From Phocaeicola massiliensis B84634 = Timone 84634 = DSM 17679 = JCM 13223 (GTDB taxonomy: Bacteria; Bacteroidota; Bacteroidia; Bacteroidales; Bacteroidaceae), in assembly GCF_000382445.1 (NCBI RefSeq), contig NZ_KB905474.1, positions 186,001 to 250,000 of the forward strand: DNA of 64,000 nt. Direction: 5' to 3'. The first letter of the stretch is position 1. Each line of letters starts with the position of its first letter. The notes under the pieces were generated by a model. That model was not told where the DNA came from. It searched no databases and saw only the letters and a list, made by a program, of their open reading frames with translations. Shown here one piece after another: positions 1 through 64,000 of this stretch. The position numbers and the translations under genes are program-made.

Positions 1-589
1 AAGCAATAGCGTACAATAATTCATACCCATCCGAAAAATCCAACTTCTTCAAATAACCGGCAGCCGCAGGAGATTTCATAAAGCGGACAGGACCACCTAA
101 ACAACAACTTCCTATACCCATGGACTGAGCTGTAAGAATCATATTCGCCCCTAAAAGCCCACAATCTATTTGAGACATATCATACCGGGGATCATAGGCA
201 ATAAAAGCAACGGTAGGAGCATTATTGAACATATTCTTAAATCCGGCACGTTCAGCAGCCTTTGGATTTTCTTTCTTGAAAATCTCAGTCAGCTCATTAA
301 TAAAATCCTGATTATCTACCACACGCACTTCCCATGATTGTTTATTCATCCCATTGGGAGCATGAATACCACAGTTCAGAATAGTTTCCATTTTATCCCG
401 TTCCACAGCCTCCGGTTTGTACTTCCGAATACTGCGGCGTGCCATAATAGTTTCAATGACAGGATTATCTTGCACTTTAACAATGCTATCGGACATTCCG
501 GTCTCTTTCTGTGAAGGCTGCGATGTACATCCACACAATGCCAGGGTAAACAAGCCGGCACCTAATAAGAAAATACTTAGTGATTTCAT
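1..589 (-). CDS. Nitroreductase-family lipoprotein, 3' part outside window
   Basis: The reading frame is open from an ATG at 587-589 to the window edge, so about 196 residues are visible and the C-terminus is missing. Residues 1-19 form a signal peptide with a lipobox (LALCGC), so the protein is probably a lipid-anchored envelope protein. From about residue 50, ETIMARRSIRKY followed by HAPNGMNKQSWEVRVV is the FMN-binding start of the nitroreductase fold, and later GANMILTAQSMGIGSCCLGG is the usual second half. The family reduces nitro groups, quinones or flavins with NAD(P)H; the substrate here is unknown. Most nitroreductases are cytoplasmic, so the lipobox is the odd feature. The pckA terminator lies between this gene and pckA. 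Confidence 0.85.
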   Translation of the reverse strand, partial: MKSLSIFLLGAGLFTLALCGCTSQPSQKETGMSDSIVKVQDNPVIETIMARRSIRKYKPEAVERDKMETILNCGIHAPNGMNKQSWEVRVVDNQDFINELTEIFKKENPKAAERAGFKNMFNNAPTVAFIAYDPRYDMSQIDCGLLGANMILTAQSMGIGSCCLGGPVRFMKSPAAAGYLKKLDFSDGYELLYAIA

Positions 590-640
590 TTGCTTTTATA
601 TTTTTGATTTGCAACAAATCTAGTCATTTTCAAGCATAAA

Positions 641-673
641 AAAAAGTGGTTCCTTATTCAGGAACCACTTTTT
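641..673 (-). terminator. Rho-independent terminator downstream of pckA
   Basis: A perfect 13-bp inverted repeat (641-653 with 661-673; arm AAAAAGTGGTTCC) encloses a 7-nt loop. Reading leftward from pckA, the stem is followed by a T-rich tract. The A/T ends of the arms would also allow it to act in the other direction. Confidence 0.85.
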
Positions 674-698
674 ATATGTTAAATCTGTAAAATTCAGA

Positions 699-2306
699 TT
701 ACAATTTCGGACCGGCAGCAACCAACTTCTTACCTGCTTCGTTACCAGTGAACTTAGCGAAGTTCTTGATGAAACGACCAGCCAAGTCTTTTGCTTTTTC
801 GTCCCACTGAGCAGCGTCAGCGTAAGTGTCACGAGGATCAAGGATCTTCGGATCAACGTTAGGCAATTCTGTAGGAACAACAAAGTCGAAGAAAGGAATA
901 ACCTTAGTAGGAGCCTTGTCGATAGAACCGTCCAGGATAGCATCGATGATACCACGAGTATCACGGATAGAGATACGCTTGCCTGTACCGTTCCAACCAG
1001 TGTTAACCAAGTATGCTTTAGCACCGGTCTTTTCCATCTTCTTAACCAATTCTTCAGCATATTTAGTCGGGTGCAATGACAAGAAAGCAGCACCGAAGCA
1101 AGCTGAGAATGTCGGAGTCGGTTCAGTGATACCACGTTCTGTACCAGCCAATTTAGCTGTAAATCCAGACAAGAAGTAGTACTGAGCCTGTTCAGGATTC
1201 AAGATAGACACCGGAGGCAATACACCGAATGCATCAGCTGACAAGAAAATAACTTGTTGAGCGTGAGGACCTTTAGAAATAGGTTTAACGATGTTTTCGA
1301 TGTGGTAGATAGGATAAGAAACACGAGTGTTTTCAGTTGTGCTCTTATCAGCGAAATCAATCTTACCGTCAGCATCAACAGTAACGTTTTCAAGCAGAGC
1401 GTCACGTTTGATAGCAGCGTAGATATCGGGTTCGCTTTCTTTATCCAAGTTGATAACCTTAGCGTAGCAACCACCTTCATAGTTGAATACACCTTCGTCA
1501 TCCCATCCGTGTTCGTCATCACCGATCAACTTACGTTTCGGGTCAGTAGACAATGTAGTCTTACCTGTACCAGACAAACCGAAGAAGATAGCAGAGCTGG
1601 TTCCTTCCATGTTAGTGTTGGCAGAGCAGTGCATAGAAGCGATACCACGAAGCGGGTTCATGTAGTTCATGATAGAGAACATACCTTTCTTCATTTCACC
1701 ACCGTACCAAGTGTTCAGGATAACTTGTTCTTTGGTCTTCAAGTTGAAAACTGTAGCAGTTTCAGAGTTCAAGCCCAGTTCTTTGTAGTTGTCAACTTTT
1801 GCTTTAGATGCGTTGAAACATACAAAATCAGGTTCTCCGTAAGCTTCCAGTTCTTCAGCAGTCGGGCGGATGAACATGTTAGTTACGAAGTGAGCCTGCC
1901 AAGCTACTTCCATGATGAAACGTACTTTCATACGAGTTGCAGCATTAGCACCGCAGAATGTATCAACAACGAACAAACGCTTGCCGCTCAATTGTTTTAC
2001 TGCTTTAGACTTCAGGTCAGCCCAAGCTTCTTCAGTACAAGGTTTGTTATCGTTTTTATATTCGTCAGAAGTCCACCATACTGAGTTTTCAGAAGCTTCA
2101 TTCTTAACGAAGAATTTATCTTTAGGAGAACGACCTGTATAAACACCGGTCATTACGTTTACAGCGCCCAGTTCAGTTACCTGTCCTTTTTCGAAACCTT
2201 CCAATCCGGGTTTGGTTTCTTCAGCGAAAAGTACATCATAAGAAGGATTGTGGAGAACTTCCTTCACGTCGGTAATACCGTACTTGCTTAAATCTAAATT
2301 TGCCAT
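699..2306 (-). CDS. pckA: Phosphoenolpyruvate carboxykinase (ATP)
   Basis: At 535 residues this is a normal-length ATP-dependent PEP carboxykinase, which interconverts oxaloacetate + ATP and PEP + CO2 + ADP. In Bacteroides it often runs in the CO2-fixing direction, feeding succinate and propionate formation. The P-loop GLSGTGKT is at residues 243-250, followed by the metal-binding DDEH at about 263-266; the early [11 protein letters not shown] block is the substrate-binding arginine region. The ATG at 2304-2306 gives [10 protein letters not shown], a standard N-terminus. It is monocistronic, with a promoter-like box about 95 bp upstream and a strong terminator downstream. Confidence 0.97.
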
Positions 2307-2401
2307 TTTTAAATGATTTAAATTGGTTAATTGTATAATGTTGTTTTTACTCTCTATTTCGGAAGAAGATGTTTTTCAACACCCCCTTGTCTAAGGCGCT
2401 A

Positions 2402-2409
2402 CAAAATTA
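2402..2409 (-). promoter_or_regulatory. Putative pckA promoter -7 box
   Basis: On the minus strand this reads TAATTTTG, matching the Bacteroides -7 consensus TAnnTTTG. The region about 20 nt upstream is T-rich without a clear TTTG. It would give a leader of about 90 nt. Confidence 0.45.
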
Positions 2410-2566
2410 GTGCTTTATTTTAAAAAAAAGAAGTTATTAGAGAAAAATTTCCGTAATAGTGAAAGATTTATATTTGTGTAACAAAAATGCAATTTGCACT
2501 TTACAAATATGAAATTTATTTTGTTTCTTTGCAGGTCAAAGTCAATCATATAACAATAACACAGAT

Positions 2567-3226
2567 ATGAAAATCATCAATCTCAGTGAAGGCAATTCGC
2601 TTCTGAACCAATACGTAGCAGAATTGCGTGATGTACATGTTCAGAACGACCGTATGCGCTTCCGCAGAAATATCGAAAGAATAGGGGAAATCATGGCATA
2701 CGAAATGAGTAAAGCACTAACCTATTCCGTCAAGCAGGTACAGACACCACTGGGAACTGCCACGGCCAGTACGCATGATGACAAAATAGTGATTGCCACT
2801 GTATTCCGCGCCGGACTGCCCCTGCACACCGGTTTTCTGAATATGTTCGACCATGCCGATAACGCTTTCGTTTCCGCATTCCGTTTCTACAAGGATGATG
2901 AACACCGTATTGTAGATGTACACATCGAATACATTGCCGCTCCCTCTCTGAATGACAAGACATTGCTTTTGGTCGACCCGATGCTTGCCACCGGCGAAAG
3001 CATGGAGCTTGCCTGGAAAGCTTTACTCACTAAAGGTACTCCTGCCAAACTGCAAATGGCCTGTGTCATTGCCAGCCGACAAGGAGTAGAGCATATGGCA
3101 AAACTTTTTCCTGGTGATGATATCACATTATGGTGTGCCGCCATCGACCCGGTTTTGGACGAACACAAATACATTGTTCCGGGGCTGGGAGATGCAGGCG
3201 ACTTGTCGTTTGGCGAGAAACTCTAA
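2567..3226 (+). CDS. upp: Uracil phosphoribosyltransferase
   Basis: This 219-residue protein converts uracil + PRPP to UMP in pyrimidine salvage. The PRPP-binding loop LLVDPMLATGES lies at about residues 134-145, and the C-terminal VPGLGDAGDLSFG is the uracil-binding signature. The start MKIINLSEGN is the only good one, and the length fits the family. It is transcribed alone, divergent from pckA. A degenerate promoter (TTTCTTTG at 2524-2531) lies upstream, and a terminator shared with korB lies downstream. Confidence 0.95.
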   Translation: MKIINLSEGNSLLNQYVAELRDVHVQNDRMRFRRNIERIGEIMAYEMSKALTYSVKQVQTPLGTATASTHDDKIVIATVFRAGLPLHTGFLNMFDHADNAFVSAFRFYKDDEHRIVDVHIEYIAAPSLNDKTLLLVDPMLATGESMELAWKALLTKGTPAKLQMACVIASRQGVEHMAKLFPGDDITLWCAAIDPVLDEHKYIVPGLGDAGDLSFGEKL

Positions 3227-3247
3227 CATCCGACTGTCATAAATCAC

Positions 3248-3305
3248 AAATGGTTAGTAACCGGCAGCCCTCTCGCTGCTCATTACTAACCATTTATTAT
3301 TTTCG
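3248..3305. terminator. Terminator between convergent upp and korB
   Basis: A 13-bp perfect inverted repeat (3248-3260 with 3283-3295; arm AAATGGTTAGTAA) surrounds an inner GGCAGC/GCTGC hairpin. T-rich sequence follows on the + strand and an A-rich tract precedes it, so it probably serves both genes. Confidence 0.75.
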
Positions 3306-3335
3306 ACGATATGTCAAAAAGTAATTTCCATATCG

Positions 3336-4340
3336 TTATTTCACTTCCCAGATATCATTGGTCATCAGCAATTCCCGGAAATTATGATATTTCTTTTTAG
3401 CTGAGACTTCATCAATTTGTTCGTGAACCGCATCATCATAAGTAGGAGCCTTCACATCACGAATAACGCCCAATGCAATCGGGAAATCAGGACCTTCCAT
3501 CAAAGCCAGTTTCAGCTGCAACGTGTTATCCATGCAATGTGCATCGTGAATCAGAATGTCTTTTTCTGTAATTCCATTCTCACCCAGTTTCACCACTTTC
3601 AGTCCGAAGCCTTCCTGCATCAATCCGAATTCCTTGTTCTCGCCAAACAACATCGGTTTGCCATGTTCCAGATAAATCGCATTCTTGGCGCGGCCTTCCT
3701 TATTGTATACAGATTCGTGTGTACCGTCATTGAATATCACACAATTCTGAAGAATCTCGCAAACCGAAGCACCCTTATGGTTAGCGGCTGCCTTCAACAC
3801 TTCCACAGTGCCGGGACCGTCCGTTGCCACAGCACGGGCAAAGAAACGTCCGCGTGCACCAAAGCATAATTCGGCCGGATGGAACGGGTCTTCCACTGTT
3901 CCGTAAGGAGACGACTTGCTGACAAACCCACGGGGAGAAGTAGGAGAATACTGCCCTTTCGTCAAGCCATAAATACGATTGTTCAGCAAAATCATGTTCA
4001 AGTCGATATTACGACGCACAGCGTGGATAAAATGATTACCACCGATAGCCAGCCCATCACCGTCACCGGAAATCTGCCACACGGTGAGTTTCGGATTAGC
4101 TACCTTGCAACCGGTAGAAATTGCTGCCGCACGACCATGAACAGTTTGCATGGCGTATGTATTCATATAATAAGGCAAACGGCTGGAACAACCGATACCC
4201 GAAATAACTGCTGTATTATGAGGAGCTATTCCCAGTTCAGCCATCACTTTGTGCAATGATGCCAAAAAGAAATGGTCACCGCAGCCCGGACACCAACGGG
4301 GCTGTCCTTTCTTAAAATCTTTTGCTGTATATTCGCTCAT
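3336..4340 (-). CDS. korB: 2-oxoacid:ferredoxin oxidoreductase beta subunit
   Basis: This 334-residue subunit binds thiamine diphosphate and the Fe-S cluster of a 2-oxoacid:ferredoxin oxidoreductase, probably 2-oxoglutarate-specific. The N-terminal WCPGCGDHFF supplies a CxxC cluster ligand pair. GDGDGLAIGGNH at about residues 92-103 is the ThDP/Mg motif, followed by NNRIYGLTKGQYSPTSP. It lies 23 nt downstream of the alpha subunit in the same direction, so the two form an operon. The beta-alpha organisation with a fused gamma domain fits the KorAB type better than pyruvate:ferredoxin oxidoreductase, but the exact oxoacid is inferred. Confidence 0.9.
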   Translation of the reverse strand: MSEYTAKDFKKGQPRWCPGCGDHFFLASLHKVMAELGIAPHNTAVISGIGCSSRLPYYMNTYAMQTVHGRAAAISTGCKVANPKLTVWQISGDGDGLAIGGNHFIHAVRRNIDLNMILLNNRIYGLTKGQYSPTSPRGFVSKSSPYGTVEDPFHPAELCFGARGRFFARAVATDGPGTVEVLKAAANHKGASVCEILQNCVIFNDGTHESVYNKEGRAKNAIYLEHGKPMLFGENKEFGLMQEGFGLKVVKLGENGITEKDILIHDAHCMDNTLQLKLALMEGPDFPIALGVIRDVKAPTYDDAVHEQIDEVSAKKKYHNFRELLMTNDIWEVK

Positions 4341-4363
4341 AGTTCTTACTTTCTTTACGGTTA

Positions 4364-6211
4364 TTATTTATTTAAAATCTCTGTGAAAGCATCAACTAAT
4401 TCGCTGACAACAAACGGTTGACCTTTTACTTCATTAAACTGATAAGGAACAAATCCGTCTACTTTCATACGGAGATATCCGGCAAACTGGCCTAAGTTCT
4501 GTTCGGCCACCACTACCTTCTTATATTTCTTCAGCACTTCCGCCGTATTCTCAGGCAATGGGTTCAAATGAACGAAATGAGCCAAAGCAACTTTCTTTCC
4601 CGCCTTATTCATTTCTTCCATGGCCGAATACAAATGACCGTAAGTTCCGCCAAAGCCCACAATCAAAAGGTCGGCATCATCTGAACAGCCTTGCACCTTC
4701 ACATCGGGCACAGGAATCTTCGCCACCTTTTCGGCACGTAAGCGACACATCAGATTATGGTTTTCAGGGTCTGTAGAGATAGCTCCCGTATTACTGTCTT
4801 TCTCCAGACCACCCAGAATGTGCATATAACCTTCCTGTCCGGGAAGAGCCCAATAACGAACGCCGGTTTCCGGATTACGTTTATAAGGTGTATAGTTATC
4901 TTTCATTTCCGGAGTCACGTAAGGAGGATTGATGGCAGGATAGCTTTCCAAGTCGGGCAATCTCCATGCACCCGAACCATTGGCAACAAACCCGTCTGTC
5001 AGAAGAACAACCGGAGTCATGTGTTCCAATGCCATTTTACAAGCAGCATAAGCAGCATCAAAACAATGAGTGGGAGAAGCTGCGGCAATCACCGGCATGG
5101 GAGATTCACCGTTACGTCCGAACAATGCCTGCAACAAGTCTGTCTGCTCCGATTTGGTAGGCAAACCGGTAGAAGGACCGCCACGCTGAACATCAACAAC
5201 CACCAAAGGCAATTCGGTGATTACAGCCAGGTTCATCGCTTCAGATTTCAGGCAGACTCCGGGACCTGAAGTAGAGGTCGCTGCCAGCGCACCGGCAAAT
5301 GAAGCACCGATAGCAGTGGCACAACCTGAAATTTCGTCTTCACACTGAACAGTAGTCACACCCAATGACTTGTGCTTGGACAATTCATGAAGAATATCTG
5401 TTGCCGGAGTGATGGGATAAGAACCGAGGAACAACGGCAGTCCTGCCTTTTCAGCAGCAGCAATCAAGCCGTATGCCGTTGCCTTGTTTCCGCTGATATC
5501 CATATATTTTCCGGGAACCTTTGTTTTTGTTTCTACCTTATAGGTATGGTCTACAGAAGCATGTGTATTATGCCCGTAGTCATAACCGGCGTGAATTACT
5601 TTAATATTAGCCTCGGCAATGGCCGGCTTCTTTGCAAACTTTTCACGCAAGAAATTCTCTGCGATTGTCAAATCGCGATTAAACAACCAGCAAACCAATC
5701 CCAGTGCAAACATATTGCGGCACTTCAGCATTGATTTGTTATCCATTCCGCTATCTGCCAGACAATTCTTGACCATCTGCGAGATAGGAGCAGCAATCAC
5801 ATCCTGCTTGATGCCCATTTCCTCAATGGGATTCTCTGTCTTAAAAGCCGCCTTGTCCAAATCCGATTTCTGGAAACAATCTGTATCAATGATGATACAG
5901 GCTGTGGACTTGGCAAACTTATATTGTGTTTTCAATGCAGCGGCATTCATGGCAACCAACACATCGCATTTGTCGCCGGGAGTAAACACCTTACCGGCAC
6001 CAATATGTACTTGGAAACCTGATACACCTGTCAATGAGCCTTGCGGGGCACGGATATCCGCCGGATAATCGGGAAAAGTACTGATATCATTTCCCACTGT
6101 AGCCGAAATATTAGAAAATATATTTCCGGCTAGCTGCATACCATCGCCTGAGTCGCCTGAGAAACGGACCACAACCTGGTCCAACTCCTTGACTATCATT
6201 TCATCTGCCAT
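4364..6211 (-). CDS. korA: 2-oxoacid:ferredoxin oxidoreductase alpha subunit (gamma-alpha fusion)
   Basis: The 615-residue protein is a fusion. Residues 1 to about 195 are a gamma-type domain (VVRFSGDSGDGMQLAGNIFS, then DYPADIRAPQGSLTGVSGFQV). The remainder is the pyrimidine-binding alpha domain with SYPITPATDIL and the CoA-side motif STSGPGVCLKSEAMN. With korB it oxidatively decarboxylates 2-oxoglutarate to succinyl-CoA, or runs in reverse, using ferredoxin. It is the promoter-proximal gene of the pair. The length is normal for fused KorA proteins. Confidence 0.9.
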   Translation of the reverse strand: MADEMIVKELDQVVVRFSGDSGDGMQLAGNIFSNISATVGNDISTFPDYPADIRAPQGSLTGVSGFQVHIGAGKVFTPGDKCDVLVAMNAAALKTQYKFAKSTACIIIDTDCFQKSDLDKAAFKTENPIEEMGIKQDVIAAPISQMVKNCLADSGMDNKSMLKCRNMFALGLVCWLFNRDLTIAENFLREKFAKKPAIAEANIKVIHAGYDYGHNTHASVDHTYKVETKTKVPGKYMDISGNKATAYGLIAAAEKAGLPLFLGSYPITPATDILHELSKHKSLGVTTVQCEDEISGCATAIGASFAGALAATSTSGPGVCLKSEAMNLAVITELPLVVVDVQRGGPSTGLPTKSEQTDLLQALFGRNGESPMPVIAAASPTHCFDAAYAACKMALEHMTPVVLLTDGFVANGSGAWRLPDLESYPAINPPYVTPEMKDNYTPYKRNPETGVRYWALPGQEGYMHILGGLEKDSNTGAISTDPENHNLMCRLRAEKVAKIPVPDVKVQGCSDDADLLIVGFGGTYGHLYSAMEEMNKAGKKVALAHFVHLNPLPENTAEVLKKYKKVVVAEQNLGQFAGYLRMKVDGFVPYQFNEVKGQPFVVSELVDAFTEILNK

Positions 6212-6579
6212 AACTTATAATTTAGGGTTACAATAAATTCATTGCTCGCAAAGTTCGGAAAGTCCTGTCAAAAAACAAAATATTCCGCCATTTATCTCCA
6301 TGCGATTATCAAAGTGCACAAAATTACAGCAATATTTAATTTCAAACGAAGAAAAAGAGTAGATAAATAACTGTTTAATAGCATACTTCACTATCAATAT
6401 GATATCGACGCGATATTCTCCGGAATAACATATTGTTATTTTTATGTATATTTTACGAACATCAGAAAACTTCTTCTGACAGATAAGTAAATCAATGGCC
6501 GATTTTAAAACATCAGAATGACAAAATAATTATTCCTCTTGTCATCTATACCCTTTTCTTATATTTTTCATTCTTTCAT
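6212..6579. other. AT-rich intergenic region between korA and tRNA-Arg
   Basis: No ORF is supported here. The stretch is AT-rich and holds the korA promoter candidate. No other repeat or structured element was recognised. Confidence 0.6.
6319..6346 (-). promoter_or_regulatory. Putative korAB promoter
   Basis: On the minus strand, TAATTTTG (6319-6326) matches TAnnTTTG and TTTG (6343-6346) could be the upstream element. The 16-nt gap is shorter than the usual 19-21. Confidence 0.4.
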
Positions 6580-6610
6580 ATTGCCGTTTTAACAAAAAGG
6601 ACTACCTTTG
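6580..6610 (+). promoter_or_regulatory. tRNA-Arg promoter
   Basis: TACCTTTG (6603-6610) is a perfect TAnnTTTG box. ATTG (6580-6583) lies 19 nt upstream as the -33 element. The tRNA begins 14 nt after the box. Confidence 0.75.
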
Positions 6611-6624
6611 CAGCCAGATAAGTT

Positions 6625-6699
6625 GCCCTGGTAGTTCAACGGATAGAATAGATGTTTCCTAAACATTAGATAGGGGTTCGATTCCCCTCCGGGGTACCA
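6625..6699 (+). tRNA. tRNA-Arg (anticodon CCT), CCA encoded
   Basis: The cloverleaf folds by hand. The acceptor stem is GCCCTGG with CCGGGGT (two G-U pairs), the D stem is GTTC/GAAT, and the anticodon stem is GATGT/ACATT with loop TTCCTAA giving anticodon CCT at 6658-6660. The T stem is AGGGG/CCCCT with loop TTCGATT. The discriminator A is at 6696 and CCA follows at 6697-6699. It reads the AGG codon. Confidence 0.96.
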
Positions 6700-6803
6700 C
6701 ACAGGCCGAAACATACTTCACTTGCCCCCTTTTATCCCCCTTTATGGACAATTATTATCCTATTATCGGAAAATATGTACCCCTGTTTTCGGAATACACC
6801 CTG

Positions 6804-6811
6804 TATCTTTG
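6804..6811 (+). promoter_or_regulatory. Putative promoter of the GH29 gene at 6852
   Basis: TATCTTTG matches TAnnTTTG, about 40 nt before the start codon. The upstream element is only a T-run (TGTTTTC near 6785). Confidence 0.5.
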
Positions 6812-6851
6812 ACCTCGAAATACAACTCATTCTAATCTTAAATTACATTTT

Positions 6852-8240
6852 ATGAACACACGTTTTCTAATGACACTCTGCTGCTGCCTGTTGCCCTTCA
6901 CCCTCAAAGGAGCAGGCAAAGAAGACATGAAATGGTTTACCGATGCCAAATTCGGGATGTTTATCCACTGGGGGCTTTATTCACAAACTGCCGGTGACTG
7001 GAAGGGACACCCCACAAAAGGCGGCGAACACTTTATGCTGTATGAACGGATACCGGTCAAAGAATATGCTTTAATTGCCAATGACTTCAACCCGACCGAG
7101 TTCAACGCCCGAAAATGGGTAAAGACTGCCAAAGAAGCCGGCATGAAATATATCGTCATCACCTCCAAGCACCATGACGGATTTGCCATGTATCACTCGG
7201 CATGCAGCGATTACAACATCGTTACCCGTACCCCGTTTGCACGCGACCCGATGAAAGAACTGGCCGACGAATGCCGTAAGCAAGGACTGAAATTCGGTTT
7301 CTATTATTCCCTGGGAAGAGACTGGGAAGACCCTGATGTCCCCACCAACTGGCCGACCAAAGCCGGCAGAAGCAATACGTGGGATTTTCCCGATGAGGAC
7401 AATAAGAACCTTCAGGCATACATCGACCGCAAGGTGCTGCCGCAATTAACCGAACTGCTGACCAATTACGGAGAAATCGCCATGATGTGGTTCGACACTC
7501 CCGAAATGGTAACCAAAGAGCAAAGCCGTTCCATCCGCCGGCTCATTGAGCGCCTGCAACCGCATTGCCTCATCAACAGCCGCATCGGAAACGGTCTGGG
7601 TGACTACCGCATCATAGAGCAGAAATTAATGAACGAGATAGACCCGAAACCTTGGGAAGCATGCCTCACCATGGGTGCCAACTGGGGATACAACAAATAT
7701 GATACTGTCTACAAGAAACCCGACATGATGATTCGCAATCTGACAGACGTGGTCAGCAAAGGAGGAAATCTGTTGCTGAACATCGGTCCCAACCCCCAAG
7801 GCAGTTTCCCGCAGCAAACCGAACCCGGACTCAACGCTTTCCGCCAATGGATAAAGACAAACGGGGAAGCCATCTACGGCACTTCGCCCTGGCATACTTA
7901 CGGTGAGACCTCGCCCCTTGCCCACGGAAAAAGAGAAGAGGTAAAAGAAGGGTTCCACGATGCCGTGTTCGATGGTACACCCGTCAATGCCATTCCCGAT
8001 TTCAGATATACTGCCAAAGGCAACCATGTCTACGTTATCGTACGCCACGTGCCTGCCGGTGAATTTACACTCCGTGCCTTCAAAGGCTACACCGACCGCA
8101 TCAAGCGCATCACATTGCTCGACAACAAGAAAACCGTCGAATGGAAGCCGACCGAAGAAGGATTACGAATCTGCCATATCCGGCGCTCTTCCGATGCTTT
8201 CCCTGTCTATGTGTTGCAGGTAGAAATGCAAGCAGAATAA
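6852..8240 (+). CDS. Alpha-L-fucosidase, GH29, exported
   Basis: The 462-residue protein has a signal peptide (about 1-21, with a CCC stretch that could include a lipobox) and a GH29 barrel. MKWFTDAKFGMFIHWGLYS opens the domain, VITSKHHDGFAMYHS carries the conserved His-His, and MMWFDTPE contains the likely nucleophile Asp215. Such enzymes release terminal alpha-linked L-fucose from host or plant glycans, usually in the periplasm. A C-terminal beta-domain follows from about residue 360. It is monocistronic with its own promoter-like box. Linkage preference cannot be read from sequence. Confidence 0.92.
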   Translation: MNTRFLMTLCCCLLPFTLKGAGKEDMKWFTDAKFGMFIHWGLYSQTAGDWKGHPTKGGEHFMLYERIPVKEYALIANDFNPTEFNARKWVKTAKEAGMKYIVITSKHHDGFAMYHSACSDYNIVTRTPFARDPMKELADECRKQGLKFGFYYSLGRDWEDPDVPTNWPTKAGRSNTWDFPDEDNKNLQAYIDRKVLPQLTELLTNYGEIAMMWFDTPEMVTKEQSRSIRRLIERLQPHCLINSRIGNGLGDYRIIEQKLMNEIDPKPWEACLTMGANWGYNKYDTVYKKPDMMIRNLTDVVSKGGNLLLNIGPNPQGSFPQQTEPGLNAFRQWIKTNGEAIYGTSPWHTYGETSPLAHGKREEVKEGFHDAVFDGTPVNAIPDFRYTAKGNHVYVIVRHVPAGEFTLRAFKGYTDRIKRITLLDNKKTVEWKPTEEGLRICHIRRSSDAFPVYVLQVEMQAE

Positions 8241-8393
8241 ATACTCTCTTTTACATAAAATCTCTTTTGCCGGTCCTTACTGCTTATCCTACACGTTCAG
8301 TGATAAAAAGCAAGAACCGGCTTTAAGCATTCCCCACCCTATGAATAAGCCTTTCACACCCTAAACACAGGTCTTTCCTTCCTTACATATATT

Positions 8394-8481
8394 ACAGTCC
8401 GCCGTAACAGACCGTACAGTCCACTGCAACAGACTGTACGGTCCATTATGGAAGACTGTACAGTCTACTATGGAAGACCGT
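8394..8481. repeat. Four 22-bp imperfect tandem units with internal dyads (block 1)
   Basis: Units begin at 8394, 8416, 8438 and 8460, and each is exactly 22 bp. The shared frame is ACAGTC/ACGGTC at the left and GACTGT/GACCGT at the right, so every unit is itself an inverted repeat and unit boundaries also form dyads. Units 1-2 share CAACAGAC near the right and units 3-4 share TATGGAAGAC. The rest of the 8241-8729 gap holds no gene that I can support. Confidence 0.85.
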
Positions 8482-8569
8482 AATAACCGACAGGAGAAAA
8501 AGCCATAACCGGCAGGAGGAAAAGAGGTAATATACAGAAAGAAAGGACATAAAGGAGAGGAGAAAGAAG
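8482..8569. repeat. Second 22-bp block continuing the same register (block 2)
   Basis: Directly after block 1 the register continues at 8482, 8504, 8526 and 8548, now with a purine-rich sequence. The first two units share ATAACCG-CAGGAG-AAAA; the last two are more diverged (GTAATATACAGAAAG and ATAAAGGAGAGGAG). The first pair is clear and the second pair is weaker. Confidence 0.6.
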
Positions 8570-8729
8570 AGTACTCCCGCAAGCGGTGGAAACGGGCAAA
8601 AAACACAAAAAAAATAAGGAAGAATGCTAAAACACCGAGACACTGTCCTGTTATACAGAGCAACAGCAGTCAGAAGTTTGGCACACTCCCTTATCAATCA
8701 TCCTTCCGGACGAAAGACAGAACGGATTA

Positions 8730-9920
8730 TTATTTAATCACGCCCAATTCCTTACCCACCTTGATAAATGCAGCAATCGCTTTATCCAGATGTTCACGTT
8801 CGTGACCGGCAGACAGCTGAACACGGATACGAGCCTGACCTTTCGGCACAACCGGATAATAGAAACCGGTTACATAAATGCCTTCTTCCTGCATCTTGGC
8901 AGCGAAGTCCTGAGACAGTTTTGCATCATACAGCATCACTGCACAGATAGCGCTCTGAGTCGGCTTGATATCGAAACCGGCAGCCAGCATCTTGTCGCGG
9001 AAATAAGTTACATTGTCCATCAACTTAGTATGCAGTGCATCGCTTTCTTTCAACATTTTGAACATTTCAAGGCTGGCGCCCACGATGGCAGGAGCAACCG
9101 AGTTAGAGAACAGATACGGACGAGAACGCTGACGCAGCATGTCGATGATTTCTTTTCTACCTGTAGTGAAACCACCCATAGCACCGCCGAATGCCTTACC
9201 CAATGTACCGGTAAAGATATCCACACGTCCGTAAACATCATATTGTTCAGCCACACCATGACCGGTCGGACCCACTACACCGGCAGAATGCGATTCGTCT
9301 ACCATTACTAACGCATCGTATTTTTCTGCCAATTCGCAAATCTTATCCATCGGAGCCACATTACCGTCCATAGAGAACACACCGTCAGTAGCAATGATAC
9401 GGTGGCGTTGAGCTTGAGCTTCCTGCAGGCAGCGTTCCAAGTCAGCCATGTCTGCATTGGCATAACGATAACGTTTTGCCTTACACAGACGCACACCGTC
9501 AATGATAGAAGCGTGGTTCAATGCATCGGAAATGATTGCATCCTCGTCGGTCAGCAGCGGTTCGAACAAACCACCGTTTGCATCAAAGCAGGCAGCATAT
9601 AATATTGTATCTTCGGTCTTGAAATAATCAGAGATAGCAGCTTCCAGTTGTTTGTGCAAGTCCTGGGTTCCACAAATGAAACGTACAGACGACATACCAA
9701 AGCCATGAGAGTCCATTGCGTCTTTTGCTGCTTGGATCAAACGCTGGTTGTTTGACAATCCTAAGTAGTTGTTCGCGCAGAAGTTCAATACTTCTTCTCC
9801 TGCATTTACTTTGATATCAGCCTTTTGGGGAGTTGTAATGATACGTTCGTTTTTATACAATCCGGCTTCTTTGATGCCAGCCAGTTCCTTCGTGAGGAAC
9901 TCTTTCATTTTACCATACAT
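8730..9920 (-). CDS. kbl: Glycine C-acetyltransferase (2-amino-3-ketobutyrate CoA ligase)
   Basis: This 396-residue PLP enzyme of the alpha-oxoamine synthase family cleaves 2-amino-3-oxobutyrate with CoA to glycine and acetyl-CoA. The PLP lysine lies in TGTLGKAFGGAMGGF; VDESHSAGVVGPTGHG is the cofactor aspartate region; FCANNYLGLSN is the family N-terminal motif. The start MYGKMKEFL fits. It is divergent from the SDR gene at 10094, which makes its substrate, so the two form a threonine-degradation pair although they are not one transcript. Confidence 0.95.
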   Translation of the reverse strand: MYGKMKEFLTKELAGIKEAGLYKNERIITTPQKADIKVNAGEEVLNFCANNYLGLSNNQRLIQAAKDAMDSHGFGMSSVRFICGTQDLHKQLEAAISDYFKTEDTILYAACFDANGGLFEPLLTDEDAIISDALNHASIIDGVRLCKAKRYRYANADMADLERCLQEAQAQRHRIIATDGVFSMDGNVAPMDKICELAEKYDALVMVDESHSAGVVGPTGHGVAEQYDVYGRVDIFTGTLGKAFGGAMGGFTTGRKEIIDMLRQRSRPYLFSNSVAPAIVGASLEMFKMLKESDALHTKLMDNVTYFRDKMLAAGFDIKPTQSAICAVMLYDAKLSQDFAAKMQEEGIYVTGFYYPVVPKGQARIRVQLSAGHEREHLDKAIAAFIKVGKELGVIK

Positions 9921-10023
9921 AGCTTTGATTTTTATTAAGTATTAAAGATTAAGTTCAGATATTTCTCTTCGACGGACAAAGTTCTTATTTTTTTTTGAAT
10001 TTCTGCAAAAATATAGAGAAAAC

Positions 10024-10057
10024 TTTGATAAAATCTGAATGCTTCTGCCTATCTTTG
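10024..10057 (+). promoter_or_regulatory. Promoter of the threonine dehydrogenase gene
   Basis: TTTG (10024-10027) and TATCTTTG (10050-10057) are separated by 22 nt, close to the Bacteroides consensus. This also rules out a coding start at 9995. Confidence 0.6.
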
Positions 10058-10093
10058 CTCTCAAATAGCAAACTAACGTATTATAATTTCACT

Positions 10094-11047
10094 ATGAAAA
10101 ATGTATTGATTATCGGCTCTACCGGTCAGATTGGCTCAGAGCTAACAATGAAATTAAGAAGTATTTATAATGGTAACATCGTAGCGGGATACATCCCCGG
10201 TGCAGAACCCAAAGGCGAACTGGCAGAATCAGGTCCGTCTGCTATCGTTGATATCACAAACGAACAGCAGATTGCCGAAACTGTTTCAAAGTATCATATT
10301 GATACCATCTACAACCTGGCAGCTTTGCTGTCGGCAGTAGCAGAAGCCAAACCGCAGCTTGCATGGAAAATCGGTATGGGCGGTCTGTTCAATGTACTTG
10401 AAGTAGCCCGCACCATGAAGTGCGCCGTATTTACTCCGAGTTCTATCGGTGTATTCGGCAACAACACTCCGAAGGACAAGACTCCGCAGGACACTATCCG
10501 CAATCCGCGCACCATGTACGGTGTAACCAAGGTTTCCGGCGAGTTGCTGAGTGACTACTACAACATCCGTTTCGGTGTCGACACCCGTTCCGTACGTTTC
10601 CCGGGATTGATTTCTTACGTGACTCCTCCGGGCGGCGGTACAACCGACTATGCTGTAGATATTTATTATTCGGCAGCCAAAGGTGAAAAGTTCGTTTGTC
10701 CTATCGGCAAAGGTACTTACATGGATATGATGTATATGCCGGATGCTTTACGCGCCGCCATCGAAATCATGGAAGCAGACCCGAGCAAGTTCGTTCACCG
10801 CAACTCATTCAACATTGCTTCAATGAGCTTCGATCCTGAAATCATCTTCAACAAGATTAAGGAATACGAACCTAACTTCGAAATGGAATACCAGGTAGAC
10901 CCATTGCGTCAGGCTATCGCCGAATCATGGCCTAACTCACTGGACGACACTTGTGCCCGCGAAGAATGGGGCTGGAAACCTGAATACGACTTGGATACCA
11001 TGACCAAAGACATGCTTGCCAAGTTGAAAGAACGTTTCAAGAAATAA
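10094..11047 (+). CDS. L-threonine 3-dehydrogenase, SDR type (NAD-dependent epimerase family)
   Basis: I place the start at the ATG at 10094 (MKNVLIIGSTGQIG), giving 317 residues, because the Rossmann fold begins there and the promoter lies just upstream. GxxGxxG is at residues 8-14 and the catalytic YxxxK is in TMYGVTKVSGELL. The sequence fits the short-chain TDH that oxidises L-threonine to 2-amino-3-oxobutyrate with NAD+, not the zinc-dependent E. coli type. The divergent kbl gene supports this. Sugar epimerases share the fold, so specificity rests partly on context. Confidence 0.85.
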   Translation: MKNVLIIGSTGQIGSELTMKLRSIYNGNIVAGYIPGAEPKGELAESGPSAIVDITNEQQIAETVSKYHIDTIYNLAALLSAVAEAKPQLAWKIGMGGLFNVLEVARTMKCAVFTPSSIGVFGNNTPKDKTPQDTIRNPRTMYGVTKVSGELLSDYYNIRFGVDTRSVRFPGLISYVTPPGGGTTDYAVDIYYSAAKGEKFVCPIGKGTYMDMMYMPDALRAAIEIMEADPSKFVHRNSFNIASMSFDPEIIFNKIKEYEPNFEMEYQVDPLRQAIAESWPNSLDDTCAREEWGWKPEYDLDTMTKDMLAKLKERFKK

Positions 11048-11067
11048 ATACTGTCTTAAAGAATCCG

Positions 11068-11116
11068 ACAGCCTTCATACACCGGTAAGAAAGCCGGTTG
11101 TGAAGGCTGTTTTTGA
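11068..11116 (+). terminator. Rho-independent terminator of the threonine dehydrogenase gene
   Basis: ACAGCCTTCA (from 11068) pairs with TGAAGGCTGT (to 11110), with an inner CCGG/CCGG stem and a TTTTT tract after it. The structure covers the GTG at 11100, so that codon is not the start of the next gene. Confidence 0.85.
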
Positions 11117-11129
11117 TTTAAAAGAAGCT

Positions 11130-12194
11130 ATGGACAAAAAAATGATTTCAACAAACCGCAAGGTGGTTACATTTGGAGAAGTGATGCTCCGCCTTACTGC
11201 TCCCGACTTCCGCCGTTTCTCCCAGACCAACGAATTCATTGCCGCGTATGGTGGCAGCGAGGCTAATGTGGCTGTATCGCTCGCCAACTTCGGGATTCCC
11301 ACCGAGTTTGTCACCCGGCTGCCCGACAATGCAATGGCGCAGGCATGTATCGCATCGCTCCGTGCCAACGGGCTGGGTACGGAAGGAATCGTATTCGGAG
11401 GGAAACGCATGGGACTGTATTTTCTTGAGAGTGGTGCTTCGTTTCGCAATTCCAATGTGGTATACGATCGTGAAGGGTCTTCTTTTGCCACCCTGCGTCC
11501 CGGCATGATAGATTGGGAAAAGATATTTGCCGATGCAGACTGGTTTCATTGGTCGGGCATAGCGGCTTCACTGTCACAAGAGGGTGCCGACGCCTGTCTG
11601 GAAGCTCTACAAACGGCCGACCGCATGGGCTTAACCATTTCCTGTGATTTGAATGTGCGCAAAAAACTATGGAATTACGGGCGTTCGGTTGCCGATGTCA
11701 TGTTGCCCTTGGTGCAATACAGTGATGTAATCTTCGGTGCAGAACCGGAATACAAAGAAGTTTTCGATATCGCTCCGGTAGGCTTTCAAGCTGTGGATAC
11801 TGCTTATCCGTTGGATTTGAAAGGATTCGAGACATTCGGACAGAAGATATCGCATATAGTGCCGCGTTGCCGGAAAGTATTTTTAGAATTGCGCAATACG
11901 ATTACTTCCAACCACAATCTGCTTGCAGCCGTGCTTTATTCCGACCAAACATTAAAATATACAGGCATTTACGATATTACTCACGAAGTCGACCGTGTAG
12001 GTACCGGAGATGCTTTTGTAGGAGGAATGATATACGGTTTGCTTACATATCCCGACAATGACCAGAAAGCACTGGAATTTGCTCTTGCCGCATCTGCATT
12101 GAAAAATACCGTATACGGTGACTTCAATCAGGTGACTGTGGAAGAAGTGGAAAGTCTGATGAAAGGAAATACCTCGGGAAGGGTAGCCCGATAA
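11130..12194 (+). CDS. PfkB-family sugar kinase, 2-keto-3-deoxygluconate kinase-like
   Basis: From the ATG at 11130 the protein has 354 residues; an ATG at 11142 is equally possible. VVTFGEVMLRLTAPDFRRF and the AYGGSEANVAVSLANFG stretch are typical of KDG kinases. The PfkB signature GTGDAFVGGMIYG contains the catalytic Asp. The family phosphorylates 2-keto-3-deoxygluconate in hexuronate catabolism, but no uronate genes are nearby, so the substrate is tentative. It follows the upstream terminator, so it needs its own promoter in a very short gap or depends on read-through. Confidence 0.8.
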   Translation: MDKKMISTNRKVVTFGEVMLRLTAPDFRRFSQTNEFIAAYGGSEANVAVSLANFGIPTEFVTRLPDNAMAQACIASLRANGLGTEGIVFGGKRMGLYFLESGASFRNSNVVYDREGSSFATLRPGMIDWEKIFADADWFHWSGIAASLSQEGADACLEALQTADRMGLTISCDLNVRKKLWNYGRSVADVMLPLVQYSDVIFGAEPEYKEVFDIAPVGFQAVDTAYPLDLKGFETFGQKISHIVPRCRKVFLELRNTITSNHNLLAAVLYSDQTLKYTGIYDITHEVDRVGTGDAFVGGMIYGLLTYPDNDQKALEFALAASALKNTVYGDFNQVTVEEVESLMKGNTSGRVAR

Positions 12195-12205
12195 AGAAGA
12201 GAAGA

Positions 12206-12250
12206 TAAAAAGAAAGGAGGTTTCCATGGCGGAACCTCCTTTCTTTTTAT
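12206..12250. terminator. Bidirectional terminator between the sugar kinase and secDF
   Basis: ATAAAAAGAAAGGAGGTT pairs with AACCTCCTTTCTTTTTAT around a CCATGGCGG-type loop. Both ends are A/T-rich, so it suits the two convergent genes. Confidence 0.85.
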
Positions 12251-12272
12251 CTCTTGGCAATTATAATCCTTC

Positions 12273-15245
12273 TTATGCCTTCGCTTCTTCTTCAGGCATC
12301 TTATTACCCAGTGTCAGGTAAGCAACCGGAGCAGCAATGAACAATGAAGTCAACGTACCGATAACGACACCCAGAATCATTGCAAATGCGAAACTGCGGA
12401 TACTGTCTCCACCCAATACAAAGATACACAACAATACAATCAATGTACTCAATGAAGTATTGATAGTACGTGCCAAAGTAGTATTCAATGAATCATTGAA
12501 CAACTGCAAACGGTTACGTTTCGGGTACAAGCCGAAGAACTCACGGATACGGTCGAAGATAACCACCTTATCATTGATAGAATAACCGATAGCAGTCAGG
12601 ATAGCACCAATGAATGTCTGGTCGATTTCCAATGAGAAAGGAACCCAGCCATAGCACAATGAGTAAGCACCGATAATCAAAACGGTATCGACAGCCAATG
12701 CCACCGTTGCACCGACACTATATGCCACATTGCGGAAACGCAACAGGATATACAAACCGATAGCAACCAATGCGAACAATACAGACCAGATAGCAGAAGT
12801 CTTGATATCGTCAGCGATACTGGGACCCACCTTCTGAGAGCTGATGATTGAGCCGCCTGCACGGTTATCACGGTCGATAAATATTTCCAGTGTAGTGCCT
12901 TCGCCCAGCAAATTACCGTCTTTCAATGACTGATACAGGAACTCTTCGATTTCAGAATCGATATTGGGAGAGTCTTCAGTGATACGGTAGTTGGTAGTGA
13001 TACGGATTGTTTTCTTGTCTGTACCCAAAGCGATAGCCTGCACGTTATCTTCGGTAATCTTCTGTTTCAGCAGGTCGCGAACAGTTTCCGGTTCTACTTG
13101 CTGTTCAAACTGAACCACAAAGTTACGTCCGCCGGTGAAATCGATGCTCTGAGCCAAACCGCGGATAAAGAACGAAACCACACATGCTGCAATAATGATA
13201 CCGAATACAGTGAACGAACGTTTCATCATACCCATAAAGTTATAATGAACATTCTGCATCAGATTCTTGGAAATACCTGTCGTAAATGTCAATCCCAGCC
13301 ATTTGTCTTTGTTCATGAAGTGTTCGTAAACCACACGTGTCAAGAACACAGCAGTAAAGAACGAGCAGAGGATACCGATAATCAGTGTGGTAGCAAAACC
13401 GCGGATAGGACCTGTACCGAAATAGAACAGGATGATACCGGTAAGGATTGAAGTCAGGTTAGAGTCAAAGATTGCAGAGAATGCATTCGAGTAACCGTCA
13501 GCCAAAGCAGCCTTGACACCCTTTCCTGCTCTCAGCTCTTCTTTTGTACGTTCGTAAATCAATACGTTGGCATCCACCGCCATACCCAATGACAGCACCA
13601 TACCGGCAATACCCGACATTGTCAATGCAGCCTGGAACGAGGTAAGAATACCCAGCGTAAAGAAGAAGTTCACAACCAAGGCACAGTTGGCAACCATACC
13701 CGGAATCAGTCCGTACATAGCACACATGTAAACCATCAACAGAATCAATGCCACAACGAATGAAACGATACCCTGGTTGATAGATTCCTGACCCAATGAC
13801 GGACCAACGATATCTTCCTGAACAATGCGTGCAGGAGCCGGCATCTTACCGGATCTCAATACGTTAGCCAAGTCCTTTGTTACTTCGGGAGTAAAGTGAC
13901 CGCTAATCAGAGAATGTCCGTCGGTGATTTCACCGTTTACGTTAGGAGCACTATATACATAATCATCCAATACAATGGCAATGGATTTTCCTACATTATT
14001 TTTTGTCAAAACAGCCCAGCGACGAGAACCGTCAGTGTTCATCGACATACTCACGCAAGGTTTGCCGAAGCTGTCGAACTCATCCTTGGCATCAGTAATC
14101 ACGTCACCTTCCAACGGAGCGCGTCCGTTACGTTCGCTTGACTTGATGGCATATAATTCGAAGATACGTCCTGTCTTGTCGAAATCGGCACCTTTCACAC
14201 CCCACTTCAGGCGAAGGTCTTTCGGCAACATTTCTTTTACCTCTTTCATGGCAAGGTAAGTATTGACCTGAGCTGTATCTTTATAATCAGCATAACCTAC
14301 CACACAGCTGCCGTTCGGGTTCAGCTGAAGAATAGAAGCCAACGGATGTTCTTTCTTCATTTGTTCCATGGCAACAGCATTGTCTGCAGGCTCTCCCTTC
14401 AAAGCAGCAGCCAGACTATCGGCAGCAGATACCGCCTTTGCATCGGCAGTTTCAACGGCAGTAGAATCTGTAGCAGCATTATCGGTAGCAAGGATAGCAC
14501 GCAATCTGTTGTCAATAGCAGTCAGATAAGGATAGATTTCCTTGGAGTCGAAAGTTTCCCAAAACTCAAGATTAGCAGAACCCTGCAAGAGCTTTCTCAC
14601 ACGTTCCGGTTCTTTGATACCCGGAAGTTCCACCATGATACGTCCCATCTTACCTTCCAAAGCCTGAATATTGGGCTGAACCACACCAAAGCGGTCGATA
14701 CGGGTACGCAATACATTATAAGAGTTATCGATAGCAGCTTTGACTTCTTCACGCAACACCTTTTCTACATCAGCATCAGAGCTGCGGGTATTTACTTTGT
14801 CTTTCAACTGCTGAGTAGCGAACAATTCTGCCAGCTTTCCTTGTGGAGCTTCTTTCTTATACTCTCTGATAAACAGAGTAATAAAGTCATCCTGGCTGGT
14901 AACAGACTGTTTGGCAGCTTCTGATATAGCCTTGTTAAAAGCTTCGTCGGTTTTGTTGTCAGCCAATGCCTTCACCACATCCGGTACAGAAACTTCAAGA
15001 ATAACGTTCATACCACCTTTAAGGTCCAGACCCAGACCAATCTCCATCTCACGACACTGTTTCAGCGTATAACTACCCAGATAAACTTTTTCATTCTGCA
15101 TAGAATCAAGGTAATGTGCTTCACCCTTCGGATCTTGCGCCGCTTTATTCATGTGATAGCGGGTCACAAAAGAGAAAGAAAGATAAAACACACATACAAG
15201 GGTAAGTAATACCGCAAAAACCTTTACAAATCCTTTGTTTTGCAT
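12273..15245 (-). CDS. secDF: Protein translocase SecDF fusion
   Basis: The 990-residue protein joins SecD and SecF, the proton-driven accessory of the Sec translocon in the inner membrane. It has an N-terminal TM (about 8-28), then the large periplasmic SecD head (GLDLKGGMNVILEV; MVELPGIKEPERV). Five TM helices at about 500-660 follow, with the SecD motif GMAVDANVLIYERTKEEL. The SecF half has its own periplasmic loop (FTGGRNFVVQFE) and TM set, with SINDKVVIFDRIRE. A low-complexity alanine/aspartate insert at about 255-290 is in the periplasmic head. It is monocistronic. Confidence 0.97.
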   Translation of the reverse strand: MQNKGFVKVFAVLLTLVCVFYLSFSFVTRYHMNKAAQDPKGEAHYLDSMQNEKVYLGSYTLKQCREMEIGLGLDLKGGMNVILEVSVPDVVKALADNKTDEAFNKAISEAAKQSVTSQDDFITLFIREYKKEAPQGKLAELFATQQLKDKVNTRSSDADVEKVLREEVKAAIDNSYNVLRTRIDRFGVVQPNIQALEGKMGRIMVELPGIKEPERVRKLLQGSANLEFWETFDSKEIYPYLTAIDNRLRAILATDNAATDSTAVETADAKAVSAADSLAAALKGEPADNAVAMEQMKKEHPLASILQLNPNGSCVVGYADYKDTAQVNTYLAMKEVKEMLPKDLRLKWGVKGADFDKTGRIFELYAIKSSERNGRAPLEGDVITDAKDEFDSFGKPCVSMSMNTDGSRRWAVLTKNNVGKSIAIVLDDYVYSAPNVNGEITDGHSLISGHFTPEVTKDLANVLRSGKMPAPARIVQEDIVGPSLGQESINQGIVSFVVALILLMVYMCAMYGLIPGMVANCALVVNFFFTLGILTSFQAALTMSGIAGMVLSLGMAVDANVLIYERTKEELRAGKGVKAALADGYSNAFSAIFDSNLTSILTGIILFYFGTGPIRGFATTLIIGILCSFFTAVFLTRVVYEHFMNKDKWLGLTFTTGISKNLMQNVHYNFMGMMKRSFTVFGIIIAACVVSFFIRGLAQSIDFTGGRNFVVQFEQQVEPETVRDLLKQKITEDNVQAIALGTDKKTIRITTNYRITEDSPNIDSEIEEFLYQSLKDGNLLGEGTTLEIFIDRDNRAGGSIISSQKVGPSIADDIKTSAIWSVLFALVAIGLYILLRFRNVAYSVGATVALAVDTVLIIGAYSLCYGWVPFSLEIDQTFIGAILTAIGYSINDKVVIFDRIREFFGLYPKRNRLQLFNDSLNTTLARTINTSLSTLIVLLCIFVLGGDSIRSFAFAMILGVVIGTLTSLFIAAPVAYLTLGNKMPEEEAKA

Positions 15246-15303
15246 GTTACTTTGAAATTTATTATTTTTACTTTTTGATTAATTCTTGGTTTATACAAGG
15301 TTG

Positions 15304-15311
15304 CAAATATA
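15304..15311 (-). promoter_or_regulatory. Putative secDF -7 box
   Basis: The minus strand reads TATATTTG, a perfect TAnnTTTG, 59 nt upstream of secDF. No clear TTTG lies at the right distance upstream. Confidence 0.45.
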
Positions 15312-15365
15312 GTTTTTTTTTCACATTCGCACGGCATGAAACACAAATATTTGAATTTCAAATAA

Positions 15366-15397
15366 GAAAAAAGGCTGCAAAAGTATATTTCGCAGCC
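15366..15397 (-). terminator. Rho-independent terminator of the M3 peptidase gene
   Basis: GGCTGC (15373-15378) pairs with GCAGCC (15392-15397), extended by A/T pairs. On the minus strand the stem runs into a T tract. Confidence 0.7.
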
Positions 15398-15423
15398 TAA
15401 TTTGTTCTATTTCATGGGGTATT

Positions 15424-17511
15424 TTATTTCAGCCCTCTGTTTTTAAGCAATGGTTCCAAGCTCGGTTCGGCACCGCGAAACGCTTTGTAAAGCACCATAG
15501 GATCCTCTGTCCCACCCTTTTCCAAAACATTCCGGCGGAAAGAGTCGGCAGTATTTTTATCGAACAGTCCATGTTCTTTGAAAGCTTCAAAAGCATCAGC
15601 ATCCAATACTTCCGCCCACAGATAACTGTAATATCCGGCAGCATAACCGCTAAGGATATGATTAAAATAAGTGGCACGGTAACGAGGAGCGATTTCAGGA
15701 ATCAAACCCAATTTGTCCATCACCGCCTTTTCAAAGGCCACCACATCCAGACTTGCGGTGTCGGTCAGATTGTGCAATTCCATATCGAGCAATGCAGCAG
15801 CCAACAGTTCAGTTGTCATAAATCCCTGATTGAAGGTATTTTGGTCTTGTATCTTCCGAATCAATTCATCGGGAATCACCTCACCGGTCTTATAGTGCTT
15901 GGCATATACCTTCAGTACTTCCGGTTCCACCGCCCAATGTTCCATTATCTGAGAAGGAAGTTCCACAAAATCCTGTGCCACATTCGTACCCGATACTCCC
16001 AAATAGTTACATTTGGTCAGCATGCCGTGAAGAGCATGTCCGAATTCATGAAACATTGTTTCCACTTCATCCAGTGTCAGTAACGAAGGCATATCACCTG
16101 CGGGCTTCGTAAAACTGGCTACATTATAGATAAGCGGTCTCACATCGCCTGCCTGTTCACGGAAGTTGCTCATCCATGCCCCTCCGCGTTTACCGGTACG
16201 GGGAAAATAATCGGCATAAAACAAGCCCAGATAAGCGCCATCGGCATCTTTCACCTCATACACCTTCACATCCGGTTCGTAAACAGATACATTATTCAGT
16301 TCGGTCAAGGTAATGCCGTACAATTTATTGGCAACATAATACAAACCGTTTCGCACTGATTCCAAGCTAAAGTAAGGCTTAATCTCATCCTCATTCAGAT
16401 TATATTTTTGCTGACGAAGTTTTTCGGTATAATACCACCAATCCCATGCGGCAAGCTTCTCTCCTTTTCCTTCTTTATCCATCATTTTTTGTAATTCGGC
16501 AGCTTCCGTCTTTGCGTTTTTCAAAGAATACCCCCACAGATTATGCAGAAAATCCATAACCGTCTCGGAATTCTTTGCCATATTTTCATCCAACACAAAA
16601 TTGGAATAACAGTCAAAGCCCAGCAAATTGGCTTTTTCCAGACGCAAAGAAATGATTTTCTTCAAAATCTCTTTATTATCATTGGCGTCTCCGTTATTAC
16701 CACGATTGATATAAGCTTCATAGATATCCTTTCTCAACTCACGGTTGTCGGCATATTGCAGCAGTGGCAAACGGCTTGAGTTCTGCAAGGTAAACAGCCA
16801 CTTGCCTTCTTTTCCGACAGCCTTCGCCTCTTCCGCCGCACCTGTTTTCACCCATTCCGGCAATCCTGCCAGTTCTGCTTCATTGTCTATAACCAGCCGG
16901 TAAGCATTATTTTCATTCAAAACATGGTTGCTGAAAGTAATAGCCAATGTAGACAATTCTTTATTTATCTCCCTAAGGCGGTTTTGCTTCCCGGCATCCA
17001 GTCCTGCCCCCGAACGGATAAACGCCTTATAATATCTATCCAAAAGACGATGCTGTTCTGTGGTCAGCGTTATTTTGCCTTCTTGCTCCTGTTGCCACAC
17101 AGCAGCCACACGCTTATATAAATCCTGATTCAGATAAATATTATCGTTATGTTCGGAAAGCACAGGAGCAATCTTTTCGCTCAATGCGCTCATCTCATCA
17201 TTCGTATCAGCCTCCGTCAATGCATAAAAGACACCCTTGACACGTGCCAGTGTCCTTCCGCTATTATCCAGTGCCACAATCGTATTTTCAAATCCGGGAG
17301 TTTCCCGGCTCTCCACAATTGCTTTTATTTCGGCATTCTGTTCTTCTATGCCTTTCAAAAACGCAGGTTCATAGTGTTCTATCTTGATTTTATCAAAATC
17401 AGGAGCACCATACTCTGTCCGGAACTCCGTAAAGAACGGGTTCGTTTCGGTTTTCTGTTCACATGCACACATGATACAACAAGTCGCTAACGTAAATACT
17501 AGTTTCTTCAT
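15424..17511 (-). CDS. M3-family zinc metallopeptidase (dipeptidyl carboxypeptidase-like lipoprotein)
   Basis: The 695-residue protein has a signal peptide with a lipobox-like CIMCAC, so it is probably lipid-anchored. The zinc site HEFGHALHG lies at about residues 485-493 with the third ligand Glu downstream, the M3 (thimet/Dcp) pattern. NPFFTEFRTEYGAPDFDKIK at the mature N-terminus and the C-terminal SGYAAGYYSYLWAEVLDADAFEAF are typical of Dcp. It probably trims dipeptides from peptide C-termini. It has its own terminator and no co-directional partner closer than 27 nt (the EEP gene ends just upstream). Confidence 0.9.
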   Translation of the reverse strand: MKKLVFTLATCCIMCACEQKTETNPFFTEFRTEYGAPDFDKIKIEHYEPAFLKGIEEQNAEIKAIVESRETPGFENTIVALDNSGRTLARVKGVFYALTEADTNDEMSALSEKIAPVLSEHNDNIYLNQDLYKRVAAVWQQEQEGKITLTTEQHRLLDRYYKAFIRSGAGLDAGKQNRLREINKELSTLAITFSNHVLNENNAYRLVIDNEAELAGLPEWVKTGAAEEAKAVGKEGKWLFTLQNSSRLPLLQYADNRELRKDIYEAYINRGNNGDANDNKEILKKIISLRLEKANLLGFDCYSNFVLDENMAKNSETVMDFLHNLWGYSLKNAKTEAAELQKMMDKEGKGEKLAAWDWWYYTEKLRQQKYNLNEDEIKPYFSLESVRNGLYYVANKLYGITLTELNNVSVYEPDVKVYEVKDADGAYLGLFYADYFPRTGKRGGAWMSNFREQAGDVRPLIYNVASFTKPAGDMPSLLTLDEVETMFHEFGHALHGMLTKCNYLGVSGTNVAQDFVELPSQIMEHWAVEPEVLKVYAKHYKTGEVIPDELIRKIQDQNTFNQGFMTTELLAAALLDMELHNLTDTASLDVVAFEKAVMDKLGLIPEIAPRYRATYFNHILSGYAAGYYSYLWAEVLDADAFEAFKEHGLFDKNTADSFRRNVLEKGGTEDPMVLYKAFRGAEPSLEPLLKNRGLK

Positions 17512-17538
17512 ACTTATATTAAATTAAAGGTCTGCTAA

Positions 17539-18618
17539 TTATTTCTTCGCCACAAAACACCAGATGGGATAATGATCCGAACTCTTTATGGTTTTGTCTA
17601 CCGTACATTGATAAGATTCCAGATTTTTACTCAATAGGATATGATCGATACGGAAATAAAAATGATTCTGATTATAAGATATCCCGAATCCGTTGCCCGA
17701 CTGTACAAAAGCATCATCCAGTTCCTTCCCGATTACCCGGTGAGCATAAGACAAAGGAGAATCGTTAAAATCGCCGCAGACAATCACTCCTCCACCCCTA
17801 AAACCGGCAACCAACTTTGCTATGGAATCGGCTTGCGAAGCACGGATAGCCGAAGCCTCCGCCAGTTTGCCTATCAATATGCGGGCCCCTTCCGACACTT
17901 TAACCTTATCCGGGTCTTTTATCATCTCCCGATAGACAGCCTTATCTTTCTCTGTCAGTTTATTGGACTCCAAATGGTTATTGACCACCAACAAAGTATC
18001 CCCCTTCACATTTATTGTATAAGCAACAGAGCCATTGTTTCGGCTGTCATACTCAACAGGATGCGCCGACAGGATAGGATAGCGGGAGTAGCACCCCAGT
18101 CCATTCGCACCGGTCAATTTATAATAATGCTTATAGGGATAGTTTCTCAGGGCATAATCCACATCCTTTTTAGCCAGCCGATTGCTCAATATATATTCTT
18201 GCAAACAAATAATATCCGCATTGCTGTTCCGCAGGTATTCCAATACCGAATTAGGGTTGTCCTTCAAATTAGGATGTCCTTGTTCAAAAGCCATCGTATT
18301 GTATGACAATACTTTGACGGCATCCCCGGGAGGTTCTTTCTCGAACAGATTGATAGGTATATAAGTACGGATGGCACCAAAGCAGCAGAAAAAAGTCAGG
18401 AGAGACACCAAAGCATACCTGCGATATACCACCAACCAAAAGAAAAAAAATAAAACATTCGTTATCAGAAAAGCCGGAAACGCAAGACCGGCACACGACC
18501 ACACAGGATGCGCCACCGGATTGATATAAGAACTATATGCACAGATCAGCAATAACACCGCCATGCATATATTTATCCCCAATAATATCCAACCTAAAAC
18601 CCGACCGATATATTTCAT
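17539..18618 (-). CDS. Endonuclease/exonuclease/phosphatase (EEP) family membrane protein
   Basis: The 359-residue protein has three hydrophobic segments in residues 1-100, then an EEP domain. Motifs in order are LSYNTMAFE, ADIICLQEYIL (metal-binding Glu), VNNHLES, GGVIVCGDFNDSPLSYAH and the terminal KSSDHYPIWCFV (Asp-His pair). All the catalytic residues expected of the DNase I/sphingomyelinase fold are present. The membrane anchor should place the domain on the periplasmic side. It starts 3 nt after the rhomboid gene upstream, so it belongs to that operon. The substrate is unknown. Confidence 0.85.
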   Translation of the reverse strand: MKYIGRVLGWILLGINICMAVLLLICAYSSYINPVAHPVWSCAGLAFPAFLITNVLFFFFWLVVYRRYALVSLLTFFCCFGAIRTYIPINLFEKEPPGDAVKVLSYNTMAFEQGHPNLKDNPNSVLEYLRNSNADIICLQEYILSNRLAKKDVDYALRNYPYKHYYKLTGANGLGCYSRYPILSAHPVEYDSRNNGSVAYTINVKGDTLLVVNNHLESNKLTEKDKAVYREMIKDPDKVKVSEGARILIGKLAEASAIRASQADSIAKLVAGFRGGGVIVCGDFNDSPLSYAHRVIGKELDDAFVQSGNGFGISYNQNHFYFRIDHILLSKNLESYQCTVDKTIKSSDHYPIWCFVAKK

Positions 18619-18621
18619 ATT

Positions 18622-19515
18622 CTATTTTTTACTTGCATCAAACAAGCTTTTCTTCTCATCCGACGTGAGACTGTCATAACCGGACTTCCTCAGCTTGTCC
18701 AATATGCGGTCTATCTCGTCACTATTCTGCTTCTTACGGGCATTATATTCATAGTCTTTCGCCTTATCGCCATAATGCACTTTCATTTTGGGCTTCTTCG
18801 GAGAACGGTGTACCGTAAATCCGCTTGCTACCCAATCGATAAAACGGTTAATCCACGCCGTTGCATCATGCCCGCGGGTCAATCCGGAAGCAAACCACCA
18901 TCCGGCCAATGCCCCTCCCAAGTGTGCGATATGTCCCCCGGCATTGCCCGAAGTCATAAAAAGCAAATCGGTCACCACCATAAACAGGGCTACATATTTC
19001 AACCGCACCGTTCCGATAAACATGAAATGTACCGGATAGTCAGGCTCGCGGACAGCCGTTGCCACCACAATGGCCAACACAGAGGCCGAAGCCCCCAATA
19101 AATAAGAATAATAAAGCGAATCACTGAAATATGGAAATACATTGTAAGCCAGCATATAAAGCAAACCGCCACAAAACCCACCTAAGATATACACCCCACG
19201 GAAATGCTTGGCCGAGAAAAAAGAAAGAAACAACTGCCCGAACCAATAGAGCCACAGCATATTAAACAACAAGTGAAGCACTCCGGCATGCATAAACATA
19301 TAAGTAAACAGAGACCACGGCTGCTTGATAAACTGTACCGTCCATGCAGGTAACTCCAAATATTGCAGAATAAATGCACCGTTACGGTTAAACAACATCC
19401 ACAGAATTCCCAACAGGGATGTCAGGACAAACACTCCGACATTAATATATATAAACTGGATATATATATTACCCCTGTTAAAACTATTCTTTAAATCAGT
19501 AATAAAACTGCCCAT
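18622..19515 (-). CDS. Rhomboid-family intramembrane serine protease
   Basis: This 297-residue protein has six TM helices. The catalytic Ser is in LLGASASVLAI and the His in HIAHLGGALAGWWF; the helix-2 HxxxN-type motif is HAGVLHLLFNMLWLYWFG. A soluble C-terminal tail of about 90 residues (SPKKPKMKVHYGDKAKD, then IDRILDKLRKSGYDSLTSDEKKSLFDASKK) is common in Bacteroidota rhomboids and may regulate substrate access. The first 20 nt overlap the end of the upstream rhomboid gene, so translation is probably coupled. Confidence 0.92.
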   Translation of the reverse strand: MGSFITDLKNSFNRGNIYIQFIYINVGVFVLTSLLGILWMLFNRNGAFILQYLELPAWTVQFIKQPWSLFTYMFMHAGVLHLLFNMLWLYWFGQLFLSFFSAKHFRGVYILGGFCGGLLYMLAYNVFPYFSDSLYYSYLLGASASVLAIVVATAVREPDYPVHFMFIGTVRLKYVALFMVVTDLLFMTSGNAGGHIAHLGGALAGWWFASGLTRGHDATAWINRFIDWVASGFTVHRSPKKPKMKVHYGDKAKDYEYNARKKQNSDEIDRILDKLRKSGYDSLTSDEKKSLFDASKK

Positions 19516-20173
19516 TGTTATTCTTTTTTCTCCAATACATTATTAATATAAAGCCAAATATCATTCCTCCCAAGTGAGCGAAATGAGCAATACCGTCAGC
19601 CGAGCTGCCGAAGCCCAAATAAATCTCCAATGCTGCATACCCCATTACAAAATACTTCGCCTTAATAGGAAACGGAATCGGGAATACAAACATCTGACTA
19701 TTGGGGAACAACATACCGAAAGCCAGCAAGATAGCATATACGGCCCCCGATGCCCCTACTGTAGTCATCAGATTGAGATATTCCGCCATCGGAATCACGG
19801 CAACTCCCGTATTAACCCCCTCATAATTGGCCAATTCGGTGACATACTGAATATATTGCACTCCCTCCTGTACCAAACCTGCACCGATACCGCACAATAT
19901 ATAATAAAACAGAAAACGTTTCGGTCCCCAAACCTGTTCAAGCGTACGCCCGAACATCCACACTGCAAACATGTTAAAAAATATGTGCTGAAAACCAGCG
20001 TGCATAAACATATATGTAATCAACTGTGCCGGATTAAAATCGGAAGCCAGAAAAAAATGCAGTCCCAGCAAATCATTTAAATCAATTCCATACTTTGCAG
20101 CCACCACACTTCCGAAAAAGCATAGCACGTTTATTATCAATATATTCTTTGTTACAACAGGTATACTATTCAT
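19496..20173 (-). CDS. Rhomboid-family intramembrane serine protease, compact form
   Basis: The 225-residue six-TM protein contains HAGFQHIFFNMFAVWMFG, the catalytic Ser in TVGASGAVYAIL and His in HFAHLGGMIFG. It is the first gene of a three-gene operon and overlaps the second rhomboid by 20 nt. It lacks the C-terminal tail of its neighbour, so the two are diverged tandem copies. Rhomboids cleave TM helices within the membrane; no substrate can be named. Confidence 0.93.
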   Translation of the reverse strand: MNSIPVVTKNILIINVLCFFGSVVAAKYGIDLNDLLGLHFFLASDFNPAQLITYMFMHAGFQHIFFNMFAVWMFGRTLEQVWGPKRFLFYYILCGIGAGLVQEGVQYIQYVTELANYEGVNTGVAVIPMAEYLNLMTTVGASGAVYAILLAFGMLFPNSQMFVFPIPFPIKAKYFVMGYAALEIYLGFGSSADGIAHFAHLGGMIFGFILIMYWRKKNNNGQFYY

Positions 20174-20295
20174 ATTATTTTCTTCTATAATTCATTGATT
20201 GCTTGCAAATTTACAATTTTATTCTGTTATTTAGCAGAAAAACCCCATTCTCTTACGTTTTTTTGATTTTTGGCTTATCTTTTTTAGGCTATCTG

Positions 20296-20326
20296 TTTGA
20301 TTTCTAATTTTGAAACTTTATATTTG
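20296..20326 (+). promoter_or_regulatory. Strong promoter of the HU gene
   Basis: TTTG (20296-20299) and TATATTTG (20319-20326) are separated by 19 nt, a textbook Bacteroides promoter. The leader is about 50 nt. Confidence 0.8.
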
Positions 20327-20379
20327 TCCTTGATTTTGAAATTTCTTTTGTATTACATTAATAATTAATCGTTTTCATT

Positions 20380-20652
20380 ATGAATAAGGCAGATCTAATC
20401 AGCGCAGTAGCCGCTGAATCAGGCTTGAGCAAAGCCGATGCAAAGAAAGCTGTTGAAGGAGTAGTTTCAGCAGTTTCAAATGCTCTGAAGAGTGGTGACA
20501 AAGTATCATTAGTTGGTTTTGGTACTTTCTCGGTTGTAGAAAAAGCAGAAAGAATGGGTATCAACCCGGCGACCAAAGAATCTATCACCATTAAAGCAAA
20601 AAAAGCAATCAAATTCAAGGCTGGTGCTGAATTATCGGAAGAAATCCAATAA
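20380..20652 (+). CDS. HU-family DNA-binding protein
   Basis: At 90 residues this is a standard HU/IHF-type histone-like protein. MNKADLISAVAAESGLSKAD is the N-terminal helical part, GDKVSLVGFGTFSV the beta-arm base, and INPATKESITI the DNA-inserting arm with its proline. It bends and compacts DNA as a dimer. A strong promoter and a strong terminator frame it, consistent with high expression. Confidence 0.95.
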   Translation: MNKADLISAVAAESGLSKADAKKAVEGVVSAVSNALKSGDKVSLVGFGTFSVVEKAERMGINPATKESITIKAKKAIKFKAGAELSEEIQ

Positions 20653-20690
20653 ATTGCTTATTTTAATAAAATGTAAAGGACTTAAGAGAG

Positions 20691-20715
20691 GGGCGCCGGC
20701 AATAGCGCCCTTTTT
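20691..20715 (+). terminator. Terminator after HU, 20 nt before the GH2 start
   Basis: GGGCGC (20691-20696) pairs with GCGCCC (20705-20710) and is followed by TTTTT. It sits just upstream of the beta-galactosidase ATG. Confidence 0.85.
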
Positions 20716-20732
20716 CTTTAAACAACTGATAA

Positions 20733-23975
<3,243 letters not shown>

Positions 23976-23986
23976 TTTTTCAAACT

Positions 23987-24026
23987 CTGCCATGGGATAT
24001 TGGAAAGCCCCCCATGGCAGGGTTTT
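23987..24026 (+). terminator. Terminator of the GH2 gene
   Basis: CTGCCATGGG (23987-23996) pairs with CCCATGGCAG (24011-24020), followed by GGTTTTAT. Confidence 0.8.
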
Positions 24027-24039
24027 ATATATTCTCCTT

Positions 24040-24260
24040 TCCTTAAAGTTCCCATATCATCCGGATCATTTCTCCCTTCCTCCTTTCATCAGCCGTTGAG
24101 ACGCCCTGTTGATGGGAGTTTCGGTAGTGAATGGGCATCGTTTCATCACCCTTTCAACCTCCCTTCATTTATAAAATTTCTCCCGGCGGAACAAGTACTG
24201 AAGGCAGATTGTGAAGGGACTTGGGAAGCGCGGCTGAAACAGGGATGAGGGGATGTCCTT
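24040..24260. other. Unassigned, fold-rich intergenic segment
   Basis: No convincing gene is present. The left half repeats CCCTTC/TTTCATC-type pyrimidine strings and the right half carries the reverse (GTGAAGGGA, CAGGGATGAGGGG). TTTCATCAGCCG on the left faces CGGCTGAAA on the right, so the segment can fold back on itself over about 200 nt. A local CATCA/TTGATG pair lies around 24090-24116. It could be a structured RNA or a decayed mobile repeat. Confidence 0.3.
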
Positions 24261-24380
24261 TCATTATTAATCACTTGATAATCAATGTATTTTAATTAAA
24301 ATGTAAGGATGAACGGAAAAGAAGGAATAACCGACTTAGTGAGGGGGGGGATGATCCTGTCTGCCCTACATGAAAAAGAT

Positions 24381-24464
24381 GCCGAGCTTTTTTAAAAAGG
24401 TGCTGAAGTTTTTAAGAAACATACCGAGCTTTTTTGAAAACCTCAAGGTCTTTTTGCACACGCC
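24381..24464. repeat. Four 21-bp imperfect tandem units (block 3)
   Basis: Units start at 24381, 24402, 24423 and 24444. Units 1 and 3 share CCGAGCTTTTTT, unit 2 keeps GCTGAAGTTTTT, and unit 4 keeps only AGGTCTTTTT. The period is 21, not 22. Confidence 0.75.
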
Positions 24465-24480
24465 AAACTACATACGGTGG

Positions 24481-24568
24481 CATAAGCCTGCACATATATA
24501 CACGTAAGCCTACACGTATATACGCATCGGGCTACACGTACGTACGCATAAGCCTACGCATATATATA
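24481..24568. repeat. Four 22-bp imperfect tandem units with palindromic cores (block 4)
   Basis: Units start at 24481, 24503, 24525 and 24547. All carry AAGCCT or a variant (CGGGCT) followed by an alternating purine-pyrimidine core. In unit 2 the core is CGTATATACG and in unit 3 CGTACGTACG, both perfect palindromes; units 1 and 4 have ATATATA cores. Confidence 0.88.
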
Positions 24569-24629
24569 TCATCCGATTAACGTTTTTTCATCCTATTCTC
24601 TTTGTCAGACAAGCCATTCGATATTGCTT

Positions 24630-24717
24630 CTTCACGGCCGTGAAGAACTCTAACCACGACCGTGGTTAACATTAGCCACGTCTGTGGTTAAGTTTAACCA
24701 CAGACGTGGAGAAGTAA
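24630..24717. repeat. Four 22-bp imperfect tandem units of hairpins (block 5)
   Basis: Units start at 24630, 24652, 24674 and 24696. Unit 1 holds the perfect 16-bp palindrome CTTCACGGCCGTGAAG. Unit 2 has arms AACCACG/CGTGGTT around two bases. Units 3 and 4 are reverse complements of one another over 16 bp and form a 34-bp hairpin (24676-24709). The block ends about 54 nt before the mnmA promoter box. Confidence 0.9.
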
Positions 24718-24770
24718 TATTGAACTAAAATGACTGAATGCAGGATATAAAAGAACTCATTTTGATTTCG

Positions 24771-24778
24771 TATATTTG
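24771..24778 (+). promoter_or_regulatory. mnmA -7 box, very close to the start codon
   Basis: TATATTTG is a perfect TAnnTTTG, ending 5 nt before the ATG at 24784. Transcription from it would begin at or next to the start codon. Confidence 0.5.
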
Positions 24779-24783
24779 CCCCA

Positions 24784-25830
24784 ATGAAGCCAAACAATAA
24801 AGTTCTACTGGGGATGAGTGGGGGAACGGACAGTTCCGTTGCCGCCTTACTGTTACAGGATGCCGGATACGAAGTGACCGGTGTCACTTTTCGTTTTTAT
24901 GAAAAAGAAGGAGATACGGAATATTTGGATGACGCACGGACTTTATGTGAACGACTGAAAATCAAGCATATCTCCTACGACGTTCGCAATATGTTCCGAG
25001 AGACAATCATTGATTATTTTATCCGCGAATACATGGCCGGACATACCCCTGTGCCCTGCACGCTCTGTAACAATAACCTCAAATGGCCACTTCTGCAACA
25101 GCTGGCCGATGAATTGGGCATCTATCATTTTGCTACCGGTCACTATGTCCGCAAACGTTTCATCGACGGATTTTACCACATCACTGCCGGAGCAGACCCT
25201 GACAAAGACCAGTCGTTCTTTTTATGGGGGCTTCCACAAGATATTCTGCAACGGATGTTGCTCCCTATGGGTGAACTCACCAAAATCCGGGTTCGGGAAA
25301 TTGCGGAAGAACGAGGTTTTTTAAAAGCTGCCCATAAACGTGACAGTCTGGGCGTTTGTTTTTGCCCGATGGACTATCGCACGTTTTTACGCCGCGAACT
25401 ACCGGAGAACAGCATCCGCCCCGGAAAATTCTTCGATGAAACGGGAAACTTCATTGCATATCACGAAGGATATCCTTTCTATACCATCGGCCAACGACGG
25501 GGGCTGGGAATCGATTTAAATCGTGCTGTCTTTGTAAAAGAGATATTTCCCGAAGAAAATAAAGTGATATTGAGTAATTTAAAAGCGTTGGAAAAAACAG
25601 AAATGACATTGAAAGACTGGAATATCACAAATCCTGACGCATTGCTCTGCAAGGACGATGTGATTGTGAAAATACGCTATCGCAAACAAGCCAATCGCTG
25701 CACAGTGACGCTGCAAGCGGACAATACACTCCATGTGCAATTGCACGAGCCGCTCACCGCCATTGCTACCGGACAGGCAGCCGCTTTTTATCGGGAAGAC
25801 GTGGTGTTGGGAGGGGGAATTATCCAATAG
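24784..25830 (+). CDS. mnmA: tRNA-specific 2-thiouridylase MnmA
   Basis: The 348-residue enzyme activates and thiolates U34 of tRNA-Lys, -Glu and -Gln. The PP-loop SGGTDSS is at residues 12-18. Catalytic cysteines are in PVPCTLCNN (Cys92/Cys95) and LGVCFC (Cys192). [10 protein letters not shown] is the family C-terminal motif. The start is fixed by [14 protein letters not shown], since the PP-loop must follow within about 10 residues. Bacteroidaceae usually carry more than one MnmA paralogue, and this may be one of them. Confidence 0.93.
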
Positions 25831-26033
25831 GAGAAAAAGAAAGTTGATAAAAGCAACCTTCACACAAAAGCCCTATGAGCAGGACGTTTCAGCACTTGTT
25901 ATGTGTGAAAGGAGAGTAAGACAGAAAGGTCGTTAGATTCTGAATATCAGCCGGAATTGCAATATCGGAAAAATAAAGCACATATCTTTTGGGTGTTCCC
26001 GAAAGTATGCGTACTTTTGATTTCAAATAAAAA

Positions 26034-27026
26034 ATGAATATGTCACGATTCGTCAATCCCTTTACCGACCTGGGGTTTAAGGTCATCTTCGGGCAACCTG
26101 CCAGTAAAGGGCTGCTCATCACCCTGCTGAATGAGTTGCTTGCGGGCGAACATCATATAGAGGATCTTTGTTTCCTTGACAAGGAAGACCATGCGGACAA
26201 TGTGCATGACAAAGGCATCATTTATGACCTCTATTGTCGCACGGACAGTGGCGAGTATATCATTGTAGAGATGCAAAATCGTTGGCACAGCCATTTTCTG
26301 GACCGTACATTGTATTATGTATGCCGTGCCGTAGGCAGGCTGACCGAGCTTCCGCCTCCCGATACAATAAAGATACCCGTCGAGAAGGATACGGACGGCA
26401 TGGTATGTGAAAGTAGTGTCCCGTATGGCTCCCGTTATAGACTGAGTACCGTATACGGCATCTTCCTGATGAATTTCAAGGAGGACGGACTGGATAAGAA
26501 ATTCCGTACGGATATAGTGCTCGCCGACAGGGATACGGGACGAGTGGTCAACCCCCATCTACGCCAAATTTATCTGCAATTCCCTTATTTCAATAAGGAA
26601 CTTGCTGAATGTGAGACATTGTATGAGAAATTAATGTATGCATTGAAGAATATGAATGACTGGAACAGAATGCCGGATGCACTGAAGGAACAAGTGTTTA
26701 AATACTTGGACCAATTGGCTGCTGTTGCCAATTTATCGGAAGAAAACAGAATAGCTTATGACAAAGCAGTGGATCGCTATCGGGTAAGCCGGATAGTGGA
26801 AGAAGACATTCGTAGGGAAGCTACAGAAGAAGGACTGAAAGAAGGACGAGAAAAAGGACGAGAAGAAGGAATGAAAAAAGGACGAGAAGAAGAACGACTT
26901 TCAAATGCACTGAAAATGAAAGCAAAAGGACTGGACTATGAAACCATTTCCGACATTACAGGCTTATCCATTCAGGAAATCGAAAAATTGGGAATTGACG
27001 ACAGAAGAGACGAAGGGAAGTTGTAA
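26034..27026 (+). CDS. Rpn-family PD-(D/E)XK nuclease (recombination-promoting nuclease / putative transposase)
   Basis: The 330-residue protein starts MNMSRFVNPFTDLGFKVIFGQ, the hallmark of Bacteroidota Rpn proteins. The nuclease core is visible as GIIYDLYC (Asp) and YIIVEMQNR (ExQ) at about residues 62-85. A helical middle follows, then six 4-residue repeats (EGLK, EGRE, KGRE, EGMK, KGRE, EERL). A short C-terminal module (MKAKGLDYETISDITGLSIQEIEKL) ends the protein. The family is known for DNA cleavage and RecA-independent recombination, and E. coli members are known as antiphage toxins. It stands alone and no transposon ends are seen around it. Confidence 0.85.
   Translation: MNMSRFVNPFTDLGFKVIFGQPASKGLLITLLNELLAGEHHIEDLCFLDKEDHADNVHDKGIIYDLYCRTDSGEYIIVEMQNRWHSHFLDRTLYYVCRAVGRLTELPPPDTIKIPVEKDTDGMVCESSVPYGSRYRLSTVYGIFLMNFKEDGLDKKFRTDIVLADRDTGRVVNPHLRQIYLQFPYFNKELAECETLYEKLMYALKNMNDWNRMPDALKEQVFKYLDQLAAVANLSEENRIAYDKAVDRYRVSRIVEEDIRREATEEGLKEGREKGREEGMKKGREEERLSNALKMKAKGLDYETISDITGLSIQEIEKLGIDDRRDEGKL
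26829..26900 (+). repeat. Six 12-bp tandem units inside the Rpn gene
   Basis: Units begin every 12 bp from 26829 and vary around GAAGGACGAGAA. Being a multiple of three, gain or loss of a unit would keep the frame. Confidence 0.85.
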
Positions 27027-27038
27027 ATCTCAACAAAA

Positions 27039-27189
27039 GGGAGTGCGCCAAAACTAAACCGGCCTATCCAGTTTCAGCTGTAGAGGCAGGGGTTGCCTGC
27101 CCGAAGACACAAAGCAAACCGTTTTCGGGCGAGCAAACCTCACTCCTACGAACGAAACGACAGCATTATCCACGTTTTGACACAACCCC
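27039..27189. repeat. Short interspersed element, copy 1 (about 151 bp)
   Basis: The left end GGGAGTGCGCCAAAAC and right end GTTTTGACACAACCCC are imperfect terminal inverted repeats (12 of 16). The interior has GGCAGGGGTTGCCTGCCC and TTTTCGGGCGAGCAAACCTC. It shares both ends with the copy at 28852 and the interior with the one at 32330. It has no coding capacity. Confidence 0.75.
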
Positions 27190-27300
27190 AACTCTAATTA
27201 AAAAAGTTGACCAATCATGCCGAAAAGAAACCTGCATAGCAAACTGTTCATGCAGTATCCTCTCATATTGTAATGCCAAATCCGTTTTTTTTGTTAATTG

Positions 27301-27334
27301 TTTGCCTATTCCACACATTAAATTTATACCTTTG
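27301..27334 (+). promoter_or_regulatory. cysS promoter
   Basis: TTTG (27301-27304) and TACCTTTG (27327-27334) lie 22 nt apart, 20 nt before the ATG. Confidence 0.65.
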
Positions 27335-27354
27335 CATTTCTAATTGGATGAATT

Positions 27355-28836
27355 ATGGAAAATAAACTAACCATTTACAATACATTAAGTCGCAGAAAGG
27401 AACTTTTTGTTCCGCTTCACGCGCCTCATGTAGGCATGTATGTGTGTGGCCCTACGGTATACGGCGATGCCCATCTGGGACATGCCCGTCCGGCCATCAC
27501 CTTCGATATCTTGTTCCGTTATCTCACCCATCTGGGATACAAAGTGCGCTATGTGAGAAATATCACCGATGTAGGTCATTTGGAACATGATGCCGATGAA
27601 GGTGAAGACAAGATTGCAAAAAAAGCACGTCTTGAACAATTGGAACCGATGGAAGTGGTACAATATTACCTGAACCGTTACCACAAAGCAATGGAAGCCC
27701 TCAATGTACTTCCGCCCAGCATCGAGCCGCATGCTTCGGGACATATCATCGAGCAAATCCGCCTGGTGGAAGAAATCATGAAAAACGGATATGCTTACGA
27801 AAGTGAAGGTTCCGTGTATTTTGATGTAGCAAAATACAACAAGGATCATCATTACGGCAAACTATCGGGACGTAACCTGGACGATGTGCTGAATACCACC
27901 CGCGAACTGGACGGACAAAGCGAAAAGCATAATCCTGCCGACTTCGCTCTGTGGAAAGCAGCTCAACCGGAACATATCATGCGCTGGCCAAGCCCATGGA
28001 GCAACGGTTTCCCCGGATGGCACTGCGAATGCACTGCTATGGGCAAGAAATACCTGGGTGAACATTTCGACATTCACGGTGGAGGCATGGACTTGATTTT
28101 CCCACACCACGAATGTGAAATTGCACAGAGTGTGGCTTCGCAGGGAGACGATATGGTTCACTACTGGATGCACAATAACATGATTACCATCAATGGACAG
28201 AAGATGGGCAAGAGTTATGGCAACTTTATTAACCTGAGCGAGTTCTTTGAAGGCTCACACAAGTTGCTGACACAGGCATATAGTCCGATGACCATCCGTT
28301 TCTTCATCCTTCAGGCACACTATCGCAGCACGGTGGACTTCAGCAACGAAGCCCTGCAAGCTGCCGAAAAGGGATTGCAACGTCTGCAAGAAGCCGTAAA
28401 AGGGTTGGAACGCATCACTCCGGGTAAACAGACTACCGGTATAGACGGTATAAAAGAACTTCGTGCCAAATGCTATGAAGCGATGAATGATGACCTCAAC
28501 TCACCGATTGTCATCGCTCATCTGTTTGACGGTGCACGAATGATTAATACGGTTCTCGACAAGAAAGCGACTATTTCGGAAGAAGACTTGGAAGAACTGA
28601 AAAGCTTATTCCCTCTTTTCATGTACGAAATTCTCGGTCTGAAAGAAGAAACTGCCAACAACGAAGCACGCGAAGAGGCTTACGGCAAAGTGGTAGACAT
28701 GTTGCTGGAACAACGCATGCAGGCAAAAGCCAACAAAGACTGGGCTACCAGCGACAAGATTCGCGACGAGCTGGCCGCTTTGGGCTTTGAAGTAAAAGAT
28801 ACAAAAGACGGATTTACCTGGAAACTGAACAAGTAA
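27355..28836 (+). CDS. cysS: Cysteinyl-tRNA synthetase
   Basis: The 493-residue class I synthetase charges tRNA-Cys. The zinc/cysteine-binding start [18 protein letters not shown] carries the HIGH-type [14 protein letters not shown] and HHECEIAQS are further zinc-site motifs, and KMGKSYGN is the KMSKS loop. The C-terminal anticodon-binding part ends [12 protein letters not shown], typical of the family. It is monocistronic and flanked by two copies of a short interspersed element. Confidence 0.97.
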
Positions 28837-28851
28837 AGTTTATATCTATAT

Positions 28852-28960
28852 GGGGGTGTATCAAAACTAAAATAGCCTGTCAAACCCTCAACTGTAGGGG
28901 CAGGCAAACCCTGCCCCTACTAGCAAAACAACAGCATTATCAACGTTTTGATACATCCCC
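28852..28960. repeat. Short interspersed element, copy 2 (109 bp)
   Basis: Terminal inverted repeats GGGGGTGTATCAAAAC and GTTTTGATACATCCCC match at 15 of 16. The interior contains GGGGCAGG and its complement CCTGCCCC. Ends and subterminal sequence (ACAGCATTATC-ACGTTTTGA) match copy 1. Confidence 0.85.
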
Positions 28961-29020
28961 ATGCAATATGCTTACGCAATTTGAATTACTTATATTTCCG
29001 CTATTCCCATAAGTATCGAC

Positions 29021-31186
29021 TCATCGAGCCGGAATCTCACAGTCAAGATATTCCAGCCCTTTCACTTCCGTATAATGGCAACCATCCCACAACACAGGCA
29101 TACAACAAAACTGCCATTTACGCTGTCCGTTATCGCCTTTCCAATGCCCGAAGACCGTACGAACCAATATTTCGTTAACTCCTTTGCGCAACTTGATTTT
29201 CACAGGAGGACGGAAAAAATATCCTTCTTCCGTCAAAGGAACTTCAATACGCCCTTTCCCCCATCCTGTCCATGGGAGACTCTCAAAAGGCCAGCGAGAG
29301 GGTGGCAACACACGTATTCCATTCAGCCATACATCTCCTCCGCTAAAATCCCAACTGCCATGTTCCGGTGCACGCGCCGAACGATAACCTCCCGAGTGCC
29401 CCCACATTCCGTTCAACCCGAACATTAAATAAACCTCCTGGTTTTTCGGACTTTTGATACGCGTAAGCGCATAACAAGTTCCGTCTTTCTTACCTACCGA
29501 TGAAGACATTACAGTCGGCAGAAAATCCAATCGATATTGGTTCCTATGCATGTTAAACATTGCGTAAAGGGTTCTGATTTGAATCTCGCCCCCATAAGCT
29601 ACCGTATCATTCCAGGTGAGCGTATCTTTCCGAACGATATACTTCTCCTTAATCACCTTTTCGGGTTCAAAAGAAGTATCATTTATCCCATGATGATTGA
29701 AAGGTCCGATAAGCCTCCATTTCATTTCCGACTGTTTAACATAGGCAAACGGTATTGATTTAAAATACCGGTCACGATGATAAATAAGCCTATCTTCGAA
29801 TTCATTAAAGGCTTCCCATGCTTTTGTACCTTTTGCCGGAAGATTAGCCACTAAATCACGCCTTTTTTCACGGCTTCCCCTCCAAATACGTTCGGAGAAA
29901 GTCAACATGGTAGGATAAAAAGGATATTGCAGAAGAATACGTTCATCAGAGCTGATTACCCCATCTGTCCATACACACATCTCACTTCCTAAAGCCTTAC
30001 CCCCAGCTTGCGGAACTTCACACGGGTACTGAAAAAATGTCTGCAAAACTCCTCCTTGCGAATCCATCCAATCCATATAAAAGCCATTGCAATCGATATA
30101 CGGCGCCGACTTATCGAGCGAATAGCCCGCTTCATACTCTCCCCAACACATACGAGCAGCATTACTGTCAGGTGCATAGCCCGGATACCAGACAACAACC
30201 TGCTTTCCTTTGCTGCGTACATATCGAATCATTTCAGGCATAAACTCTTTCATTTTAAAATGAACTTCATCCGACCCAATGTGAAAAAGAGAATCTTTGA
30301 ATAATGGAATTATTTCATCCAAAGCTTCTTTCAACACTTGCATGCCTTCGGGCGTCTGCATATCTTTACCGATAGCTTTCCGGAAAGCCGCACTATGTCC
30401 CGGCATATCAATTTCGGGAATCACACGAATATTCAACGAATCACAAAAATCGCATATTGATTTTATATCCTCTTGTGTATAGAACTTCCCGGGTTGTCTG
30501 GTAGGCCAGAAAGAGGTTTCCACCGTCAGTTCCGGATATTTTTTAACCTCCACCCGCCACCCCGGATCATCACTCAGATGCAGATGCAGAACATTTATTT
30601 TATAATGCGACAACCTCCGTACCACAGACTTGAGAAACGGGACAGACATATAATTCCGCCCCACATCCAACATTAATCCTCTGACCGGAAATGCCGGCGC
30701 GTCTTTTATCCGGCAATAAGGCATACTATACTTTTTATTATCTTTACGTATCAGCTGACGGACAGTCTGTAGCGCATTGAAAAAACCGGAAAACTCCCCT
30801 GCAGAGATTTCCACTCCTTTCTCAGATACAATTAAAGTATAACCTTCTTTACTTTCCGCACTCGACAAAGGGGAGTTTATCTGACGAAATGTCACTAAAG
30901 GTTGTTTACCGCGCGAGCCTGCATCCATTTGCCAAAAACGACGAACATCTCCAAACTCAGCCACAATACGTTCTTTATCCCGAAGACTTGCCATAGAAAG
31001 TTCGTCAATTCTCAAAGAAGAAAAGGCCAAATCACCTTTCAGTCTCACAATCTCTTTCGGATAAGGAATTAAGGCCACCGGCAAGTCTGCTTCGGGGGTA
31101 GGAAGCGACCAATCCCTCTGCCGGGCAACTAAAAAAGGATAGGCCAATAAACAACAAAAGATAGATAATACTATTCGTCTAATCAT
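29021..31186 (-). CDS. Beta-N-acetylhexosaminidase, GH20, exported
   Basis: The 721-residue protein has a signal peptide (1 to about 21), a GH20b-type N-terminal domain (to about 160) and the catalytic barrel. RGLMLDVGRNYM and LHLHLSDDPGWRVE open the barrel and HIGSDEVHF (302-310) contains the catalytic Asp306-Glu307 pair. A C-terminal region of about 200 residues with jelly-roll-like strands is of unknown role. It would remove terminal GlcNAc or GalNAc from glycans in the periplasm. It is not part of a SusCD locus here. Confidence 0.93.
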   Translation of the reverse strand: MIRRIVLSIFCCLLAYPFLVARQRDWSLPTPEADLPVALIPYPKEIVRLKGDLAFSSLRIDELSMASLRDKERIVAEFGDVRRFWQMDAGSRGKQPLVTFRQINSPLSSAESKEGYTLIVSEKGVEISAGEFSGFFNALQTVRQLIRKDNKKYSMPYCRIKDAPAFPVRGLMLDVGRNYMSVPFLKSVVRRLSHYKINVLHLHLSDDPGWRVEVKKYPELTVETSFWPTRQPGKFYTQEDIKSICDFCDSLNIRVIPEIDMPGHSAAFRKAIGKDMQTPEGMQVLKEALDEIIPLFKDSLFHIGSDEVHFKMKEFMPEMIRYVRSKGKQVVVWYPGYAPDSNAARMCWGEYEAGYSLDKSAPYIDCNGFYMDWMDSQGGVLQTFFQYPCEVPQAGGKALGSEMCVWTDGVISSDERILLQYPFYPTMLTFSERIWRGSREKRRDLVANLPAKGTKAWEAFNEFEDRLIYHRDRYFKSIPFAYVKQSEMKWRLIGPFNHHGINDTSFEPEKVIKEKYIVRKDTLTWNDTVAYGGEIQIRTLYAMFNMHRNQYRLDFLPTVMSSSVGKKDGTCYALTRIKSPKNQEVYLMFGLNGMWGHSGGYRSARAPEHGSWDFSGGDVWLNGIRVLPPSRWPFESLPWTGWGKGRIEVPLTEEGYFFRPPVKIKLRKGVNEILVRTVFGHWKGDNGQRKWQFCCMPVLWDGCHYTEVKGLEYLDCEIPAR

Positions 31187-31500
31187 AAATCATTTTTAAG
31201 AATTTATTTATACTCATATTTTCAGTCAGGTAATCACAATGCCATTATTTCTCTTGACCCTTGGGGATAACAATCCAGAAACAAGCCCTCTCTCCCTTTT
31301 TAGAATCTACGCCTTTACTCCCATCTGCTCCACTATGCTTTTACAGATACAAGATAAACATTATATCAGTCACTCAATCATCTTATCTCAAAAATAACTC
31401 CCTTGATGGGTAATTTTAACCCTATTCGTTTGCAAATAAGCAACAATATTTTTAATTTCGTCATACAACTGCATTACAAACCCTACAAATCCATGACGTA
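31187..31500. other. Divergent intergenic region
   Basis: This 314-bp gap lies between divergently transcribed genes and must hold both promoters. I see no clean TAnnTTTG pair, repeat or RNA gene in it. Confidence 0.5.
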
Positions 31501-32325
31501 ATGAAAAACAAAGTCCTGTTAATTTGCCTGTCATTACTGATATCCTTAGGGGTATCCGCACAGAAATACACGATTTATATCGATGATTTCAATAGCGAGA
31601 TCAAAATTCCCAATAAAGTTCTCAGCACCATTCGGAATGTTGTATTGGACGGTATACAACAAACAAATCGTGTGAATATCATTGATGCTGTTTCCGTAGG
31701 TGCCAACCTTAATTTGAGCCCATTGGAAGATGCACGCCGTTTTCGGGCAGACTATCTGCTACGCGGGAATATAGTGTCACGCGAAGCTACTGACGACGGA
31801 AGTTCACATCCTCGTTACCACAGCCGCGAGAACAGTTTTAAAGAGAAGTTTAAACTACAGTTGGACTTGATTCGTACCAGTGACGGAACCACTATCGGTA
31901 CAAGGATTTACGAAGAAACCGGTTCGTCTTCGGGCAAAGATGCAAGTCAGTTTGCAGCACTGGAACATTCACTGTTGGGCATGTCATATGAAATGAGAAA
32001 TTTTATAGAGAATTATTTTAAGGTTTATGGCAGTATCTTGAAACTTGCCGGTGATAATGGGAAAAAAGCCAAAACGGTTTATATCAACCTGGGATATGAT
32101 GATCCCATAAAGGAAGGTCAACGGTTTGATGTAATGGAAGATGGTATGATTGACGGTAATTATATGGAAGATAAAGTAGGAGAAGTGCGCATTGATAAAA
32201 TCATGGGACCGAAAATTTCTCTATGTAAGGTTAATAAAGGAGGAGAGGATATCTTAAGGATAATCAATGAAGGGAAAATTACATTGAGACTGGTTTCCAG
32301 AAAAGCCAAACTCTTTGATGACTAA
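31501..32325 (+). CDS. Exported protein of unknown function, CsgG/LpoB-like
   Basis: The 274-residue protein has a signal peptide (to about residue 20, cut at VSAQ). It continues with a fold that looks like the CsgG/LpoB/penicillin-binding-protein activator group: IYIDDFNS near the start, LDGIQQTNRVNIID, FRADYLLRGNIVS and a RTSDGTTIGTRIYEETGSS strand. The second half (INLGYDDPIKEGQRFDVME) resembles the C-terminal part seen in such Bacteroidota proteins. There is no lipobox Cys, unlike CsgG. Function is not established; an envelope role is an inference. Confidence 0.6.
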   Translation: MKNKVLLICLSLLISLGVSAQKYTIYIDDFNSEIKIPNKVLSTIRNVVLDGIQQTNRVNIIDAVSVGANLNLSPLEDARRFRADYLLRGNIVSREATDDGSSHPRYHSRENSFKEKFKLQLDLIRTSDGTTIGTRIYEETGSSSGKDASQFAALEHSLLGMSYEMRNFIENYFKVYGSILKLAGDNGKKAKTVYINLGYDDPIKEGQRFDVMEDGMIDGNYMEDKVGEVRIDKIMGPKISLCKVNKGGEDILRIINEGKITLRLVSRKAKLFDD

Positions 32326-32329
32326 GACT

Positions 32330-32414
32330 ACAGGCATTTCCAATACCCGTAGTGACAGGGATTGCCCGAATACACAAAGCAAACTCTTTTCGGGCGAGCA
32401 AACCTCGCCCCTAC
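32330..32414. repeat. Short interspersed element, copy 3 (partial)
   Basis: It shares about 50 bp with copy 1, including ACACAAAGCAAAC and TTTTCGGGCGAGCAAACCTC, and ends GCCCCTAC. The terminal inverted repeats of the other copies are absent. It fills the gap between two convergent genes and reaches into the stop codon of the gene at 32411. Confidence 0.7.
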
Positions 32415-33223
32415 TTCTTCTCGACAATCGATGTCAACGGATGCCTGTTTCCTTTTATCTCTTTCAAGAATGCCTTGGCAGAGCCAAAGTTCAGATAAAG
32501 GTCCAGACGCACGGGTAAATGGTTTTTATCATCTGTGATATAAAAGGTAATCACCTCTTTCTCTTTTCCCTTTTTATATTCCACCAACGAAAAGACAAGG
32601 CAACGATATTTCACTCCGCCTTCTGCCTTAAATACTTTCTTTCCACGATAAATCAACGTCTGGTCTTCTATCTTAGTGCCGGTGGCCATCGGGAAAATAA
32701 TCTTCTGCCCCACCGTGTAATCATCGACATCGAAAGAGCGTGCCTGCATCAGAATGCTCAACATATCAAACATACATCCTTCGCTTTCGTCACGCGCCCT
32801 CACCGTATCACGCCCCCGACGCATCCTGCGCTGATTGGCAATACATTTATCATCTTTATAGCTGAACCATACTTCGTCCACCGTATAACGGTCACCTTCC
32901 TCCGCCCCTTTACGGAAATAAAGAGGCTCCAACCGATTGGTCGTGATGCAAGTCAGCGTATCACGCATCTTGAAAAAGAAATCGACCATACCATTTGTGG
33001 CAGCCACCAAATTAGTGCGGAAACAAGGCTTACCCTGATAAGTCACTGCCTGCATATCCATTCGGGCAACACCGGCATCTTTCCAGATGAATTTCCAGTT
33101 GAACTTAAGGTCATAAGTCAACAGTTCGCCCGCTTGTATGGCTTCATTCTTTGCAGCACACTGCGCTCCCGCGGCACATATAGTGAACCAAGAACACAAT
33201 AGTATGAATATAATCTTTTTCAT
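32411..33223 (-). CDS. DUF3108-type exported protein
   Basis: The 270-residue protein has a signal peptide (about 1-20) and the features of DUF3108: GELLTYDLKFNWKFIWKDAGVARMD, LEPLYFRKGAEEGDRYTVDEV, and the C-terminal TFYITDDKNHLPVRLDLYLNFGSAKAFL. The family is periplasmic or outer-membrane associated and of unknown function. Its start overlaps the upstream lipoprotein stop by 4 nt (ATGA), so the two are translationally coupled. Confidence 0.85.
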   Translation of the reverse strand: MKKIIFILLCSWFTICAAGAQCAAKNEAIQAGELLTYDLKFNWKFIWKDAGVARMDMQAVTYQGKPCFRTNLVAATNGMVDFFFKMRDTLTCITTNRLEPLYFRKGAEEGDRYTVDEVWFSYKDDKCIANQRRMRRGRDTVRARDESEGCMFDMLSILMQARSFDVDDYTVGQKIIFPMATGTKIEDQTLIYRGKKVFKAEGGVKYRCLVFSLVEYKKGKEKEVITFYITDDKNHLPVRLDLYLNFGSAKAFLKEIKGNRHPLTSIVEKK

Positions 33224-35142
33224 CGGCCTAGTTTTCTAGCTCTTTCTTTGTTTCTGTCCTGTATCTTCTTCGTCTCTTCCGGCTTCTGCTTCTTTATTTC
33301 ATCCAATTTCTGCTTTTCAACCGGAACCGCATTGATATTCCAATTCTCCTCAAAGTCAAAGTTTGCCTTCATCTCCCATACTTTCGGGAAATAATAGACT
33401 TCTTCAGGCTGTAAGTGCTCCGAATACTTTCCGGTGTCCCAGACACCGTTGCCATTCCGGTCGTTGAACAGACGGATATAGAATTTCGTACCGGGATTGA
33501 GATAATAGAAATCCGCCGTATTCTGAGGAGTTATCCGTTGTTGGCGCAACACCTTTCCACTTCCGTCCAGTAACTCTACCACTGCTGTCGAATCGGCTCC
33601 GGTAATATTCAGCAAGATGGTTCCGTATTCATTCAGTTTCTTCACCTTCATGGTCTGTTTCACCTTGTTGGTATGCAGGCCATACACTCCCTTAAAGGCC
33701 ATCGAGTCTATCGACAACTGATATTCCTTTTCGGGCTCCCACTCCGCCAATATCTCATACTTGCGAGGCAACACTGAATCCGAGACAAACAGAAACGGAA
33801 TTTCTTCCCACAGGCTGTCTTTCTTTATTTCCATGTGAATGGCTGCCGTATCAATGCTCGCCACAGGCTCATCGAACGACAGATATACATTTCTATCAAG
33901 GTCGAAAGCAGAAGGAGCATCCACATTCAACGTAAGGAACTTGGTAGGCTCCGGTTCAATCTTTTCTCCTTTCTTTTCTTTCTTTTTGCGTTCCTTTTCC
34001 TTCTCTTCGGCTGCTTTCGCCTCCAGCTTCTCCCGCTCCGCACGAGTCAACTTATTTGCCAGAAAAAGCGTATCGGTCTGCGGAACAAGACGGTCCAACG
34101 TATCCGTTGCCAAGTAATCCATCTGAATTTCGAGCGTGTCCATCTGATATATCAACGAGTCTTTAATCCAATAGCAGATAGAGTCGTTGCGGTCGGTCTT
34201 CTCGATGATAAAAGCATCCCGTTCGTCAAAATTCAATCCTTTCAGTGTGGGAAGCGTATCCGCCCGCGCACTGAAAGTAAGAACAAAATGATTCTCTTTG
34301 TCACGTTCACTGCGAGTAAGGTATTGACGGTCATTCTCTTCCTTAAACGCTCTCAGGATAATATCATCCGGCAGGAAACGGGTATAACCCACACTTTTGA
34401 TGGTATCGATGGTCAGTGAGTCCTTCCAAATCGTATCCTGACGCATGGCATCCTCCATGGCAGGTATAATAATGGAATCGCTGAAAGCAATCATCTCGGT
34501 CTTGGAATCGAATAAGTAGTTCTGATTACCATCCATTAAGGCATAGATACGATATTTGCCGGGTGCAATACCGCGAATGGAAAAGTGTCCGCGACTGTCG
34601 GTACGGGATACCCGGTCGAATGGTTTCTTCATAAAAGCACTGTCACTCAAGTCAGAGTGCAGACCTACCTGAATATTCTTCACCGGCTCCAAGTCTGAAG
34701 CACTGAGCACTGTCCCCGATACTTCCATTGTATCAATAGTCGTACCGGTGGAAAAGGTAAAGGCATAATTACCTAGTGGATTACCCTCGTTGTTGTCAAC
34801 AATAGCATCCGCGAAGTCAATAGTATAAGTAGTATTCGGTCTTAACGAATCCACCAGTCCTACCACTACTTTCCTCCCACTGGCTTTGATTTCAGGCTGT
34901 TCCAACTGGGGAGGAGATACAACCACTTTCTCCGCAGCCTTTTCCAGCTTGATAAATTCATCAAATTCAATAGTTACTTTTTTCTCTTTACTATTGATGG
35001 CAAATGGTTTAGGAGTACTCCGGACAAACTTTGGCGGTTCTTCATCATATGGACCACCATCGGGGTTTCCCATGCTGGCGCATGAGTACACCACAATCAT
35101 CAACATCAGCAAAGCAGGTAATTTATGTCTATTCCAATTCAT
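33220..35142 (-). CDS. Ig-like (Big_5) domain lipoprotein
   Basis: The 640-residue protein has a signal peptide with a lipobox (VVYSC) and begins GNPDGGPYDEEPPKFVRSTP, typical of Bacteroidota Big_5 lipoproteins. An Ig-like domain follows (KKVTIEFDEFIKL; PNTTYTIDFADAIVDNNEGNPL; YAFTFSTG). Next comes a carboxypeptidase-regulatory-like segment (FSIRGIAPGKYRIYALMDGNQNYLFDS), and a Lys/Glu-rich low-complexity stretch lies near residues 375-400. It heads a probable operon with the DUF3108 gene and follows the GH3-family gene by 4 nt. Likely surface or periplasmic; function unknown. Confidence 0.85.
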   Translation of the reverse strand: MNWNRHKLPALLMLMIVVYSCASMGNPDGGPYDEEPPKFVRSTPKPFAINSKEKKVTIEFDEFIKLEKAAEKVVVSPPQLEQPEIKASGRKVVVGLVDSLRPNTTYTIDFADAIVDNNEGNPLGNYAFTFSTGTTIDTMEVSGTVLSASDLEPVKNIQVGLHSDLSDSAFMKKPFDRVSRTDSRGHFSIRGIAPGKYRIYALMDGNQNYLFDSKTEMIAFSDSIIIPAMEDAMRQDTIWKDSLTIDTIKSVGYTRFLPDDIILRAFKEENDRQYLTRSERDKENHFVLTFSARADTLPTLKGLNFDERDAFIIEKTDRNDSICYWIKDSLIYQMDTLEIQMDYLATDTLDRLVPQTDTLFLANKLTRAEREKLEAKAAEEKEKERKKKEKKGEKIEPEPTKFLTLNVDAPSAFDLDRNVYLSFDEPVASIDTAAIHMEIKKDSLWEEIPFLFVSDSVLPRKYEILAEWEPEKEYQLSIDSMAFKGVYGLHTNKVKQTMKVKKLNEYGTILLNITGADSTAVVELLDGSGKVLRQQRITPQNTADFYYLNPGTKFYIRLFNDRNGNGVWDTGKYSEHLQPEEVYYFPKVWEMKANFDFEENWNINAVPVEKQKLDEIKKQKPEETKKIQDRNKERARKLGR

Positions 35143-35146
35143 TTCT

Positions 35147-36652
35147 TTACTTGTTCAAGCTTAGCATTTCTTCTATATATTCACGTGTATTGCTCAGCCT
35201 AGGTACTTTGTGTTGTCCTCCCAGCTTACCTTTCTCTTTCAACCAATCATGAAACAGGTTAGGACGGGCCACAATAATTTCCAACGGCTGCAAGGTAAGG
35301 TTTTTATGTCGTTTTGCTTCGTAATCAGAGTTAATTTCTTGTAAAGAGGTATCGAGTACCTTGCTAAATTTCTCTAAAGAGTCCGGCTTGACTGCAAATT
35401 CTATCAACCACTGATGACGGCATTTGGCATTGGCATCCATAAAAACAGGAGCAGCGGAGTAGTCTGTGATTTGTGCTCCGGTAGCGGCACACGCCTTTGC
35501 CAGTCCCTGTTCGGCATTGTCCACCATCAGTTCTTCACCAAAAGCATTAATGAAATGCTTGGTGCGGCCCGTGATGACAAACTTATAAGGATACTTGCTC
35601 GTGAACTTCACCGTATCGCCAATCATATAACGCCACAAACCGCAAGACGTACTGATAACCATTGCATAGTTCTTGTTCAGCTCCACGTCTGCCAAAGGAA
35701 TGATATGAGGATTTTCGTTTTCTATCTCTTCCATCGGAATGAATTCATAGAATACCCCGTAGTCAATCATCAGCATCATGGCAGGGTCGTCGAAATCATT
35801 TTGCAATCCAAAGAAACCTTCACTGGCATTGTAAGTCTCCATGTAGTGCATTTTATCACTGCGGATAATCTGCTTGTATTGTTCGCGATAAGGGGTAAAT
35901 GCCACTCCTCCATGAAAGAACACTTCCAGATTAGGCCATACCTCCGCCAGATTATCTGTGCCCTTGATTTCCATGATATGTCTGACAACAGCCAACATCC
36001 ACGAAGGCACTCCCGACAGATTGGTCACATTCTTGTTCATTGTGCTACGCGCAATCTTTTCCACCTTTTCCTCAAAGTCACTCAACAATGCGATTTTCTT
36101 TTCGGGCACACGAATAAGGTTGACCAATGGATTGACATTCTCAATCAGAATGGCAGACAAGTCACCCACCAAACTCCGCTTCAGATTATAATTGGAAGCA
36201 TGACTACCTCCCAAAATCAGCCCTTTTCCCGAAAAAAAACGGCTATCGGGATTTTGCTGCAAATAAAGCGCGACGGCATCCATACCGCCGGCATAATGGA
36301 TATCGTGCAATCCTTCCTTGCTGACAGGAATAAACTTGCTCTTATCATTTGTCGTACCCGAAGACTTTGCAAACCAAATAACTTCACCCGGCCACAACAC
36401 ATTTTTTTCTCCCCGGCGCATGCGCTCCACGTATGGTTTTATTTCCTCATAAGTCTGCAAAGGAACACGTTGATAATCCTGATAACTCTTTATGTCTTTA
36501 TAGCTATACTCCAATCCCCATTCCGTATTGGCAGCGTCTTTGATAAGACGTTTAAAGACCTTTGCCTGAATAGCTTCCGCTTGAGTGGCATACAATGCTG
36601 TAGCTGCCTGTCTGGGTTTGAATAGTGTACTAATTAGTTTGGTCGAATTCAT
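35147..36652 (-). CDS. GH3 auxin-responsive promoter family protein
   Basis: From the ATG at 36652 (MNSTKLISTLFKPRQ) the protein has 501 residues; the longer frame up to 36685 adds an unlikely N-terminus. WFAKSSGTTNDKSKFIPVS is the AMP-binding P-loop-like motif of the ANL-superfamily GH3 branch, and YNASEGFFGLQ with the later GLWRYMIGDTVKF complete the adenylation core. Plant GH3 enzymes join amino acids to acyl acids. The bacterial substrate is unknown. It sits upstream of the two envelope-protein genes in the same direction. Confidence 0.88.
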   Translation of the reverse strand: MNSTKLISTLFKPRQAATALYATQAEAIQAKVFKRLIKDAANTEWGLEYSYKDIKSYQDYQRVPLQTYEEIKPYVERMRRGEKNVLWPGEVIWFAKSSGTTNDKSKFIPVSKEGLHDIHYAGGMDAVALYLQQNPDSRFFSGKGLILGGSHASNYNLKRSLVGDLSAILIENVNPLVNLIRVPEKKIALLSDFEEKVEKIARSTMNKNVTNLSGVPSWMLAVVRHIMEIKGTDNLAEVWPNLEVFFHGGVAFTPYREQYKQIIRSDKMHYMETYNASEGFFGLQNDFDDPAMMLMIDYGVFYEFIPMEEIENENPHIIPLADVELNKNYAMVISTSCGLWRYMIGDTVKFTSKYPYKFVITGRTKHFINAFGEELMVDNAEQGLAKACAATGAQITDYSAAPVFMDANAKCRHQWLIEFAVKPDSLEKFSKVLDTSLQEINSDYEAKRHKNLTLQPLEIIVARPNLFHDWLKEKGKLGGQHKVPRLSNTREYIEEMLSLNK

Positions 36653-36798
36653 TTCCGTTAATATACAATTCGTTATATCCTGCAAAATTAACCTTTTCTG
36701 TATTAATAAGCCTTATAACATTATTTTTTTTATAGATTTCTGCATTACTTTTATTTTTTCTTATCTTTACGCACGCTTACAACTTAACATCAGAGGCT

Positions 36799-37809
36799 AT
36801 GAAGATAGGAATTTTGACATCAGGAGGAGACTGTCCCGGAATAAACGCCACTATCAGAGGAGTTTGTAAAACAGCCATAAATCACTACGGCATGGAAGTA
36901 TTTGGAATCCGAAGCGGATTTCGAGGCTTACTGGACAACGATATAGAACCTTTGACAGAAAAATCGTTATCGGGTTTGCTTAATTTAGGAGGAACCATTC
37001 TTGGAACTTCACGTGAAAAACCATTTAAAAAGCGTCTGTCTGCCGCTTCCGAAGACAAACCGGCATTAATGTTGAAGAATATCCATGAACTGGGACTGGA
37101 CTGCATTGTCTGTATCGGTGGAAATGGTACGCAAAAAACCGCTGCCAAATTAGCACAAGCGGGTGTCAATGTGGTATCTGTTCCTAAAACCATCGACAAC
37201 GATGTATGGGGAACCGATGTTTCTTTCGGGTTCGATTCTGCCGTAACGATTGCAACCGATGCCATCGACCGTTTGCATTCGACTGCCAGTTCGCACCAGC
37301 GTGTCATGGTTATTGAAGTGATGGGACATAAAGCCGGATGGATTGCCCTTTACTCAGGCATGGCAGGCGGCGGTGATGTTATTCTCATCCCGGAACTACC
37401 CTATAATATCCACAACATCGGCAACACCATTATCGAAAGACTGAAAAAAGGAAAACCCTACTCCATCGTCGTTGTGGCAGAAGGTATCCAAACCATCAAC
37501 GGCAAAAAAGCTGCCGAATACATAGCCGAAGAAATAGAATATGAAACCGGATTTGAGACCCGTGAAACTGTACTGGGATATATCCAACGTGGCGGCTCCC
37601 CCACTCCATACGACCGTAACCTTGCCACCCGAATGGGAGGACATGCCACAGAACTGATTGCTTCCGGACAATTCGGACGAATGGTTTCCTTGCAAGGAGC
37701 TCAGATAGGCTCTGTTTCTTTGAATGAGGTAGCCGGCAAATTAAAACTGGTAGACGAAAACCATGACCTGATTGTCCAAGGAAAACGAATGGGAATCTGT
37801 TTCGGCTAA
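36799..37809 (+). CDS. pfkA: 6-phosphofructokinase
   Basis: This 336-residue PfkA-family enzyme phosphorylates fructose-6-phosphate. TSGGDCPGINATIRG is the N-terminal nucleotide loop, PKTIDND (residues 129-135) contains the catalytic Asp, and MGHKAGWIAL and QRGGSPTPYDR are the fructose-6-phosphate and effector regions. The loop GGNGT (107-111) has Asn where E. coli PfkA has the Mg-binding Asp of GGDGS. The Gly after it suggests ATP rather than pyrophosphate as donor. Its stop codon overlaps the stop of the convergent HTCS gene. Confidence 0.9.
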   Translation: MKIGILTSGGDCPGINATIRGVCKTAINHYGMEVFGIRSGFRGLLDNDIEPLTEKSLSGLLNLGGTILGTSREKPFKKRLSAASEDKPALMLKNIHELGLDCIVCIGGNGTQKTAAKLAQAGVNVVSVPKTIDNDVWGTDVSFGFDSAVTIATDAIDRLHSTASSHQRVMVIEVMGHKAGWIALYSGMAGGGDVILIPELPYNIHNIGNTIIERLKKGKPYSIVVVAEGIQTINGKKAAEYIAEEIEYETGFETRETVLGYIQRGGSPTPYDRNLATRMGGHATELIASGQFGRMVSLQGAQIGSVSLNEVAGKLKLVDENHDLIVQGKRMGICFG

Positions 37810-40800
37810 CTCCCTTGTATTTCAGGCTTATCAATATACTTGGATGGCGACACTCCGAATTGCTCAGTGAAATGTTTTCGGAGTGTGCGGGTGTCGCTAT
37901 AACCTACCATTTCGGCTATTTCTTGAATGGAATATCTGTTCTCCATAATTAGAGAGGCAGCCTTGCTCATCCGTACACTCCGAATCATATCAATAGCAGC
38001 CAGCTCGCTACGTTGCTTTATTTTTCTATAAAGGGTAGGCTGACTCATATTCAATTGCTCCGCCAACATTTTTACATTAAAGTTCTCATTCGCCAGATTA
38101 GCTTCTATGACGTGAATAATTTGCTGTATAAAATCATCCGGAGCATTATTCCCATCCGTTTCCGGTTCACTTTCCTGCTGCCTCAACATCAACGTCTTTG
38201 TATATATCCTCTTCAGGCGTTCCCGCTGGAGTATCAGGTTCCGGACTTTTGCCTTCAATACCTCCGGATTGAAGGGTTTCATCATATAATCATCCACACC
38301 TATTTTTGAAGCCTGCAACACATCCGCATCCTCAGCCTTTGCCGTCAGCATCAAAATAGGGATATGTGCTGTCCGAGGCTGCTCACGCAATTCCCGGCAA
38401 CAGGTAAACCCATCTTTTACAGGCATCATTATATCAGAAATAATCAAATCCGGAATTTTACTCATTGCCACATCAACCCCCTCTTCACCGTTTGCCGCCT
38501 CATATACAGCATAATCTTTACAGAATAAAGAACAGACATAGTGCCGGATTTCTTCATTGTCCTCAATAACAAGAAGAGATGTTTTTTTATTCGAAGGCTT
38601 GTCTTCCTGCCCTTCCGCCTGCATTACCGGTAACGGAAGAGCATATTCTTCCATCTCCGGAGCACCAACAATCTCATACCGGTCCTCTGCAAAATGTGCA
38701 TTTCCCTCAGGAATCAATAATGTGAAAGTGCTACCCTTTCCGAGAGTACTGTCCAAAGTCACCGTGCCATGATGAAGATCCATCGTATTTTTAACAATAC
38801 GCAAGCCTATGCCTACCTTATTAGAAAACAAAGGTATATTTTCTCCGGTAATAAATGATTCAAAGATCCTCCCCCGTAACTCTTCCGGTATTCCTTTACC
38901 TGTATCCGATATGATTATACTGCAAAATGAATATCCATCTATCTCGATACGGTTCATCTTAAAAATCACCTTTCCATTCGGAGATGTATACTTAAACGCA
39001 TTAGATAATAAATTACGGATAGCCGAACTTATTTTTTCCACGTCTATCCATAGCAAAAGTGGCTCATTCAGCGATTCAACCGTAAAGTTAATCCCTTCTG
39101 TTTCTGCCAGTTCATGAAAAGAATCGGTTATCTGCCTTGCCAATACCACTATATCGACTTTCGAAATCCGGAGTTTAATCATACCTGCTTCAATCTTCTG
39201 CACATAAAGCAAATGATCGACCAATGTCTGCAAAGAGGTTCCATTGCGATACATGGCAGCCAGTTTAGTATAGACGGTGTCTGAAGGGCGGACGGTTCCT
39301 AACAACTCCTGCAGGGGAGATAAGATTAAAGTTAAAGGTGTACGCAACTCGTGAGCTGCATTCGTAAAGAAATTCTCGCGTTCCATCCGAATCTGCTTCT
39401 CCTTGTCACGCTCTACAGTAGCAGCAAATATCTCATGTTCCAAGCGCAACTCGTGCTCCAACCTCTTTTGCCGTAATTTAATACGCTGCATAACCATATA
39501 AATTATTATCCCTCCCAGCACCATCATACAGAAGCGGAAAAAGAAAGTTTCACTCCAATGAGGCAAAATCTCTACTCTCAACGAGGTTATTTTACTGTCT
39601 CTTTCATCCGGATAAATATTTTTCACCTCAAAAACATACTCCCCGACAGGGAGATTAGCATACGAAACTTTTTCCCCTCCGTTAGTCACAAGCCAATCAG
39701 ACTGATAAGGACGAAGCCTGTAACTATACTTCTGCTGGCTTTCAGAATAAGAAAGGTTATTGAACGTCAGCGCAAAGTCACGATTCGCATGATTCAACCG
39801 GACAAAAGGCGTATAGAAAATACTTTGTGAAAGAATGGTCTGCCCATTGACCTCTCTTCCTATCTCTACAGGTTTATTATTTACCTCCAATCCGGTAATC
39901 ACGACAGATTCGGAAGTAGTAAACGCTTTAATGTCATCGGGGTTAAAATAAGTAAGATTTTTATTATTTCCCCAAAACAGGACATCCTCCCAATGCAGGA
40001 CAGAACGGTTACTGCCCGCAATGTAATAATTATAAAACAAATGCTGATGACGGCTATAACGGGAAATACCCGAATTAGAGCCCAACCAGATTTGCCCGTC
40101 CGCATCCTCAGTCATGCAACCAATAAAGTTACTGCACAATCCATCCCGGGTAGTATATACATGAGTTATCGCATCCTGTCCGGGAGAGAAAACTGCCAGA
40201 CCGGTCATGTATCCGACATACAGATTGCCATTGGACGAAGCTAATAATGAACGAACGGAATTCTCAGCCATACCGTACTTCTTTTCATAGCCGGTCTGCA
40301 ATTCATTTTCATTTATCACTTTACATATACCATAATTCGCAGTGCCCAGCCAAAGCGTATGATCATCGGTTTCAGCCATAGCACGAATATAAAGAGGAGA
40401 CAAGTTCTGTAATCCGGATACTTTAAAATGTATCTTCTTACCCCTGTTCGTTTCACGGTCGAATAACCAAAGTCCTTTATGTGTACCAATCCAAAAACGA
40501 CCTTTGCTATCAAGAAATAGGGCCCAGACAGATGATTTGTTAAGGCCACCATCTTCCGTGATCAATCGCAATATCTTGAATGAGCGTTCTTTTTTACAAT
40601 AACAGGTCAATGAACCATCTAAATTTCCAAACCATAAATTTCCTTTCTCATCTTTCAGACTGCACAACACTGTCTGTCGTTTTTTCACATCTTGATCTCC
40701 CACTTGAAAGAAGTCTATTTTTTCCGAAGTATCAAACGCTGTCCGGCTCCGCATAATTCCTTTATGGTATGTTGCCAACCAAAGATAATGATCGTCATCC

Positions 40801-41894
40801 GCTACAATAGAACAAATCTCATTATGCCTGTCCTGATAAAAACAATTATAAAACTGCATACGCAAATCCGACCAGATAACTCCTCCACCATCCGTACCTA
40901 TCCACAGAATACCATGTGAATCGTAATAAGCCGCAATCATCCTCGTTTCAAGATTGCGGTACATCAAAGAAGAAGTGTTACTATAAACTTCCGTCAATAT
41001 CTCGTCCTGATTATTTTTATCTATTGTCATCACCGTATATCCATTCCACGTTACGGCCAGATATTTATTCTCATTTAATTTGATAACGCTGAAAACATCT
41101 GTATGAGAAAGTCTGTCGGATACCGGAGCCACATGATAAGTCAACTGCTTAATTTTCCCGGTTCGTTCATTATAATAAATAACCCCATGAGCAATTGTAG
41201 AAATCCATATCCGACCATCATCATACAAAACAGAATTTACAGACAGACTACCGGTACGCCCCAAGTCAATCACCCGAAAGGAATTCAGGTTTGTCGCATC
41301 CAACAAGATAATTCTACCTTTTTCATCAATCAGGCAGATACTTTTTTTATCCGAAGAATAAGTGATGGCAACCAAAAGATTATCCTGATTATCCCAGCCT
41401 GTATATTTTTCTTGAATCCGAAGTCGAAGCTCACCCTCTTTTGATGCGCACCGCTTCATTAAATGCAGCTCACTCCCGGAAATCACCCAAACCAACGAAT
41501 CGTTCTTCTGCAACATCCCCCAAGATGGAATCCTCTTTTCCGAGGAAGAAACCACAGACAAAAACCGCTCTTTTTTCAAATCAAATGCAGAAAAGACACC
41601 ATTATCCACAAATGCCAGCACCCCGTCAAAAACCTCCTTTAAGTTTGAGATACTAGGATAACTATTACTTTGTTCAAAATTCGTAATCTGCCTGCCGTCA
41701 TAACGACTCAATCCGTTTCGGGTTCCAAACCAAACGAAACCTTCTTTATCCTTATAAACAGCAGATACGGTATTGTCGGCCAATCCGTTTTGCATATTGA
41801 GCAGATGCACGTCTTTTTCTAAAAAAGCATAACACACATCCGGCAGTAATATACATACTCCAATTATAACCAGTGATAAGATTTTAAGGTTCAT
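37806..41894 (-). CDS. Hybrid two-component system regulator (HTCS) of the adjacent PUL
   Basis: The 1362-residue protein joins all two-component parts in one chain. It has a signal anchor, a periplasmic sensor of about 14 beta-propeller strands (repeats such as GFVWFGTRNGLSRYDGR and GKGRFWIGTHKGLW-type), and a Y_Y_Y domain ending near 760. A TM follows at about 785-805. HisKA has His848 in HELRTP, the HATPase has RNLLSNAFKY and DTGKGIPEEL, and the receiver has Asp1154 in ISDIMMP. A C-terminal AraC-type HTH ends the chain. No catalytic residue is missing. It is divergent from susC and should activate it when a breakdown product of the target glycan binds the propeller. Confidence 0.96.
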   Translation of the reverse strand: MNLKILSLVIIGVCILLPDVCYAFLEKDVHLLNMQNGLADNTVSAVYKDKEGFVWFGTRNGLSRYDGRQITNFEQSNSYPSISNLKEVFDGVLAFVDNGVFSAFDLKKERFLSVVSSSEKRIPSWGMLQKNDSLVWVISGSELHLMKRCASKEGELRLRIQEKYTGWDNQDNLLVAITYSSDKKSICLIDEKGRIILLDATNLNSFRVIDLGRTGSLSVNSVLYDDGRIWISTIAHGVIYYNERTGKIKQLTYHVAPVSDRLSHTDVFSVIKLNENKYLAVTWNGYTVMTIDKNNQDEILTEVYSNTSSLMYRNLETRMIAAYYDSHGILWIGTDGGGVIWSDLRMQFYNCFYQDRHNEICSIVADDDHYLWLATYHKGIMRSRTAFDTSEKIDFFQVGDQDVKKRQTVLCSLKDEKGNLWFGNLDGSLTCYCKKERSFKILRLITEDGGLNKSSVWALFLDSKGRFWIGTHKGLWLFDRETNRGKKIHFKVSGLQNLSPLYIRAMAETDDHTLWLGTANYGICKVINENELQTGYEKKYGMAENSVRSLLASSNGNLYVGYMTGLAVFSPGQDAITHVYTTRDGLCSNFIGCMTEDADGQIWLGSNSGISRYSRHQHLFYNYYIAGSNRSVLHWEDVLFWGNNKNLTYFNPDDIKAFTTSESVVITGLEVNNKPVEIGREVNGQTILSQSIFYTPFVRLNHANRDFALTFNNLSYSESQQKYSYRLRPYQSDWLVTNGGEKVSYANLPVGEYVFEVKNIYPDERDSKITSLRVEILPHWSETFFFRFCMMVLGGIIIYMVMQRIKLRQKRLEHELRLEHEIFAATVERDKEKQIRMERENFFTNAAHELRTPLTLILSPLQELLGTVRPSDTVYTKLAAMYRNGTSLQTLVDHLLYVQKIEAGMIKLRISKVDIVVLARQITDSFHELAETEGINFTVESLNEPLLLWIDVEKISSAIRNLLSNAFKYTSPNGKVIFKMNRIEIDGYSFCSIIISDTGKGIPEELRGRIFESFITGENIPLFSNKVGIGLRIVKNTMDLHHGTVTLDSTLGKGSTFTLLIPEGNAHFAEDRYEIVGAPEMEEYALPLPVMQAEGQEDKPSNKKTSLLVIEDNEEIRHYVCSLFCKDYAVYEAANGEEGVDVAMSKIPDLIISDIMMPVKDGFTCCRELREQPRTAHIPILMLTAKAEDADVLQASKIGVDDYMMKPFNPEVLKAKVRNLILQRERLKRIYTKTLMLRQQESEPETDGNNAPDDFIQQIIHVIEANLANENFNVKMLAEQLNMSQPTLYRKIKQRSELAAIDMIRSVRMSKAASLIMENRYSIQEIAEMVGYSDTRTLRKHFTEQFGVSPSKYIDKPEIQGS

Positions 41895-42030
41895 ATTTAA
41901 TTCATTACCTATAGCAAAGGAATAAAATAAAAAAGAGATAGCAACAAAGATTCACGAAAAAATATAGAGATGCATTAAACATGCATGCTGAATGAAATGA
42001 ACGTGTATTAAGCCACTTCACTGATTAACA

Positions 42031-42038
42031 TACATTTG
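42031..42038 (+). promoter_or_regulatory. Putative PUL promoter -7 box
   Basis: TACATTTG matches TAnnTTTG, 41 nt upstream of susC. No -33 TTTG is visible, as expected of an activator-dependent promoter. Confidence 0.45.
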
Positions 42039-42078
42039 CAATGTATTAACCTAATGTCTAATTAAAAAATAGAGAAGC

Positions 42079-45000
42079 ATGAAAAAAATCTCAATTCTAT
42101 TTTTGATATTGCTTTGTAGCTGTACATTCCTGTACGCACAGCAATTCAGCATCACCGGTGTAGTCACGGATAAAAAGCTCAAAGAGCCTATTATCGGTGC
42201 CAGTGTCATTGTCAAAGGGACAACCAATGGAACGGTGACAGACCTTGATGGAAATTTCACATTACAAGTTTCAAAAGAAAATGTGTTGGTTATCTCTTTC
42301 ATCGGATACATCACACAAGAAATTAAAGTCAATGAAAACCAATCTTCGTATAACATCCAAATGTCTGAAGACACACAAACGTTGGATGAGGTTGTCGTAG
42401 TCGGTTTTGGTACACAAAGAAAAGCTAATCTGACAGACGCTGTAGCTACAGTAGATACTAAAGTACTAGATTCCCGCCCCGTCAGTAACTTAGGCCAATC
42501 ATTACAAGGTACTGTTCCCGGTTTAAATTTATCTGTTGGAGGATTAGGAGGACAATTAGGACAAACAATGAACGTAAACATTCGTGGAACAGGTACGATC
42601 TCTACAGGTTCTAAAGCTGCTACGTTAGTTTTAATTGACGGTATAGAAGGCAATATGAACAATCTGAATCCGGATGATGTAGAGTCTATCTCCGTATTAA
42701 AAGATGCAGCCGCCAGTTCTATTTATGGTTCACGCGCAGCATTCGGCGTGATTTTGATTACTACTAAAAAAGGTAAAGCAGGAAAAGCCAGTATCTCTTA
42801 TTCCGGAAATGCCCGTTATGCCGGTCCTAACCATTTGCCGGATTTAATGAATTCCTATCAATTCGCTAATTATTTTAACGAAGGTAGTATTAACGGAGGA
42901 GGAAAAGCTATTTTTGATGAAGATACCATGGAACGTATCCAGCAATACATGAATGGTGAAATTACAACCAGCACTATTGCCAATGCAAATGGTAACTGGC
43001 AATTCCATGAAAAAGCCAATGACAATGTAAACTGGTACAAAACCCACTACAAATGGGCATGGTCTCAAGAGCATAACCTGAATATCAACGGAGGCAGTGA
43101 TAAAAGCCAATATTATGTATCAGCCAACTATCTGGATCAAGACGGCAACCTGCGTTACGGAAATGATTCCTATGAACGTATTTCAACCAATGCAAAATTT
43201 AATGCACAGCCTTTTAAATGGTTGGATATAGAAGTCAATACTAAATATGTTTATACCAAATTAGACAACCCTCTTTACAGCGACATGAATGGCTTATTCT
43301 ATCATGATGTGGCACGCCTATGGCCTACAATGCCGTTTAAAGATCCTAACGGTCACTATATGCGCAACGGAAAATTGGGACAACTTACGAATGGAAGCCG
43401 TTCCATTACCAGTAATAATAACGTTTATCTGCAAGGACAACTTGTTTTTCATCCTTTGAAAAACTGGAATATATATGCAAACGTAGGGTTACGCTTGATT
43501 GACCAAGTACAAAGACAGAATCTGAATAAAGTATACGAACACAATGTAGCCGGAGAAGCATTAGAGCTGGCATATGGTGGAGAATATGCAGTAGGACAAA
43601 CCGGAGCCATGCAATATTGGACTAAAGCCAATCATTTAACAACCAGCTTATATAGTGATTATTCTTTTTCATTCGATGAACATCAATTCAAAGTAATGGC
43701 AGGAGTCAATACAGAAAAATACAACAACCGTTATCTTTCTGTGAAACGTATGGATCTCATTACCGAATCAGTACCCGAAATCGGCACTGCAACAGGCGAA
43801 GATAAAATAAATGAAGCCAGTGCTTACACTTGGGCTACAACGGGGTTCTTTGGACGTATTAACTATGATTACTCTAATAAATATTTTATTGCCGGTAACT
43901 TGCGCTATGACGGTTCTTCTCGTTTCCTCCGAAAAGACCGTTGGGGACTGTTCGGTTCGTTTTCTTTAGGCTGGAATATGGCGGCCGAAGATTTTTTCCC
44001 GGTAGATGAAAATATTATCAACCAATTAAAGCCTCGTGTATCCTGGGGTACACTAGGTAATCAAAATACGAATTCTTATTATCCCATGTATTTATTGCAA
44101 ACAGTCAAGACCAATGGAGGAAGCTGGCTAATGGGAGACTCTAAACCAACAGTTGCCGGTATGCCCGGAACAATTAGCAGTTCATTGACTTGGGAAACAG
44201 TACAATCCTTAAATATTGGTTTTGATTTAGGAATGTTCAGAAATCGACTTAACGTAAATTTCGATTATTTTATCCGTAAGACATTGGATATGGTCGGTCC
44301 GGCTTCTGAAGTTGCTTCTATCTATGGCATCGGTATGCCGGCAAGCAATAACACAGACTTACGCACCAAAGGATGGGAAGTAGCCGCCAGTTGGCGTGAC
44401 AGAATAGGACAAGTTAATTATAATATAGGCTTCAACATGGCAGATTCCCGCTCATTTGTCGACAAGTATCCCAACAAATCCAAATCACTCAGCACCTATT
44501 ATAAAGATCAGGAATTAGGAGCCATTTGGGGATATGTAACTCATGGAATAGCTAAAAGCCAATCGGAAATGGACGAATGGACAAAAGATAACAACCCTTC
44601 ATGGGGCTCAGGCTGGGGAGAAGGTGATATTATGTTCGAAGACCTTAATGGAGATAAAGTAATCAACGAAGGAGCTAATACAGTAGACGATCCGGGAGAC
44701 CGCAAAATTATTGGTAACTCCACCCCACGTTTCAGATTTGGCTTAGATTTAGGAGTTGAATGGAAAGGTATCGACTTTAGTATGTTCTGGCAAGGAGTCG
44801 CAAAACGCGATTTATGGCTGGATGGTCCCATGTTTTGGGGAATCTCAGGAGGAGAATGGCAATCAACCGGCTTAAAAGAGCATTTGGATTATTATCGCCC
44901 AGAAAATACAACTTCTGTATTTGGTCCCAATACCAATGCTTATTTTCCCAAAATGTATATGAGCAAAGATATGAATCAAAAAGTACAAACGCGTTACTTG

Positions 45001-45246
45001 CAAAACGGTGCCTATGCCCGTTTAAAAAATATCCAACTAGGGTATACTTTCCCGACACAAATCATCAACAAACTACATATGCAGAAATTACGTGTATATG
45101 TCAGTGCCGAGAATGTATTGACTATCACCAGTCTACCTAGCGGTTTTGACCCAGAGACAACTTATTCAAATTATTCTGATGGAAACTCCGGCAAAACTTA
45201 TCCACTGCAAACAACTATATCTTTTGGACTAAATGCAACATTCTAA
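42079..45246 (+). CDS. SusC-like TonB-dependent outer-membrane transporter
   Basis: The 1055-residue protein has a signal peptide (about 1-21), a carboxypeptidase-D-like regulatory domain (FSITGVVTDKKLKEPIIGAS) and the TonB-box region (TLDEVVVVGFGTQRKANLTDAV). The plug carries the SusC motif VLKDAAASSIYGSRAAFGVILITTKKG, and a 22-strand barrel ends in an aromatic residue (GLNATF). It imports oligosaccharides across the outer membrane with its SusD lid. The partner SusD gene, 12 nt downstream, is split by an insertion sequence, so the transporter may lack its lipoprotein lid. Confidence 0.96.
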   Translation: MKKISILFLILLCSCTFLYAQQFSITGVVTDKKLKEPIIGASVIVKGTTNGTVTDLDGNFTLQVSKENVLVISFIGYITQEIKVNENQSSYNIQMSEDTQTLDEVVVVGFGTQRKANLTDAVATVDTKVLDSRPVSNLGQSLQGTVPGLNLSVGGLGGQLGQTMNVNIRGTGTISTGSKAATLVLIDGIEGNMNNLNPDDVESISVLKDAAASSIYGSRAAFGVILITTKKGKAGKASISYSGNARYAGPNHLPDLMNSYQFANYFNEGSINGGGKAIFDEDTMERIQQYMNGEITTSTIANANGNWQFHEKANDNVNWYKTHYKWAWSQEHNLNINGGSDKSQYYVSANYLDQDGNLRYGNDSYERISTNAKFNAQPFKWLDIEVNTKYVYTKLDNPLYSDMNGLFYHDVARLWPTMPFKDPNGHYMRNGKLGQLTNGSRSITSNNNVYLQGQLVFHPLKNWNIYANVGLRLIDQVQRQNLNKVYEHNVAGEALELAYGGEYAVGQTGAMQYWTKANHLTTSLYSDYSFSFDEHQFKVMAGVNTEKYNNRYLSVKRMDLITESVPEIGTATGEDKINEASAYTWATTGFFGRINYDYSNKYFIAGNLRYDGSSRFLRKDRWGLFGSFSLGWNMAAEDFFPVDENIINQLKPRVSWGTLGNQNTNSYYPMYLLQTVKTNGGSWLMGDSKPTVAGMPGTISSSLTWETVQSLNIGFDLGMFRNRLNVNFDYFIRKTLDMVGPASEVASIYGIGMPASNNTDLRTKGWEVAASWRDRIGQVNYNIGFNMADSRSFVDKYPNKSKSLSTYYKDQELGAIWGYVTHGIAKSQSEMDEWTKDNNPSWGSGWGEGDIMFEDLNGDKVINEGANTVDDPGDRKIIGNSTPRFRFGLDLGVEWKGIDFSMFWQGVAKRDLWLDGPMFWGISGGEWQSTGLKEHLDYYRPENTTSVFGPNTNAYFPKMYMSKDMNQKVQTRYLQNGAYARLKNIQLGYTFPTQIINKLHMQKLRVYVSAENVLTITSLPSGFDPETTYSNYSDGNSGKTYPLQTTISFGLNATF

Positions 45247-45258
45247 ATAACAAAACAT

Positions 45259-45779
45259 ATGAAAAAGATTCTATTATATACATTCATAGCCGCTGCAAGT
45301 ACTCTTACGACTTCATGCAATGACTATCTGGATTGTGAACCTATCACTTCCGTCAGCACTAATGTTTATCTTTATTCTGAAACAGACCTGGCTGCTTACG
45401 CTGCTAAATTTTACAATGACAGTGAAAACGAAAATAATGGAGAATATGGCAATATTCTCCCATCCCATGGTTCTGCTACTTATAATTTAGGTCTGTTCCA
45501 AAAAGATAATGGAACCGACAATCAGACTGCCGACTCACCAAGCAAACTCTTCGTAAAAGGACAATACCATGTCGGCGATGACGACTTATGGCATAAATAT
45601 TTCCGTAAGATACGTGCGACCAATTATTTTATCCAAACTGTAACCGAACGCTATGAAAACGGAGAAATATCCGGTAATGATGCCAATATCAGACACTATA
45701 TTGGCGAAGTATATTTCTTCCGTGCCTATATTTATCTCACAGCATTGCAGAATTTGGGTGATTTCCCCATTCTGACTGA
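45259..45779 (+). pseudogene. SusD-like lipoprotein, 5' part interrupted by an IS
   Basis: The first 173 residues of a SusD homologue are present: lipobox signal peptide (STLTTSC), NDYLDCEPITSVSTNVY, and the TPR-like region RATNYFIQTVTERYEN with GEVYFFRAYIYLTALQNLGDFPIL. The frame then runs into the insertion sequence and stops at 45804. Joining it to the 3' part through a single copy of the 7-bp target gives a continuous 682-residue SusD, so the gene was intact before the insertion. The 5' part alone could give a truncated lipoprotein. Confidence 0.95.
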
Positions 45780-47364
45780 CTTAAGTTTCGCAAGTAAAGT
45801 GTAGCTCCTCAGGCGGCTGGTGTCAGCCTGTCGAAAGCCTGCTTCACAGCTTTGATTTGTTTATCGTTTGATATTACTTGTTCAGTCAGAACCATTGCAT
45901 CACAGTTAAGTACCTCGGCAATGACGTTTATAACTTCTACAATCAGCAGCCAGATTTTTTCTGCTACTGAAAGTTCAACAGAGTTCTTTGAAATTTCAGC
46001 AAAGAGTCCTCCGATAGTTTCGTATGACTCATAGCGTTTGACATAACTGAGAATATTGTATTGCAGTACGCACAATGATATGCCTGCAATCTGTCCGGCG
46101 AAGTCTCTGCACTGGTTCTTTCCGAGTTTAAGATTTTGCTTCATCTCTTTGTGAGCCACTTCGATAACCCATCTTCTTGAGTAAAGTCTGAAGGCTTCTT
46201 TCGCATCAAGTTTCAAATCCGAGGTAAGCAGAGCATTCCAATTGCCGTTCTTGCCTCTTCTGTAGAAGAACAGGCAGACCTTAATGCTGGAGATTTTAGC
46301 AGAGACAGTTGCTGTGTAGTAACCGATTGAGCGGCTATACTTTACGTTCTTGGATTTTTGGAGAGCCTTGATAAGTTCAGGCGCTGTCTTGTTTCCAAGA
46401 TCTGTCTCATACTTTGTCTTGCCCATCTTTATCATTCCGATAAGGTGGCATCCAAAGTGCCTTGAGACCACGAACTTCAAAAGTTCAGAGCAGGTAAACC
46501 AACTGTCAACAAGAAGATAATCGAAACGTACACCCTCTATGATTGAGCGCTTGAGCATGCTGATGGCCGTCTCAATCTTACTTGCAAAATACTCAGCGCT
46601 ACGCCTGGCAATACGCTCATCCCCTGAGTGTTCCTTACAATAGCGAGCCTCCGTCTGTTTCTTGAATAACCCCTGTGGCTTATCGCTTCGTTTTCCCTCC
46701 TCTCCATGGAGAGAAAAGTCAAGGAGAAACTGGGATACACCATCCGTAAAGCAGAGGAACATTGCCTTGAATCCAAGTATAGGCTTCATTTGGGTATGAG
46801 AGAATACCTTGCCAATCTTCTCGGTCTTGAATCCGGTCTTCGGAAGGTCTGTATCATCGATGATGACGCATCTGATGTCCGACTTCAATGTCGTTCTGCG
46901 TTTCACACGTGAATACAACTGCCTGAAAACCGAGTAGATTATACGTCGCCAATTGATGTTGCCGTCGTTCATGAAACGATAGAACATATCTTTGTGGCAG
47001 ACAAATATCTTACCCAGGGCAGAAGACGAATAGTTGGCAGCATTCTTAATTGAAAAGAACGGGAACAGAACAAGCAGTTGTAACACCTGAAGACAGGTGA
47101 ATTTGCAATTCGGATTCTTAACTGACCCGATAACTTTGCTTTGTATCCTTATGCTGTTCATAATGGTTGATATGCTGTTTATTGCCTTGCTGGAGTCATT
47201 GTTTGCAAAAAACTCTTGGAGTTCACCGATAATATGTCTATTTTTGTTCATGGCTAAAGGGTGCTATATGTTTGTTTGGCGACATTAATATAGTGATAAT
47301 CATTGAATTATCAAACTCTTTAGCCTTTTTTTATTACATTATTTGAGTACTTGCGAAACTTGAG
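45780..47364 (-). mobile_element. IS4-type insertion sequence, 1585 bp
   Basis: Terminal inverted repeats of 17 bp with one mismatch (CTTAAGTTTCGCAAGTA at 45780-45796; its complement at 47348-47364) bound one transposase gene. A 7-bp direct repeat TGACTGA lies at 45773-45779 and 47365-47371, the target duplication. It interrupts a SusD gene in the orientation opposite to that gene's transcription. Confidence 0.95.
45809..47251 (-). CDS. IS4-family DDE transposase
   Basis: The 480-residue protein fills the insertion sequence. It carries an N-terminal domain (KVIGSVKNPNCKFTCLQVLQ), the DDE core with VIIDDTDLPKTGFKTEK (first Asp) and LLVDSWFTCSELL (second Asp), and the YREK-type signature YSRRWVIEVAHKEMKQ with the catalytic Glu. 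All expected residues are present and the frame is intact, so the element is probably active. The product cuts and pastes the IS. Confidence 0.93.
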   Translation of the reverse strand: MNKNRHIIGELQEFFANNDSSKAINSISTIMNSIRIQSKVIGSVKNPNCKFTCLQVLQLLVLFPFFSIKNAANYSSSALGKIFVCHKDMFYRFMNDGNINWRRIIYSVFRQLYSRVKRRTTLKSDIRCVIIDDTDLPKTGFKTEKIGKVFSHTQMKPILGFKAMFLCFTDGVSQFLLDFSLHGEEGKRSDKPQGLFKKQTEARYCKEHSGDERIARRSAEYFASKIETAISMLKRSIIEGVRFDYLLVDSWFTCSELLKFVVSRHFGCHLIGMIKMGKTKYETDLGNKTAPELIKALQKSKNVKYSRSIGYYTATVSAKISSIKVCLFFYRRGKNGNWNALLTSDLKLDAKEAFRLYSRRWVIEVAHKEMKQNLKLGKNQCRDFAGQIAGISLCVLQYNILSYVKRYESYETIGGLFAEISKNSVELSVAEKIWLLIVEVINVIAEVLNCDAMVLTEQVISNDKQIKAVKQAFDRLTPAA

Positions 47365-48899
47365 TGACTGAAATATTACCGGATGATTACGATGCCATAC
47401 GTGAAGCTTCCAAACGGCGTCCACGGAATGAAGTTGCACGCTTTATCTTATCTGATTTAGATAAAGCCTATGAATATATGCTCCCCAACGCTCCCGTAAG
47501 TAACCGATTAAACAAAGACTGCGCTGCATTAGTAAAAAGCCGTACAGCCCTATTTGAAGCAACATGGGAAAAATATCATAAAGGAAGCGCATTTGTTCCC
47601 GGTGGTCCCGGATGGCCTGGTGCTTCAATGGATTATTTAAAAGATTTCAGCTTTGATATCGATGCTGAAATTAAATATTTCCTACAGCAAGCAATAGAAG
47701 CAGCTGATATCGTAGCTCAAGGACATAGCTTGCACAACAATTATGCCGCACTATTTAATTCTATTGATTTAAGCGGAATAGATGAAATTTTATTATGGCG
47801 TAAATATAGTGTCAACTCAGATGCCACTTCTTTCCACTTTGTCGTAAGCTATTTACAACGCAATGGCGGAGGTAACACAGGTTATACGCGCTCCATGGTA
47901 GATTCTTATCTGATGGCTGACGGCCTACCTATTTATGCCAGTACCAGTTATCAAGGAGACGATACATACGAACATATCTTTACCGACAGAGACGGACGCA
48001 TGGGACAGACGATTTTAAAAACCGGAGATCTGTTATCCGACGATCCCAATTTCGCTACTTGGATAAAGAAGAGTGATGGATATGGCTACTTTTACCGCCC
48101 TGAAATTTTCGAGGCCCAAAAAGAAAATAGTAATCCGACCGGATATTGTCTGCGCAAAGGATTGAACACATCCGGAGATATGCAATCAACAAAAGAGTCC
48201 TATACAGGATGTCCCATCTTCCGTGCAGCAGAGGCCTACCTGAATTATATAGAAGCTTATTACGAATTAAACGGAAATCTAGGTGGCAACTGCGATAAAT
48301 ACTGGAAAGCTCTTCGTACACGTGCCGGTATGAGTACAGACTATCAAAAGACCATAAACAATACAGACATCAGTAAAGAAAAGCAAGATTGGGGAAGTTA
48401 TTCTGCCGGTCAACAAATTAATACAACTCTGTACAATATCCGTCGTGAACGACGTATCGAATTGGTATCAGAAGGGTTCCGTATGGCAGACTTAAAACGT
48501 TGGCGTGCTTTGGATCAAGTAAAAGATGTGCATGTGCAAGGATTTAATTTTTGGGATAGCATGTATCAGCTGTACACAAATCCTCAAGCCGAAGATGCTG
48601 CAACCCCAATTGCCAAAATAACACTTTTAGAATATGGCGTAACAGACAAGACAGCCAATATTTCAGCAAAATCCGACCCATATGCAGAAGGAAAATATTT
48701 ATTACCTTATCGTAAAAATGCTGCTAATATTGGTTTCAGTGGACTAAATTGGAATACAAGCAAATATCTGTATCCTATTAGTAACAAGCAATTCCGCCTG
48801 ACTACCGCTGTTCCGGGTTCTAACGAATATGAAAGTTCTACCATTTATCAGAATCCCGGATGGAGCAGAAATGATGGAACTTTACCTGAAGGTGAATAA
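47365..48899 (+). pseudogene. SusD-like lipoprotein, 3' part
   Basis: This segment encodes residues 174-682 of the interrupted SusD: ILPDDYDAIREASKRRPRN, RFILSDLDKAYEYMLP, and the C-terminal FSGLNWNTSKYLYPISNKQF with NPGW near the end. It continues in the same frame as the 5' part across the target duplication. A GTG at 47364 (formed with the last base of the IS) could start translation of this part, but it would lack a signal peptide and so would not reach the outer membrane. Confidence 0.93.
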
Positions 48900-49104
48900 G
48901 TTTTCAAAACAATAACAAGCATTTATGGGAAGGAAAAGGAAAGTTTCCGAAAAGTTTTCCTACCTTCCCATAACATATTCACATTATATGAATATCTTTA
49001 TTCCGAAAACAAATTAGTTTAGCAATAAGCTATGATGTAATAACCTTGTTTTATTTTCCTCTTATTACCATTTTTACGAAACATTTTAGGTTAAAAAATA
49101 TGTT

Positions 49105-49974
49105 ATGAAAAGATTAATATTACTATTCTTGTTTACTTTAGGAATCATCTTACCTATCTTAGCACAGCCAAAAGAAATAGATGTCTACCTAATAGGTGGG
49201 CAATCAAATGCGACAGGACAAGCTTATGTTAGAAACATCCCAGCCTCTTTTAAAATTGACACAACAGTCCGAATCTATTATTCTCGTTTCCTCAACAAAG
49301 GAGAAGGCAGTGAGCAATGGAGTCCTTTATGCCAAGCTTCTGAAACAAAAAATAAATTCGGCATAGAATTAAGTTTAGGTACAAAGTTACAGTCTTTATA
49401 TCCCAAGCGCCAAATTGCATTGATAAAGCACGCTTTATCAGGTTCCAATCTATATCAACAATGGAATCCAGGAAACCGTCCGAAAAATATTCGTGGCGAA
49501 GAATACATAAAATTTATAAAGACTGTAAAAGATGCTATCACCAGTTTGAAACAACAAGGATATCACCCTATTATTAGGGCTATGGTTTGGCAACAAGGAG
49601 AAGCAGATGCACGTGATATAGCCGGAATGGAACAGTCTCGCCAATATAGTTCAAACCTAAAGAATTTTATAGAACAAATACGAAAAGAATTTAATAGCGA
49701 AAACATGTTATTTGTATATGGAACTGTCATGCCCATAGCCGCTGCCCGCTTTACAGGACGTGAGCTGGTAAGGAAAGCCCAAATTGCTGTTTCCGAGAAC
49801 TCAAACTCTGAGTTCTCCGTTAATAATACATTATTAATTCCAGCAGACGATTTACAAATGCTATCTAATGACTATCAAACTCCAGCGCCTAAAGATGATG
49901 TACATTTAGGAACATATGGCATTCTAACATTAGGCGAACGTTTTGCTGATGCTATTTATCAACGCTTAAAATAA
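49105..49974 (+). CDS. SGNH/GDSL carbohydrate esterase (sialate O-acetylesterase-like)
   Basis: The 289-residue protein has a signal peptide (about 1-20), the GQSN block with nucleophile Ser34 in LIGGQSNATGQ, and the C-terminal DVHLGTYG catalytic Asp-His pair, with AMVWQQGEADARD as the block III region. This fits the SASA/DUF303 group that removes acetyl groups from sialic acid or other sugars. It lies in the PUL after susD in the same direction, so it is likely induced with it. The acetylated sugar is not known. Confidence 0.85.
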   Translation: MKRLILLFLFTLGIILPILAQPKEIDVYLIGGQSNATGQAYVRNIPASFKIDTTVRIYYSRFLNKGEGSEQWSPLCQASETKNKFGIELSLGTKLQSLYPKRQIALIKHALSGSNLYQQWNPGNRPKNIRGEEYIKFIKTVKDAITSLKQQGYHPIIRAMVWQQGEADARDIAGMEQSRQYSSNLKNFIEQIRKEFNSENMLFVYGTVMPIAAARFTGRELVRKAQIAVSENSNSEFSVNNTLLIPADDLQMLSNDYQTPAPKDDVHLGTYGILTLGERFADAIYQRLK

Positions 49975-50061
49975 GAGCTTTTTAAATTAAGTTTTTGACA
50001 ATTACACAATAAAACACAATCAGTCAGGAATGATGAAACCTCTATTAACCCTTTGCAGATT

Positions 50062-51498
50062 ATGAAGAAAAGACTTAATATATTCTTGCTGGCATTCCCT
50101 TTGTGTCCAGTATTCCAGATTCAAGCTCAAGAAAAACCTAACCTGGTCTTCATCATGGCAGATCAATGGAGAGGAGATGCTTTAGGTTGTCTCGGAAAAG
50201 AACCTGTCAAAACACCTTGCCTGGACCAACTGGCCCGTGAAGGAGTGAATTTCACCAATGCTGTCAGCAGCTATCCCGTATCTTCACCGGCACGAGGCAT
50301 GTTGATGACAGGCATGTATCCGCATAAGAACAAAGTAACAGGCAATTGCAATTCTGCCAACGCTCCTTATGGAGTAGAACTTCCACAAGATGCACGCTGC
50401 TGGAGTGATATACTTAAAGCCAATGGATACCAAACAGGATATATCGGCAAATGGCATCTGGATGCTCCTTATGAACCGTACATAGATACTTACAACAACC
50501 ATGGTGCAGTTGCTTGGAACGAATGGTGTCCAAAAGAACGCCGGCACGGTTTTGACTATTGGACCGCTTATGGCACTTACGACTACCATTTAAAACCCAT
50601 GTACTGGGACACTGACACTCCCCGGGACAGTTTTTATTATGTCAATCAATGGGGACCGGAGTATGAAGCCGACAAAGCGATTGAGTACCTCAACGGACAT
50701 ATAGATAAAACGCAGCCATTTGCCTTAGTCGTATCCATGAACCCTCCACACACCGGTTACGAGTTGGTGCCCGACCGATACAAGGAGATGTATAAAAACC
50801 TGAATGTAGAGGCATTATGTGCCAACCGTCCCGACATTCCCGCCAAAGGCACTGAAATGGGTGACTATTTCCGAAACAATATCCGCAATTACTATGCCTG
50901 CATGACCGGAGTCGATGAAAATATAGGTCGGATAATCAACGAATTGAAACGTTTGGGTTTATTTAAAAATACTATTGTAGTATTCACTTCTGACCACGGC
51001 ATCTGCATGGGGGCTCATGAACAAGCCGGAAAAGATATCTTTTATGAGGAATCCATGCGAATTCCCGTCCTTATCTCATGGCCGGAAAAAATAAAGCCGA
51101 AAACCGACCGAACAACCATGATAGCTTTTGCCGACTTGTATCCGACCCTGCTTTCCATCATGGGCTTTCAGCAACAAATACCGGAAGAAGTACAAACATT
51201 CAACCTCGCTTCCGTTCTCCTCTGCGGAAAAGAAAACAACCGCATTGTCCAACCCTATTATTACATACAGTCATCCAATCCGGCAACAGGCTACCGGGGA
51301 TTACGCACCGACACACATACGTTTACTATCCATGCAACCGATGGAAAGGTAGATAAGATTATTCTATTCGACAGGAGATCAGACCCTTATCAAATGAATA
51401 ATATAGCTATGCAGCATCCCAAACTGGTAAACCGACTGAAAAGCCAATTAAAAACATGGCTGCAAAAAACAGAAGATCCATTTTTAAATTATTTATAA
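50062..51498 (+). CDS. Type I sulfatase, serine-type (formylglycine-dependent)
   Basis: From the ATG at 50062 the protein has 478 residues with a signal peptide (about 1-22). PNLVFIMADQWRGDALGC supplies the metal ligands and SSPAR (74-78) is the modification motif with Ser74 instead of Cys, so it needs an anaerobic sulfatase-maturing enzyme. GYIGKWHLDAPYEPY and VVFTSDHGICMGAHEQ complete the site. An upstream ATG at 50053 is less likely. It would remove sulfate esters from the PUL's glycan; regiochemistry cannot be predicted. Confidence 0.93.
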   Translation: MKKRLNIFLLAFPLCPVFQIQAQEKPNLVFIMADQWRGDALGCLGKEPVKTPCLDQLAREGVNFTNAVSSYPVSSPARGMLMTGMYPHKNKVTGNCNSANAPYGVELPQDARCWSDILKANGYQTGYIGKWHLDAPYEPYIDTYNNHGAVAWNEWCPKERRHGFDYWTAYGTYDYHLKPMYWDTDTPRDSFYYVNQWGPEYEADKAIEYLNGHIDKTQPFALVVSMNPPHTGYELVPDRYKEMYKNLNVEALCANRPDIPAKGTEMGDYFRNNIRNYYACMTGVDENIGRIINELKRLGLFKNTIVVFTSDHGICMGAHEQAGKDIFYEESMRIPVLISWPEKIKPKTDRTTMIAFADLYPTLLSIMGFQQQIPEEVQTFNLASVLLCGKENNRIVQPYYYIQSSNPATGYRGLRTDTHTFTIHATDGKVDKIILFDRRSDPYQMNNIAMQHPKLVNRLKSQLKTWLQKTEDPFLNYL

Positions 51499-51501
51499 CC
51501 C

Positions 51502-52086
51502 ATGAAGATACTATATACATTCCTTCTCTTCCTTATGAACTGTGTACTGAGTGTTGCACAACCGGAAATCATTGTACCCAAACCGCATCAATTGAAATGG
51601 CACGAAGCGGAAATGGGAGCCGTATTTCATTATGACCTCCACGTATTCGACGGCATCCGCTACGGACAAGGCAATAACCGTATCAGCCCCATTGAAGATT
51701 ATAATATATTTAATCCTACCCAACTGGATACTGACCAATGGATTCAGGCAGCCAAAGCCGCAGGCTGCAAATTCGCCGTACTCACAGCCACGCATGAAAC
51801 CGGCTTCGGATTGTGGCAAAGTGACGTAAACCCATACTGCCTGAAAGCTGTAAAATGGCGTGACGGCAAAGGAGACATTGTCCGCGACTTTGTCAACTCC
51901 TGCCGTAAGTATGGTATCCAGCCGGGCATCTATGTAGGCATCCGGTGGAATTCACTTCTGGGTATCCATAATTTCAAGGTAGCCGGTGACGGAGAATTTG
52001 CCGCCAACCGACAGGCGTGGTATAAACGCTTCTGCGAGAAAATGGTGGAAGTAAGTTACGAAAAGAGTGTAATTTATTGGAAATGA
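51502..52086 (+). pseudogene. Alpha-L-fucosidase (GH29) truncated by the conjugative element
   Basis: A signal peptide (about 1-20) and the GH29 start are clear (KPHQLKWHEAEMGAVFHYDLHVF; FAVLTATHETGFGLWQS; YGIQPGIYVGIRWNS). Homology fails after about residue 180 (FCEKMVEVSYEKS) and the frame stops at 52086. The catalytic half, including the nucleophile Asp, is missing. It begins 4 nt after the sulfatase, so it was the third enzyme of the PUL operon. The rest of the gene should lie beyond the far end of the integrated element. Confidence 0.88.
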
Positions 52087-52136
52087 GCGTAGGTTAATTG
52101 CTCATGATAGTAATAGGTTACGATTTAGTTAGTTAT

Positions 52137-52391
52137 CTACTGCATCATCCTTCTGCGCATTGCGTAACCTTCAAAGAACTCTTCGTATGCAAAAGTAACA
52201 ATAAAACGGGAGATTTTGAAATGAATCTCCCTAATTTTTTTCTTCTCATACAAGTTTTTCCGTAAAAGCGGTTTTATCCGTCGGTACACCATCGCCCAAA
52301 AGGATTTTGAACGGACGTATGCCGACTGCCGCATAAGCGGCGAAAAGGGCTTTGCCTCACGCCTAAACAACAGTTTAGACTGATGATGCAA
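52137..52391 (-). CDS. Small basic protein at the end of the conjugative element, doubtful
   Basis: This frame encodes 84 residues rich in Arg and Lys (AKPFSPLMRQSAYVRSKSFW; VYRRIKPLLRKNLYEKKK). It ends next to the element boundary. No domain is recognised. An internal ATG (MRQSAYV) is an alternative start. It may be a real small gene or a chance frame. Confidence 0.3.
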   Translation of the reverse strand: MHHQSKLLFRREAKPFSPLMRQSAYVRSKSFWAMVYRRIKPLLRKNLYEKKKIREIHFKISRFIVTFAYEEFFEGYAMRRRMMQ

Positions 52392-53057
52392 GGCCCATTT
52401 CTTTTGTGCTTATGCCAAAGAGGTGCTTTTACGGGTTCGCAGATGATTTCTTTTTCCGCTGTTCCTTTGAGCCGTAAGCGGAAAGCCGTGTCTGACCGCC
52501 CGATCCATAAATGGAACAAGCCGTCATGCACGGCAGGCAAACCGGGAAGAATGATTTTATCCGTCAGACCGGACACGCTCGGACAGACATATAAAATCAT
52601 ACTTCCTTGCCGGTGGTTTACCCGGTTCCACGCTTCCGGCTATGTCCCTTTTCCTTTTTGGCGTTTTCCCTTTTTCACGGATTTCTCTTTTGAAGTTTTC
52701 CTGTCTAATCTGCCTCCACTTCCGTTTACCTCCATTTTCGCGTCTTTCAGTGAGCCGCATCAGGCAGTCATTTCCGTTCTGGGCGCAAAGGTAATTCCGG
52801 GATTGGACGGGAATGCAAGGTCAAGCCTCCTGTTTTCGGAAAAAATCTCCAGCCCTGCGGGTAGTATTTTTCCCGAAAAACCTTGCATTCCCTAATCCCT
52901 ACCTTTTCAAGCACCCGAAACGAAAACGACCGATGCGACAGAAAGACGCATAAAAAAAATGTCGGATAAACGAGAGGCAGATAAGATAGTTTGAAACTCA
53001 ACTCCCTCAGCTCTTGAATCCGCATTAAAAAAATAAAAAATCAAAAACAGCGAAGAT
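52392..53057. other. Leader region of the rightward ICE cluster
   Basis: This segment of about 670 bp has no gene that I can support. Overlapping frames on both strands have no recognisable domain. It holds the large inverted repeat described separately and must contain the promoter for the genes from 53058 rightward. Confidence 0.5.
52800..52898. repeat. Long imperfect inverted repeat in the ICE leader
   Basis: GGGAATGCAAGG in the left arm (ending 52820) pairs with CCTTGCATTCCC in the right arm (from 52881), extended outward by GGATT/AATCC. Inside, TTTTCGG-AAAAA faces TTTTTCCCGAAAAA. The whole can fold into a stem of about 40 bp with bulges and a GC-rich tip. Confidence 0.8.
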
Positions 53058-53272
53058 ATGACGGCAACGGCAAATTTCAGACAAATGGCGCAGTACATAG
53101 GGTTTGCGATATGCGGCTTAATGGTGCGCACCGCCTTCGGGGTGTTCGGCATCCTTTGGGCATCATTAGAGAGATTGTAAACGGAGTGTTCCGAGTGGCG
53201 ATAGGCGTAATCGTGGCTATCCTTTCCACTATCGCCTTCTTCGGTTTCATCCTTTGGTTATTCACCCTTTAA
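53058..53272 (+). pseudogene. Small two-TM membrane protein, frameshifted
   Basis: Two overlapping frames look like halves of one protein. The first (53058-53180) gives MTATANFRQMAQYIG then a hydrophobic FAICGLMVRTAFGVFGIL, and ends LWASLERL. The second (53111-53272) becomes meaningful from about 53163 (IIREIVNGVFRVAIG, then a TM ending FFGFILWLFTL). Adding one G to the GGG at about 53158-53160 would join them into a 71-residue two-TM protein. It is the first gene of the rightward ICE cluster. Either the gene is broken, the base is an error, or the shift is translational. Confidence 0.6.
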
Positions 53273-53283
53273 CCCCTACCGAC

Positions 53284-53505
53284 ATGGCAAAGAGAAGCAG
53301 CAAAACGGTAGCGCAGCAATGCAGATACTACGAGGTGGACAACATCTTCGTGTACATGGTGGAAACGTACATCAACGGCAACATATCCGTGTTCCGTGAA
53401 CTCTACCGAGAACTGAACAAGGACGCACGGAGGGATTTTACAGACTTCCTTCTGAGCGAGGTAGAGCCGACCTATTGGAGAGAGATACTGAAACAGACAA
53501 TCTAA
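53284..53505 (+). CDS. Small ICE protein, function unknown
   Basis: From MAKRSSKTVAQ the product has 73 residues, acidic in its second half (NISVFRELYRELNKDARRDF). It begins 11 nt after the upstream stop and is followed by the PcfK-like gene after 13 nt, so it is in the operon. I do not recognise a domain. Confidence 0.7.
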   Translation: MAKRSSKTVAQQCRYYEVDNIFVYMVETYINGNISVFRELYRELNKDARRDFTDFLLSEVEPTYWREILKQTI

Positions 53506-53518
53506 AAACGACAGCGAT

Positions 53519-53941
53519 ATGAAAGGAACAGAACATTTCAAGAGAACGATACAGATGTATCTGGAGCAGCGTGCAGCGGAAGATGCGCTCTTTGCGAAGA
53601 ACTACCGCAACCCTGCTAAGAACATAGACGATTGCGTCACCTACATTCTCAACTACGTGCAGCGGAGCGGTTGCAACGGCTTCACGGACGGGGAGATATT
53701 CGGGCAAGCCGTCCACTACTATGACGAGAACGAGATAGAGGTAGGCAAGCCCATTCAGTGCCACGTGGCGGTGAACCATGTTGTGGAACTCACGGCGGAG
53801 GAAAAGGCGGAAGCACGGCAGAACGCAGTCCGCAGATACCAAGAAGAAGAACTCCGCAAGTTGCAGAACCGCAGCAAGCCGAGAACCGCCACCAAAGCGA
53901 CCGCACAAGAAGTACAACAACCCAACCTATTCAATTTCTGA
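53519..53941 (+). CDS. PcfK-like protein
   Basis: The 140-residue protein (MKGTEHFKRTIQMYLEQRA; NIDDCVTYILNYVQRSGCNGF; MxxGEIFGQAVHYYDE-type centre) fits the PcfK-like family of Bacteroidota conjugative elements. It lies 2 nt ahead of the PcfJ-like gene, the usual partner. Its role is not known. The Lys/Arg/Thr-rich tail (NRSKPRTATKAT) may bind nucleic acid, which is an inference. Confidence 0.8.
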   Translation: MKGTEHFKRTIQMYLEQRAAEDALFAKNYRNPAKNIDDCVTYILNYVQRSGCNGFTDGEIFGQAVHYYDENEIEVGKPIQCHVAVNHVVELTAEEKAEARQNAVRRYQEEELRKLQNRSKPRTATKATAQEVQQPNLFNF

Positions 53942-53943
53942 TT

Positions 53944-55233
53944 ATGAAACCGAGAACACCCATACAGCAGGAAGTCGCACGATTAAGCGAGCGACTGCCC
54001 AAATTGACCGCCACACAGAGGGCATACGCTTTCCGTCATTGCTTCAAGCATTACGCCATCAAGAGGGCGGACGGCACGAACATCTGCACCGAGTGTGGAC
54101 ATTCGTGGAGGAGTGAACACGACCTTGCGGACACCGTTTGCGGATGCACCTGCCCCCATTGCGGCATGAAGCTGGAAGCGTTGCGCACCCGAAAGAGCGT
54201 GTTCAGCGAGAACGAGTATTTCTGCATCATCACCACCTGCAAGCAGTACCAAGTGATACGCTTCTTCTTCGTCAAATCCCGATACAAGGCAGGGCAGGCA
54301 GCCGAGTATTCCATTTATGAAGTGGTGCAAAGGTGGATTTCGCCCAAAGGCACAACCGTCACTGTCGCCCGACTGCGAGGAATGTCCATACTTTACTACG
54401 ACCTATGGGCGGAATACAGCGACATGGAGGTACGCAAGAACAACAAACTCCGTGCATACGATATAAACCCCGTCTGCACCTATCCCCGACAGCGTTTCAT
54501 ACCCGAACTGAAACGCAACGGCTTCAATGGCGAATACCACAACATACTGCCTTACGACCTTTTCACGGCTATCCTTTCCGACAGCCGAGCCGAAACGCTG
54601 TTGAAGGCAGGGCAATATCCCATGTTGCGCCACTACATCCGCAGTTCCTTTGACATAGAGAGGTATTGGGCATCCATAAAGATATGTATCCGTAACGGTT
54701 ACACCATTTCGGACGGCTCCATGTGGCGTGACACCATAGACCTCCTGCGTCATTTCGGCAAGGACACGAACAGCCCGAAGTACGTCTGTCCCTCCGACCT
54801 CAAAGCCGAACACGACAGACTTATGCACAAGCGCAACAAGGAGATAGAGCGCAAGAAGTTGGAGGAACGCATCCGCCAAGCGAAGAAACACGAGAAGGCA
54901 TACCGCAAACTCAAAGGCATATTCTTCGGCATTGCCTTTACGGACGGCACTTTGCAGGTGCGTGTGTTGGAGAGCGTGGCGGAGTTTGCAGCGGAAGGGA
55001 CGGAACTGCACCATTGCGTGTTTTCCAACTCCTATTTCCTTGAAAAGAACTCCCTTATCCTATCCGCCACCATTGACGGCAAGCGCATAGAAACGGTGGA
55101 GGTTTCCTTGAAGACATTGGAGGTGGTGCAAAGTCGTGGCTTGCACAATTCCAATACCGAGTACCACGACCGCATTGTAAACCTTGTGAACAGCAACGTG
55201 AACCTTATCCGCCAGCGGATGGAAGCGGCATAG
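53944..55233 (+). CDS. PcfJ-like protein
   Basis: From the ATG at 53944 the protein has 429 residues. The longer frame upstream overlaps the PcfK gene and is not used. Two cysteine pairs, ICTECGHSW and CGCTCPHCGMK (about residues 40-70), form a probable zinc ribbon. The C-terminal HHCVFSNSYFLEKNSLILSA with TVEVSLKTLEVVQSRGLHN is the conserved PcfJ core. It pairs with PcfK in many conjugative elements. The function is unknown, possibly nucleic-acid related. Confidence 0.85.
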   Translation: MKPRTPIQQEVARLSERLPKLTATQRAYAFRHCFKHYAIKRADGTNICTECGHSWRSEHDLADTVCGCTCPHCGMKLEALRTRKSVFSENEYFCIITTCKQYQVIRFFFVKSRYKAGQAAEYSIYEVVQRWISPKGTTVTVARLRGMSILYYDLWAEYSDMEVRKNNKLRAYDINPVCTYPRQRFIPELKRNGFNGEYHNILPYDLFTAILSDSRAETLLKAGQYPMLRHYIRSSFDIERYWASIKICIRNGYTISDGSMWRDTIDLLRHFGKDTNSPKYVCPSDLKAEHDRLMHKRNKEIERKKLEERIRQAKKHEKAYRKLKGIFFGIAFTDGTLQVRVLESVAEFAAEGTELHHCVFSNSYFLEKNSLILSATIDGKRIETVEVSLKTLEVVQSRGLHNSNTEYHDRIVNLVNSNVNLIRQRMEAA

Positions 55234-55257
55234 TATCAACCTATAATACCCAATAGT

Positions 55258-55515
55258 ATGGAAGTAAGAATTGAAAGCATGATTTGTCTGTGGGACGATA
55301 AAATCCCCACGATGTTCCTTGAATTTGTAAACCTCCTCACTCTTGCAACGAGTGAGGAGCAGTTAAGACGGAGTGTAAAGGACTTTGCCGAGAAGCACGA
55401 ACTTGACAGGTTTTTCCTTTACGGCTTCGGCTCCCACCATTTCTACCTGCACCAACGCTATACGAGTGACCCCGAAATGGTGATGAAGAACAGAATTCTG
55501 TCAGTACATTTTTAA
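55258..55515 (+). CDS. Small ICE protein, function unknown
   Basis: It encodes 85 residues (MEVRIESMICLWDDKIP; FAEKHELDRFFLYGFGSHHF). It is in the operon, 24 nt after PcfJ. No domain is recognised. Confidence 0.65.
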   Translation: MEVRIESMICLWDDKIPTMFLEFVNLLTLATSEEQLRRSVKDFAEKHELDRFFLYGFGSHHFYLHQRYTSDPEMVMKNRILSVHF

Positions 55516-55535
55516 CCACCCTAAAATCAACGATT

Positions 55536-55769
55536 ATGGCAACACGAATGACCATCAACGGAATAAGCACCTGCACGGAAGCTGGTACGGAGAAATACGA
55601 GCGTTTCCAATTAGGTATCGGCAGACGCAAGCGGACACTTGTGCAGTACGACTACCGCCACCCCACAGACGGAGAGTTGTTCTCTTGTGTCAAACCCACA
55701 TTGGACGAGTGCCGAGCCGCACGGGACAAGTGGCTCACGGAAAAGGAAGAAAAGGAGGACAACCGATGA
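55536..55769 (+). CDS. DUF3873-type protein
   Basis: The 77-residue protein (TINGISTCTEAGTEKYERFQ; RRKRTLVQYDYRHPTDGELFS) fits DUF3873, a small family found in Bacteroides conjugative elements. Its stop overlaps the next start (ATGA), so translation is coupled. Confidence 0.75.
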   Translation: MATRMTINGISTCTEAGTEKYERFQLGIGRRKRTLVQYDYRHPTDGELFSCVKPTLDECRAARDKWLTEKEEKEDNR

Positions 55770-56011
55770 AAGCAGCCTATCAAACGCTGATAGTGAAGTT
55801 CAGCCAGCCTATCAAAGTATTGGACGGCATCTTTGACGATGCCGAAGCGTGGGGAGTTGATACCCTAAAAGGGTGGATAGACGACTACGAGAGCAGCAGG
55901 TTTACCGCCATCAACAGCCATACGGCAGTCATCACAAGCGAGTACAATATGGAGTGCCTGATGGAATGGCTGAAACGAAACACCCCCATTGCCGAGATAA
56001 CAGAATGTTAA
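55766..56011 (+). CDS. Small acidic ICE protein, function unknown
   Basis: The start is the ATGA overlap at 55766, giving 81 residues (MKAAYQTLIVKFSQPIKVLD; GWIDDYESSRFTAINSHTAV). A longer frame upstream lies inside the previous gene and is not used. No domain is recognised. Confidence 0.65.
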   Translation: MKAAYQTLIVKFSQPIKVLDGIFDDAEAWGVDTLKGWIDDYESSRFTAINSHTAVITSEYNMECLMEWLKRNTPIAEITEC

Positions 56012-56056
56012 ACAAGTTGGCGGTGTCCGCACCGCCAACCTAAAACCAAGAAAAGC

Positions 56057-56365
56057 ATGATAGCAAAGACGATTTTACAGCAGATAGGCGGCAGACGCTT
56101 TGTCGCCATGACGGGAAGCAAGGATTTTACAGACATGGGCAACGGCTTACGCATGAGCCTTGCGAGGAACAAGACGAGCGCAAACCGTCTTGACATCATC
56201 TACGATGCCGGCTTAGACCTTTACAATATGCGTTTCTACCGCAAAACGTTCAGTAAAAAGACATTCGAGTGCAAGACGAAGGACATCGAAACGCACGAGG
56301 GCATATACTGCGATATGCTGGAAGAAATGTTCACGATGGTAACGGGACTCTACACCCGTTTTTAA
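56057..56365 (+). CDS. Small ICE protein, function unknown
   Basis: It encodes 102 residues (GGRRFVAMTGSKDFTDMGNG; IIYDAGLDLYNMRFYRKTF; a C-terminal GIYCDMLEEMFTMVTGLYT). The pattern is common next to DUF3873 genes in such elements. A role is not known. Confidence 0.7.
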   Translation: MIAKTILQQIGGRRFVAMTGSKDFTDMGNGLRMSLARNKTSANRLDIIYDAGLDLYNMRFYRKTFSKKTFECKTKDIETHEGIYCDMLEEMFTMVTGLYTRF

Positions 56366-56482
56366 GTGGCGGCGGCAAAAGCCGCCCTACTTTCTTTCGG
56401 TGAGCATGATGGCGGACAAAGAAAGTAGCAAAGAAACCGCTGTCCCAATCTACGATAGTATTCACAAAAACAAGTTTCAATC

Positions 56483-56704
56483 ATGGAAGAAATCAGACAA
56501 AACGGAAAAATCATCTTGCACAGCGATGACGGAATAAGCATAAAGATGATTTTCAAAAACCTCACGGGGAAGAATTTTCAAGGTCAGAAATATGCAGAGT
56601 ATATCCGGCACATCGCAATCGGGGAGATGGGATTTTCGCCCGGCATCATAGAGCATTGCAGGGACGGTGAAGTAATCGGCAAGGGAAAAATCCCGAATGT
56701 ATGA
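56483..56704 (+). CDS. Small ICE protein, last gene of the rightward cluster
   Basis: It encodes 73 residues (MEEIRQNGKIILHSDDG; QKYAEYIRHIAIGEMGFSPG). It lies 117 nt after its neighbour and ends just before the bidirectional terminator. No domain is recognised. Confidence 0.6.
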   Translation: MEEIRQNGKIILHSDDGISIKMIFKNLTGKNFQGQKYAEYIRHIAIGEMGFSPGIIEHCRDGEVIGKGKIPNV

Positions 56705-56711
56705 AAAGCGG

Positions 56712-56745
56712 AAAATCCGATGAAGTTGCGGCTTCATCGGATTTT
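56712..56745. terminator. Bidirectional terminator between the two ICE gene clusters
   Basis: A perfect 14-bp inverted repeat (AAAATCCGATGAAG at 56712-56725 with its complement at 56732-56745) surrounds a 6-nt loop, with A/T ends on both sides. Confidence 0.9.
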
Positions 56746-56767
56746 CATTTGTCAGGCATTTGCCATG

Positions 56768-57295
56768 TTACGGAATGTACAGCAGTGCAAACTCCGCCTT
56801 TCTCCGTTTGAGCAGCATGGCGTGCCGTTTACCCTTGTAGTTGCAGAAAGCGATATATTCCCGGTAAATGTTCCTGTCGCCCGCCTCCAATTTTCGGATC
56901 AGCGTGCTTTTGGGTATCTTTCCGCTCCCCAAAAGCCGGTATGGACCGACATTGTAGGCGAGCGTGGCAAGGAGCAGACTGTCACGCCCGAACTTGCGGA
57001 ACATGGCGCAGAACTTCCGCAAGTCTTTCCGCAGGAGCGCGTCCGCCTGCCGCTTCGTCATGGTGCGTGCCGAATACCTTTCCCCCGGCTGCACCTGATG
57101 CCCCCAGCCCACGTATGGGTGGTGTTTCTCCGAATGCCAGCCCTCGAAATACTTCGTACACCGAACCGCCCGCTCGAAAGGCGGCAGGCGGTAGATTGCC
57201 GCCTGCCCGTCCGTCCCCTTCTGACGGCTGTCCCGTGCGGACACGGAACAGACCGCCAGTAGCGAACAGAGGATAGCCATGAATACACGCATCAT
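56768..57295 (-). CDS. Lysozyme-like muramidase of the tra operon
   Basis: The 175-residue protein has a signal peptide (about 1-20). It follows the T4-lysozyme/GH24 pattern: KYFEGWHSEKHHPYVGWGHQ holds the catalytic Glu and GWGH, and LATLAYNVGPYRLLGSG the helical part. It probably opens peptidoglycan locally for the conjugation channel. Its start overlaps the traQ stop by 4 nt, and it is the last gene of the operon. Confidence 0.85.
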   Translation of the reverse strand: MMRVFMAILCSLLAVCSVSARDSRQKGTDGQAAIYRLPPFERAVRCTKYFEGWHSEKHHPYVGWGHQVQPGERYSARTMTKRQADALLRKDLRKFCAMFRKFGRDSLLLATLAYNVGPYRLLGSGKIPKSTLIRKLEAGDRNIYREYIAFCNYKGKRHAMLLKRRKAEFALLYIP

Positions 57296-57795
57296 CTTGG
57301 CAGAGGTTTGTAATTGCCGATGGGGATGACGGTCTGAATGTCGTCCTTCACGTTCCGGTTGTTGAAGTTAAATTCCAATTCGTAGGAATTTTTGAAATTG
57401 TCCTCCACCACCACGATGAAGTTGTGCGCCTCGTCGCCCTCAGCCGTATAGTACAGCCGGAACTTCTCGTTTTCGAGCAGGTAGCGGTCATTGGGCAGGA
57501 AAGTGATGCCATTGTCCATCTTCAGCGTGCCTTCCCCCTCGAACTGGAAATACCGGATGGTGTAGAGCGTGTTGGCAAATTCGCCTGTCTTTTTCAGCTC
57601 ACAGCGGATTTCCACCGTCTGCCCCTTTGTCACCTTGTTGGGTACGGGCATCGTTTCCACCGTGAACGGATAGGATTGCTGGATGTCCATGTCATCGTCA
57701 CACGATGCGAGCGTGAGCGACACGGCGGCGAACAGGCAGAGTGCCAACGCCTTGAAGATGGATGTTCTCTTGTTCTTGTTGTTCAGTATGTTCAT
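57292..57795 (-). CDS. traQ: Conjugative transfer protein TraQ (DUF3872)
   Basis: The 167-residue protein has a signal peptide with a possible lipobox (LTLASC), then a small beta-sandwich (FTVETMPVPNKVTKGQTVEI; LYTIRYFQFEGEGTLKMDNG; FRLYYTAEGDEAHNFIVVVE). This is the DUF3872/TraQ pattern of CTnDOT-type elements. It is envelope-located and its exact part in transfer is unknown. It overlaps its neighbours by 4 nt on both sides. Confidence 0.85.
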   Translation of the reverse strand: MNILNNKNKRTSIFKALALCLFAAVSLTLASCDDDMDIQQSYPFTVETMPVPNKVTKGQTVEIRCELKKTGEFANTLYTIRYFQFEGEGTLKMDNGITFLPNDRYLLENEKFRLYYTAEGDEAHNFIVVVEDNFKNSYELEFNFNNRNVKDDIQTVIPIGNYKPLPR

Positions 57796-58703
57796 TGTCC
57801 TTTGATTTTTAAGTTATTGTTCATTTCTTTTTTTGCTGTCCGTTGCAGATACTCGTTCAAGTCCTTGCAACCGTCATAGAGTGCGGAACGGTCACAGACA
57901 CGTCCGCCGTAGTGTCCTTTGAGGACTTCCAGCGTCCTCCGCCCGGATTCGTCACGGTCGAGGAAGCAGTCGATGCGCCCGTACCCGTCCAAGTGTTTCA
58001 CCGCCTTGCCTACGTTGGCGACGGAGTTCAGCACAAGGCTGTCGCCATTGCCGCCTATGCCGAGTGTGTCAGCGGACAGAAAGTCCATGAAACCCTCGAA
58101 CACGCTGCATACGTCAGAGGCGGTATCTTCCGGTTTTATCAGTGACACATCTTTGGGTGGTATGCAACCCTTAAAATAGCGGCTCCGGATTTCGTAGCCA
58201 CCAGCCACGTTCGGGAAGCCAACTGTGAAATACCGCTTTCCACGCACGCCATAGTTCAGGCGGCAGCAGTGGCGGGATGCAACGGCATAAGGGATGCCCC
58301 GTTCCGCCAGATAGTCCGTCAGTGGTGAGCGGAGCAGCGGGACGGCTTCCACTCCCTCAAAGGCAGGTTCGGACGGTTCCGGCAGGTACAACGGCTTTTT
58401 CGCTGAGACAAATGGCATACGCACAGTTTCCGCTATGAATCCCGCCTGCGCCATGAAGTCACCGCTTCGGGCAAACTCCCCGGCAAGCGTGAAGATGTCA
58501 CCGCCCTTGCCCAAGCCGAAGTCGTACCAGAGCCGTTTCGCCACGTTCACGCGGAAAGAGGGCGTGCGCTCATTGCGGTATGGCGCATGATACCACAGCT
58601 CGTTTCCGCTCCTTCGGACAGGCTCATGTCCCAACCGTGCGAGAAAGTCCGCGAGGGATATTTGCCTCATAGTGTCTATATCCGTCCGTTCCATGCGGCG
58701 CAT
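57792..58703 (-). CDS. traP: TraP, primase-like protein with degenerate CHC2 and Toprim
   Basis: I use the start at 58703, where ATG overlaps the traO TGA by one base, giving 303 residues; a longer upstream frame enters traO. The N-terminus resembles the CHC2 primase fold (LADFLARLGHEPVRRSGNE; APYRNERTPSFRVN; WYDFGLGKGGDIFTLA) but lacks the zinc cysteines and histidine. A Toprim follows with EGFMDFLSA (Glu) and CFLDRDESGRR (Asp-x-Asp). It may prime the transferred strand. Co-transcribed with traO and traQ. Confidence 0.85.
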   Translation of the reverse strand: MRRMERTDIDTMRQISLADFLARLGHEPVRRSGNELWYHAPYRNERTPSFRVNVAKRLWYDFGLGKGGDIFTLAGEFARSGDFMAQAGFIAETVRMPFVSAKKPLYLPEPSEPAFEGVEAVPLLRSPLTDYLAERGIPYAVASRHCCRLNYGVRGKRYFTVGFPNVAGGYEIRSRYFKGCIPPKDVSLIKPEDTASDVCSVFEGFMDFLSADTLGIGGNGDSLVLNSVANVGKAVKHLDGYGRIDCFLDRDESGRRTLEVLKGHYGGRVCDRSALYDGCKDLNEYLQRTAKKEMNNNLKIKGQ

Positions 58704-59278
58704 CAGTTGATGATGAACTTTATACCCATGCCCCACTGCGTATGAAATTTCTTCGTGTCGCCACCCCACAGGCAACGCTCCCGGAGGTTGGCGAGCAGGG
58801 CGATACGGTCAGCCACGTAAAACTCCACGTCCAGCGTCAGCGCACCGCCATAGACGAAGGCGTCCCGGTCATGCAGTGTCGAGCCGTCATGCAGCACCTT
58901 TTCGCCCCAATTCACCGATTCATACCCGGCGAGAGCCGAAGCCCCCGCATAGACGAACACGATTTTACGGGCATCGGAAAGTATCTTGAAATAGTAGCCG
59001 CCTTCCGCCGTGAACTGCGCCACAGGTATGGAAGTGTCCTTGTAGGGGTTGTTCTTCAGAATATACTCACCTCCGAACACCCATTTATTACCCTTCTTCG
59101 TGTAGGTGGAGAGAGCCGCCCCGAAACTGTACCCGCCGTCGTTACCGCCGGGTTTGAAGCCGTCTGCCAGATTCGCCCTGACCTCGATACCCTGCATCTT
59201 CGGCAGGCATCGCTGGGCGTGCGCCTGCCCCGTGAAGAGTGCAAGCGACGCGATGATTATTGCGATGTGCTTTCTCAT
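58703..59278 (-). CDS. traO: Conjugative transfer protein TraO
   Basis: The 191-residue protein has a signal peptide (about 1-21, ending AHAQ) and a beta-rich body (GYSFGAALSTYTKKGNKWVFG; GGYYFKILSDARKIVFVYAG; WGMGIKFIIN at the end). This looks like a small outer-membrane barrel and is the usual TraO pattern. It lies 2 nt after traN. Confidence 0.85.
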   Translation of the reverse strand: MRKHIAIIIASLALFTGQAHAQRCLPKMQGIEVRANLADGFKPGGNDGGYSFGAALSTYTKKGNKWVFGGEYILKNNPYKDTSIPVAQFTAEGGYYFKILSDARKIVFVYAGASALAGYESVNWGEKVLHDGSTLHDRDAFVYGGALTLDVEFYVADRIALLANLRERCLWGGDTKKFHTQWGMGIKFIIN

Positions 59279-59280
59279 GG

Positions 59281-60267
59281 TCAGCGCACTTGGAGTTCGT
59301 TAATCGTGTTTGCACGTACCAAATCCTCATTTTCGATCACGAAAGACTGGTGGCGACCTCCGTTCTTCTCGTTCAGCTCCACCACGAGGCACTTGCCGTC
59401 GGGGATGGTGAACTTCGCCATCGTGAAGACCGTGCGCTCGCTTTTTTTGCCCGGCACGAACGTGGCGTAGTTCTGTGCGCGGAGCGGCAGGATGACACGC
59501 TCCTGCACGGCGGTACGCTTCGCCACCTTCTTGTCCACGATTTTCCATGTGATGTAGTCCACATCGAAAGGCACGTTGCTCTGGTTCCTGATTTCCGTGT
59601 GGAAATACAGAAGCCCGTTGTGCGTGTATATGCCTTTCAGAAGGTACTGGATGCCGAAACGCTTGCAGCCGATATGCTTCACCTCACGTTTGTTCTGCTT
59701 GTGGATGGACTTCATGATAAGGCGCACCAGCATCGGGCTTTCGCTGCCCAGCTCTTTCAGGTAGATTTCCTGCGCGTTGTTCGGGCGGTTCACCGCCTCG
59801 CCGTCATGGATGAAGTCGCACATCTCCACATTGAGCAGCAGCGGCTCGGCGGCGTACTTCACGTTGAAGGTGTAGAAACTCCCGTCCTCCGTGATGACAG
59901 ACATGTTGGTTTCGTTCGGGAAGTTCCTCACGGTTGCCTTCACACGGATGACGTTCTCCGCTCCGTCGGCTTTGCCCGCGATCAGGTCGGGCGAGCCTAA
60001 ATCGACATAGCGCACCTCCGCCGGGAAGATGACATGCACGGTCTTGTCGTAGGTCACTTCCAAGCCGTGCGGGGGAACCATGCGGTCAAAGCCCAGCTTT
60101 CTCGTCAGACCGTGATACAGGTCGCCGTCCGCCTCCTTCTGCGGATAGACCTCCTTTGTCAAGGTCGGTTGGTCACTTCCGTTGCTTTGCCCAACGGTTA
60201 CGTTTTCCTGCGCGTTGGCAGTTGCGATGCCCATAGCGAGGGCAAACATCATGATTACTTTTTTCAT
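59281..60267 (-). CDS. traN: Conjugative transfer protein TraN (DUF4138)
   Basis: The 328-residue protein has a signal peptide (about 1-19, cut at ANAQ) and the DUF4138 body (HVIFPAEVRYVDLGSPDLIA; LKGIYTHNGLLYFHTEIRN; VDYITWKIVDKKVAKRTAVQ). It is probably the VirB9-like outer part of the channel, by position and fold. The order traM-traN-traO is standard. Confidence 0.9.
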   Translation of the reverse strand: MKKVIMMFALAMGIATANAQENVTVGQSNGSDQPTLTKEVYPQKEADGDLYHGLTRKLGFDRMVPPHGLEVTYDKTVHVIFPAEVRYVDLGSPDLIAGKADGAENVIRVKATVRNFPNETNMSVITEDGSFYTFNVKYAAEPLLLNVEMCDFIHDGEAVNRPNNAQEIYLKELGSESPMLVRLIMKSIHKQNKREVKHIGCKRFGIQYLLKGIYTHNGLLYFHTEIRNQSNVPFDVDYITWKIVDKKVAKRTAVQERVILPLRAQNYATFVPGKKSERTVFTMAKFTIPDGKCLVVELNEKNGGRHQSFVIENEDLVRANTINELQVR

Positions 60268-60311
60268 TTTACTTTGGATTTTTAGTGGTAAATAAAAATT
60301 TGATTATTTCC

Positions 60312-61682
60312 TTAATTCACTCCTTGATAGAGCATGACCCTGTACCCGGCTTTCAGATGCACTTTGACGGTGCGCATCTTCTTGGCTATATACTGGCTCG
60401 TGCCTTGTATCAGCCCCTTGCCCAAGTCGGAGGCGAGCTGCGCCCCGGCATTGGTGGAGATGTTGATGCTGCTCCCCAGCGAGCCGCCCATGTTGGCGGC
60501 AACCTCCCGGACAGCGTTCATCTCCATCGAGTTGGGGATGAATATGCCGGGCTGTCCGTCCGTGTCATAGACCTCCAACTCCACCGGGATAACCGTACCG
60601 TCGTGTTCCAGCGAGGTGATTTCGATAGCGAGCCGTTCGCCCTGAATCTTGGCTGCGCCGACCACCACCGCATTACGGGGAATGATCCGGTCTGCTACCG
60701 CCATCGGCTCCAGCAAGCGCAACCTGACCGCCTGCCCGTCCGTCACGCTCTGCGCCCCATAGACACATGCCGGTATGGTGTTCCTGTCCGATACGGTTGT
60801 AATGCCCACCGCCGTGTTGAAACTGCGGTTGCGTTCCTGCGAGAAGGAAGCGACAAATTCGGCATTGCTCACGGGCTGTCCGAGCGAGGACACCACCTGA
60901 TGCGTCACCTGCCTGACGGGTTTTGCCGTATTCTTTCCGGCTTTCTGCACGGGGGACGGCTCTGTGGTCTGTCCCGCCGCCTGCGTGCCGTTCTGACCGC
61001 CCATGTACTTCGCCGCCAGCTCGTAGGATTTTTCCATGAGTGCCACCTGCTCGTCCATCGTGGAGCTTCTCTCTTTTCCGCTTTCCAGTTCGGATTCGAG
61101 CGTGGCGATGCGTTCCAGCAGTTCGTCCATCTCCGCATTGTCGTTCTTCGGCTGCTCGTAGAAGTTGCCGAGTGTGGCATTGAGGTCACGGTAGGCAGCT
61201 GCCGAGGACTGGATGGTTTTCGGCGCGGGCTTCACCGCCTCTTCCGTTCCGCCGGGATTGGCAAGGTCGAAGTCGCTGTCCCCATCCGCTGCCGCCGTTT
61301 CGCGGTCGAACAGGTCGCCCAACTGCTGCATGGCGCGGCTGCGGTTCTCCTGCCGTTCCTCCATTGCCCCCTGCTCGTAGGCTTTCGCCTTGTCACCGAT
61401 AATCCGGCGGTTCTCCTTGTCCGCGTCGGGCATCTCGATGTTGTAGCCGCTTGTTCCCGGTTCCTGCTCCTTGCCGGAGGACGGGGCGAATATCAGCCAC
61501 ATCGCCCCGATGAATACCAGCACCATAGCGGGAAGCACTATCATTTTCTGACGTTTCAGCCGTTGGGCTTCGGTCAGCGGCTTGCGCTCCTTCTTCGGCT
61601 TGTCGTTGCCGGGAGCCGTCTTGTTTTCGGGCTTGCTCTCCGTCTTGTTCTCAATCTTCGTTTCGTTCTTTGTCTGTTCCAT
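60312..61682 (-). CDS. traM: Conjugative transfer protein TraM (VirB10-like)
   Basis: The 456-residue protein has a charged cytoplasmic start (about 1-45), one TM (IVLPAMVLVFIGAMWLIF), a long periplasmic linker with a coiled coil (NAEMDELLERIATLESELES) and a C-terminal beta domain (AVRLRLLEPMAVADRIIPRN). The layout fits the VirB10-like scaffold that spans the envelope. The first 32 nt overlap the end of traL. Confidence 0.9.
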   Translation of the reverse strand: MEQTKNETKIENKTESKPENKTAPGNDKPKKERKPLTEAQRLKRQKMIVLPAMVLVFIGAMWLIFAPSSGKEQEPGTSGYNIEMPDADKENRRIIGDKAKAYEQGAMEERQENRSRAMQQLGDLFDRETAAADGDSDFDLANPGGTEEAVKPAPKTIQSSAAAYRDLNATLGNFYEQPKNDNAEMDELLERIATLESELESGKERSSTMDEQVALMEKSYELAAKYMGGQNGTQAAGQTTEPSPVQKAGKNTAKPVRQVTHQVVSSLGQPVSNAEFVASFSQERNRSFNTAVGITTVSDRNTIPACVYGAQSVTDGQAVRLRLLEPMAVADRIIPRNAVVVGAAKIQGERLAIEITSLEHDGTVIPVELEVYDTDGQPGIFIPNSMEMNAVREVAANMGGSLGSSINISTNAGAQLASDLGKGLIQGTSQYIAKKMRTVKVHLKAGYRVMLYQGVN

Positions 61683-61971
61683 ATAAATAAGGTATTAAGT
61701 GATTTTCCGTTTTTTGCTGTACGGACAGTTCCACCTGTCCGGCATGGTCTGTCACCATCCGGCTACCGTCATTCCTGCCGATGTCATAGACGGCTTTACC
61801 GAAAGTGTAGAGGGCAAGCGTGGCGAATGCGGCGAGCATTGCCAGCACGATGCGCCTGCGTGTCTTCGGCGGCAAACCGTCCAGATAGCCCCTGAGCCTT
61901 GCCACCAGCATTTTCTTTTTGTCATGGAGTTTCCAATATGCGCCCCAAAATGATTTCTTGATTTTCTTCAT
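61651..61971 (-). CDS. traL: Conjugative transfer protein TraL (DUF3989)
   Basis: It encodes 106 residues with a basic N-terminus (MKKIKKSFWGAYWKLHDKKK) and one TM (RIVLAMLAAFATLALYTFGK). This is the DUF3989 pattern. It lies between traK and traM, overlapping traM by 32 nt. The role is unknown. Confidence 0.85.
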   Translation of the reverse strand: MKKIKKSFWGAYWKLHDKKKMLVARLRGYLDGLPPKTRRRIVLAMLAAFATLALYTFGKAVYDIGRNDGSRMVTDHAGQVELSVQQKTENHLIPYLYGTDKERNED

Positions 61972-61977
61972 ATCCGT

Positions 61978-62601
61978 TTACCTTTTGATGGTTTGTAAAT
62001 CCTTGTTCTCGATGATGGTGAATCCCTCGATGGTGAACCCGTTGGGGTTGTCGTCCGAACGAGACGAGTTCAAGAGGCGACAAGTGGTCACGAGGCTGCG
62101 CTCTGTGACGTTGCTCTGCCGGATGATCTTCTGCGTGGCGTAGGTCACGGCACGGTAGGGATAGCCGTTGAAGTCGCACACCACACTGTCCACTTTCAGC
62201 ACTTGGTTGATGTTACCGGCGATGATGCGGTTGTAGTACCCTTTCTCGGCGAAGTCCGAATAGTAGTTGTACACGCTCTTGTCCGCCAGCAGCAACGCAC
62301 GCTTCACGTTGTGTTCTATCGCGCTCTTTTCGGGCGAGAGCGTGAAAAACAGCTCGTGGAAGCGGCGCACATGCTCCCTCGCTTCCGCCGGACGGTTCTG
62401 CGAGAGGTCCTGCGAGAGTGCCAGCATCAGCGACTTGCCGTTATCCAGCACATAGATCTTTTCACGCTGCCGCTCCGCGAAGCGGTAGGAACTCCACACG
62501 CTCCATACCGTTATCACGGCGCACAGCGAGAGGAAGACGATACCGAACAGGCGTATCTGCCTGAACGATGATTCGATGTTTTTGAGTGACTTGAATTCCA
62601 T
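61978..62601 (-). CDS. traK: Conjugative transfer protein TraK (VirB8-like)
   Basis: The 207-residue protein has one N-terminal TM (FGIVFLSLCAVITVWSVWSS) and a periplasmic domain (AKGYYNRIIAGNINQVLKVD-type region; YATQKIIRQSNVTERSLVTT). The architecture resembles VirB8, an inner-membrane assembly factor. It is in the operon, 31 nt after traJ. Confidence 0.9.
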   Translation of the reverse strand: MEFKSLKNIESSFRQIRLFGIVFLSLCAVITVWSVWSSYRFAERQREKIYVLDNGKSLMLALSQDLSQNRPAEAREHVRRFHELFFTLSPEKSAIEHNVKRALLLADKSVYNYYSDFAEKGYYNRIIAGNINQVLKVDSVVCDFNGYPYRAVTYATQKIIRQSNVTERSLVTTCRLLNSSRSDDNPNGFTIEGFTIIENKDLQTIKR

Positions 62602-62632
62602 TTTACTTTTTCCGTTTATAATTGCACATTGA

Positions 62633-63637
62633 TTATTTCAGCAGTTTCCCGGCACGTCCGACCATGTTGCCTGCGGTAGCACCCGCCACGCTGCCCGCCA
62701 TGCTTCCGGCGCGTCCCGCCATCTGGTTCACGTTGCGCCCGTAGCCGCCCATGCCCCCGGCTTGAATGATCCAGCCCGCCACCGTCGGAATGGTGAAGTA
62801 GCCGATGATGCCGATTATCATGAACACGATATACACCCCGTCGCTGGAATCCAGCGAGAAGTTGGGGTCGGTCTGCATGCGCTCGATGTCGCTCTGGAGC
62901 ATCAACACCTGAATCTTGGCGAGTATGGTGCTGAATATGTCCGACACGGGCAGCCACAGATAGACCTGAATGTAGCGGCATATCCACTGCGTGAGCGTGC
63001 TTTGGAAGCCGTCCCACACCGATATGGCGAAGGCTATCGGACCGAGTATCGCCAGCACCACGAGGAAGAACGTGCGGATGGTGTCTATCACGAGGGCGGC
63101 GGCTTGGAACATCAGTTCCAGTATCTCGCGGAAGAAGTCGCGGATGCCCTTCTTCATCTTGTACATCCCCCGGTCGATATACATCCCCGCCATCGTCACC
63201 ATGTCGGAGGGCGACCAGCCCAATTCCTCCAGTTGCTTGTCAAACTCCTCGTTGGACACGAGGTAGGCGGTTTCGGGATTGCGCACCATCGCCTCGTATT
63301 CCAGCCTGTCCTTCTGCTCACGGTACTTGTTCATGTCCAAAGTCTGCGTTTCGAGCAGTTTCGCCGTACCCTGCACGACGGGCGAGAGGACGCTGTTTAT
63401 CGTGCCAAGCACCACCGTAGGGAAGAACATGATGCACAGACCGACGGCAAAGGGACGGAGCATCGGGAAGACGTCTATCGGTTCGGCTCTCGCCAGCGAC
63501 TGCCATACCCGGTAGGCGACATAGAAGAGCGCGCCCAGCCCGGCGATGCCTTTCGCCACGCCCGCCATGTCGGCGCACAGCGGCATCATCTGCTCGTAGA
63601 GCGAGCGGAGAATCTGGTGAAGGTTGTCGAACTCCAT
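62633..63637 (-). CDS. traJ: Conjugative transfer protein TraJ (VirB6-like)
   Basis: The 334-residue polytopic membrane protein has several TM helices (GIAGLGALFYVAYRVW; FAVGLCIMFFPTVVLGTINS; VIDTIRTFFLVVLAILGPIA; GVYIVFMIIGIIGYFTIPTV). A Gly/Ala-rich tail (GRAGSMAGSVAGATAGNMVG) closes it. This is the TraJ pattern, VirB6-like by topology. It lies 3 nt after traI. Confidence 0.9.
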   Translation of the reverse strand: MEFDNLHQILRSLYEQMMPLCADMAGVAKGIAGLGALFYVAYRVWQSLARAEPIDVFPMLRPFAVGLCIMFFPTVVLGTINSVLSPVVQGTAKLLETQTLDMNKYREQKDRLEYEAMVRNPETAYLVSNEEFDKQLEELGWSPSDMVTMAGMYIDRGMYKMKKGIRDFFREILELMFQAAALVIDTIRTFFLVVLAILGPIAFAISVWDGFQSTLTQWICRYIQVYLWLPVSDIFSTILAKIQVLMLQSDIERMQTDPNFSLDSSDGVYIVFMIIGIIGYFTIPTVAGWIIQAGGMGGYGRNVNQMAGRAGSMAGSVAGATAGNMVGRAGKLLK

Positions 63638-63640
63638 AGG

Positions 63641-64000
63641 CTACCAGTATCTTTCGTTCATACTGCCGTACAGCCCCATGATGCGGTCAAGGTCGTTTTT
63701 CTTCTTCGCACGCAGGTAGCTCACGCTGATGTTCTTGTTGGTGTAGTAGCTCACGAGGTTGCGGTAACGTTTCATCTTGGAGTGGCAGCGTTCCACCACG
63801 TCCATGCGCTCCTTGTCCGTCATGGAGAGCGTGGTGATGTTCACCACGTTCTTCAGCTCCGTCAGCACGTCGTTGGATTCCTCCAGCAGCTTCGTGTACC
63901 CGAAGGCGATGGCTCCGAGTTCCTCCACCGTGAAGTTGTCGTCGCGCAGCATCTTCTGGAAGCTGGTCACGTAGATGTCCGTGATGTCGCCCACCATCAG
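63641..64000 (-). CDS. traI: Conjugative transfer protein TraI, 5' part outside window
   Basis: The frame is open to the window edge, so only the last 119 residues or so are seen (FTVEELGAIAFGYTKLLEES; CHSKMKRYRNLVSYYTNKN). They match the C-terminal half of TraI (DUF4141-type) of CTnDOT elements. The real start lies to the right of the window; the ATG at 63997 is only an internal Met. Confidence 0.8.
   Translation of the reverse strand: MMVGDITDIYVTSFQKMLRDDNFTVEELGAIAFGYTKLLEESNDVLTELKNVVNITTLSMTDKERMDVVERCHSKMKRYRNLVSYYTNKNISVSYLRAKKKNDLDRIMGLYGSMNERYW

Follow-up and report, generated by a model that had tools for sequence, protein, structure and literature searches.

Tandem arrays of 21-22-bp units, differing in sequence from gene to gene, lie at the promoters of Bacteroidales genes for HU-HIG proteins that carry a predicted C-terminal wHTH, and arrays of the same style are dispersed between genes of Phocaeicola massiliensis. 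This arrangement is well supported, and its function is predicted. The arrays are probably multi-site operators, or docking stations, for array-specific HU-wHTH proteins, with dispersed copies elsewhere; this predicted binding is read from sequence. The analysis started from the window, the whole 64,000-nucleotide stretch of the P. massiliensis genome that was examined, and from the intergenic gap upstream of mnmA within it.

Repeat arrays upstream of mnmA

An initial annotation of the window had described three separate four-unit blocks of unrelated sequence in this gap. Tandem Repeats Finder places block 1 at 24373-24440 (21 bp, 3.2 copies), block 2 at 24480-24566 (22 bp, 4.0 copies), and block 3 at 24651-24709 (22 bp, 2.7 copies), and about four units can be read by eye in each. 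The blocks are therefore real, but their separateness did not hold. Blocks 1 and 2 (arrays A and B) are part of one repeat element, so the gap contains two independent features rather than three. The program also detects an additional 22-bp array in the window, at 8393-8482, which the initial annotation overlooked (array D). The coordinates of all features are given in Table 1. The immediate neighbors were identified as the GH2 gene, mnmA, the PD-(D/E)XK transposase-like gene, and a rhomboid gene. A CRISPR array was rejected, as the 21-22-bp units are contiguous and have no spacers between them. Rfam returned only sub-threshold miRNA-type matches, which were taken as chance. P. faecium has, at the position of block 3 upstream of its mnmA, an unrelated four-unit 22-bp array (TATAACCCACCATGCCGGGTTA; L059 5853-5917).

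Table 1. Features of the window and their positions (position 1 is the first nucleotide of the window).
Feature	Position	Strand	Description
Array D	8390..8523	+	Four 22-bp units (GACTGTACAGTC) forming the body of a dispersed family (dozens of genome copies)
GH2 beta-galactosidase	20736..23975	+	Upstream neighbor; PF02836, PF02929 and others
Possible left target-site duplication ATATCATCCG	24054..24063	+	Identical 10-mer at 24566-24575; window copy only
Solo head of dispersed VapE element	24069..24573	+	Leader, array A and array B, without the gene; homology over whole length to about 22 other genome places
Array A (block 1)	24376..24459	+	Four 21-bp units, AAAAAG-core-CTTTTT; cores vary between units and copies
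Array B (block 2)	24480..24567	+	Four 22-bp units, CGTATATACG/CGTACGTACG palindromes
Possible right target-site duplication ATATCATCCG	24566..24575	+	10-bp direct repeat partner of 24054..24063; window copy only
Array C (block 3)	24630..24717	+	Four 22-bp palindromic units TAACCACGnCCGTGGTTA; flanks inverted AATATTGCTTCT/AGAAGTAATATT
108-bp indel relative to P. faecalis	24643..24758	+	AAGAACTC direct repeats at bounds; single C unit kept in P. faecalis
mnmA (tRNA 2-thiouridylase)	24784..25830	+	Downstream neighbor; PF03054, PF20258, PF20259
PD-(D/E)XK family transposase-like gene	26034-27026		PF12784; follows mnmA

Excess of the 21-22-bp period

The period is not peculiar to the mnmA gap. An 800-kb part of this genome contains 20 intergenic tandem arrays, 19 of them with a period of 21 or 22 bp (one array at 12 bp, four at 21, and fifteen at 22), and shuffled intergenic DNA, the control for this count, contained zero tandem arrays. 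Around mnmA in 80 other loci, the intergenic arrays peak at period 21-23 (22 of 38). Array counts for this genome rest on 1.6 Mb; stretches chosen around known copies supply more arrays, with a bias from that choice. The excess is far above chance. The initial annotation had expected a genus lacking such an excess to speak against its proposal, and the outcome was the opposite. The unit sequences are mutually unrelated, and the majority are palindromic.

Arrays at the promoters of HU-wHTH genes

HU-HIG genes were listed in the P. massiliensis genome and six relatives, giving seven Phocaeicola genomes, and the 260 bp upstream of each gene were scored by self-match at lag 20-23 over 66 positions. 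The wHTH class comprises genes with a C-terminal extension, with products of about 200 aa or more. In these genomes, which form a discovery set because the threshold of 36 was chosen after viewing their genes, 22 of the 23 sampled wHTH-bearing genes score at least 36 and thus have a 21-22-bp array upstream. By the same measure, one of 15 HU genes without the wHTH reaches the threshold (L342, through a 7-bp repeat), and none of the 15 is convincing. Among ordinary gene upstream regions, 0.9 to 1.9% score as high. The arrays usually consist of four palindromic units and lie between the promoter and the start codon. Most begin soon after a TAnnTTTG box, the promoter -7 box, and the first base of the array is typically 17-25 nt from that of the box.

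New loci beyond the Phocaeicola set show the same architecture, and 14 of 18 pass the threshold of 36. The single locus from Bacteroides neonati has a clean four-unit array of GTCG...CGAC palindromes. Twelve loci came from B. finegoldii, Parabacteroides distasonis, Bacteroides sp. CACC 737, and fecal phage-like contigs; with the best lag sought over 14-31, it was 21 or 22 in all twelve, and nine score at least 36. Four of five loci from other genera and families are also positive. Exceptions occur in both directions. Two wHTH-type proteins (L359 and L386) have no clear array, those of L371, L375, and L376 are weak, and L343 scores 37, barely above the threshold. Shorter HU-HIG proteins can also have an array score, strong for L385 (162 aa) and moderate for L387 (132 aa), so the association of wHTH with arrays is a strong rule but not an absolute one.

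The proteins encoded by operator-bearing genes match the Pfam HU-HIG family (PF18291) with 107 to 122 bits against a gathering score of 26.2, and 16 of 17 HU-HIG matches in the P. massiliensis genome exceed the cut-off. Pfam describes the family as an HU domain fused to a wHTH, an Ig, or a Gly-rich motif. The operator-gene proteins share a conserved C-terminal extension of about 70 residues, which is predicted to be the wHTH from the Pfam description and sequence alignment. A single-sequence structure model of an HU-wHTH protein had a pLDDT of 36, too poor for a wHTH call, and relatives with solved structures cover the HU domain only. A scan of viral contigs with the HU proteins gave no matches. 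The literature searched yielded nothing relevant on DUF3874 or on 22-bp palindromes repeated in Bacteroides, and no account of arrays at HU-HIG genes.

Placement after the promoter and before the start codon, units spaced by two turns, palindromic symmetry, and an adjoining gene with a DNA-binding product together suggest a multi-site autoregulatory operator. Each HU-wHTH protein appears to be encoded just downstream of its own array, in which the units are two helical turns apart. The protein would bind this array and, from it, repress its own gene. It would also occupy dispersed copies elsewhere in the genome, which would act as extra docking sites.

Array-protein pairing and the dispersed C and D families

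Across 33 HU-wHTH proteins, the more alike two proteins are, the more alike their arrays tend to be (Mantel r 0.49; 0 of 2000 permutations). Orthologues keep their array sequence, whereas paralogues differ. By rank correlation, array similarity tracks HU-domain identity no less closely than wHTH identity, and common descent contributes part of the protein-array correlation. One of several explanations offered by the initial annotation was a row of sites that all face the same side of the helix. This reading is now supported, because arrays with the same architecture occur at HU-wHTH promoters in several Bacteroidales families and because array sequence follows the protein.

The dispersed arrays can be compared with the operators of the same 33 genes. 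Array C forms a separate dispersed family with few copies. Its best match is the operator of a paralogue in the same genome (C1:449665, L326; 0.69), followed by the two orthologues of that gene; a dispersed C copy at C1:202632 matches L326 weakly (0.52). Array D matches the operators of another paralogue (C2:433408, L321; 0.69) and of its P. vulgatus orthologue (L337; 0.72), and D' arrays correspond to the operator of a third (C1:2531898, L324). The D and D' arrays differ, as do their two proteins. On these best matches, we propose that block 3 may be a copy of the C1:449665 array and that the array at 8390 may be a copy of the C2:433408 array.

Many D copies bear terminal inverted repeats (GGGTCACTTATTATTCTTGGGGATTTAA). 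The dyads in D are exactly 11 bp apart, giving two dyads per 22-bp unit. Substitutions in the D core (for example, L176 9807-9894) comprise 244 transitions and 36 transversions, compared with 139:97 and 100:52 in the flanks. This transition bias could reflect selection on a purine-pyrimidine pattern or a mutational process.

The terminal inverted repeats of D, together with the occurrence of A and B copies as heads of a mobile-looking element, would suit a reading of the arrays as selfish, minisatellite-bearing MITEs. They would then be inert passengers on small transposons, grown by slippage, and their period would reflect origin only. BrickBuilt of Porphyromonas gingivalis has been described in those terms (PMC4596501). 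Such passengers would not be predicted to sit at the promoters of one protein family in many genera, in a constant position and mostly as four-unit arrays, nor to retain their sequence in orthologous operators, and this explanation is unlikely. Arrays of one style but with their own sequences at HU-type gene promoters across the order are most likely matched docking sites rather than meaningless repeats. The arrays can be explained without a copying mechanism that makes four-unit runs, another suggestion of the initial annotation, even though blocks 1 and 2 have spread within a mobile-looking element.

Arrays A and B in a VapE/DUF3874 element

At about 22 other places in the genome, the leader upstream of block 1 is found again, followed by array A and, where present, by array B in the same order. 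The element copies have a common left end that begins TTTCTYCCTTCCTCCTTTCAT. A full-length element of about 2.5 kb (for example, L205 9567-12088) runs through a promoter into a VapE/DUF3874 gene and ends at its stop codon. The product, of 548-608 aa, has VapE-like (PF05272) and DUF3874 (PF12990) domains. No inverted repeat was seen at the ends of the A+B element. The 10-bp direct repeat ATATCATCCG that flanks the window copy may be a target-site duplication, judged from the sequence of its two ends. Neither array A (best 0.49) nor array B (best 0.52) matches any of the 33 HU-wHTH operators. Blocks 1 and 2 would be site arrays of the same kind as those at HU-wHTH genes, situated in the non-coding head of the VapE/DUF3874 element; the window copy consists of this head alone.

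Several features of these copies are worth recording. A-type arrays (L029 378-462 and others) keep AAAAAG...CTTTTT at the unit edges and differ in their 8-10 bp cores. Some cores are the reverse complement of neighboring cores, as if units had been inverted or swapped. A 45-aa open frame in array A was considered as a small peptide and rejected, since the frame is lost in other copies. In several element copies (L205 9957-10108 and other heads), arrays A and B are separated by a repeat about 150 bp long whose halves are inverted (GTGTGTCAAAAC...TTTTGACACA). This repeat is also present in the window at 27039-27189, after the PD-(D/E)XK transposase-like gene.

VapE/DUF3874 genes of other Phocaeicola species also have 21-23-bp arrays upstream (17 of 19 loci, by best lag), some of which are common to a divergent HU-HIG-type gene. 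Upstream of a P. vulgatus VapE gene (L306 2774-3134, in reverse-strand coordinates of the locus), consecutive arrays of differing sequence form five rows with periods of 21, 22, and 23. Iterons are 17-22-bp direct repeats in helical phase. Arrays A and B could belong to an iteron-type replication origin, in which the VapE helicase-like protein would bind them and the HU-type protein would help to open the origin. The frequency of arrays at VapE/DUF3874 loci and the presence of VapE-like proteins in phages both fit such an origin. However, VapE is neither annotated nor detected beside most of the HU-wHTH operators examined (e.g., L367-L372 and L374). The arrays are also palindromic, whereas typical iterons are not, which leaves an iteron-type origin quite improbable.

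A further explanation acts at the RNA level. Hairpins formed by the transcribed array would bring about transcription termination or attenuation, or would stabilize 3' ends. HU-wHTH operators do lie within the 5' leader, shuffled controls fold less well than arrays D and C and a single strand of B (z down to -9), and convergent genes flank 8 of 19 arrays compared with 39 of 160 gaps. Good folding is nevertheless expected of any palindromic array, and array A shows little or no gain in folding over chance. A test for compensatory changes in D found no excess of such pairing within copies, and D shows no clear strand bias. Block 3 precedes the mnmA promoter, and arrays shared with VapE genes likewise precede the VapE promoter. 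Between divergent HU and VapE genes, a single array serves one gene as its leader and sits upstream of the other's promoter; this arrangement favors a role at the DNA level. The hairpin-rich RNA considered in the initial annotation is thus left without support, and an RNA-level function is very unlikely.

Possible wider roles of the arrays

If the arrays are docking stations for matched HU-wHTH proteins, unexplained repeats become a testable protein-DNA pairing throughout an order plentiful in the human gut, and each genome offers a predicted binding site for a large, little-studied DNA-binding family. The predicted pairing could also explain how repeats of unrelated sequence come to have the same two-turn period and the same number of units, four. 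The numerous paralogue-array pairs form a natural set in which to study the evolution of DNA recognition. Any effect on mnmA or on chromosome folding is one that we infer.

A broader and more tentative possibility, which we regard as somewhat doubtful, is a private address system. Paralogous HU-wHTH nucleoid-type proteins would each read their own four-palindrome array, mobile elements would scatter the arrays, and the proteins would mark, fold, or silence the sites so labeled. Such a putative system would explain most intergenic minisatellites of this genome, and perhaps BrickBuilt too.

Relation to known repeat systems

ParB-parS and MatP-matS are chromosome-organizing pairs of a DNA-binding protein and its dispersed cognate palindromes. 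The arrays described here resemble them in the predicted pairing of a DNA-binding protein with dispersed palindromes. They differ in that many paralogues each have their own arrays of several phased sites, and any organizing role is putative. REP/BIME sequences with RAYT proteins are likewise palindromic, intergenic, dispersed, and often found at gene ends. They were rejected, as the only Y1_Tnp (IS200-like) gene (C3:336405) scores 24 bits against the RAYT cut-off of 80, and no tandem array lies around it. Arrays A and B resemble plasmid iterons in arrangement, being directly repeated units of some 22 bp close to a gene of replication type, here VapE/DUF3874, in which VapE is a putative initiator. 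Unlike plasmid iterons, the arrays here have palindromic units, fall into several unrelated families, and in many cases have no replication-type gene nearby. Operator-bearing genes are themselves members of a named family, HU-HIG (PF18291).

The statement in the initial annotation that no named element matches was nearly right, BrickBuilt being the closest named element (PMC4596501). BrickBuilt is a dispersed intergenic MITE of Porphyromonas gingivalis with a 23-nt tandem repeat, dyad symmetry, and 19 copies (PMC4596501). It contains up to 22.8 repeats and IS5-like TIRs (GAGACCTTTGCA), and matches were reported in P. gingivalis and P. gulae only (PMC4596501). By this description, the arrays here are set apart by their 21-22-bp units. 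The BrickBuilt TIRs are absent here; D has its own terminal repeats, and the A+B ends have none. The BrickBuilt report gave a MITE and promoter reading and left a neighboring HU gene unlinked (PMC4596501). BrickBuilt_14, the shortest copy listed (84 nt; Table 1 of that report), has no TIR listed and lies between PGN_0871 and PGN_0872 (PMC4596501). PGN_0872 encodes an HU-type (PF00216) DNA-binding protein and is transcribed away from BrickBuilt_14 (PMC4596501). As compared by published description, this position of BrickBuilt_14 beside an outward HU-type gene fits the Phocaeicola arrangement, and BrickBuilt, like other known repeats, could be an array of binding sites.
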